DNA of 40,817 bases from Desulfocurvus sp. (GTDB lineage: Bacteria > Desulfobacterota > Desulfovibrionia > Desulfovibrionales > Desulfovibrionaceae), in the NCBI GenBank assembly GCA_020692325.1, contig JAIMKR010000006.1, positions 131,933-172,749 of the forward strand, written 5' to 3'. The notes beneath the pieces were generated by a model, which was given only the letters and a program-made list of their open reading frames with translations, was not told where the DNA came from and did no database searches. The stretch's first letter is position 1; the number at the start of each line of letters is the position of its first letter. A program made the position numbers and the translations under genes. Shown piece after piece: positions 1-40,817 of the stretch.

Positions 1-275
1 GCCGCAGCCTGGCCGTCAAGCTGCGCAAGAGCATTCCCCGGCAGATGTTCGAGGTGGTCATCCAGGCCGCCATCGGCAATAAGATCATCGCCAAGGAGCG
101 CGTGGCGCCCTTCCGCAAGGACGTTATCGCCAAGTGCTACGGCGGCGACATAACCCGTAAGCGTAAACTGCTGGAAAAACAGAAGGAAGGCAAACGCCGC
201 ATGCGCCGCATGGGCAATGTGGAAATTCCGCAGGAAGCCTTCCTGGCCGTGCTCAAGGCCGGCGACGACGAATAA
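1..275 (+). CDS. lepA: Elongation factor 4 (LepA), C-terminal end only
   Basis: This is the 3' end of the gene for the ribosome back-translocase EF-4, a cytoplasmic translational GTPase. The reading frame enters the window at base 3 and ends with TAA. The visible 90 residues are the LepA-specific C-terminal domain: the stretches [20 protein letters not shown] and [13 protein letters not shown] are hallmarks of the family tail that reaches the ribosomal A site. The GTPase domain lies upstream, outside the window. The gene is followed after 60 bases by lepB on the same strand, the common lepA-lepB arrangement. Identification is firm although only the end is seen. Confidence 0.95.
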
Positions 276-281
276 CACAAC

Positions 282-316
282 CGCTCCCCAGGAGCGAAAC
301 GGGCCGCTCGCGGCCC
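282..316 (+). other. Two tandem hairpins between lepA and lepB
   Basis: Two short perfect stems sit in the 60-base gap. The first is CGCTCC (282-287) with GGAGCG (291-296) and a 3-base loop. The second is GGGCCG (301-306) with CGGCCC (311-316) and a 4-base loop. No T-run follows, so they look like intercistronic mRNA structures rather than a standard intrinsic terminator. Function is inferred only. Confidence 0.35.
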
Positions 317-335
317 CCGACCCCAAGGACGACGC

Positions 336-1058
336 ATGAACCCGAGATGGCTCAAGACGCTCAAGGAATATATCGAGGCACTTCTCGTGGCCGTGGTGCT
401 GGCGCTCATCATCCGCGCCTTCATCGTGCAGGCCTTCAAAATCCCCAGCGGCTCCATGCTGGAAACCCTGCAGGTCGGCGATCAGCTGCTCGTGAGCAAA
501 TTCCAGTACGGCGTGCGCATGCCCTTCACCGGCAAGGTGCTCGTCCCCGTCGCCGAGCCCAAACGCGGCGACATCGTCGTTTTCGAGTACCCCTATGACG
601 AGAAGCTCGACGCCACCCGGCCCCAGCTCGACGGCGTTGACTTCGTCAAGCGCATCGTGGGCCTGCCCGGCGACACGGTGGAGATCCGCTCCAAGGAAGT
701 CTACGTCAACGGCGAGCATGTGACCGGCCCGTACATTCAGCACGTTCGTGAGGACATGGAGCCCAATCCGCTGCCCGAGGACCATCCGCCCATCACCGTG
801 GTGGATCCGGCCGCCTACTTCGACCACTGCGAGGACGCCACGAGCATCTGCCGCGCCAAGCGCGACTGGATGCCGCCCGTGAAGGTGCCCACCGGCCATT
901 ACTTCGTCATGGGCGACAACCGCGACGAATCCTTCGACTCCCGCTTCTGGGGCTTCGTCAGCCGGGAACGCATCAAGGGCAAGGCGCTCATCATCTACTG
1001 GTCGTGGACCGGCCCGACGAACATCCGCTGGAGCCGCATCGGCCAGCTGCTGCACTAG
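336..1058 (+). CDS. lepB: Signal peptidase I
   Basis: Membrane-anchored serine protease of 240 residues that cleaves signal peptides of exported preproteins on the periplasmic side of the inner membrane. One N-terminal membrane helix (about residues 15-34) is followed by box B with SGSM, where S40 is the predicted nucleophile. The general base is K105 in VKRIVGLPGD, and the late box is MGDNRDESFDSRFWG. The Ser/Lys dyad is intact. An insertion of roughly 50 residues between the catalytic Lys region and the MGDNRD box carries several acidic residues and two Cys (HCEDATSIC). Length and motif order are normal for Gram-negative SPase I with a single anchor. It lies just downstream of lepA. Confidence 0.96.
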   Translation: MNPRWLKTLKEYIEALLVAVVLALIIRAFIVQAFKIPSGSMLETLQVGDQLLVSKFQYGVRMPFTGKVLVPVAEPKRGDIVVFEYPYDEKLDATRPQLDGVDFVKRIVGLPGDTVEIRSKEVYVNGEHVTGPYIQHVREDMEPNPLPEDHPPITVVDPAAYFDHCEDATSICRAKRDWMPPVKVPTGHYFVMGDNRDESFDSRFWGFVSRERIKGKALIIYWSWTGPTNIRWSRIGQLLH

Positions 1059-1088
1059 GGCGCGGTCGGGGCCGTTTCAGGGGGGACG

Positions 1089-2315
1089 GTGCTGGCGGAG
1101 TTGTTGACTGTCGACGTCCGCACCGTCCTTTTGGTGCTGAGCCTGGGCAACTTGGCCACGGCCGGTCTGCTGCGCCTGTACTCGAAGGCTCCGAGCGACG
1201 CGCCCGAACGGCGGTTCGTCCAGAGCAAGCTGATTCTGGGCGCGGGCTGGCTGCTGCTGACCCTGCGCGGTCAGATCCCGGACTTCGCTTCCATCACCCT
1301 GGGCGATGGGCTGACCGCCGCCGGCTTCTGGCTGGAGGCGGCCTGCATCCGCGAGATGGACCGGCGCACCGGTCCCATGCCCCATTGCTGGCGCTCCCTG
1401 ACGTTCTTCTGCCTCGCCGCGATCCTGGTCCACCAGCTGCTGCCCCAGGCCAACCTGCGCATCGTCGTCTACTCCTTCGGCATGGCCATCCTGTTCCTGA
1501 TCTCCTGCCTGCGGCTGCTGCGTGGCGGCGAGCAGCCGCGCACGGCCCTGCGCACGGCTCTGGGCGCCGTCTACGGCGCGGTGGCGGCGGGCGGCCTCTG
1601 GCGCGGCGTCGCCGCCCTGTCCGAAAACGACATGACTCTCCTCAGCACCGCCGGGACCGTCAACGCCGCCTATCTGCCGCTGTACCTGCTGATGATCGCC
1701 GGAAGCTTCGGCCTGCTGCTGCTTTTCAAGGAGCGCGACGACACGCTTCTGGCCCGCATGGCCACGCGCGACGAGCTCACCGGCGCGCCCAACCGCCGCG
1801 CCCTCATCGAGATGGCCGCGCGGCTGGTGGCCCGCGCGGGGCGCGAAGGCCGGGAGCTCGCCGTGCTCATGCTGGACATCGACCACTTCAAGCTGGTGAA
1901 CGACACCTTCGGGCACGCCCAGGGTGACGCGGTGCTGCGCGACTTCGCGGGGGTGATCCAGGCCAGCCTGCGCGAGTACGACGTTTACGGCCGTTTCGGC
2001 GGCGAGGAGTTCGTGGCCGTGCTGCCGGACACGCGCGAACGGGACGCGCTGAACGTGGCCGAGCGCATCCGTGAGGCCGTGGCGGCCAGCACGCCCGCCG
2101 GCGCTCCGGGCGTGCGCTACACCGCAAGCGTGGGCGTGGCCTGCGGCGTGCCCGAGCCCGAGGGCCTGGACATCATGCTCCGCTTCGCCGACGAGGCCAT
2201 GTACGCAGCCAAGCGGGACGGCCGCAACCAAGTGCGCGTGGCGGTCATGCCCCCGCCGGCGCAACGCGGAACCAACGGCAGCCGCCGGGCCGGCGAGGCC
2301 ATGGCGCATGACTGA
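1089..2315 (+). CDS. Membrane diguanylate cyclase (GGDEF)
   Basis: Protein of 408 residues predicted to make cyclic di-GMP from two GTP. The first 215 or so residues contain six to seven hydrophobic helices with no recognised sensor fold. A complete GGDEF domain follows: DELTGAPNRRALIE, MLDIDHFKLVNDTFGH and the active-site GGEEF at residues 304-308, then the ASVGVA strand and ADEAMYAAKRDGRN. An RxxD inhibitory site (R295-D298) sits five residues before GGEEF, so product inhibition is expected. The start is GTG, 30 bases after lepB. The 3' end overlaps the next gene by 8 bases, which suggests translational coupling. No EAL or HD-GYP domain is present. Confidence 0.93.
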   Translation: MLAELLTVDVRTVLLVLSLGNLATAGLLRLYSKAPSDAPERRFVQSKLILGAGWLLLTLRGQIPDFASITLGDGLTAAGFWLEAACIREMDRRTGPMPHCWRSLTFFCLAAILVHQLLPQANLRIVVYSFGMAILFLISCLRLLRGGEQPRTALRTALGAVYGAVAAGGLWRGVAALSENDMTLLSTAGTVNAAYLPLYLLMIAGSFGLLLLFKERDDTLLARMATRDELTGAPNRRALIEMAARLVARAGREGRELAVLMLDIDHFKLVNDTFGHAQGDAVLRDFAGVIQASLREYDVYGRFGGEEFVAVLPDTRERDALNVAERIREAVAASTPAGAPGVRYTASVGVACGVPEPEGLDIMLRFADEAMYAAKRDGRNQVRVAVMPPPAQRGTNGSRRAGEAMAHD

Positions 2316-3165
2316 GCGCGCCCGGGCCACGCTGCTTCTGGCCGCGACCGCGCTCCTCTGGAGTTCCGGCGGGCTGGCCATCAAGCTGGTGGACCTTCCG
2401 CCCATGGCCATCACCGGCGCGCGCAGCGCCCTTTCCGCGCTGACGCTGGTGGCGATCTTCCACGGCCGGCTCTCCTTCCGCCCCACTCCGGCGCGGTTGT
2501 GCGCCGCCGTCTGCTACGCCGGAACGCTCATCACCAACGTGGCGGCCACCAAGATGACCACCTCGGCCAACGCCATCCTGCTGGCGTACACTGCGCCGGT
2601 GTACGTGGCCGTGCTGGCCCCGCGTCTGCTCGGCGAACGCACGCGCCCATCGGACTGGGCCTTCGTGGCCGCCGTGCTGGGCGGCATGGTCCTGTTCTTC
2701 CTCGACGGTCTCTCGCCCGCCGGGCTGTGGGGCAACATCGCGGCCGTTGTCACGGGGCTGTGCTACGCCGGCTTCACCCTGGCCATGCGCGCCCAAAAGG
2801 ACGCCTCGCCCGTGGAATCCGTGGTGCTGGGACACGGCCTCACGGCGCTTGTCGGCCTGCCGTTTCTTTTCCTGGGCCTGCCGGACGCGCGCGGCTGGCT
2901 GGGGCTGGCCTACCTGGGCGTGCTGCAGCAGGGCGTGTCGCTGGCGCTGTACGTGTGGAGCATCAAGCGTCTCGGCGCACTGGAGACCATCCTCATCATG
3001 ACGCTGGAGCCCATTCTGAACCCGGTGTGGGTGGCGCTGGGCGTGGGCGAGCTGCCCGGGCCCTTCGCCTGCGCCGGCGGCGCGGCCGTGGTGGGCGCGG
3101 TGACGCTGCGCGCCATGGCCCGGGCGCGTGAACATGCCACGTCCCATGCTGGGCAAACGGCCTGA
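2308..3165 (+). CDS. EamA/DMT-family transporter
   Basis: Inner-membrane protein of 285 residues with about ten hydrophobic helices arranged as two EamA repeats, as in drug/metabolite exporters such as RhaT- or YdcZ-like permeases. Recognisable family features are the early ALLWSSGGLAIKL helix, ANAILLAYTAPVYVAVLAP at the end of repeat one, and LGALETILIMTLEPILNPVW in repeat two. The ATG at 2308 lies inside the end of the diguanylate cyclase gene (8-base overlap). An upstream-extended frame exists but its residues are a shadow of the cyclase. The substrate cannot be predicted from sequence. Confidence 0.88.
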   Translation: MTERARATLLLAATALLWSSGGLAIKLVDLPPMAITGARSALSALTLVAIFHGRLSFRPTPARLCAAVCYAGTLITNVAATKMTTSANAILLAYTAPVYVAVLAPRLLGERTRPSDWAFVAAVLGGMVLFFLDGLSPAGLWGNIAAVVTGLCYAGFTLAMRAQKDASPVESVVLGHGLTALVGLPFLFLGLPDARGWLGLAYLGVLQQGVSLALYVWSIKRLGALETILIMTLEPILNPVWVALGVGELPGPFACAGGAAVVGAVTLRAMARAREHATSHAGQTA

Positions 3166-3207
3166 AATCGGCTACACGCTATCGGTCGTCGCGACAAAGG
3201 AGCCGTC

Positions 3208-4767
3208 ATGATCGCCAAAGCCCGCACCGCCGCCCTGCTCGGCATCGACGCCGTACCCGTCTCGCTGGAGGTGGATCTGGCGCGCAGCGGAATGCCCGCC
3301 TTCACCCTGGTGGGGCTGGCCGAGGGGGCCGTGCGCGAAGCCAAGGAGCGTGTGCTCTCGGCTCTCAAAAATGCCGGGCACCGGCTGCCGCCGGCACGCA
3401 TCACCGTGAATCTGGCCCCGGCGGACCTGCGCAAGGAGGGCAGCGGCTACGACCTGCCGCTGGCCCTGTGCCTGCTGGCCGCCGCCGAGGTCATTGACGC
3501 CGCCACGCTGGACGGCTGGCACCTGGCCGGGGAGCTCTCACTGGACGGATCCCTCGCGCCCGTGCCGGGTGTGCTGCCCCTGGCCATCGCCGCGCGCGGA
3601 CAGAACGCCCGGGGGCTCATCGTCCCGCGCGAGAACGCGGCCGAGGCCGCCGTGGTGCGCGGTCTTTCCGTGTACGGCGCGGAGAATCTGGCGGAGGCCA
3701 TCGGCATCGTCACCGGCGAACTGTCCCCCGAGCCGGTCAGCGTTGACGTGAACGCCCTGTGGGCCGATCAGGCCGGCATGGACGGAGCGGGCATGGATGT
3801 CGGCGACTTCGCCGAGGTCAAAGGCCAGGACCACGCCAAGCGCGCCATCGAAATCGCGGCCGCTGGCGGCCATAATCTCTTGTTCGTCGGCCCGCCGGGC
3901 AGCGGCAAGACCATGCTGGCCCAGCGCATCCCCACCGTGCTGCCGCCGCTGTCCTTCGAGGAGGCCCTCGAAGTGACCAAAATCTACTCCGTGGCCGGAA
4001 TGCTCCCGCGCGAGGCCGCGCTTATGGTCCGCCGGCCCTTCCGCTCGCCGCACCACACCATTTCCGACGCCGGACTGGTGGGCGGCGGCGCGAACCCAAG
4101 GCCGGGCGAGGCCTCACTGGCGCACCGGGGCGTGCTCTTTCTCGACGAGCTGCCCGAGTTCAAAAAGCACGTGCTGGAGGTTCTGCGCCAGCCCCTGGAG
4201 GACGGCCGGGTGACCATCGCGCGCGCGGCGCTCTCCCTCACCTACCCCTCGGACTTCATGCTCGTCGCGGCGATGAATCCCTGCCCTTGCGGCTATCTGA
4301 CCGACGACCGGCACGTATGCACCTGCCAGCCGCTCGCCATCCAGCGCTACCGCTCGCGCATCTCCGGCCCGCTGCTCGACCGCATCGACCTGCAAGTGGA
4401 AGTGCCCGCCGTGCCCTACGACGACCTCAAGGCCCCGCGCGGCGCGCGCGACTCCAAAACCATGCGCGAGGGCATCCTACGCGCCCGGGCCGTGCAGGCC
4501 GAACGCTACGCGGACCGTGGCCCACGCCTCAACGCCGATCTTTCCGGCTCCGCCCTGGAACGCTGGTGCGAAGTGGGCGAGGCCGAACAGCGCTTCCTGG
4601 AGCAGGCCGTGCGCCGGCTGGGACTCTCCGCCCGGGCGTACACGCGCGTGCTGCGCATCGCCCGCACCATCGCCGACCTGGACGGCGAGCCGGGCATCAC
4701 CGTGGGGCAGCTGGCCGAAGCCATCAACTTCCGCACCATGGACCGGGTCAACCCGCCGCAATTGTAG
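3208..4767 (+). CDS. comM: ComM/YifB-family AAA+ ATPase (Mg chelatase-like)
   Basis: Protein of 519 residues matching the ComM (YifB) family. In naturally transforming bacteria ComM is a hexameric branch-migration helicase for integrating donor DNA; here the role is inferred by family. The N-terminal ChlI-like domain (about 1-170) includes PAFTLVGLAEGAVREAKERV and NLAPADLRKEGSGYDLPLAL. The AAA+ module has Walker A GPPGSGKTM near residue 228 and Walker B VLFLDELPEF near 310. It also has the family Cys cluster CPCGYLTDDRHVCTC near 360 and a C-terminal Mg-chelatase helical domain ending AEAINFRTMDR. The start ATG has AAGGAG at good spacing. No other competence gene is visible nearby. Confidence 0.93.
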   Translation: MIAKARTAALLGIDAVPVSLEVDLARSGMPAFTLVGLAEGAVREAKERVLSALKNAGHRLPPARITVNLAPADLRKEGSGYDLPLALCLLAAAEVIDAATLDGWHLAGELSLDGSLAPVPGVLPLAIAARGQNARGLIVPRENAAEAAVVRGLSVYGAENLAEAIGIVTGELSPEPVSVDVNALWADQAGMDGAGMDVGDFAEVKGQDHAKRAIEIAAAGGHNLLFVGPPGSGKTMLAQRIPTVLPPLSFEEALEVTKIYSVAGMLPREAALMVRRPFRSPHHTISDAGLVGGGANPRPGEASLAHRGVLFLDELPEFKKHVLEVLRQPLEDGRVTIARAALSLTYPSDFMLVAAMNPCPCGYLTDDRHVCTCQPLAIQRYRSRISGPLLDRIDLQVEVPAVPYDDLKAPRGARDSKTMREGILRARAVQAERYADRGPRLNADLSGSALERWCEVGEAEQRFLEQAVRRLGLSARAYTRVLRIARTIADLDGEPGITVGQLAEAINFRTMDRVNPPQL

Positions 4768-4862
4768 GGCCATAGCACCAGCCGCGCCCCCCTTCCCATC
4801 GTGTTCGCCGGCCCGACTCACGCGCGTGCCCATCCCCCATCACGTCCACTTTGCCGCGCATG

Positions 4863-4909
4863 CGCGTGGACGCCCTTGCTCCCAACGCATGAGGGGGGGC
4901 GTCCACGCG
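4863..4909. terminator. Perfect 13-bp hairpin between convergent genes
   Basis: Arms CGCGTGGACGCCC (4863-4875) and GGGCGTCCACGCG (4897-4909) are exact inverse complements with a 21-base loop. The hairpin lies between comM (+) and the convergent TIR-like gene (-), where a bidirectional terminator would be expected. There is no clear T-run on either side, so it could equally be another structured element. The rest of 4768-5004 shows no gene. Confidence 0.45.
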
Positions 4910-5004
4910 AACATGACGAAACGCGCCCGGAGAGAAGGCGCGTCCCTGATGTGTCCCCTCGGCCCCTTGCCGGGCCGGCTCCCCGGGGACGGAGGCGTTC
5001 GCCG

Positions 5005-5634
5005 CTACAGGTTCTTGATCTTGCTCAGGATGAAGGCCCGCTCGCTCTCGCTGCACACGTACCTGTGCGTGTAGGAGTAGGTCGCGCCCTCCACGACGAC
5101 ATGCCCCACGGCCGGCTCGGGATCGGTCGCGATATCGACGACCACGGCACCCGGACGGGCGATCATCTCCTGCCACATGGGGCGCAGATCATGCTCGGTT
5201 CCCTTGCCGTCCTTGACCTTGCCGCTGCCGTTCAGAATGCCCTGGGCGTCCTTGAACACGATGAAAACGGGCTTCACCGGATGCTCGGTGACGGCCTGAA
5301 GGTACCACTGGAACTCGTCCCAACACCAGTTCGACGTGAGCCAGGGCCCGGAGATCAAAAACACCATGTAGGCGCACTGGCGCATTCCCGTCAGATAGTG
5401 CTCCCGCCAATCCGCGTTGCTCATCTTGAAAATTCCGCGACCCGGATCCCACTCGTAGTGCGACTCCGTATCGCCTTCGAGCGAGATCGCATCCACATAG
5501 ACAAAACGCGGCTCGTTCATGTCCGTTTTCTTGAACTTATCCATGATGTCCTTGCGCAGCTGCAGGGCGAATTCGAATCCGCCTGCGGCGGCCCCGAAGC
5601 TCAGGAGAACGCGGGTCTGATCGAAGGAAGGCAT
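5005..5634 (-). CDS. Stand-alone TIR-like domain protein
   Basis: Predicted cytoplasmic protein of 209 residues that consists almost entirely of a TIR-like fold. The N-terminal strand TRVLLSFG and helix resemble TIR box 1. The segment around residues 84-108, MRQCAYMVFLISGPWLTSNW then CWDEF, matches the TIR pattern of a hydrophobic strand, Ser, W-x-S-x-W-C-x-x-E. E107 falls where catalytic Glu occurs in NAD-cleaving TIR domains. The start at 5634 is favoured by AAGGAG nine bases upstream; a longer frame to 5748 lacks such a site. No partner sensor (ThsB/ThsA, SMODS, STING, Argonaute) is adjacent, and it stands alone between comM and a chemoreceptor. It may be an immune effector or a signalling protein. 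Family membership is judged by eye. Confidence 0.68.
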   Translation of the reverse strand: MPSFDQTRVLLSFGAAAGGFEFALQLRKDIMDKFKKTDMNEPRFVYVDAISLEGDTESHYEWDPGRGIFKMSNADWREHYLTGMRQCAYMVFLISGPWLTSNWCWDEFQWYLQAVTEHPVKPVFIVFKDAQGILNGSGKVKDGKGTEHDLRPMWQEMIARPGAVVVDIATDPEPAVGHVVVEGATYSYTHRYVCSESERAFILSKIKNL

Positions 5635-5756
5635 GGGCGACGCTCCTTGTTGGGGTTGGGCCGTCATTCTGGCCGCGGCCGACCGGGACGGTCTCACGCA
5701 CCGTCGCCCGTGGTGGCCGCGAACTCGCCAAGCTGCCGCGGGCGGCATTCGGCCCC

Positions 5757-5785
5757 AAGATAGCCAAGCCGGTCCATTGCGTCAA
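5757..5785 (-). promoter_or_regulatory. Candidate sigma-70 promoter of the TIR-like gene
   Basis: On the minus strand TTGACG (5785-5780) and TATCTT (5762-5757) are separated by 17 bases. AT-rich sequence follows upstream (5786-5820), which could act as an UP element. It would give a leader of about 115 bases before the start codon at 5634. The hexamers are imperfect, so this is a candidate only. Confidence 0.4.
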
Positions 5786-5906
5786 TAGTATTATCTATAT
5801 AAAATGATAAAAACGCGTTTTCCCCAGGGTGGACGCATTCATGCGGGCGTAACTGTTCAAAAGATATAACCACATGCCGATATTCACATTCCGCAAAACG
5901 CTTTCC

Positions 5907-5935
5907 TTGACATATACGTATATAGAGAGTCTAAA
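5907..5935 (+). promoter_or_regulatory. Sigma-70 promoter of the chemoreceptor gene with palindrome in the spacer
   Basis: A perfect -35 box TTGACA (5907-5912), a 17-base spacer and TCTAAA (5930-5935) lie about 40 bases upstream of the start codon. The 12-bp perfect palindrome ATATACGTATAT (5912-5923) occupies the first part of the spacer and could be an operator. The surrounding sequence is much richer in AT than the flanking genes. Confidence 0.55.
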
Positions 5936-5975
5936 TACGAATCGATCGCTCAACATTCCTCTCCAGGAGGCTTTC

Positions 5976-8309
5976 ATGCCGCGCATCAAAAGCCTTGGCA
6001 CGCTGCTCATCGTTTCGCTCAGCCTCGTCGTCGCCCTCGGCGTCACGGGCATTCTTCTCTATGTCACCAACTCCACGTACCAATTAACTCTGAACGAACA
6101 GGAACAAGCCCTGCAACACGCGGGCGATGCGACCAAACGCGGGCTGGACGCCTACTGCCGCGACGCCGACACGCTGTGCGGAGTGCTCGCCACCGACCCG
6201 CTGGTGGCCGCGTCCCTCACGAGCGAGGCCCCTCAGGCCCAGGCGCGTCTGACCGCCGCCATCAAGGCCGACCCAAATGTCTGGAGCCTCCTCGTCTTCA
6301 ATGCCTCCGGCGTCATCACCGCCGGCATCAACAACGAGGGCAAAAGCCTGGTCGGCCAAAACCGCGCCGACCGCGACTACTTCAAGGCCATCATGGGGGG
6401 CCAGGACAAATACGTCTGCCGCGAAATCATCGTGGCCAAGACCGGCGGCGACGACGGCTACATCTTCAGCTCCGTGCGCGCCGTCAAGAACGCCGCGGGC
6501 AAAACCGTCGGCGGTATTGGCGTGTACACAAAATGGGGCGCCTTCACCGACTCGTTCATCAAGCCCCTGCGCTTCGGCACGCGCGGGTACGCCTACATGC
6601 TCGACGAGAAGGGCCGCGTGGTTGCCCATGGCGGGGATCCCGCACTCATGCTCAAGGATGTCTCCGGCGACGATTTCGTGAAAAAAGCCCTGACCATGAA
6701 AAGTGGCGAGTTCTTCTACGACTGGAAGGGCGAACGCAAATTCATGACCTTCGCCACCGATCCGGGCACCGGCTTCCTCATCTGCAACAGCGCCTACGAG
6801 AGCGATCTCACTGCCGCAGCCATCACCCAGCGCAATATCATGATCGCCATCGGCGTGGCCGTGCTGATCCTCCTGGGTCTGGGCATAGCCTTCCTCGTCC
6901 GCCGGCTGGCCATCCGTCCCATGGAGCACCTGGGGGCCTACGCCAAGGCCGTGGCCGCCGGCGACTACACCGCCAAGCGCGAAACCGACTACCGCTACGA
7001 GATGGCCGAACTGGCCACCAACCTGCACAACATGGTCGACCAGCTCAAACAGCGCCTCGGCTTCGCCCAGGGCGTGCTCACCGGCGTCGTGCTGCCCTGC
7101 GCCGTGTTCGATCCCGACAACAAGGCCACCTACGTCAATCAAAAGATGCTCGACACGCTGGAACGCCTCGGCGACCCCAAGGATTACCTCGGCAAGACTT
7201 CCGGCGGCCTGTTCTACGACGAGCCCGACCGCGACACCCTGTCCTTCCGCGCCATGCGCGAGAACCGAATGCTCAAGATCGAGACCGAATATGTCACCGC
7301 CTCCGGCAAGCACAAAATATTCGACATCACCAGCACGCCCTTCAACGACATGGACGGAAACGTCATCGGCACCCTCGCCATATGGTTCGAACTCACAGAG
7401 ATCCGCCTTCAGCAAAAGCGCATCCAGGAGCAGACCGAACGCATAGCCAAGGCCGCCGCCGCCGCCAACGCCGTGTCCGACCAGGTGGCCAGCGCCGCCG
7501 AGGAACTCGCCGCCCAGATCGAGCAGTCCAGCCGAGGCTCCGAGGAGCAGCGCTCGCGCACGACGGAAACCGCCACGGCCATGACCCAAATGAACTCCAC
7601 CGTCCTCGAGGTGGCCAAGAGCGCCGGCAGCGCCGCCGACATCGCCGACCAGACCAAGAAAAAGGCCCAGGAGGGCGCGGAACAGGTCAGTCAGCTCGTG
7701 TCCACCATCAATGGCGTCAAGGACCAGGCCGAGGCCCTGCGCGGCGACATGACCGAACTCGGCAAGCAGGCCGAGGGCATCGGCCAAATCATGGGCGTCA
7801 TTAGCGACATCGCCGACCAGACCAACCTGCTGGCCCTCAACGCCGCCATCGAGGCCGCCCGCGCCGGAGAGGCCGGACGTGGATTCGCCGTCGTGGCCGA
7901 CGAGGTGCGCAAACTCGCCGAAAAAACCATGAGCGCCACCAACGAGGTCGGCGGCAACATCCATTCCGTTCAGGAAAGCGTGCGCAAGAGCATCCAGAAC
8001 ACCGAGACAACCACCAAGGCCATTGAGAACAGCACCGAGCTTGCCCACGGCTCCGGTCAGGTGCTCGACGAAATCGTCGTCTTGATCGACTCCACCGCCG
8101 ACCATGTGCGCGGCATCGCCACCGCCAGCGAACAGCAGTCCGCCGCCAGCGAGGAGATCAACCGCTCCACCGAGGAGATCAACCGCATCGCCACCGAAAC
8201 GGCCGAGGCCATGGACCAGTCCGGCAAGGCCGTGACCGAACTCGCCCGGCTCGCCGGCGAACTGCGCAACATCATCAATGACATGAACAGCCAACAGGCC
8301 AAGGCCTGA
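5976..8309 (+). CDS. Methyl-accepting chemotaxis protein (Cache-HAMP-PAS-MCP)
   Basis: Transmembrane chemoreceptor of 777 residues. A first membrane helix (about 8-32) is followed by a periplasmic double-Cache sensor domain (about 35-280), with [17 protein letters not shown] and later [16 protein letters not shown] typical of dCache. A second helix (about 286-308), a HAMP domain (to about 360), a cytoplasmic PAS domain (about 365-480) and the signalling hairpin follow. The hairpin tip around 612-649 reads [20 protein letters not shown] then [19 protein letters not shown], the invariant CheA/CheW contact site. The start at 5976 is chosen because AGGAGG precedes it by seven bases; an in-frame ATG at 5874 has no such site and lies before the promoter. 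No che genes are in the window. Confidence 0.95.
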
Positions 8310-8331
8310 GGCCTCCCCTCCCCCGAAAAGA

Positions 8332-8369
8332 CAAAGGGCCCCGACGCCATTGCGCGCCGGGGCCCTTTG
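8332..8369. terminator. Bidirectional intrinsic terminator
   Basis: Perfect 12-bp arms CAAAGGGCCCCG (8332-8343) and CGGGGCCCTTTG (8358-8369) with a 14-base loop. The AAA/TTT ends allow it to work in both directions between the convergent chemoreceptor (+) and DsrE-like (-) genes. Confidence 0.75.
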
Positions 8370-8390
8370 CGTTCACCGGAAAACCGTGTG

Positions 8391-8747
8391 CTAGAACGAG
8401 AACAGCTTGCCCTCCGCGGCCAAGTCGATGAGCGTGGCCGCCGTGCTGATCTCGAAGCCCTGCGGCAAGTCCGAAGCAGAGATCATCCGTGACTCCGCGC
8501 AAGGCTTGCACACCAGGATCTTGACGCCCTTGGCCTGCAACTCGCGGATCTGATCGATGAGCGCGTCGCCGGTGGGGATGCGCACGCGCTCCGCCATGCC
8601 GAGATTCGTCCAATACACCGCGTCGTCCAGCAGGAACACCGTCACCTGATGCCCCTTGTTGGCAGCCACCTTGGCCAGGAAAAACGCCCGCACCGCGCGG
8701 CTCGAATTCTCCGGGCCGTTGGAAATCGCGAAAACGAATGAAGCCAT
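8391..8747 (-). CDS. DsrE-like family protein
   Basis: Small cytoplasmic protein of 118 residues resembling the DsrE/DsrF/YchN fold. The start FVFAISNGPENSSRAVRAFF and the middle GHQVTVFLLDDAVYW fit the family's Rossmann-like alpha/beta layers. The motif VCKPCAESR (about residues 80-88) carries the two cysteines at the place where DsrE-like sulfur carriers have their active Cys. Members act in sulfur relay or persulfide handling; the partner here is unknown and no dsr or tus gene is adjacent. The start ATG has an AAGGGGGG ribosome site. The gene ends with TAG close to the shared terminator. Confidence 0.78.
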   Translation of the reverse strand: MASFVFAISNGPENSSRAVRAFFLAKVAANKGHQVTVFLLDDAVYWTNLGMAERVRIPTGDALIDQIRELQAKGVKILVCKPCAESRMISASDLPQGFEISTAATLIDLAAEGKLFSF

Positions 8748-9048
8748 GTGTGCCCCCCTTGGGTGATATTCTTCCACCATCGCCCTCCGATCTCCCTGCG
8801 TCAATGTGGAGAGGTCCACCATCGCGACGGGGTGCGATGGCAAGGCCGGGCGTGATCTTCCTTCCGCGGCGTCCAGAGGCGCGCGGCCCCGCGTCTACGG
8901 GGGCCATGGGGGAAATCGACGTGTCGCCCCGGACCCCACCAACGGGCATTCGCCATCAATGCTGTCGTCAGCCGTAAAATTCGCGGGAGACCGCTCACCT
9001 CACGACTGACGCCTTTGGAATTCCACATTCATTTCGCCAGCTCAGAAA

Positions 9049-9087
9049 CCATGCTGAGGCGAAGGCGAAACGCCGCGCACAGCATGG
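9049..9087. other. Nested hairpin in the gap upstream of the DsrE-like gene
   Basis: Outer arms CCATGCTG (9049-9056) and CAGCATGG (9080-9087) enclose a second stem GGCG (9064-9067) / CGCC (9071-9074) with an AAA loop. Two coaxial stems in a gene-free stretch could belong to a small RNA or a leader. Nothing else supports this. Confidence 0.3.
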
Positions 9088-9319
9088 CGAGTGAAGTTTT
9101 CCCTTAACTCAGGGTCCAGGGTGACGGCAACCCAGAGCCACAGGGGGCATCCCTCAACCACATCGTCGTAGCAGAGGACACGCTCCGCAGGGCTTTCAGT
9201 CGGACAAGGATTCGACGGGAGAAGTGACAACGCCCAAACACCATGACGGCGAAATCGAATATGGTGATGGAGCGCGAGCCCGCCCGTGTCACCAATAAAA
9301 GCCTTTGGAAAGGGGGGCC

Positions 9320-9355
9320 GGGGGGAGAACCTTCCCAGCGGAAAGGTTTCCCCCC
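9320..9355 (-). terminator. Hairpin terminator downstream of era
   Basis: GGGGGG-A-g-AACCTT (9320-9333) pairs with AAGGTT-T-CCCCCC (9343-9355), leaving one bulged G and a 9-base loop. It begins 35 bases past the era stop codon on the minus strand and is followed there by a weak T-rich stretch. G-run/AACCTT hairpins of this type resemble intergenic elements I recall from Desulfovibrio genomes; copy number cannot be judged from this window. Confidence 0.5.
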
Positions 9356-9389
9356 GATTCTCCCACTCGATCGCGGAAGGATCGGCCGG

Positions 9390-10301
9390 CTATTCGCCCA
9401 GCCCCATCTCCCTGAGGAAGGCGTCGTCCTCGGTCCAGTCCTCGCGCACCTTGACCCACAGTTCGAGGACCACGGGACGGTCGAGAAGGACTTGCAGCTC
9501 CTGACGCGCGGCGGAGCCAACTCTTTTCAGCATCTGCCCGCCCTTACCGATGACGATGCCCTTGTGCGAGGTGCGCCCCACGTGAATGCAGGCGTGGATG
9601 CGCACGGGCCCTGGTTCGTCTTCCTCCCACTGCTCGATTTCAACGATGGTGCTGTAGGGCAGCTCTTTTTCGAGGGCGAGAAAAAGCTGCTCGCGCACGA
9701 TCTCGGCGGCGAGGAAGCGGACCGGCGCGGTGGAGAGCTGGTCCTCGGGGTATTGGGCCGGGCCCTCGGGCAGCACGGCGGAGACGGCGGCGAGCAGTTC
9801 GGGCACGCCGTCGCCCGTGGCGGCGGAGACGGGGAAGATTTCGGCCAGAGGAAAGGCCTGCCCCATGCGCAACAGCAAGGGGAGCATCTTCTCCTTGGGT
9901 TTGAGGGCGTCCACCTTGTTGGCGGCGAGAAACACGGGCAGCCCCACGCGGGTGACTGGGTCCATGAGTGGGCACATCTCGCGGTCGAAGAGCTGCGGTT
10001 TCTGGGCGTAGAGGCGCGCGTCGCAGATGAGCACGATGGCGTCGGCCTGGTGCAGAGCGCCCCAGGCGGCCTCCAGCAGCAGGCGGTTCATGCGGCCGGC
10101 CATGCGGTGCACGCCGGGCGTGTCCAAAAAGACGACCTGGGCCTCCGGCGTGGAGAGAATGCCGCTGATGGCGTTGCGGGTGGTCTGGGGCTTCTCGGAG
10201 ACGATGGCGACCTTCTGCCCCAGAATGTGATTGAGCAACGTGCTTTTGCCGGCGTTGGGCGGGCCCATGAGGGCCACATGTCCGAATCGGTGGGTGGTCA
10301 T
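9390..10301 (-). CDS. era: GTPase Era
   Basis: Essential GTPase of 303 residues that binds the 3' end of 16S rRNA and assists 30S subunit maturation. The G domain shows G1 GPPNAGKST (about residues 14-22), the switch region KPQTTRN, G3 DTPGVH (about 60) and G4 NKVD (about 127). The C-terminal KH domain has VIGKGGQMLKRVGSAARQEL. Length and order are normal. It is the last gene of a three-gene minus-strand run, starting 12 bases after the peptidase stop, with a hairpin terminator behind it. Confidence 0.97.
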   Translation of the reverse strand: MTTHRFGHVALMGPPNAGKSTLLNHILGQKVAIVSEKPQTTRNAISGILSTPEAQVVFLDTPGVHRMAGRMNRLLLEAAWGALHQADAIVLICDARLYAQKPQLFDREMCPLMDPVTRVGLPVFLAANKVDALKPKEKMLPLLLRMGQAFPLAEIFPVSAATGDGVPELLAAVSAVLPEGPAQYPEDQLSTAPVRFLAAEIVREQLFLALEKELPYSTIVEIEQWEEDEPGPVRIHACIHVGRTSHKGIVIGKGGQMLKRVGSAARQELQVLLDRPVVLELWVKVREDWTEDDAFLREMGLGE

Positions 10302-10313
10302 GCTGTTTCCCGG

Positions 10314-11393
10314 TTAGAGTGCGATACAGCCGTCATCGGTGACGACGACCATGTGTTCCCAGCGCACGCCGCCCCAGTCGGCGTCATACAGACCGGGCTC
10401 CACGGTGACGACCATGCCGGGGACGAAGACGCCCTCGGCGCGGGGGGAGAGGCTGGGACCCTCATGGGTCTCCAGGCCGACGCCATGGCCCAGGGAGTGC
10501 GTGAACTGGTGGGCCACGCCAGCGTCATCGAACACGCGGCGGGCGGCGGCGTAGGCCGAGGCGAACGTCGCGCCCGGGCGGATGGCGGCCATGCCGGCCT
10601 TCTGCGCGGCCTGCACCACGCGCTTGGTCTCCTGGAAGCGTTCGCTGGGGGCGTCGCCCACCCAGAAGGTGCGCGTCTGGTCGGAGCAGTAGCCGGCCAG
10701 CCGGCAACCGGCGTCCACCAGAACGAGGCTCTCCTTGCGGATGAGCGTCTCGCCGGGAATGGCGTGAGGCAACGCGGCGTTCTTGTCCACGCCCACGATG
10801 GACGGGAAAGACAGGCCCTCGGCCCCGGACTCGCGGAACAGGCGCTCGATCCGCCAAGCGGCCTCGGCCTCGGTCATGCCGGGCTGGAGGGTGTCGGTAA
10901 GGGCGCGCATGACGTGGTGGTTGAGGCCACAGGAGGCGCGCATGAGTTCCAGCTCGGCCGGTTCCTTGACGCGCCGCAGCTCCTCCACCATCCCGGTCGC
11001 GGGGACGAGGTCGAAGTGCTCGCGCAGGGCCTCGTAGTCGAAGACGTTGACCGCGCGCGGGTCGAAGCCCAGGGTACGCACGCCCCGGCCGCGCAGGATT
11101 CCGGCCATTTCGGCGTGCTTGCCCGCGCCGTAGATGAGGGTGTCCTCCACGGGCCACAGGCGCTTGGCCGCCTCGGTGAAGCGGGCGTCGGTCATGAGCA
11201 GGTCGCGGCCGCCGGCCAGCACCACGAGCCAGCCCACTGTCTCGTTGCACTGCGAGTCGAACAGCTCGAAGCCGGACAGATAGTAGCGGTTGGCGGCGAA
11301 AGAGACGAGAAGCGCGGAAAGTCCCCGCGCGGCCATGAGCGCGCGCAGGCGCTCGCGCCGGGCGGAGAATACGGCAGGATCGTTCAGCTCCAC
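10314..11393 (-). CDS. M24-family Xaa-Pro peptidase
   Basis: Cytoplasmic metallopeptidase of 359 residues, probably an aminopeptidase or dipeptidase cleaving X-Pro bonds. The N-terminal creatinase-like domain (1-130) is followed by the pita-bread catalytic domain. All five metal ligands of the M24 family are visible: Asp in LVLVDAG, Asp in CSDQTRTFWVG, His in THSLGHGVGLETHEGP, Glu in VTVEPGLY and Glu in GVRWEHMVVV. I place the start at GTG 11393, which overlaps the preceding gene's stop by 10 bases and has GGAG upstream; an ATG start would remove the first strand of the domain. PepQ and PepP cannot be told apart here. Confidence 0.9.
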   Translation of the reverse strand: MELNDPAVFSARRERLRALMAARGLSALLVSFAANRYYLSGFELFDSQCNETVGWLVVLAGGRDLLMTDARFTEAAKRLWPVEDTLIYGAGKHAEMAGILRGRGVRTLGFDPRAVNVFDYEALREHFDLVPATGMVEELRRVKEPAELELMRASCGLNHHVMRALTDTLQPGMTEAEAAWRIERLFRESGAEGLSFPSIVGVDKNAALPHAIPGETLIRKESLVLVDAGCRLAGYCSDQTRTFWVGDAPSERFQETKRVVQAAQKAGMAAIRPGATFASAYAAARRVFDDAGVAHQFTHSLGHGVGLETHEGPSLSPRAEGVFVPGMVVTVEPGLYDADWGGVRWEHMVVVTDDGCIAL

Positions 11394-12748
11394 TTGTAGG
11401 TCTTCTCCGGTTCGTTTCGCATCATGCGCTCGGCCCATTCCACGCCCTGCATGACGCTGTGGTCCATGTTGCTCACCTCGTACTTCCAGCCGCCGAAGCG
11501 CCCTCGGGAATAGATGTCCCTGGCCTCGAGCCAGGGCTGCGCCTCGCGCAGGATACTGTCGCGCTCCAGGCAGGGTACGGGATAGCCGTAATCCACGGTG
11601 AGCGAGAAGCGGCTCTCCACGGCGGCATCCTTCGCCAAAAGGCCCACCGTGTCCAGTCCCTTGACGGTGCGCTCCATGAGCCGGGAGAGCTCCTCGGGCT
11701 TGTGCTCGGAGAAGCTCGTCTCGCACAGGAGCGCCGCGCGGGTCGGATCGCTTTCCGGCACGTTGGCCGGCGCGTAGTTGTGAAAATTCGTCACACGGTA
11801 GAATGGGCAGTCGTCCTCGGGAAAGTACATCCAGCAGCGATCGTCGGCCGCGCCGTTGTGGAGCGCCCGGCCGCGCGCGCCCACGCCGGCCACGAACACG
11901 CTGTTGTGCTTCAGCTTCGCCGTGGCGGCCACGAGCGCCTCCGGCGCGCCCATGATCTGGTCGCGGAAGAGGAGGTCCAGCGGGCCGGTGTTGAGCAGGC
12001 GCTTGTAGTGGATCACCTCGCCGCTGGCGAGAGTCAGCGCGCGTCCTCCCGCATCGAGGCCAGCCACCGGGCAGTTGTAGCGGATGCGCCCGGCCAGCCG
12101 ATCCGCCAGGCGGCGGAAGATCTCGCCCGTGCCCCCGCGCGAGGGGAAGGCAAAGGTGCGGTTGGGGCCCCAGCCCACTTCGTCGCACCCGAGAATGACG
12201 TTCTTGAGCACGCCCTCCAGATCCACCACGCTGACGCGCTCGCCCACCCAGGCGGTGTTCATGCGCGCGGGGTCGATGGCCCAAACCTTAAAATTGTAAG
12301 GCCACAGAAACACCTCGGCGATGCCCTCGCCGAAGGTTGCGTGGATCCACTCACGGAAATTCCGCGGTGCGCCCTGGGGCAGATGGCCGGGCAGAAGGCC
12401 CCGCACGCAGCGCCATTTGGCCTCCGCCGGCAGATGGCGGATGTTGTTCTGGAAGGGATAGGGCACCCAGGTCCCGCAGGCGCGGATCCAGGCCTTGCGC
12501 TGATGGCGCAGCTGGCCGTCCCCCAGCAGGTCGTCGAGCATCCGGTCGAAATACTCGTAGTGCGAGAACACCACGTGGCCGCCAATGTCCCAGGTGTAGC
12601 CGCGCTCGTCCTCGAAGCTGGCGGCCAGGCCGCCGGCGTAGGCGTTCCTCTCGAACACGGCGAAGGACTCGCATCCCAGCTCGGTCAGGCGGCGAGCCGC
12701 GCCCAACCCCGTGGGACCAGCGCCGATGATGGCGAAATCGACCTGCAT
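11384..12748 (-). CDS. FAD-dependent UDP-galactopyranose mutase/amine oxidase-like protein
   Basis: Flavoprotein of 454 residues. The N-terminal Rossmann motif FAIIGAGPTGLGAARRL is followed by an acidic residue that would contact the FAD ribose (VFERN) and by GGLAASFEDERGYTWDIGGH, as in UDP-galactopyranose mutases and protoporphyrinogen-oxidase-like enzymes. The stretches FLWPYNFKVWAIDP and PSRGGTGEIFRRLADRL support the mutase-like subgroup often found with surface polysaccharide genes. The start ATG has GGGAGG at good spacing; an upstream in-frame ATG at 12793 has none. It is the first gene of an operon with the M24 peptidase and era. Substrate is unknown; no glycosyltransferase lies nearby. 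Confidence 0.8.
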   Translation of the reverse strand: MQVDFAIIGAGPTGLGAARRLTELGCESFAVFERNAYAGGLAASFEDERGYTWDIGGHVVFSHYEYFDRMLDDLLGDGQLRHQRKAWIRACGTWVPYPFQNNIRHLPAEAKWRCVRGLLPGHLPQGAPRNFREWIHATFGEGIAEVFLWPYNFKVWAIDPARMNTAWVGERVSVVDLEGVLKNVILGCDEVGWGPNRTFAFPSRGGTGEIFRRLADRLAGRIRYNCPVAGLDAGGRALTLASGEVIHYKRLLNTGPLDLLFRDQIMGAPEALVAATAKLKHNSVFVAGVGARGRALHNGAADDRCWMYFPEDDCPFYRVTNFHNYAPANVPESDPTRAALLCETSFSEHKPEELSRLMERTVKGLDTVGLLAKDAAVESRFSLTVDYGYPVPCLERDSILREAQPWLEARDIYSRGRFGGWKYEVSNMDHSVMQGVEWAERMMRNEPEKTYKWS

Positions 12749-12797
12749 GAAACCTCCCCGGCGACGCTGCTCCGGGCCGGAACCCGATCGCACCCCG

Positions 12798-12854
12798 CGT
12801 CACCCACCTTTCTCCCCGTCGTCACACAACCGTCACAGTGCACGGCTATATGAT
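12798..12854 (+). promoter_or_regulatory. Pho box and promoter of the pst operon
   Basis: CGTCACA occurs at 12820-12826 and 12831-12837, 11 bases apart, as expected for a PhoB-binding Pho box. A third copy, CGTCACC, at 12798-12804 is in phase, 22 bases further upstream. TATGAT (12849-12854) lies 11 bases after the box and fits the -10 position, with the Pho box replacing a -35 element. Phosphate-starvation induction through PhoB is inferred. Confidence 0.75.
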
Positions 12855-12895
12855 GCCCGTACGGAACGTCAACATCAACCCTTTCGGAGGAATCC

Positions 12896-13750
12896 ATGAA
12901 ACGCTTAAGCTCCGTCCTCGCCGGCCTGCTCGTGCTGGGCATGGCCGCCACCTCCTTCGCAGGAGAAATCGCCGTCAAGGGCTCCACCACCGTGCAGCCC
13001 ATCATGCAGAAAGCCGCCGAGACTTTCATGGCTCAGCACAAGGGCGTGGTCGTCTCCATCTCCGCCACCGGCTCCGGTGACGGCGCCAAGGCCCTCATCG
13101 ACGGCAGCAGCCCGCTGGCCATGATGAGCCGCGAGATGAAGCCCTCCGAAATCCAGCAGGCCAACGCCCGGGGCATCCATCCCAAGCAGATCGTCATCGC
13201 CTACGACTGCATCACCCCGATCGTGAACAAGGCCAACCCGGTCAGGAACCTCTCCCTGGCCCAGCTCAAGGACATCTTCACCGGCAAGGTGACCAACTGG
13301 AGCCAGGTGGGCGGCGCCAACGCCCCCATCGCCGTGGTCTCCCGCGACTCCTCCTCCGGCACCTTCGAGTACTGGGGCGAGCACGTGCTGAAGAAGGAAC
13401 GCGTTTACGCCCGCGCCCAGATGCAGGCCAGCAATGGCGCTGTGGCCCAGGCCGTCTCCAAGCAGAGGGACGCCATCGGCTACGTGGGCCTGGCCTACGC
13501 CAAGGCTCCCGGACTTAAGGACCTGACCGTCGATGGCGTGGCCGGAAGCATCGCCAGCACCCTGAACGGCACCTACCCCGTCTCCCGCGGCCTGTACCTC
13601 TACACCAACGGCGAGCCCACCGGCGACGTGGCCAAGTTCGTGAGCTACATTCTCTCGCCCGCCGGCCAGAAGATCGTGTCCTCCGTGGACTACATTCCCC
13701 TGAAGAGCGCCCCCAAGGCCCCGGCTCATCACAAGAAGGGCAAGAAGTAG
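12896..13750 (+). CDS. pstS: Phosphate ABC transporter, periplasmic binding protein
   Basis: High-affinity phosphate-binding protein of 284 residues. A signal peptide MKRLSSVLAGLLVLGMAATS ends near SFA-GE. The mature part begins with IAVKGSTTVQPIMQKAAE, and phosphate-binding loops are seen in ISATGSGDGAKALIDG and VSRDSSSGTFEYWGEHVL. It has the PstS-typical LKDIFTGKVTNW. The C-terminus is Lys-rich (KAPAHHKKGKK). The start has GGAGG nine bases upstream. It is the first gene after a Pho box and is followed by pstC and pstA. Confidence 0.95.
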   Translation: MKRLSSVLAGLLVLGMAATSFAGEIAVKGSTTVQPIMQKAAETFMAQHKGVVVSISATGSGDGAKALIDGSSPLAMMSREMKPSEIQQANARGIHPKQIVIAYDCITPIVNKANPVRNLSLAQLKDIFTGKVTNWSQVGGANAPIAVVSRDSSSGTFEYWGEHVLKKERVYARAQMQASNGAVAQAVSKQRDAIGYVGLAYAKAPGLKDLTVDGVAGSIASTLNGTYPVSRGLYLYTNGEPTGDVAKFVSYILSPAGQKIVSSVDYIPLKSAPKAPAHHKKGKK

Positions 13751-13799
13751 TCGAACCGCAGGTAACGAACCGCCAAAGAAACCCCTTCCTTTGCGCACC

Positions 13800-13830
13800 G
13801 CCCTCCGCCCGGTCCATCTGGACGGAGGGC
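13800..13830 (+). other. Hairpin between pstS and pstC
   Basis: GCCCTCC (13800-13806) pairs with GGAGGGC (13824-13830), enclosing an inner stem GTCC (13812-13815) / GGAC (13820-13823). It lies in the 108-base gap after pstS without a T-run. Such stems commonly stabilise the mRNA of the binding protein or reduce read-through to the permease genes; that role is inferred. Confidence 0.5.
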
Positions 13831-13858
13831 GCAACCGCAAAGGGCAGCGAGGAACGAC

Positions 13859-14749
13859 ATGCAGAGACGGATGAAGGAAGCGGTCATCAAACACGTCTTC
13901 CTGGCGACCGCCATCACCTCCCTGGCGATACTGGCCCTCATCATGATCTTTCTGTTCATGGAGGGGCTGCCCACCTTCGGCTTCGTGAGCTTGAAGGCCT
14001 TTCTGACCGGCTTCGACTGGTATCCCACCGACGAGGTGAAACCGGACTACGGCATTCTGCCGCTTATTTCCGCCAGCGGCGCGGTGACGGCGCTCTCCTC
14101 GCTACTGGCCATTCCCCTGGGTGTGATGACCGCGGTGTATCTGGCGGAGATCGCCAACCCGCGCGTGCGCGCCGTGGCCAAACCCGTGGTGGAGATGCTG
14201 GCCAGCCTGCCCTCGGTGGTGCTTGGATTCTTCGGCATGGTGGTTCTCGCGCCGTTTCTGCAGGACTATTTCAACATTCCGGTGGGGCTCAACCTCTGCA
14301 ACGCCTCGATCATGCTGGCCATCATGAGCGTGCCCACCATCGCCAGCGTTTCCGAGGACGCCATCTACGCCGTCCCGCGCGAACTCAAGGAGGCCAGTCT
14401 GGCCCTGGGGGCCACGCACCTGGAGACGCTGACGCGCGTGACCATTCCGGCCGCGCTCTCCGGCATCGGCACCGCGGTGATTCTGGGCATGAGCCGGGCC
14501 ATCGGCGAGACCATGGTCGTACTCATGGTGGCGGGCGGCGCGGCGGTGGTGCCCCTGTCCGTCTTCGACCCCGTGCGGCCCATGCCCGCGAGCATCGCCG
14601 CCGAAATGGCCGAGGCCCCCTTCCGCAGCCATCACTACCACGCGCTGTTCGCCATCGCCATGGTGCTGTTCGTCGTCACGCTGGGCTTCAACATCCTGGC
14701 CGACTACATTTCACACAAACACCGGCAGGTAGGCTCCGCCTCCCTGTGA
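13859..14749 (+). CDS. pstC: Phosphate ABC transporter permease
   Basis: Inner-membrane permease of 296 residues with about six helices. The cytoplasmic EAA loop reads VPRELKEASLALGATHLETL and contacts the ATPase. GILPLISASGAVTALSSLLA and LPSVVLGFFGMVVLAPFL are typical of PstC. The start is preceded by GAGGAACGAC, almost the same ribosome-site context as pstA. No ATPase gene follows in the operon, so PstB must be encoded elsewhere if the transporter is functional. Confidence 0.9.
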   Translation: MQRRMKEAVIKHVFLATAITSLAILALIMIFLFMEGLPTFGFVSLKAFLTGFDWYPTDEVKPDYGILPLISASGAVTALSSLLAIPLGVMTAVYLAEIANPRVRAVAKPVVEMLASLPSVVLGFFGMVVLAPFLQDYFNIPVGLNLCNASIMLAIMSVPTIASVSEDAIYAVPRELKEASLALGATHLETLTRVTIPAALSGIGTAVILGMSRAIGETMVVLMVAGGAAVVPLSVFDPVRPMPASIAAEMAEAPFRSHHYHALFAIAMVLFVVTLGFNILADYISHKHRQVGSASL

Positions 14750-14767
14750 CGCATGAGGAAGAACGAC

Positions 14768-15703
14768 ATGAACACCCCGGCAAGCACGGCGGTCGCCACC
14801 GGCCAGCCCATGGCGCGTCCGCAATTCCTGGTCAACGCCAGGGGGCGCGACATCCGCAGGAAGAGCCTCGAATGGTTCGTTTTCATGCTGCTGCGCGGCG
14901 CGATCATCATCGTCGGCGCGGCCCTGGTCGTCATCATCGGCTTTCTGGTCAAAAATGGCATCTCGGTCATCAACTGGCACTTTCTGCTGGACGCCCCGCG
15001 CAACAACATGACCGAGGGCGGCGTGTGGCCGTGCATCGTGGGCACGCTGCTGCTCTCGCTGGGCTCCATGGCCGTGGCTCTGCCGCTGGGCGTGTCCAGC
15101 GCCATCTACCTGCACGAGTACGCGCGCCCCGGAACGCTCATGCGCGTCATCCGCCTGGGCGTGAACAATCTCGCCGGCGTGCCCTCGGTGGTGTTCGGCC
15201 TGTTCGGTCTGGGCCTGTTCGTCACGGTCATGAAGCTTGGGGTTTCACTGGCGGCGGGCTGGCTGACGCTGGGGGCGTTGTGCCTGCCGGTGGTCATCGG
15301 CACCGCCGAGGAGGCGCTGCGCAACGTGCCGGCCACCTATCGCGAGGCGAGCCTGGCCCTTGGCGGCACCAAGTGGCAGACCATTTGGCGGGTGGTGCTG
15401 CCCAGCGCCCTGCCGGGCATTCTGACGGGCAGCATCCTGGGAATCGGCCGCGCGGCGGGCGAAACGGCGGCCATCATGTTCACGGCGGCGGTGTTCTACA
15501 CGCCCAAGATGCCCCAGAACATTTTCTCGGACGTGATGGCCCTGCCGTACCACATCTACGTGCTGGCCACGGCGGGCACGGAGATCGAAAAGACGCGGCC
15601 ACTGCAGTACGGCACCTCGCTCGTGCTCATCGCGCTGGTACTCGGCATGAACCTGGCGGCCATTCTGCTGCGCGCCTGGCTGCAAAAGCGCCACGCGCGC
15701 TGA
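14768..15703 (+). CDS. pstA: Phosphate ABC transporter permease
   Basis: Second permease of the Pst transporter, 311 residues with about six helices. The EAA loop is VPATYREASLALGGTKWQTIW, and GVPSVVFGLFGLGLFV matches the PstA core. I choose ATG 14768 rather than 14753 because GAGGAA sits seven bases before it, mirroring pstC. The N-terminal 35 residues before the first helix are hydrophilic. The operon ends right after it with a strong terminator. Confidence 0.9.
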   Translation: MNTPASTAVATGQPMARPQFLVNARGRDIRRKSLEWFVFMLLRGAIIIVGAALVVIIGFLVKNGISVINWHFLLDAPRNNMTEGGVWPCIVGTLLLSLGSMAVALPLGVSSAIYLHEYARPGTLMRVIRLGVNNLAGVPSVVFGLFGLGLFVTVMKLGVSLAAGWLTLGALCLPVVIGTAEEALRNVPATYREASLALGGTKWQTIWRVVLPSALPGILTGSILGIGRAAGETAAIMFTAAVFYTPKMPQNIFSDVMALPYHIYVLATAGTEIEKTRPLQYGTSLVLIALVLGMNLAAILLRAWLQKRHAR

Positions 15704-15724
15704 CCCGCTGACGCCATTCGGTCA

Positions 15725-15768
15725 CGCGACGAAAAAGGGGGGGCATTCGCCCCCCCTTTTTCGTCGCG
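15725..15768. terminator. Perfect 19-bp bidirectional terminator
   Basis: Arms CGCGACGAAAAAGGGGGGG (15725-15743) and the exact inverse complement at 15750-15768 enclose a 6-base loop. The A5/T5 tracts inside the stem and the position between convergent pstA (+) and the MucR-like gene (-) indicate a two-way intrinsic terminator. Confidence 0.85.
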
Positions 15769-15779
15769 AACGGCGGGCG

Positions 15780-16175
15780 TCACTGCTTGGTCCTGCGCTC
15801 CCAGAGTTTCATATCCTTCATCTTTTTCCGACGCTGACGCTGCAACTCCTTACAGACGAGCGGCATTTTCTTGGGGTACCCCCACTTCTCCCGGTATTCA
15901 TCGGGAGTGAGCCCGTACTTCGCCAAGTGCCTTTTGGTGAGCACCTTGAAGGCCTTGCCCGATTCCAGGCAGATGATGCTCTTCTCCCGCACGGCCTTTT
16001 TCGGATCCGTGACAGGCGCAACGGTGGTCTCCTCCCCATCAGCCGTCGCCTCGCCAATGGAGCGGATACCGTTGCACAAACTGCGAACCATGGAAAGAAT
16101 CTCCTCCTCCGTCATGGTCCGCACCGTGGCTTGCGCCTTAACAATGTCCAGCGCTTCCTTCAAAAAATCATCCAT
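15780..16175 (-). CDS. MucR/Ros-family transcriptional regulator
   Basis: DNA-binding protein of 131 residues. The C-terminal half reads SIICLESGKAFKVLTKRHL then AKYGLTPDEYREKWGYPKKM, the hallmark of MucR/Ros zinc-finger-like regulators, which bind AT-rich targets and repress exopolysaccharide, motility and virulence genes in other proteobacteria. The first Cys (C69) and H83 are present, but Ser72 stands where Ros has its second Cys, as in many MucR variants. The N-terminal helix region (1-45) fits the oligomerisation domain. GAGGAG precedes the start. The AT-rich region just upstream could contain its own binding sites. Confidence 0.85.
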   Translation of the reverse strand: MDDFLKEALDIVKAQATVRTMTEEEILSMVRSLCNGIRSIGEATADGEETTVAPVTDPKKAVREKSIICLESGKAFKVLTKRHLAKYGLTPDEYREKWGYPKKMPLVCKELQRQRRKKMKDMKLWERRTKQ

Positions 16176-16496
16176 CGCACACTCCTCAAAGGGGGTTATC
16201 GTTCGACTTTGCGCATGGTGCAGCGTGTTGGCGACCTCAACAGAGCACTGCGCAATCAAAATACTGAAGGGACACACGGAAGTAAAGAAAGAACAGGAAA
16301 AAACATACGCGAAATATTACGTAGAAACATCGCCAATTTTGCAAGGCATCTCGTTTAAAACTATGGGTCCATCGAAGGGGGGTTGCGCTTCGCCCACGGA
16401 GGATTATTTTACGCAATGGGACTCAAGGCCCCGCCCGTGTCCCGTGGCCGAGACTTTTGCCGCGAGCGGGCAAAAACTGCAAGGAGGTACGGGCAC
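16176..16496. other. AT-rich divergent intergenic region
   Basis: About 320 bases between the MucR-like gene (-) and the zinc-ribbon gene (+). The stretch 16255-16365 is clearly AT-rich compared with its surroundings, as expected for promoters and for MucR-type targets. I found no well-spaced consensus promoter that I would assign with confidence, and no gene. Confidence 0.45.
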
Positions 16497-16760
16497 ATGG
16501 CCACCAAGCGATTCGATCCCGAGCTGCTGTACGTGGAGTGCGCCAAGTGCGGACAGCCCGTGCTCTGGAACCCCGGCGACACGACGAGAATTCTCGCCTG
16601 GGCCGGAATAGACGCCCAGAGTCTGGACGAGAAGTGCATGATCCTTTCCGATGGTTGCCCGGCGTGTCAGCCCGGCCAGCAGAGCTTCAGCACCCAGGTT
16701 GTGCGGCTGCGCAAGCCCCCCGAGGGACGCGCGTCCAAGACGCAACCCCCGGCCAACTGA
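16497..16760 (+). CDS. Small zinc-ribbon-like protein of unknown function
   Basis: Protein of 87 residues with two CxxC pairs, C15/C18 (VECAKCGQPV) and C54/C57 (GCPACQPG), plus C47, suggesting one bound zinc. Between them lies a hydrophobic helix TTRILAWAGIDA. The C-terminal 20 residues are polar and basic. AAGGAGGT is optimally placed before ATG 16497. I do not recognise a named family. Confidence 0.7.
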   Translation: MATKRFDPELLYVECAKCGQPVLWNPGDTTRILAWAGIDAQSLDEKCMILSDGCPACQPGQQSFSTQVVRLRKPPEGRASKTQPPAN

Positions 16761-16824
16761 CCGCCCCACGCGAGCCGGACGGCCGGCGAACGCGCAAAGG
16801 CGCTCTCCCACGGCCATACACCTC

Positions 16825-16855
16825 CCGGCGCGGACCCATCGCATGGTCCGCCCGG
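16825..16855 (+). terminator. Hairpin downstream of the zinc-ribbon gene
   Basis: CCGG-c-GCGGACC (16825-16836) pairs with GGTCCGC-CCGG (16845-16855), with one bulged base and an 8-base loop. T-rich sequence (GTTTCGCGTTTTT) follows. It lies 65 bases past the zinc-ribbon stop and just before the convergent moaA end. Confidence 0.5.
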
Positions 16856-16880
16856 GCGGTTTCGCGTTTTTCAGGGGCGT

Positions 16881-17882
16881 CTAACCGCCGATGGACGACA
16901 TGGCCATGCGCGAAACGCCGGAGCCGGACCGCCGCGCGGCCAGCAGCTCCGCCCCGACGGGCTTGCGCAGAAGCGCCAGACGCATGATGCGCGTTACGGC
17001 GGGCAGCCCGAGCCTTTCGTGCCGCAGGGCCGGCCGCAGGCGGTAGGTGCGGTCGCTGAACAGGCAGGTGCGCAGCTCGCCCCCGCAGGTGATGCGCAGA
17101 CGATTGCACGTGCCGCAAAAGTGCTCGGACAACGGCGTGATGAGCCCGAAACGCCCACGCCCGCCTTCGATGGCGTACATGCGCGCCGGGCCGGCGTCGG
17201 CGTCGTCGCGCGGCAGCTCCGCCAATCCCACCAGGGCGCGCGCCGCGGCCAGAATGTCCCCCGCGCGCCACACCTGCTCCGGCTTCCAGTCCGACCCGCC
17301 CATGGGCATGTACTCGATAAAGCGCACATCCAGCGGCAATCGCCGCGCCAGATCGAGGAAGCCCGGCAGCTCGTGGTCGTTGACCCCGTGCATGGCCACA
17401 GCGTTGATCTTGACGCCGAGCCCCGCGTCGAGACAGGCGTCGATGGCGCGGCGCACCTCGGGATACAGGTCCTGCCCCGTCACACGGGCGAAGGTGGCGC
17501 GATCCAGCGTGTCCAGCGAGATGTTCACCCGGTCCACGCCGGCCTCGGCCAAGCGCTTCGCGTGCGGGGCCAGCAACGTGGCGTTGGTGGTCAGCCGCAG
17601 GGTGAGCCGTGGGAAGCGCGCGCGCACGGCCTCGACAAACCCGACGAAGTCGCGCCGGGCGAAGGGCTCGCCCCCCGTGAGACGCAACTTGTGGATGCCC
17701 ATGTCCACGCCCAGGCCGATGAGCCCGAGCATCTCCTCGTAGCGCAGCACGTCAAAGTGCGAGAGGCGCACGCGCATTCGCCGGTCGCAGTACAGGCAGC
17801 GCAGGTTGCAATGGTCCGTCACGGACAGCCGCAAATAGCTGACCGTACGTCCATGGGCGTCGACGAGACCGGGCCCGGCCAT
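16881..17882 (-). CDS. moaA: GTP 3',8-cyclase (molybdenum cofactor biosynthesis)
   Basis: Radical-SAM enzyme of 333 residues that, with MoaC, converts GTP to cyclic pyranopterin phosphate. The N-terminal [4Fe-4S] motif is C25-x3-C29-x2-C32 in [10 protein letters not shown]. The second, substrate-binding cluster is C256-x2-C259-x13-C273 in [32 protein letters not shown] is the SAM-binding GGEP motif. The protein ends in Gly-Gly (SSIGG), the catalytic tail of MoaA. It follows purE by 21 bases and appears to be the last gene of purD-purE-moaA. Sulfate reducers need Mo/W cofactor for formate dehydrogenases. Confidence 0.95.
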
Positions 17883-17903
17883 GGGGCTCCTTGGGTTGCG
17901 GTT

Positions 17904-18422
17904 CTACTTCGCGCCGGCCCGACGGGCGGCGTCGGCATCCTCGACGGCCTTGGCGGCCTTTTCCACCGAGGCGACGAATCCGACGCGCTCGGCCTTGATG
18001 CGCTCAGCGAGCGCGGGGTCGGACAGGGCCAGGATCTGCGCGGCCATCCAGGCGGCGTTCTTGGCTCCGGCCTTGTCCAGCGCCAGGGTGCCGACCGGAA
18101 ATCCCGGGGGCATCTGCACGGTGGCGAACAGCGCGTCCATGCCGGAAAGAGGCGAGGCGGCCAGCGGCACGCCGAGCACCGGCTTGGTGGTGCGGGCGGC
18201 CACAGCCCCGGCCAGATGCGCGGCCATGCCGGCGGCGCAGATGAACACCTGACAGCCCTCGGCCTCCAGCTCGCGCACCAGACGCTCGGTGCGCTCCGGC
18301 GTGCAGTGCGCGCTGCTCACGGTGATGCGGTACTCCACGCCGAGCTTGGCCAGCACCTCGGCGCAGGGGGTCATAAGCGCCTCATCCGAGGCGCTGCCCA
18401 TGAATATGGCGACTTTAACCAT
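17904..18422 (-). CDS. purE: 5-(carboxyamino)imidazole ribonucleotide mutase
   Basis: Purine-pathway enzyme of 172 residues acting on N5-CAIR (or AIR plus CO2) to give CAIR. The N-terminal phosphate loop is [11 protein letters not shown], and [16 protein letters not shown] then [17 protein letters not shown] form the active-site core. The usual SAHRTP motif reads SAHCTP here (about residues 43-48): Cys occupies the Arg position by a single-base change (CGC to TGC). Classes I and II cannot be separated safely. It starts 11 bases after purD. Confidence 0.93.
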
Positions 18423-18433
18423 GCGATCGACTC

Positions 18434-19711
18434 CTATTTGCTACGGGCGATGCCCTTGTCGCCGATGTCGCGGCGGAAACGGCATCCGTCGAAATGAACC
18501 ATGGACGCGGCCTCGTAGGCCCGCTTCTTGGCCTCGGCCAGGGTGGCGCCCAACGCGGTGACGCCCAGCACCCGGCCGCCGCTGGTGACGGTTTCGCCGT
18601 CCCCGGCCTTGGTGCCGGCCTGAAAGACCTTCACGCCGGCCATGGCGTCGGCCTCGTCGAGGCCGGAAATCTCCATGCCCTTGGGGTAGGCGCCGGGGTA
18701 GCCGGGCGCGGCCACCACCACGCAGAGCGCGGTCTCGGGCCGCACGCGCACCATGGACGGATCCAGCCGGCCGCCGGCGCAGGCGAGCATGATCTCCAGC
18801 AGGTCGCCATCCAGACGCATGAGCAGCGGCTGGCACTCGGGATCGCCGAAGCGCACGTTGTATTCCAGCACCATGGGGCCGTTCGCGGTGAACATGAGCC
18901 CGGCGTAGAGCACGCCCTTGAAGGGATGGCCCAGTTCGGCCATGCGCTTCAGAATGGGCGCGATGCAGAGTTCGGCGGTTTGATTCCAGCGCTCGCGCGG
19001 GAGCACCGGGGCGGGGCTGTACGCGCCCATGCCGCCGGTGTTCGGCCCCTCGTCGCCGTCGTAGGCGGCCTTGTGGTCCTGGGCCGAGGGGAGGACGGCG
19101 TAGCGTTCGCCGTCGCAGAAGGCTAGAAACGAGGCCTCCTCACCGGCAAGCGCGTCCTCGAGCACGACTCTGCCGCCGGCCGCGCCGAAATGTTTCGCCA
19201 CCATCATGTCGTCGATGGCGGCCAGCGCCTCCTCGACGGTTTTGGCCACAACAACGCCCTTGCCGGCGGCCAGACCATCGGCCTTGACCACCAACGGCGC
19301 TCCGTGGCTTCTGGCATAGGTTTTGGCGGCCTCCGCGTCATCGAAGACCTCGAAGGGCGCGGTGGGCACGCCGGCCTCGCGCATCACGGTCTTGGCGAAG
19401 GCCTTGCTGCCTTCCAGTTGCGCGGCGAAGGCGTCCGGTCCGAAGCATGGCACGCCCGCCCGGGCGCAGGCGTCGGCGATGCCGGCCACGAGCGGGGCCT
19501 CGGGACCGGCCACAACCAGATCGATCCGCTCGTCACGGACCAGGGCCATGAGTCCCTCGATATCGCCGTCCTTCACGACGACGTTTCGCGCCACCCGCGC
19601 GGTGCCTCCGTTGCCAGGCGCGGCGATGATGCGCGACACGCGCGGGTTCTGCGAAAGCTTCCAACACAGGGCGTGTTCCCTGCCGCCGGAGCCGATGACA
19701 AGCACATTCAT
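18434..19711 (-). CDS. purD: Phosphoribosylamine-glycine ligase
   Basis: GAR synthetase of 425 residues, joining phosphoribosylamine and glycine with ATP in purine biosynthesis. It starts MNVLVIGSGGREHALCWKL, the universal PurD N-terminus. The ATP-grasp region includes GAPLVVKADGLAAGKGVVVA, and later HKAAYDGDEGPNTGGMGAYS and NVRFGDPECQPLLMRL bind substrate and metal. A GGGGA site precedes ATG 19711. It is the first gene of the minus-strand run with purE and moaA. Confidence 0.97.
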   Translation of the reverse strand: MNVLVIGSGGREHALCWKLSQNPRVSRIIAAPGNGGTARVARNVVVKDGDIEGLMALVRDERIDLVVAGPEAPLVAGIADACARAGVPCFGPDAFAAQLEGSKAFAKTVMREAGVPTAPFEVFDDAEAAKTYARSHGAPLVVKADGLAAGKGVVVAKTVEEALAAIDDMMVAKHFGAAGGRVVLEDALAGEEASFLAFCDGERYAVLPSAQDHKAAYDGDEGPNTGGMGAYSPAPVLPRERWNQTAELCIAPILKRMAELGHPFKGVLYAGLMFTANGPMVLEYNVRFGDPECQPLLMRLDGDLLEIMLACAGGRLDPSMVRVRPETALCVVVAAPGYPGAYPKGMEISGLDEADAMAGVKVFQAGTKAGDGETVTSGGRVLGVTALGATLAEAKKRAYEAASMVHFDGCRFRRDIGDKGIARSK

Positions 19712-19885
19712 GCGGGATCCCCACTTTGCGATTTGATCTTCCCGGAATAGTGGAAACGCCCGGCCTTGGCAAGGCGCGACCCGTCGGAACGCGCGGAGGG
19801 CGTGGGGCTTGCATCGCATGGAGGATGCGATATGGTGGAGGTGAAAGTCCCGAGGGGTGAAACGCGAATCAGGAGGTCGAGCATC

Positions 19886-20236
19886 ATGAGCACCGGCACT
19901 CGTAAAAGCGTCTCTTCCACCGCCAAGAAGTCCGACACGTTCGGCAGGGCGGCGTCCAATCCCACCAGAAAAAAGACGGCTCCGGCCAAGGCCGCTCCGA
20001 CTCCGGCCAAACGCGGCCAGTCCATGCCCGCGCGCAAAATCCCGGCCGGGGTTCCGGCCGCCAGCTCCCCCGCGCGTGAGGTCACGCTGGCCCGCGTGGA
20101 GTCCGTGCGGCTGGCCCAGCGCACCGAAGGCAACTTCGACTGTTTCGCCCGCGCCGGCGAGGGGTACTGCGACCAGGGAGGCTGCGCCTACCACGACGAG
20201 TGTCTGGCGGTCTCCCGGTTGCTGCACGAGATGTAG
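19886..20236 (+). CDS. Small protein with basic tail and C-terminal Cys cluster, unknown function
   Basis: Protein of 116 residues in two parts. Residues 1-65 are rich in Lys, Arg, Ala, Pro and Ser, low in complexity and probably disordered, like histone H1-type or nucleic-acid-binding tails. Residues 66-116 form a compact segment with C86, C95, C100 and C106, also containing H103, a plausible zinc or Fe-S site. AGGAGG precedes the ATG by nine bases. I recognise no family. DNA or RNA binding is a guess from composition. Confidence 0.6.
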   Translation: MSTGTRKSVSSTAKKSDTFGRAASNPTRKKTAPAKAAPTPAKRGQSMPARKIPAGVPAASSPAREVTLARVESVRLAQRTEGNFDCFARAGEGYCDQGGCAYHDECLAVSRLLHEM

Positions 20237-20251
20237 GGCGTGTTCCCGGCG

Positions 20252-20274
20252 GCGCGTCCCCTGTGGGGACGCGC
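20252..20274 (+). terminator. Hairpin after the basic Cys-cluster gene
   Basis: GCGCGTCCCC (20252-20261) and GGGGACGCGC (20265-20274) form a perfect 10-bp stem with a 3-base loop, 15 bases after the stop codon. There is no T-run, so termination is plausible but not certain. Confidence 0.45.
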
Positions 20275-20350
20275 GGGGCGCTGGTTTCGCGCACACGGGG
20301 CTTCCGCTGCGCGGGGGAATCCTGTAGGCTGCCCCGCACAGGAGCCCGTC

Positions 20351-21238
20351 ATGCCAGAGGTCAACGCCGACGCCCTGCGCCGCAACCTGCGCCGCTACGC
20401 CTTCACGGTTCCCTGGAACCTGTTCCTGCTCACAGCGGGCTCGTTGCTCGTGGCCTTCTCCATCAAGAGCGTGGCCGCGCCGCACGGACTGCTGGCGGGC
20501 GGGGTCTCGGGATTCGCCCTTCTGGGCTACTACGCCGTGCCGAAAATCGACACGAGCATCTGGTACTTCGCCCTCAACGTGCCCATCATCGTCCTGGGCC
20601 TGAAGATGGTCAGCAGGCGCTTCGTGCTCTACAGCCTGTATGGCATGGCGGCCACCAGCGTGTTCATCGGCTGGATCGACTACGTTCTGCCGCTGGACGA
20701 TCCCTGGCTCGCCGTCATCGCCTGCGGGGTCACGCTGGGCGCGGGCATCGGCGTGGCGCTGCGCTCCATGGGCTCCACGGGCGGTTCGGACATCCTGGCC
20801 GTCATCATGCGCGAAAAGCTGGGAATGCCCATCGGCCGCTTCGAATTCCTGTTCAACGTGGTGGTCTTCGCCGCCGGCTTCGCCACCATGAAGCTGGAGG
20901 TGGTGCTCTACTCCCTGGCCATGAACTTCCTCGTGAGCTGGGTCACGGACGCCTGCCTCTCCATGTTCAGCGAGCGGCGCATGGCGCTCGTCATCTCCAG
21001 CCGTCCGGACGCCGTCGTCCAGGCCGTGCTGCACCGGCTGGGCCGCGGGGCCACGTTGCTGCAGGCGCGCGGCGGCTGGAGCGGCGAGCCCCGGCAGGTG
21101 GTCATGACCGTGCTCAACAACATCGAACTCAAACGCCTGGAAGAACTCGTGTACGAAATCGATCCCGGCGCGTTCCTCATCATGGGATCGGGCTTCAGCG
21201 TGCTGGGACAGGGCTTCGCCGAGCGGAAGGCATACTGA
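20351..21238 (+). CDS. YitT-family membrane protein
   Basis: Inner-membrane protein of 295 residues matching the YitT layout: an N-terminal region of five or six helices (DUF161), then a cytoplasmic DUF2179 domain from about residue 205. Typical segments are SVAAPHGLLAGGVSGFALL, RSMGSTGGSDILAVIM near residue 145, and VVMTVLNNIELKRLEELVYE followed by DPGAFLIM. Function is not established for the family. AGGAG precedes ATG 20351; the frame extends to 20240 but without a ribosome site. It is followed immediately by the SAM hydrolase-like gene. Confidence 0.88.
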   Translation: MPEVNADALRRNLRRYAFTVPWNLFLLTAGSLLVAFSIKSVAAPHGLLAGGVSGFALLGYYAVPKIDTSIWYFALNVPIIVLGLKMVSRRFVLYSLYGMAATSVFIGWIDYVLPLDDPWLAVIACGVTLGAGIGVALRSMGSTGGSDILAVIMREKLGMPIGRFEFLFNVVVFAAGFATMKLEVVLYSLAMNFLVSWVTDACLSMFSERRMALVISSRPDAVVQAVLHRLGRGATLLQARGGWSGEPRQVVMTVLNNIELKRLEELVYEIDPGAFLIMGSGFSVLGQGFAERKAY

Positions 21239-21239
21239 C

Positions 21240-22061
21240 GTGCGGCCCATCGCGCTGTTGACGGACTTCGGCCTGGCCGACCCCTACGCCGGGCAGCTGC
21301 GCGCCACGTTGGCGCGGCTGGCCCCGGGGGCGACGCTGCTGGACATCTCGCACAGCGTGGAACCCTTCGCCGTGTCGCAGGCGGCCTTTTTTCTGGCGGC
21401 CAGCGCGCCGCACTTCCCGTCCGCGTCGGTATTCGTGTGCGTGGTGGACCCCGGCGTGGGCTCCTCGCGGCGCATCGTGGCCGCGCGCCGGGAAAACGCC
21501 GAGGGCGGGCAGGACTTCCTCGCGCCGGACAACGGCCTGTTGGGCCTGCTGCTCGGCGCGCCGGACGCCGCGCCCCCGCGCGTGTTCGACCTCTCCGACC
21601 CGGCGGGGGCCTACGCGGCCTCGGCCACGTTCCACGGCCGGGACATCTTCGCCCCGCTGGCCGCGCGTCTTTCCGCCGGCGAGACGCTGGAGGACATGGG
21701 CCGCGAGATCGACGCCGACGGTCTCGTGCGACCGGACTGGGCCGAGGCGCGCATCCACCGCGCCGCGCGGGAGATCGACGCTCACGTGCTGCACGTGGAC
21801 CGCTACGGCAACTGTCTGCTCTCCTTGCGGGCGGGGACGCCGCCGCCGGAGCCTGTGACGGCGTTGCGCATGCCCTGGGGCCAGCGCCGCGTGGTGCACC
21901 AGGTGCGCACCTACGCGCAAATTCCCGAGGGCGGCGTGGGGCTGCTCGTCGGCAGCCAGGGATTTTTCGAGCTGGCGGGCAACCAGGCCTCGGCGGCCAT
22001 GGCGCTGGGACTGCGCCGGGGCGACGCCGTGCGCCTGGCCTGGGGCGACGTCCGGTGCTGA
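21240..22061 (+). CDS. SAM hydroxide adenosyltransferase-like protein (DUF62)
   Basis: Protein of 273 residues of the family that hydrolyses S-adenosylmethionine to adenosine and methionine, related to fluorinase and chlorinase. ALLTDFGLADPYAGQLRATL is the N-terminal signature with the SAM-binding Asp. VCVVDPGVGSSRRIV and FLAPDNGLLGLLL follow in the usual order, and HVDRYGNCLLSL begins the C-terminal barrel with the conserved Asp-x-x-Gly-Asn. The fluorinase-specific loop is not seen. The start is GTG, two bases after the YitT stop, and the end overlaps cobS by 7 bases. Confidence 0.88.
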   Translation: MRPIALLTDFGLADPYAGQLRATLARLAPGATLLDISHSVEPFAVSQAAFFLAASAPHFPSASVFVCVVDPGVGSSRRIVAARRENAEGGQDFLAPDNGLLGLLLGAPDAAPPRVFDLSDPAGAYAASATFHGRDIFAPLAARLSAGETLEDMGREIDADGLVRPDWAEARIHRAAREIDAHVLHVDRYGNCLLSLRAGTPPPEPVTALRMPWGQRRVVHQVRTYAQIPEGGVGLLVGSQGFFELAGNQASAAMALGLRRGDAVRLAWGDVRC

Positions 22062-22813
22062 AACGCTTTCTGCTCGCGCTGGGCTTCCTCTCGCGCTTGG
22101 CCCCGGCCCGCGCGGCCGACGAAGCGGACATGCGCCGGCTGATGTTCCACCTGCCGCTGTGCGGACTGGTCATTGGTCTGGCCGCCTGCGCGCCGGCGCT
22201 GCTGGGGCTCTTCGCCGGCCGGCCGCAAATCCAGGCCTGGACCGTCGTGATCCTCTCCGCCTACCTCACGCGCGGGCTGCACCTGGACGGTCTTTCCGAC
22301 GTCATGGACGGCGCGGGCCAGCACACGGACCCGGCGCGCTTCTGGACCATCGTCAAGGACAGCCGCGCCGGCACCTTCGGCGTGGTCGCCGTGACGCTGA
22401 CGCTGCTCGGCCAGTGGGCCCTCGACGCGGACATCCTGTCGCGCCTGCCCGGCTGGACCGATCCCCTGGGCCGTCTCTGGCCGCTGCCGTGGGTCTTCTG
22501 CTTCGGACGGGCCTGCGGGGTGTGCCTGGGCCGCGCGGGGCGCGGTCTCGTCCGGCCGGGCCTGGGGGGGCTGTTCCTGGCCGGGGCCGACACGCGCGCC
22601 GTGACCTGGGCGCTGCTCCTCGGCCTGGGGCCGGCATTGCTCCTGGCCCCGCTGGCCGCCCTGTACGCGGTCCTCGCCGCGCTGCTCCTGCTCACCCCGC
22701 TGTTCCGGCTGGCGCGCGCCGTGGCCGGCCTCAACGGCGACTTTCTCGGCGCGTCCATCATGCTCGGAGAACTCGCCGCCGCCATGGGTCTGGTCCTGGC
22801 TGCGGCTGGCTGA
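22055..22813 (+). CDS. cobS: Adenosylcobinamide-GDP ribazoletransferase (cobalamin synthase)
   Basis: Integral membrane enzyme of 252 residues that joins adenosylcobinamide-GDP and alpha-ribazole in the last steps of B12 assembly. The signature RGLHLDGLSDVMDGAG and the following FWTIVKDSRAGTFGV are diagnostic for CobS. About six hydrophobic helices follow, very rich in Ala, Leu and Gly. The start is GTG 22055 inside the end of the SAM hydrolase-like gene. No other cob gene is nearby. Confidence 0.92.
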   Translation: MLKRFLLALGFLSRLAPARAADEADMRRLMFHLPLCGLVIGLAACAPALLGLFAGRPQIQAWTVVILSAYLTRGLHLDGLSDVMDGAGQHTDPARFWTIVKDSRAGTFGVVAVTLTLLGQWALDADILSRLPGWTDPLGRLWPLPWVFCFGRACGVCLGRAGRGLVRPGLGGLFLAGADTRAVTWALLLGLGPALLLAPLAALYAVLAALLLLTPLFRLARAVAGLNGDFLGASIMLGELAAAMGLVLAAAG

Positions 22814-22833
22814 CAACCACATTCGGAGGCTTC

Positions 22834-23814
22834 ATGTCCCGCACCCGCGTCATCGCCTGCCTGTGCGCCCTTTGTCTCGTCCTCACCGCCTGCGCGCCCA
22901 GCTTCAGCGTGTTCGGCCCGGCCAACCGTCCCTACCGCGAGCAGACGCTCTCCGGCTCGGCCGGCGGCGGCAAGGTGCTCATGATCTCCATCGACGGGCT
23001 CATCAGCGAGCACGGCAGCCAGGGTTTTCTGCGCAACCGGCCCAGCACCGTGGAATCCGTGGCCACGCAGCTAAGGCTCGCGCGCCGGGACAAGGACATC
23101 AAGGCCCTGCTCATCAAGGTGGACTCCCCTGGCGGCACCGTGACGGCCAGCGATGTCATTTACCACGAGATCATGGCCTACAAGAAGGTCTCGGGCGTGA
23201 AGGTGGTGACGGCCATGATGGGCATGGCCGCCAGCGGCGGGTACTACGTGTCGCTCCCGGCCGACCGCATCTGCGCGCTGCCCACCACCATAACCGGCAG
23301 TGTGGGCGTCATTTTCCTGGAACCACGCGTGGCCGGCCTGTTGGACAAGATCGGCGTGGGCGTGGACGTGAGCAAGTCCGGCGCGCAGAAGGACATGGGC
23401 TCGCCCTTCCGTCCGGCCACGGAGGAGGAAAAGCGCCTCACCGACGAGCTGGTCAAGGCCGAGGCCGAACGCTTCACCGGACTGGTTCGCGAGCGCCGGC
23501 GTCTTTCGCCCGAGGCCATGGCCACCGTGGCCACCGCGCGCGTGTTCACCGCTGAGCAGGCCCGAAAGCTGGGGCTGGTGGACAGCGTGGGCTACCTGGA
23601 GAACGCCGTGGCCGAGGCCAGGAGTCTGGCCGGCCTGCCGCCGGACGCCCGCGTGGTGAGCTACCGCCGCGACCCCGCGCCGGAGGCCTCCTACTATTCC
23701 GCCGGGATGGAGGCGCAACAAACGCCGCCGGCCCTGCTGAGCCTGGGGTTGGAGGGACTTCTGCCGCCTCGCGCCGGCTTGTACTATCTGTGGATGCCGG
23801 GGCTCGCGCGGTAA
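22834..23814 (+). CDS. sppA: Lipoprotein signal peptide peptidase-like protease (S49)
   Basis: Periplasm-facing S49 serine protease of 326 residues that degrades leftover signal peptides or membrane peptides. The leader ends in a lipobox LVLTAC, with C20 as the lipid-modified residue, rather than the usual membrane anchor. The oxyanion segment IKVDSPGGTVTASDV and nucleophile Ser in MGMAASGGYYVSLPAD are present, and the catalytic Lys is likely in KSGAQKDMGSP. It is the short, single-domain type. The start has GGAGG ahead. It may share an operon with cobS (20-base gap). Confidence 0.9.
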   Translation: MSRTRVIACLCALCLVLTACAPSFSVFGPANRPYREQTLSGSAGGGKVLMISIDGLISEHGSQGFLRNRPSTVESVATQLRLARRDKDIKALLIKVDSPGGTVTASDVIYHEIMAYKKVSGVKVVTAMMGMAASGGYYVSLPADRICALPTTITGSVGVIFLEPRVAGLLDKIGVGVDVSKSGAQKDMGSPFRPATEEEKRLTDELVKAEAERFTGLVRERRRLSPEAMATVATARVFTAEQARKLGLVDSVGYLENAVAEARSLAGLPPDARVVSYRRDPAPEASYYSAGMEAQQTPPALLSLGLEGLLPPRAGLYYLWMPGLAR

Positions 23815-23903
23815 GGGAAAACGGGCGGACTTGCGTTGGACTACGCAGTCTGCTAGGCTGTTGGACGTTTTCTACGTAACCCCCAACGCCGGTACCAAGC
23901 CCC

Positions 23904-30538
<6,635 letters not shown>

Positions 30539-30542
<4 letters not shown>

Positions 30543-31075
30543 ACCATCGCGGCGCATTGCCCGAGGATCCAGAAATCGCGGCCATTGTCCACGCCCTGGG
30601 CCTCGTCGCCCTGCCGCAGGAAGGCGGACTGTACGCCGAGACCTACCGCTCCGCGCGCGTTCTGCCCGCCGGCGCGGCCGGGCCCGAGCAGACCGGTCCC
30701 CGATCCTGCTGCACGGCCATCTACTATCTGGTCACGCCCACGCGCTTCTCCGCGCTGCATCGCGTGGCCAGCACGGAAATCTTCCACTTCTACATGGGCG
30801 ACGCCGTGCGGATGCTGCGCCTGCGCCCGGACGGCTCCTCGGACGAGATCGTCATCGGCACGGACCTGGCCGCCGGCCAGCGGCCGCAGGTTGTGGTGCC
30901 GCGCGGCGTCTGGCAGGGCACGCGCCTCGTCCCAGGCGGGCGCTACGCCCTGCTCGGCTGCACGGTGAGCCCGGGGTTCGACTTCGCCGACTACGAGCAG
31001 GGTGATCGCGAGATTCTGAGCCGCGCCCATCCCGGCCGCGCGGCGGACATCCGCGTCCTCACCCCGGACGCCTGA
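30539..31075 (+). CDS. DUF985 cupin-fold protein
   Basis: Protein of 178 residues of the DUF985/Cupin_5 family. The N-terminal GLYAETYRS, central TAIYYLVTPTRFSALHRV then STEIFHFYMGDAV, and C-terminal GRYALLGCTVSPGFDFADYE are the family's conserved strands. The histidines in LHR and FHF could bind a metal or sugar-like ligand. The function of the family is poorly known. Its ATG overlaps the giant kinase stop, so the two are translationally coupled, hinting at shared expression and perhaps ligand-related function. Confidence 0.88.
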
Positions 31076-31083
31076 CACCCCCC

Positions 31084-31111
31084 TTGTCAACGCGCGGGGG
31101 CGACCTATTCT
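31084..31111 (+). promoter_or_regulatory. Promoter of the thioredoxin gene, predicted leaderless transcript
   Basis: TTGTCA (31084-31089) and TATTCT (31106-31111) are spaced by 16 bases. Only seven bases separate the -10 box from the ATG at 31119, so transcription should begin at or within about two bases of the start codon. No Shine-Dalgarno is present in the same interval, consistent with a leaderless mRNA. Confidence 0.5.
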
Positions 31112-31118
31112 CACGGAC

Positions 31119-31541
31119 ATGAAGCATATTCTTTGCCCCGCATGTCATGCCGTGAACAGAGTGGACGAGGCCCGGCTCGGACAAGCCGTGTGCGGCCGGT
31201 GCAAAAAAAACCTCGCCGGGGATATTCCGCACCTCGACGCCAACCTGCTCGACGCCCTTCTCACGCGCGACGAACTGCCGTTGCTCGTGGACTTCTGGGC
31301 CCCGTGGTGTGGTCCGTGCCGCATGATGGCCCCGGCCTTCGAGGAGACCGGACGCATCCTCGGGCCAGCGGTGCGCCTGGGCAAGGTGGACACCGAGGCC
31401 GAACGTCTGCTGGGCGCGCGTTTCCAGGTGCAGTCCATTCCCACGCTCATCGTCTTCCGAGACGGTCGCGAGCTGGCGCGCCTGCAGGGCGCGCGTCCGG
31501 CGCGGGAGATCGCCGACTGGACGCGCTCGGTGCTGGACTGA
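31119..31541 (+). CDS. trxC: Thioredoxin 2 (TrxC type)
   Basis: Redox protein of 140 residues that reduces protein disulfides. An N-terminal zinc ribbon with C6/C9 and C25/C28 (CPAC and CGRC) precedes the thioredoxin fold, the TrxC arrangement linked to oxidative stress. The active site is W63-C64-G65-P66-C67 within DFWAPWCGPCRMMAP, and the cis-Pro is in VQSIPTLIVF. Length is as for TrxC. No ribosome site lies upstream; the promoter position suggests leaderless translation. A perfect hairpin terminates the gene. Confidence 0.94.
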   Translation: MKHILCPACHAVNRVDEARLGQAVCGRCKKNLAGDIPHLDANLLDALLTRDELPLLVDFWAPWCGPCRMMAPAFEETGRILGPAVRLGKVDTEAERLLGARFQVQSIPTLIVFRDGRELARLQGARPAREIADWTRSVLD

Positions 31542-31560
31542 CATCCCCCAACCGACAATG

Positions 31561-31612
31561 ACGATGAAAGACCCGGCCGGGGCGGCGACGCTCGGGCCGG
31601 GTCTTTCATCGT
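31561..31612. terminator. Perfect 18-bp bidirectional terminator
   Basis: Arms ACGATGAAAGACCCGGCC (31561-31578) and GGCCGGGTCTTTCATCGT (31595-31612) are exact inverse complements with a 16-base loop. It lies between convergent trxC (+) and the Rrf2-receiver gene (-), and the AAAG/CTTT segments give short T-tracts in both directions. Confidence 0.75.
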
Positions 31613-31637
31613 GTGCGCGACAGGGGAGGGACGAGAC

Positions 31638-32555
31638 TCAGGGTTCGCCGATGGCGCCCTCCGCCAGCCGCAGCACCTCCTCGGGATCGAAAGGCTTGCT
31701 CACCGTGGCCACGGCCTTGGGAATGGCCCTGTGGATGCCGGGCAGCCCGCTGATGACGATGACCGGGAGGTTCCGGTACTCCGGCATCCGGGAAAAGCGC
31801 TTGTAGAAGCGCGGCCCCCATTCCTCGGGCATCTCCAGATCCAGGGTGATGAGGTCGGGATTCTCGCGCAGGAGCACCTCCGTGGCCTCCACCCCGCCGC
31901 CGGCCGAACAGGTGGCGTAGCCCCGGTCGGCGAAGACCGTCACCAGGTATTCGACGATGTCCGGGTCATCGTCCACCACCATGATCTTCTTGGGCGCGCC
32001 GGGCTGGCGGACCGGTCCGGCGGCGACGATGGCCCGCCGCTGCCTCATGATGCGCCGCACGGCCCTGCGCCGGGCCGATGGATCGAGCACGGGCGGCGGC
32101 GGTATCTCCAGCTTGCGTCTGGTCTCGGCCTCCTTCCTGGAAATGCAGTTCAGCCCGTCATCCATGATGTCCTTGACCGTGACGGAGTCGAGCTTCTCGA
32201 ACATGGCCTGATCGGCGGCGATCCAGATGGCCCGCGTGAGGCAGTGCACCGAGCGCGGGCAGGAGAGCCGGTTGTGGCTGCACGTCAGTTCGGCGCTTTC
32301 GCCCTCCAGCACGCGCACCACGTCGCCCACGGTGATTTTCTCCGGTGGCATGGCCAGCATGTGGCCTCCCTCGCGCCCGCGCAGGCTCTTGACGATGCCC
32401 GCGCGTTGCAGCTCGCCCACCAACCGCTCGAGATACTTTGCGGAAATGTCCTGTCGCAAGGAGGTTTCGGCCATGGAGACCGGCCCATATTTCTCATGCT
32501 GGGCAATGTCGAGCACAAGCCGCATTCCGTACCGGCCCTTCGTCGTCAACCGCAT
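31638..32555 (-). CDS. Rrf2-family regulator fused to a receiver domain
   Basis: Predicted transcription factor of 305 residues that joins two usually separate proteins. Residues 1-135 are an Rrf2/IscR-type winged helix (MRLTTKGRYGMRLVLDIAQ; SLRGREGGHML) with three cysteines, C92-x6-C99-x5-C105, placed where IscR and NsrR bind an Fe-S cluster. A Pro/Arg-rich linker (about 145-188) leads to a complete receiver domain (189-300): acidic pocket VVDDDPD, phosphorylatable D239 in ITLDLEMP, S269 and K287. One continuous frame and AAGGAGG before ATG 32555 support a true fusion. D. vulgaris encodes Rrf1 (receiver) and Rrf2 as separate proteins that regulate the hmc operon. Here the fusion is divergent from tmc and probably regulates it (inferred). 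Confidence 0.9.
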   Translation of the reverse strand: MRLTTKGRYGMRLVLDIAQHEKYGPVSMAETSLRQDISAKYLERLVGELQRAGIVKSLRGREGGHMLAMPPEKITVGDVVRVLEGESAELTCSHNRLSCPRSVHCLTRAIWIAADQAMFEKLDSVTVKDIMDDGLNCISRKEAETRRKLEIPPPPVLDPSARRRAVRRIMRQRRAIVAAGPVRQPGAPKKIMVVDDDPDIVEYLVTVFADRGYATCSAGGGVEATEVLLRENPDLITLDLEMPEEWGPRFYKRFSRMPEYRNLPVIVISGLPGIHRAIPKAVATVSKPFDPEEVLRLAEGAIGEP

Positions 32556-32662
32556 CGACGCCCTCCTTGCTGGAAAAACTTCCAACCTCGCGGCGGGTTG
32601 CCGCATATGCGACCAAGTCACTCCACTTAAAATCACACGAGTTTGTAGCTGTACATGATATT

Positions 32663-32676
32663 TTGAACGTTTTCAA
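32663..32676. promoter_or_regulatory. Palindrome in the leader of the Rrf2-receiver gene
   Basis: TTGAA-N4-TTCAA (32663-32676) is an exact inverted repeat in the AT-rich divergent region, about 30 bases downstream of the -10 box assigned to the minus-strand promoter. It could be a regulator site, but small AT-rich palindromes also arise by chance. Confidence 0.3.
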
Positions 32677-32702
32677 CTCACACCAACACAATATGAATTG
32701 AA

Positions 32703-32731
32703 ATTATAAACATACTTTCAATGTATGTAAA
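32703..32731 (-). promoter_or_regulatory. Strong sigma-70 promoter of the Rrf2-receiver gene with inverted repeat in the spacer
   Basis: On the minus strand TTTACA (32731-32726), 17 bases, and a perfect TATAAT (32708-32703). The inverted repeat ACATAC-N7-GTATGT (32710-32728) fills the spacer and touches the -35 box, the place for an operator that blocks RNA polymerase. Autoregulation by the Rrf2 domain is a reasonable inference. The leader to ATG 32555 would be about 140 bases. Confidence 0.65.
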
Positions 32732-32764
32732 CGTTTTTCCCGAGATTTCGCTTCCCACAAAAAA

Positions 32765-32781
32765 AATACTGTGGCAGTATT
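32765..32781. promoter_or_regulatory. Perfect 17-bp palindrome upstream of tmcD
   Basis: AATACTG-N3-CAGTATT is an exact palindrome about 145 bases upstream of the tmcD start. Further half-sites follow: CAGTATT at 32823-32829 and GAGTATT at 32836-32842. This clustering suggests a regulator operator for the tmc operon. I could not assign a convincing -35/-10 pair for tmc; TATTAT at 32839-32844 is a possible -10 with a poor -35. The rest of 32556-32925 is AT-rich and has no gene. Confidence 0.5.
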
Positions 32782-32925
32782 GCACGCGAAACTTAAATCT
32801 GCGCATCGCCATATCGCATTAAACAGTATTCATGGCGAGTATTATGGATATGCAGATTTGCGTAACGCGAGTTCCGCACTGTGAGCACTTCAATACGCAC
32901 GGAGCGCGTGCGGAGGAGGAACGGC

Positions 32926-34185
32926 ATGCAGCCACCGACCTTGTGGGATTGGGAGACCGGACAAAAAGTGGTCCTTGCCTCCATTGAGCGCCCGGAGAAC
33001 TGCGCCTGGGTCGAGGAGCCCACCGTCTCCCCGGACGGCGAGCGCGTAGCCGTGCTGGCCAGCCTGGAGGCGGGCGGCTTCACCGCGCTGGTCAACGGCG
33101 AACCATGGGAAAACAGCTTCGACAAGGTTTGGCAGCCGCGCTTCAGCCCGGACGGCCGTTTCACCGCCATCGTGCAGCGTGACGGCATGTGGACCGTGGC
33201 CGTGGACGGACAGCCCTGGGAGGAAAACTTCGACTACGTGTGGAACACGCAATTCTCCGCCAGGGGCGACGTCGTCGCCGCCTGCATCCAGTCCGGCGGC
33301 GAATATGGCGTGTGCGCGGACGGACAGCCCTGGGAGAATCTTTTCGCGAACGGCAGCCAGCCCACCCTCACGGCCGACGGCAAGTCCGCCGCGCTTGTTG
33401 TGCAGACAGCCTCCCTCAAGCCCGCGGATCTGGACGCCTTCCAGGCCGGCGTGTTCAGCGTGGCCGTGAACGGCCAGGCCTGGGACGCGACCTTCGTCAA
33501 CTGCTGGACCCCGGAGTTCGACGCCCAGGGCGCGCATGTGGCCGCGCAGGTGCGCACCACACTCTACGACTACACCATCGCCGTGGACGGCAGGATCTGG
33601 AGCGAAAGCTACGACTGCATGTGGGAGCCGCGCTTCAATCCCGCCACGGGCAAGGTGGTGGCCCCGGTGCGCGCCAAGGGCGCGTGGGGGCTGGCGCAGG
33701 ACGGCCAGATCATTTGGGAGCCCGTCTTCGCGCAGTGCTGGCACCAGGTCATCAGCCAGGACGGCAGGAACATCGCGGCCATCGTGGCCCCCGCGTTCGG
33801 CGAGTTCACCGTGGCCGTGAACGCCAAGCCCTGGTCCATCCGCTTCCCCGAAGTGACGGATCTGGTCATCGGCCGGGGGGGCGAGCGCGTGGCCGCCCTG
33901 GGCAACAAGGAAAACGCCGAATGGCGCGTGCTGGTGGACGGGCGGACCTGGCCCGGCGTGTGGGACATGGCCTGGCGGCCGGTCATCGGACCCGACGGCG
34001 CGCACGTGGCCGTGAAGGTGGAAAAGAATGGCAGGCAGTCGCTGCTGGTGGACGGCCGCCCATACCCGCGCGAGTTCGACCGGCTCTGCGATCCCGTCTT
34101 CAGCCCCGACGGCGCGAAGCTGCTCATCCGCGCCATCGACAAGGGCGCCTGCGTACGCATCGTGGCCGACGTGGCCCAGGCCTGA
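32926..34185 (+). CDS. tmcD: Tmc complex subunit D, Trp-rich repeat protein
   Basis: Protein of 419 residues built from about nine repeats of roughly 40-50 residues, each with a core like V(D/N)GxPWxxxFDxxW, for example at VNGEPWENSFDKVW, VDGQPWEENFDYVW and VNGQAWDATFVNCW. The pattern suggests a beta-propeller-like fold and matches the tryptophan-rich TmcD subunit of the Desulfovibrio transmembrane complex that links periplasmic cytochrome c3 to the cytoplasm. There is no signal peptide or membrane helix, so a cytoplasmic position is expected. I choose ATG 32926, preceded by GGAGGAGGA, over GTG 32881. It is the first gene of the tmc operon here. Confidence 0.82.
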   Translation: MQPPTLWDWETGQKVVLASIERPENCAWVEEPTVSPDGERVAVLASLEAGGFTALVNGEPWENSFDKVWQPRFSPDGRFTAIVQRDGMWTVAVDGQPWEENFDYVWNTQFSARGDVVAACIQSGGEYGVCADGQPWENLFANGSQPTLTADGKSAALVVQTASLKPADLDAFQAGVFSVAVNGQAWDATFVNCWTPEFDAQGAHVAAQVRTTLYDYTIAVDGRIWSESYDCMWEPRFNPATGKVVAPVRAKGAWGLAQDGQIIWEPVFAQCWHQVISQDGRNIAAIVAPAFGEFTVAVNAKPWSIRFPEVTDLVIGRGGERVAALGNKENAEWRVLVDGRTWPGVWDMAWRPVIGPDGAHVAVKVEKNGRQSLLVDGRPYPREFDRLCDPVFSPDGAKLLIRAIDKGACVRIVADVAQA

Positions 34186-34206
34186 TCCCGGCAAGGAGGA
34201 CAGCAC

Positions 34207-34866
34207 ATGAACGCCGCATACCAATTCGTCACCGGGCCGCTGGCCTGGGCCGCCTGGGGGATCTTCCTCCTGGGATCAGCCTGGCGTCTCGTCGCCATGT
34301 ACCGGCTGGCGAGAAAGAAGGACGCCTCAGCCATCGCCTACATGAGCTGGGGCTACTCCCTGCGCTCCATCGTCAACTGGCTCATCCCCTTCAACGCGCT
34401 GGGCTGGCGCAAGAACCCGGCCATGACCATCGCCACCTTCGCCTTCCACGTCTGCCTCATCGCCACGCCCGTCTTTCTGGTGGCGCACGTGATGTTGTGG
34501 GACCAGGCCTTCGGCGTGCGCTACGCCACCATTCCCGACGCCGCGGCCGATGGCATGACCATGCTGGTCATCGCCGCCTGCCTGTTCTTCGCCGGCCGGC
34601 GGCTGGCCATGCCCGACGTGCGCGCCATCACCACGCCCAAGGACTGGTTCGCCCTGGCCATCGTGCTTGCGCCGTTCCTCACGGGATTTCTGGCCTACCA
34701 TCAGGCCATCGACTATGACACGATGATCGTCCTGCACGTGGTGACCGGCGAGATCATGCTCGCCGCGATTCCCTTCACCCGGCTGTCGCACATGGTCTTC
34801 GCCGTGTTCACCCGCGCCTACATGGGCTCGGAGTTCGGCGGCGTGCGCCACGCGCGCGACTGGTGA
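34207..34866 (+). CDS. tmcC: Tmc complex subunit C, integral membrane cytochrome b-like protein
   Basis: Inner-membrane protein of 219 residues with about five helices (starting near 13, 75, 114, 148 and 175). Histidines inside helices, including HVCLIATPVFLVAH (helix 2) and the LHVVTGE segment with LSHMVF near the end, could ligate two b-type hemes as in NarI- and DsrM-like cytochromes. It would pass electrons across the membrane between TmcA and TmcB. AAGGAGG precedes the start, and the gaps to tmcD and tmcB are 21 and 22 bases, so one operon is likely. Confidence 0.86.
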   Translation: MNAAYQFVTGPLAWAAWGIFLLGSAWRLVAMYRLARKKDASAIAYMSWGYSLRSIVNWLIPFNALGWRKNPAMTIATFAFHVCLIATPVFLVAHVMLWDQAFGVRYATIPDAAADGMTMLVIAACLFFAGRRLAMPDVRAITTPKDWFALAIVLAPFLTGFLAYHQAIDYDTMIVLHVVTGEIMLAAIPFTRLSHMVFAVFTRAYMGSEFGGVRHARDW

Positions 34867-34888
34867 GCCCCCAAGGAGGAATGAGAAC

Positions 34889-36208
34889 ATGGGCATTCAA
34901 GACAGACTCATCGAGGACGTGGGGCTTCGGCGCGGGGTTTCCCGGCTCACGCCGGAAAAAATCGAAACGGTCGTGCGCTCCGTCATGGCCAGCGAGGCCG
35001 GCGCGCGGCTCAAGGCCTACAGCGAGACCTGCATGCGCTGCGGCATGTGCGCCAAGGGCTGCCACTTCGCGCTCTCGCACCCGGACGACCCCAGCTACAC
35101 CCCCGCCGCCAAGGTCGCCCAGACCATGGGCGTGCTGCTCAAAACCGGCGGCCGCGTCGATCCCGGAACATTCTACGGCATCGCCCAGCTGGCCTACACC
35201 GAATGCAACCTGTGCAAGCGCTGCGTGCACTACTGCCCCATCGGCATCGACACCGGCTTCATCATGAGCATGGTGCGGCGCATCTGCCACAAGCTCGGCG
35301 TCACGCCGCAGTACATCCAGGACACCGCGCACTCCCACTCCACCACCTTCAACCAGATGTGGGTGAAGGACGACGAATGGATCGACACCCTGCAATGGCA
35401 GGAGGACGAGGCCCGCGACGAATTCCCCGGCCTGCGCATTCCGCTCGATAAGGAGGGCGCGGAGATCTACTACTCGGTCATCGCGCCCGAGCCCAAGTTC
35501 CGCACCCAGCTCATCTACCAGGCCGCGGCCATCTTCAACGCCGCCGGCGTGGACTGGACCATGCCCTCCCAGCCCGGCTGGGATAACTCGGACATGTGCA
35601 TGTTCACCGGCGACTTCGAGATGATGGGCCGGCTCAAGCGCCGCCACTTCGAGAGCGCGTAGAAACTCAAGGTCAAGCGCATCGTCATGGGCGAATGCGG
35701 CCACGCCTTCCGCTCCGTGTACGACAACGGCAACCGCTGGGTGGGCTGGAAATGGCATCCGGTTCCGGTGTACCACTCCATAGAATTCTTCTGGGAGCTC
35801 ATGCGCGACGGCAAAATCAAGCTGGCCAAGAAGTACCCCGGCCCGGTCACCGTGCACGACCCCTGCAACGTGGTGCGCGGCCGCGGCCTGCACGAGAAGC
35901 TGCGCGAGCTGGTGCGCTTCCTGGTCGAGGGCGGCATCGTGGAGACGGCCTCCAACCGCGAGCACAACCTGTGCTGCACGGCAGGCGGCGGCGTCATCAA
36001 CTGCGGGCCCCCGTTCAAGAACGTGCGCGTGGAGGGCAGCAAGGCCAAGGCCGAGGAGCTGCGCGCCACCGGCGTGAAGACCATCGTCGCCCCCTGCCAC
36101 AACTGCCACGGTGGCCTGGAGGACACGGTGCACAGCTACAAGCTGGGCATGGACATCAAGTTCCTCAGCGACATCATCTACGAATGCATGGTCAAACCCG
36201 AGGCCTAG
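34889..36208 (+). pseudogene. tmcB: Tmc complex subunit B (HdrD-like Fe-S/CCG protein) interrupted by an in-frame TAG
   Basis: The intact frame would encode 439 residues. The N-terminal part has two [4Fe-4S] motifs: C48/C51/C54/C58 (CMRCGMCAKGC) and C106/C109/C112/C116 (CNLCKRCVHYC). A TAG at 35660-35662 (codon 258) then interrupts between HFESA and KLKVKRIVMGECGHAF. The same frame continues for 181 sense codons to TAG 36206-36208, with the CCG-type cysteines C326, C362-C363 and C403/C406 (PCHNC). CCG domains of HdrD-like proteins bind the catalytic non-cubane cluster, so the truncated product (34889-35659) would lack it. Translation could restart at ATG 35687, but no good ribosome site precedes it. 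A C-to-T change from CAG is the simplest origin; a sequencing error is possible; recoding is less likely. Confidence 0.85.
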
Positions 36209-36219
36209 GAGGAAACGCC

Positions 36220-36597
36220 ATGAAACGTTCGCTCCCGATCCTGCTGGCCGTCGCGCTGGTCGCAGCGTTGTCCCAGGCGGCCCTTTCGCAGGAAAACATC
36301 AAGTCCCTGGCGCCCGAGGCCTTCGGCAAGCTCACCCGTCCGCCCGCGCGATTCAACCACGACCAGCATAACGAGAAGGCCGGCCTCACCGACTGCGTGG
36401 TCTGCCACCACGGCGGATCGGACGGTAAAATCGACAGGAGCGCCTCCACCGAGGGCACGCCCTGCGCCGAATGCCACAAGGTGAAGCCCGCAGGCAGGAG
36501 CACGGGACTCATGAACGCCTACCACAAGCAGTGCATCGGCTGCCACAAGGCCAGGGGCAAGGGGCCGCTGGCCTGCGGCCAGTGCCACAAGCGCTGA
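36220..36597 (+). CDS. tmcA: Tmc complex subunit A, type II tetraheme cytochrome c3
   Basis: Periplasmic cytochrome of 125 residues. The signal peptide MKRSLPILLAVALVAALSQA ends near ALSQ. The mature part has four heme c motifs CxxCH: CVVCH, CAECH, CIGCH and CGQCH. FNHDQHNEKAG holds additional histidines for axial ligation, the typical cytochrome c3 start. It accepts electrons from type I cytochrome c3 and hydrogenase and passes them to TmcC/TmcB (family knowledge). AGGAGG precedes the ATG, 11 bases after the tmcB end, so tmcA is in the same operon. Confidence 0.93.
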   Translation: MKRSLPILLAVALVAALSQAALSQENIKSLAPEAFGKLTRPPARFNHDQHNEKAGLTDCVVCHHGGSDGKIDRSASTEGTPCAECHKVKPAGRSTGLMNAYHKQCIGCHKARGKGPLACGQCHKR

Positions 36598-36605
36598 TTC
36601 ATCCT

Positions 36606-36639
36606 CCGGGCCGACGGAACGCGCGCTCCGCCGGCCCGG
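36606..36639 (+). terminator. Hairpin after tmcA
   Basis: CCGGGCCG-a-CGGA (36606-36618) pairs with TCCG-c-CGGCCCGG (36627-36639), with one mismatch and an 8-base loop. There is no T-run. It may end or attenuate the tmc transcript before the kinase gene, so the kinase could be expressed at a lower level than tmcA. Confidence 0.45.
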
Positions 36640-36683
36640 TTCCGCAACCGCGCGCGAGGGGGCCCGAGCCGAGGGGAAGGGAA

Positions 36684-38981
36684 ATGCGCAATCCCTGGGA
36701 CATCATCCGCAAGAGCCTGGCCCTCAAGCTCATCGCCACGGCGGGCCTGTCGCTGGTCGTCAGCGTGGCCGCCCTGTCCTACTTCGCCATCAGCCATCAG
36801 GAGGACATCCTCATGAGCTACGTGGTGTCCGAGGCCGACCGTCTGTGCACCACCATCAAGCTCGGCACGCGCTACGCCATGATGGTCAACGCGCGCGAGG
36901 ACCTCGACCAGATCACCACCAACATCGGCTCGCAAAAGGAAATCCAGGCCATCCGCATCTACAACAAGGTCGGGCAGGTGAAATTCTCCAACAACCCCGA
37001 GGAGAAGGACACCGTCATCGACACACGCGACCGCATCTGCCACGTCTGCCACCAGTCCACGACCCCGCCGGCCGACCTCCCGCTGCGAAACCGCGTGCGC
37101 ATCTTCACCGGGCCCGACGGCGTGCGCCGGCTGGGCGTCATCAGCCCCATCCAAAACGAGCCCGGCTGCTCCGGCGGCTGCCACTTCCACCCGCCGGACA
37201 AGAAAGTCCTCGGCGTCATCGACGTGGTGGTGTCGCTCGCGCCCACCGACCGCGAGATCGCCTCGTTCCAGACGCGCAGCGTGGCTTTCACGGTCATCGT
37301 GCTGCTCGGGGTGGGGCTGGTCATCTTCATCTTCATGGGCCGCTTCGTCATCCGGCCCATCCGCCGGCTCATCACCGGGGCCACCCTCATCGCCGAGGGC
37401 GGCCAGTGCTCCAGCATCGACATCGACCAGGCCGACGAGATGGGCACGCTGGTGCACACCATCGAACGCATGGGCAAGAGCATCAGCGAGAAGCAGATCG
37501 AGCTCAACCGCCAGCGCGACGAGTATCAGACCCTGTTCTCGCTTGTGCCGTGCATCATCACCGTGCAGGACCGCGACTTCAAACTGCTGCGCTACAACAA
37601 GGACTTTCAGGAGAAGTTCCGGCCACAACCCGGCGACACCTGCTTCCACGCCTACAAGGGCCGCAGCAGCAAGTGCCCCAACTGCCCCGTGGTCAAGACC
37701 TTCGAGACCGGGCGCTCGTACTCCGGCGAGGAGAGCGGCGTGGACGCCACCGGGGCAATGCGCCACTGGATCGTCACCAGCTCGCCCGTCAAGAACGACG
37801 CGGGCGAGGTGGTGGCCGCCATGGAGATGTGCCTGGACATCACCAGCCGCAAGCAGCTGGAGGACAAGCTGGAGAAGAGCGAGCGCAAGTACCTGGCCAT
37901 TTTCAAGAACATTCCGAATCCGGTCTTCGTGCTCGACGCCGCCACCCTGACCATCCTTGACTGCAACGAGTCCGTGCAGCCGGTGTACGGCTTCGAGAAG
38001 GCGGAGCTCGTCGGCCAAAGCTTCCTCATGCTGTTCCCCGAGCGGGAACGCGAGGCCATGCAGCCCCGCCTGCGCGAAAACGCCCTGTTCGACCGCGTCA
38101 TCAACGTGGCCAAGGACGGCCGGCGGTTGTTCGTCACGGTGCGCCTCTCCCCCTCGGAATTCAGCGGCCAGCGCGTGCTGCTCGCCACCACCAGCGACAT
38201 GACCAAGCGCCTGGAGACCGAGCAGCAGCTCATCCAGGCCTCGAAAATGGCCACGCTGGGCGAAATGGCCACGGGCATGGCCCACGAGCTGAACCAGCCG
38301 CTGTCCGTCATCAAGACCGGGGCCAGCTTCATCAAGCGCAAGGTGGACCGCGGCGAGGACATCGACCGGGCCATCCTGGCCACACTCACCGCCGAGATCG
38401 ACTCCCACGTGGACCGCGCCAGCCGCATCATCAACCACCTCCGCGAGTTCGGCCGCAAGCCGGACATGCAGTTCGGTCCGGTGGACGCGGGCGGCGTGCT
38501 GCGCCGCGCCCTGGACATCTTCAGCCAGCAGCTCAAGCTGCGCGAGATCGAGGTGGTGATGGACATCGACGCCGACCTGCCCCCGGTGAGCGCCGACGCC
38601 GGCCGCCTGGAGCAGGTGTTCATCAACATGCTCATCAACGCGCGCGACGCCATAGAGGACAAGTGGAAGGCCGCCGCCGGGCGCGGGGAGACGCCGGAGG
38701 GCGGCAAGCGCATCACCCTCGCGGCGCACCGTGCCGGGAACGCGGTGCTGGTGGCCATCGCGGACACGGGCGCGGGCATCCCCCCCGGCGTGCGCGAAAA
38801 GATCTTCGAACCCTTCTTCACCACCAAGCCCGTGGGCAAGGGCACCGGGCTCGGGCTGTCCATCAGCTACGGCATCGTCAAGGACTGCGGCGGCTCCATC
38901 GACGTGGTCTCCGAGCCGGGCGGCGGCGCGCGCTTCGACATCACCCTGCCCCTGGCCGGGACGGAGGCGACGGAACAATGA
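36684..38981 (+). CDS. Sensor histidine kinase with periplasmic heme-type motifs
   Basis: Kinase of 765 residues. TM1 (about 13-35) and TM2 (about 200-223) flank a periplasmic domain of roughly 165 residues with C119-H-V-C122-H123, a canonical CxxCH heme c site, and C162-S-G-G-C166-H167-F-H169, a CxxxCH variant. HAMP (about 220-275) and two PAS domains follow; the first carries C320, C331 and C334 (KCPNCPV). HisKA has H534 in GMAHELNQPLSVI, and the HATPase (about 620-755) has NMLINARDAIED and GLGLSISYGIV. The domain probably senses periplasmic redox state. The gene lies just after tmcA and overlaps the next gene by four bases (ATGA). Confidence 0.88.
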   Translation: MRNPWDIIRKSLALKLIATAGLSLVVSVAALSYFAISHQEDILMSYVVSEADRLCTTIKLGTRYAMMVNAREDLDQITTNIGSQKEIQAIRIYNKVGQVKFSNNPEEKDTVIDTRDRICHVCHQSTTPPADLPLRNRVRIFTGPDGVRRLGVISPIQNEPGCSGGCHFHPPDKKVLGVIDVVVSLAPTDREIASFQTRSVAFTVIVLLGVGLVIFIFMGRFVIRPIRRLITGATLIAEGGQCSSIDIDQADEMGTLVHTIERMGKSISEKQIELNRQRDEYQTLFSLVPCIITVQDRDFKLLRYNKDFQEKFRPQPGDTCFHAYKGRSSKCPNCPVVKTFETGRSYSGEESGVDATGAMRHWIVTSSPVKNDAGEVVAAMEMCLDITSRKQLEDKLEKSERKYLAIFKNIPNPVFVLDAATLTILDCNESVQPVYGFEKAELVGQSFLMLFPEREREAMQPRLRENALFDRVINVAKDGRRLFVTVRLSPSEFSGQRVLLATTSDMTKRLETEQQLIQASKMATLGEMATGMAHELNQPLSVIKTGASFIKRKVDRGEDIDRAILATLTAEIDSHVDRASRIINHLREFGRKPDMQFGPVDAGGVLRRALDIFSQQLKLREIEVVMDIDADLPPVSADAGRLEQVFINMLINARDAIEDKWKAAAGRGETPEGGKRITLAAHRAGNAVLVAIADTGAGIPPGVREKIFEPFFTTKPVGKGTGLGLSISYGIVKDCGGSIDVVSEPGGGARFDITLPLAGTEATEQ

Positions 38982-40117
38982 GCGAGGGACCTTCCCTTAT
39001 CCTGGTGGACGACGAGGACGGCCTGCGGCGGGTGTTGTCGCTCTCCCTCGCCGACCGGGGCTGGCGCGTGCGGCAGGCCGCCGGCGGCGCGGAGGCCCTG
39101 GCGCTCTTCCGGGCCGAGCCCGCGCCCGTGGTGGTGACGGACATCAAGATGCCCGGCATGGACGGGCTCGCACTCCTGCGCGAGGTCAAAAAGCTGGACC
39201 CGGACTGCGAGGTGGTGCTCATCACCGGCCACGGCGACATCGACCTGGCCATCCAGGGCATCAAGCTCGACGCGGCGGATTTCGTCACCAAGCCCATTCG
39301 CGACGACGCGCTGGACATCGCCCTCTCCCGCGCGCGGGAGCGCCGGGCCATGCGCCGGGCCATCCGCGAGCACACGGAACACCTGGAGCGGCTGGTGGAG
39401 CAGAAGACGCGCGAGCTGCTGACCGCCGAGCGGCTGGCCGCCGTGGGCCAGGCCGTGACCGGGCTCTCGCACTCCATCAAGAACATGGCCAGCGGCCTGG
39501 AAGGCAGCCTGTTCCTGCTGCGCCAGGGGCTGGACGGCGACCGGCAGGCCTACCTGGAGCAGGGCTACGAGATGCTGGAGGCCAACGTGCGCCGCCTCAA
39601 GGAGCTCTCCCTGGACATGCTGCGCTTCGCCCGGCCGCAGGACGTGCGACCCGTACCGGCCGATCCGTCGACCCCGGCGCGGCAGGTGGCGGAGCTGCTC
39701 GGGCCGCGCGCCCGGGCCGACGGCCTGGAGCTGGTTCTCGAAGCGCCGTCAATGGGCGGCCGCGTCGCGCGCATCGATCCCGAGGCCATGCACCGCTGCC
39801 TGCTGAACCTGACAGGCAACGCGCTGGACGCCTGCCGCGCCGCCGGCTTCGGCCCGGACAAGCCTGGAGGCCGCGTGGTCATCGCCGTGTCCCCCCAGCC
39901 GGACGGCGGCGTGCGCTACGCCGTGACCGACAACGGCTGCGGCATTTCCGCGGCCACGCGCGAAAAACTCTTCACGCCGTTCTTCAGCACCAAGGGCGAG
40001 ACCGGCAGCGGCCTGGGGCTGGCCACCACGCGGCAGGCCGTGCTCGCGCAGGGCGGGACCATCGATATTGCGACTGTAGAAGCAGGTAAAACCGTCTTCA
40101 GTATTATCATACCATGA
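38978..40117 (+). CDS. Receiver-histidine kinase hybrid
   Basis: Soluble signalling protein of 379 residues with an N-terminal receiver (about 6-120): acidic pocket LVDDEDG and D55 in VVTDIKMPGMDG, with K near FVTKPI. A coiled region (about 120-150) leads to a histidine-kinase core with H165 in GLSHSIKNMASGL and an HATPase (about 265-378) ending SGLGLATTRQAVLAQGG. It has no output DNA-binding domain. Its ATG overlaps the previous stop, so it is co-translated with the heme-type kinase and is the likely direct partner. It might relay phosphate, act as a phosphate sink, or be a kinase switched by phosphorylation. Confidence 0.9.
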   Translation: MSEGPSLILVDDEDGLRRVLSLSLADRGWRVRQAAGGAEALALFRAEPAPVVVTDIKMPGMDGLALLREVKKLDPDCEVVLITGHGDIDLAIQGIKLDAADFVTKPIRDDALDIALSRARERRAMRRAIREHTEHLERLVEQKTRELLTAERLAAVGQAVTGLSHSIKNMASGLEGSLFLLRQGLDGDRQAYLEQGYEMLEANVRRLKELSLDMLRFARPQDVRPVPADPSTPARQVAELLGPRARADGLELVLEAPSMGGRVARIDPEAMHRCLLNLTGNALDACRAAGFGPDKPGGRVVIAVSPQPDGGVRYAVTDNGCGISAATREKLFTPFFSTKGETGSGLGLATTRQAVLAQGGTIDIATVEAGKTVFSIIIP

Positions 40118-40128
40118 GCATATGATAA
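40104..40128. other. AT-rich inverted repeat spanning the end of the receiver-kinase gene
   Basis: TTATCATA (40104-40111) and TATGATAA (40121-40128) form 8-bp exact arms with a 9-base spacer that contains the stop codon. A further TATGAT lies at 40140-40145. It may be a weak terminator or an operator for the following gene. Confidence 0.35.
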
Positions 40129-40177
40129 AAAACTTCATAGTATGATTTTAAAGTTTGACTGTTTCATCGTTGCAGTG

Positions 40178-40206
40178 TTGACGCAAATCACAGCATGAAA
40201 TAAGAC
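40178..40206 (+). promoter_or_regulatory. Candidate promoter before the last complete gene
   Basis: TTGACG (40178-40183), 17 bases, TAAGAC (40201-40206). The -10 is weak. The 144-base gap is much richer in AT than the neighbouring genes, consistent with a separate promoter for 40262 onward. Confidence 0.3.
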
Positions 40207-40261
40207 AAAAGCCGTATACGCAACCCTGAATGCGGAAAACACTCCAAAGGCGTAGGGTAAC

Positions 40262-40801
40262 GTGGACGAAGTCCTACTTGAACAAGACGGCACGGTAAGT
40301 GGTCACGACGACGCGACGGTGGACGACGTGCTCGGCGCGCTGGACGCGCGGATCACTCTCGCGCCCGGCTACAGCCTGCGCTCGTTCATGCGCATGTTGT
40401 GCGCCAACCCCGTGTTGTTCCGCCTCAACGACTTCGCCCGCGACTTCGCCGCCGCCTACCCCGCCTGGCCCGCCGCGGACTGCGCTCCCGTCGGGCTCAC
40501 GCGCCTGGAGTTCGCCCGCGTGGTGGAGATGATCGGCCACCCCGCGCCGCCGAGGCTGGAAATCTACCACGTGCTGCGCGGCCTCGACGCCACCGGCGCG
40601 GACATGGAGATCAAGGGCTGGCGGGTGGAGATGCTGCTGGACGTCCCGCTGGTCCTTGGGCCGCTCAGGCACATCGTTTTCGGCGACAGGGTGGCGGAGT
40701 TCTCCTTCGCCACGGTTTGCGACCTGTTCGACTTCTTTCAAGGTGTTCTTTGGCAGCTCGCTTTTCACGGCACACCGCGCGAGTGCGCGTTAAGGAGTTA
40801 G
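40262..40801 (+). CDS. Protein of unknown function downstream of the tmc signalling genes
   Basis: Soluble protein of 179 residues that I do not recognise. It is mixed alpha/beta with no signal peptide, membrane helix or Cys motif (only C48, C74, C153 and C175, scattered). It begins with an acidic segment (DEVLLEQDG). The start is GTG 40262 with AGGG nearby; no better ATG is in frame before residue 43. The coding character (GC-rich third positions) supports it as real. The next gene starts two bases after its stop, so the two are probably co-translated. Confidence 0.65.
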   Translation: MDEVLLEQDGTVSGHDDATVDDVLGALDARITLAPGYSLRSFMRMLCANPVLFRLNDFARDFAAAYPAWPAADCAPVGLTRLEFARVVEMIGHPAPPRLEIYHVLRGLDATGADMEIKGWRVEMLLDVPLVLGPLRHIVFGDRVAEFSFATVCDLFDFFQGVLWQLAFHGTPRECALRS

Positions 40802-40803
40802 CT

Positions 40804-40817
40804 ATGTTCGAAAAGAT
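40804..40817 (+). CDS. Start of a gene running out of the window
   Basis: AAGGAG (40792-40797) is well placed before ATG 40804, and the visible codons read MFEK plus two bases. Too little is present to name it. Universal stress proteins often start like this and one would fit this context, but that is a guess. Confidence 0.55.

Follow-up and report, generated by a model that had tools for sequence, protein, structure and literature searches.

Tmc and Hmc are complexes carrying electrons across the membrane of sulfate reducers, and the way in which they are adjusted is, to our knowledge, poorly understood. A stretch of 40,817 nucleotides from Desulfocurvus sp., referred to here as the window, raises the question of whether tmc may be controlled by its own neighbours, which include an Rrf2-receiver fusion, a kinase with heme-type motifs and a receiver-kinase. 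As an association read from the sequence, such a local circuit is well supported. That it works as a local redox two-component module controlling Tmc, with the kinase acting on DVU0259-type receivers including the fused one, is a proposal on which our confidence is evenly divided.

The fusion gene lies on the minus strand (31638..32555, 305 aa from the ATG at 32555; identified by Pfam, NCBIfam and a structure model), and the genes across the gap are all on the plus strand: tmcD (32926..34185; NF045725, 597.3 bits, cut-off 440), tmcC (34207..34866; NF045723, 346.5 bits, cut-off 240), tmcB (34889..36208; 811.9 bits, cut-off 735, when read across one in-frame TAG), tmcA, encoding an acidic tetraheme cytochrome c3 (36220..36597; NF045722, 163.8 bits, cut-off 114), the membrane histidine kinase (36684..38981) and the receiver-kinase (38978..40117; PF00072, 91.6 bits, and PF02518, 68.9 bits). 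The gaps from tmcD to the kinase are 21, 22, 11 and 86 bases, the start of the receiver-kinase overlaps the stop of the kinase (ATGA), and tmcD through the receiver-kinase are likely to form one operon. The next plus-strand gene, ORF179 (40262..40801), is a conserved tmc neighbour that has homologues in other tmc loci and no Pfam or NCBIfam match. No RNA family reached the gathering score in an Rfam scan of the window. Pfam and NCBIfam scores bear out the fusion, tmcDCBA, the kinase and the receiver-kinase that were named as genes in the initial annotation. Its description of the locus as self-contained does not hold, since the end of the window is the end of contig C6 and cuts the locus: homologous loci go on with ORF179, a USP-like protein, two stand-alone receivers and a second receiver-kinase, and contig C21 of the same genome opens with counterparts of the USP-like protein, both receivers and the second receiver-kinase.

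In the complex itself, TmcD, TmcC and TmcA are found above their NCBIfam cut-offs in one cluster with TmcB, which exceeds its cut-off only across a TAG (35660-35662) that had been overlooked. The parts of tmcB on either side of it match TmcB positions 2-252 and 254-430, each below the cut-off alone, and this is the sole stop-containing sequence among the TmcB matches over the cut-off listed for 120 Desulfovibrionales genomes. Recoding with pyrrolysine was rejected, as the best PylS match reaches 28.8 bits (cut-off 178.15), and recoding is also disfavoured by the variability of the position, occupied by A, Q, M, T or I in 58 relatives. The TAG is therefore taken for either a nonsense mutation or an error of assembly, so that the Tmc complex may be broken in this genome or the base in tmcB may be an error of the assembly. 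If it is broken, the circuit might be a remnant whose control genes persist without a working complex: the genome has one TmcB match, with the TAG within it, TAG is a real gene end here (for example, as the terminator of tmcB itself), and a PylS match above the cut-off is absent. This explanation is nevertheless very improbable, given that the operon's other genes are conserved and have open frames, that relatives carry intact tmcB copies and that one base could be an assembly or sequencing error.

The regulator that distinguishes the locus combines, in a single minus-strand frame, an Rrf2 domain (PF02082, 129.6 bits, cut-off 30) and a receiver (PF00072, 62.5 bits). Its structure model consists of two folded domains, and the Rrf2 fold matches CymR and IscR. 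The open frame extends to 32636 with a GTG start, and the phospho-Asp is D239 when counted from the ATG at 32555 and D266 from the upstream GTG. Receivers of the DVU0259 type have no output domain of their own; the fused receiver scores above the cut-off of this family (NF045717, 169.2 bits, cut-off 160). The fusion was found in nine loci, with tmc visibly adjacent in eight. In the tree the fused receivers make up one clade (support 99/99) and, together with stand-alone receivers of the same tmc loci, a group of 17 rows (support 99/93), while members outside the nine fusions, as far as they are labelled in the tree, are separate receiver genes. Judged from this branching, the fused receiver is a duplicate of the stand-alone receiver from the same tmc loci. 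The fused Rrf2 domain falls within a mostly hmc- or tmc-linked group (43 of 54 rows; support 99/98). Trees and gene orders omit L001-L008, L088 and L089 as duplicates from the own genome, and L013 and L014, which were taken as contigs of L090 and L091 on account of their matching lengths.

The fusion is rare. Among the matches listed for the 120 Desulfovibrionales genomes it occurs in five, of which four belong to a single genus, and in 297 genomes of the phylum, with up to seven candidates scored in each, a two-domain match at E 1e-28 was obtained only in G000 and G005. The literature searched, in which coverage of subscription journals is thin, contained no account of an Rrf2-receiver fusion at tmc.

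The kinase (765 aa) contains HAMP, two PAS, HisKA (H534) and HATPase domains behind its periplasmic part, where the heme-type motifs reported in the initial annotation are indeed present: CHVCH at 119 (C119-x2-C122-H123; 37038..37052, plus strand) and CSGGCH at 162 (C162-x3-C166-H167-x-H169; 37167..37190, plus strand). Among 51 sensor homologues, a set that excludes weaker kinases with less than 60 bits to the window sensor, motif 1 is conserved in 50; in motif 2, C162, C166 and H167 are kept in all 51 and H169 in 50. In a fold search with Foldseek, the model of residues 1-275 matched the Cache domain of WalK with a TMt of up to 0.74, and the sensor looks Cache-like. It also matched GSU0582 (E 0.005, rmsd 15.9), and motif 2 aligned with the CxxCH of chain 3b42 in a weak alignment (E 0.0012). 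The heme loops are poorly predicted in the model and the spacing of motif 2 differs from CxxCH. Profile searches for the corresponding families were negative: PF11845 (sCache_heme, Tll0287-like) did not match the window and matched one of 20 members at E 0.23, and PF21563 gave 19.2 in the window, below its cut-off of 27. From its two motifs, the Cache-like sensor probably carries two c-type hemes.

The sensors described as sCache_heme or DUF3365-Tll0287, including GSU0582 and GSU0935 (PMC12889525; PMC3460858), may resemble the window kinase in combining a Cache fold with a motif of c-heme type in the loop ahead of the last strand, a loop that is poorly predicted in the model here. They differ in that they have one motif, whereas the window kinase has two, the second with 3-4 residues between the cysteines.

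A survey of the 120 Desulfovibrionales genomes suggests that these parts belong together, as the initial annotation had supposed. The kinase sensor is present in 44 genomes, and 42 of these have TmcB. Of the 55 sensor matches, at least 40 are no more than 20 kb away from Tmc or Hmc, 50 have a DVU0259-family receiver nearby and at least 32 an Rrf2 domain (a fusion is counted under both), against a chance expectation of about 0.02 per random place, which ignores kinship, as does the genome-level association. DVU0259-family receivers occur in 60 genomes; of the 70 that score above the family cut-off and are not fused, at least 66 are within 20 kb of Tmc or Hmc. The kinase and the receivers are thus found grouped with tmc or with its relative hmc, in many cases together with a separate Rrf2 gene. 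These counts derive from at least 141 TmcB/HmcF rows (82 genomes), 111 receiver rows (60 genomes), at least 127 Rrf2 rows (72 genomes) and 55 kinase rows (44 genomes); nine HmcF-like rows (G016, G031, G039, G041, G045, G050, G054, G066 and G113) and 23 Rrf2 rows were omitted, and the figures for Hmc and Rrf2 are minimum values. TmcB is here a match of at least 650 bits, found in 76 genomes, in 74 of which it exceeds the family cut-off.

The co-occurrence that the initial annotation named as a refuting test gives a mixed result: 34 of the 76 TmcB-bearing genomes are devoid of the kinase, and among the matches listed the fusion is confined to the five genomes mentioned above. A second, receiver-biased sample of 78 genome_contigs loci, derived from the best 80 of 196 fusion relatives, includes 49 loci with TmcB. 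Of these, many of which end early, 22 have the kinase, one a separate linked Rrf2 gene and three the fusion, so that Rrf2 is not a general linked partner. The receiver is present in 47 of the 49, partly by construction, as the loci were retrieved through it.

Which protein is phosphorylated by the kinase may be considered from the gene order. Neither of the two window kinases has a DNA-binding domain according to Pfam, as was claimed, and a linear relay had been taken for the simplest wiring, from H534 of the kinase to D55 of the receiver-kinase, and from its H165 to D239 of the fusion and the operators. All these residues agree with the active-site alignment, which means that the phospho-Asp and His residues needed for the relay are present, and the two overlapping genes travel together, with 39 of 60 kinase frames followed by the receiver-kinase. 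This adjacency is the only support that the relay has of its own, and a direct step from the kinase to a receiver would match the gene order better: 18 of the 60 kinase frames are directly after a DVU0259-type receiver and nine directly after an Rrf2 gene. The HisKA domain of the receiver-kinase, moreover, is below the Pfam cut-off (16.1 vs 26.9), and two more receivers and a second receiver-kinase are available. The receiver-kinase is absent from all 16 hmc-only genome stretches (chosen for their matches), 11 of which have the kinase, though it is present in three of 11 hmc-only genome_contigs loci. The linear relay is hence judged improbable.

According to the direct scheme, which is preferred here, the kinase would sense the periplasmic redox state, or a small ligand, via the Cache-like domain and phosphorylate DVU0259-type receivers directly. 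The receiver, separate in most relatives seen, was duplicated in this lineage and its copy fused to an Rrf2 regulator, which would make the fused protein an Rrf2 factor under phosphorylation control; the stand-alone receivers and the two receiver-kinases might tune or sink phosphate. We infer these phosphotransfer partners from the receivers themselves: in an alignment of the nine fusions the active-site residues are kept, and the phospho-site and first helix are near-identical in fused and stand-alone receivers, so that the same kinase partners are expected for both.

Another explanation could be that the kinase mainly serves the stand-alone receivers, which would act on protein targets rather than DNA, and that the fusion is merely a neighbour, mainly under the control of its own Fe-S cluster or of another kinase. 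A stand-alone DVU0259-type receiver is retained in all six cases with a fusion in which the sequence extends far enough (G000, G005, G024, G077, G104 and L011), and the 63 receiver-type matches in the genome make it likely that other kinases are plentiful. The Rrf2 domain, in addition, has three cysteines (Cys92, Cys99 and Cys105) that are kept in 9/9 fusions and in most Rrf2 relatives (48/54, 50/54 and 54/54 rows, respectively). A protein that acquired and retained a receiver of its own locus, yet made no use of the local kinase, would be odd, though, and the fused receiver has preserved its paralogue's active-site residues and most of its first helix; this explanation is accordingly regarded as unlikely but not implausible. 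In the preferred scheme the same cysteines may supply a cytoplasmic Fe-S input. The Rrf2 fold and three cysteines are shared with IscR, NsrR and RirA, whose models have no receiver and whose cut-offs are far above the scores of the fusion (118 vs 208, 56 vs 182 and 61 vs 193, respectively).

The operators expected in the shared gap of 370 bp are represented by predicted, operator-like dyads of the CATAC-N7-GTATG type, two copies 32 bp apart. Dyad 1 (CAYAC-N7-GTRTG; 32679..32695, no strand) has one mismatch in the window copy, and dyad 2 (32711..32727, no strand) is a perfect match. Across the eight gaps, from which the motif itself was derived, dyad 1 occurs with at most one mismatch in all and perfectly in six, and the 32-bp spacing is kept in seven; in the eighth, that of L091, dyad 2 has two changes that preserve the symmetry. 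Exact sites in five whole genomes number 15, eight within the fusion-tmcD gap and seven elsewhere. Exact sites outside the gap also occur in the loci L009, L011, L015, L091, L115, L117 and L120. In the window alone, four sites with at most one mismatch were found against 2.16 expected, and 16 of 100 shuffles gave as many, which is chance level; the one-mismatch site near the end of the receiver-kinase (40108) was discounted on this ground.

A sigma-70-like promoter of the fusion gene (TTTACA-17-TATAAT; 32703..32731, minus strand; 11 of 12 consensus positions) was predicted as one site against 0.6 expected from shuffles, and in six of the eight gaps such a site is the best on the fusion strand and has a constant position relative to dyad 2. 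Dyad 2 is inside the spacer of this predicted promoter, and dyad 1 follows closely downstream of its -10 element. A candidate sigma-54 site was dropped, as its TGGCA..TTGCA block in the gap is too short by eye. We infer DNA binding and the sign of control from this arrangement: the fusion would bind both dyads between its own gene and tmcD, repress itself, as the overlap with its promoter suggests, and set the output of tmc.

That no described system has this set of parts, as was stated initially, needs qualification. A figure legend in PMC10924467, citing Keon et al. 1997, names rrf1/rrf2 as regulators of hmc expression in D. vulgaris Hildenborough, and Rrf1 is identified as DVU_0530, a single-domain receiver match, in a passage of PMC13344952. 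As at the window locus, an Rrf2 protein and a receiver regulator are located beside a related transmembrane electron-transfer complex. At hmc, however, they are two genes, whereas here one fused gene is found at tmc, with a linked heme-type kinase, a receiver-kinase and the gap dyads in addition. The fusion locus may work like rrf1/rrf2, though it is not filed as that system. Comparable regulators are also described in PMC5109826, according to which four kinases, response regulators and a universal stress protein are encoded beside hmc/tmc of Desulfococcus multivorans, which is likened there to D. vulgaris. In Desulfovibrio desulfuricans 27774, Ddes_0843 (Rrf2) and Ddes_0844 (receiver), nitrate-induced and referred to as a 'two-component system' in an excerpt of PMC5701242, are similar in having neighbouring numbers, but are separate genes. 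The literature searched yielded nothing on DVU0258/DVU0259 and one preprint on DVU0529/DVU0530; the portions seen of the main text of Rajeev et al. 2011 (PMC3333781) make no mention of Rrf2, Tmc, Hmc, DVU025x or DVU026x, and no regulator of tmc or hmc is named in those of PMC4215793 and PMC5193443.

The proposed circuit has rrf1/rrf2 of hmc as its precedent, and related bacteria keep its parts as separate genes. What distinguishes it is a natural fusion in which a DVU0259-type receiver is joined to the DNA-binding domain of an Rrf2 regulator, next to a heme-type kinase and predicted operators. Members of the DVU0259 family are taken as stand-alone proteins; the fused receiver, while above the family cut-off and grouped with the stand-alone member of its locus, makes up the C-terminal portion of an Rrf2 protein, as in eight other loci. 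More tentatively, the fusion might be a redox AND-gate, combining cytoplasmic Rrf2 Fe-S input with phosphorylation by the periplasmic two-heme Cache kinase, so that tmc would be set from both sides of the membrane, and also a 'Rosetta stone' for separate Rrf1/DVU0259 receivers, some of which would dock on the Rrf2 regulators of Hmc/Tmc; this is possible rather than probable. The locus offers a concrete and cheap test system of one kinase, two receivers and one promoter fragment. At another locus of the same genome (L118), an Rrf2 gene with no labelled receiver adjoins HmcF.

The genes named in the initial annotation are real, as judged by Pfam and NCBIfam matches in the window. The minus strand carries the fusion gene (31638-32555; the open frame, with a GTG, extends to 32636), which codes for a protein with an Rrf2 domain and, C-terminal to it, a receiver. 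This receiver scored 169.2 in a profile search against the cut-off of 160 of NCBIfam DVU0259_DivK (NF045717) and retains its acidic residues, phospho-Asp, Ser and Lys. On the plus strand, tmcD, tmcC, tmcB, tmcA, a membrane histidine kinase and a receiver-kinase, in that order, likely form one operon, since the gaps from tmcD through the kinase are short (21, 22, 11 and 86 bases) and the kinase and receiver-kinase genes overlap by ATGA. The residue numbers given for the phosphorylation sites match, that of the fusion when the ATG is taken as its start. Elsewhere in the window, a 2212-aa open frame (23904-30542) shows kinase similarity, a weak receiver match and, by eye, repetitive PAS-like text, and genes for a cupin and a TrxC-like thioredoxin lie downstream of it.

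The periplasmic sensor of the kinase carries two heme-type motifs, C119-x2-C122-H123, found in 50 of 51 homologues, and C162-x3/4-C166-H167, found in all 51, with H169 in 50. Its structure model (mean pLDDT 81, below 50 at residues 163-167) consists of a long helix, five strands and a return helix; Foldseek gave single Cache domains among its first hits, with TMt up to 0.74 for WalK, and hit GSU0582 at E 0.005 (rmsd 15.9). When 20 homologues were combined into a profile, it weakly matched the chemoreceptor chain 3b42 (E 0.0012), whose CxxCH faces the second motif. Nothing in this alignment corresponds to the first motif. PF21563 was matched by 16 of 20 homologues at E <=1, the window sensor being below the cut-off. 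As far as the excerpts of PMC12889525 go, the sensor resembles the heme-containing Cache sensors described there, although it carries two motifs and gives no match to PF11845. Nitric-oxide-sensor properties are reported in the same excerpts for heme Cache members fused to signalling domains, and a gas ligand is therefore as plausible an input as redox for this kinase.

The gene set was described as possibly self-contained, which is not supported: the window stops at the end of its contig, C6, and related loci continue past the receiver-kinase. In L015, L090, L091, L110 and L111 the continuation comprises ORF179, a USP-like protein, a receiver, a DVU0259-type receiver and a second receiver-kinase. 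The last four have counterparts at the first bases of another contig of the same genome, C21, 58-89% identical to those in these five loci and in L011 and L012; other possible phosphate acceptors are thus close by. ORF179 itself (40262-40801 in the window) has no Pfam or NCBIfam match and occurs in 34 of 66 TmcB-bearing loci and stretches. Among the NCBIfam matches listed for the four C21 proteins at E 1e-8, no DNA-binding domain was judged real, the overlap with DNA-binding regulators being confined to their receiver part. Within that scope, Rrf2 is still the only DNA-binding domain found when the wider set is included. This contrasts with Desulfococcus multivorans, where the available portion of PMC5109826 applies 'DNA-binding' to the response regulators adjoining hmc/tmc as well as to the universal stress protein there.

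The most likely arrangement, all biochemical steps of which we infer from sequence, is a local two-component module in which the heme-type Cache kinase would act directly on DVU0259-type receivers, one of them wired here directly onto the Rrf2 DNA-binding domain. We favour a direct step for two reasons: the fused receiver and its stand-alone counterpart are close paralogues whose first helices are nearly identical, and the kinase adjoins DVU0259-type receivers in many loci. The relay proposed in the initial annotation, from kinase H534 through receiver-kinase D55/H165 to fusion D239, is a less likely possibility. The association of kinase, receivers and Rrf2 with tmc/hmc is solid; the direct wiring is a proposal.

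The survey of this association covered 120 Desulfovibrionales genomes, among them that of the window; 76 had TmcB, 44 the kinase sensor and 60 a DVU0259-type receiver. Kinase and TmcB occurred together in 42 genomes, and the kinase without TmcB in 2. Within 20 kb of the 55 kinase matches lay Tmc or Hmc in at least 40 cases, a DVU0259-type receiver in 50, an Rrf2 domain in at least 32 and all three in at least 26 (a fusion counting as both receiver and Rrf2), against a random-place expectation of about 0.02 for each single proximity, kinship ignored. At least 66 of 70 non-fused receivers above the family cut-off were likewise within 20 kb of Tmc or Hmc. The nearest labelled gene directly 5' of the kinase (60 frames in the loci examined) was a DVU0259-type receiver in 18, Rrf2 in 9 and tmcA in 9, including the window. 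Hmc loci such as L095, L096, L115 and L122 have the order HmcE, HmcF, USP, receivers, second receiver-kinase, Rrf2, kinase. By the co-occurrence check proposed in the initial annotation the result is mixed: the kinase clusters with tmc/hmc, receivers and Rrf2, but 34 of the 76 TmcB genomes lack it. Among 49 TmcB loci from the genome_contigs set, many of them incomplete, the kinase was present in 22, a separate Rrf2 in only 1 and the fusion in 3, counts that speak against a universal linkage of kinase, Rrf2 and tmc; the receiver in 47 of these is partly by construction, since the loci were found by means of it. In 17 hand-picked TmcB genome stretches the numbers were 13, 9 and 5. The hmc locus of the window's genome (L118, C21, about 18.7-21 kb) has a separate Rrf2 directly 3' of HmcF, and the stretch covered there shows no labelled DVU0259-type receiver.

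DVU0259 presumably lies near tmc in D. vulgaris, judging from locus numbers. From the parts of the sources available, DVU_0263-0266 are TmcABCD (PMC10920352), rrf1 and rrf2 are named as hmc regulators in a figure legend (PMC10924467), an Rrf2 and receiver pair is reported to be nitrate-induced (PMC5701242), and hmc/tmc of D. multivorans is flanked by three response regulators, a universal stress protein and four kinases, an arrangement likened to that of D. vulgaris (PMC5109826). The overall kind of system is already known; for an Rrf2-receiver fusion at tmc, literature searches found no description.

The fusion was found in nine loci (the window, L009-L012, L090, L091, L110 and L111, where L090 and L091 are the contigs of L013 and L014), and tmc visibly adjoins it in eight, the contig of L010 starting at the fusion. 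Kinase and receiver-kinase are likewise present in all seven fusion loci whose sequence reaches that far. Among 297 genomes of the phylum, at E 1e-28 and up to seven candidates per genome, a match spanning both domains occurred only in the window's own genome and G005. The fused receivers form one clade (support 99/99) within a 17-row group (99/93; inner forks weaker) shared with stand-alone receivers of such tmc loci, which we read as a probable duplication with subsequent fusion. The Rrf2 domains of the fusions also form one clade (100/100), with a long stem and a poorly supported position inside a parent group (99/98) that comprises 43 of the 54 rows, most of them linked to hmc or tmc. The three Rrf2 cysteines are present in all nine fusions and in 48, 50 and 54 of the 54 rows. 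The fusion model has two folded domains and a Cys loop of low prediction quality (residues 88-108); its top PDB hits come mostly from CymR/IscR and from CheY-like receivers.

Between the fusion ATG and tmcD lie 370 bases. Candidates for the proposed shared intergenic operators are CAYAC-N7-GTRTG dyads, two of which recur in eight gaps (<=1 mismatch); in the window alone such matches do not exceed chance. Their spacing is 32 bp in seven gaps; in L091 the second dyad is altered on both arms with symmetry kept. Across five whole genomes, 15 places had the exact pattern, 8 of them inside the fusion-tmcD gap, against 9 for the pattern read backwards; as the motif was derived from these gaps, the count is a measure of rarity elsewhere and not an independent discovery. 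The fusion gene has a predicted sigma-70-like site, TTTACA-17-TATAAT (1 found, 0.6 expected), that straddles dyad 2, which suggests that the fusion may repress its own gene; the same place is the best such site on the fusion strand in six of eight gaps. In another genome, an exact CATAC-N7-GTATG lies just 3' of a separate Rrf2 gene (L117:3134).

The tmcB gene contains an in-frame TAG (35660-35662), absent from the initial annotation, and its halves align to positions 2-252 and 254-430 of the NCBIfam TmcB profile. It is the sole internal-stop case among the matches above the TmcB cut-off in the 120 genomes; relatives carry intact copies, with A, Q, M, T or I at this position in 58 of them. A profile search found no PylS above cut-off. 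Either a nonsense change or an assembly error accounts for the TAG. Separately, in four genomes (G061:C196, G055:C120, G042:C96 and G032:C3) genes of an HmcF-like family (f2) contain one in-frame TGA, and these genes are possibly a selenocysteine version of HmcF.
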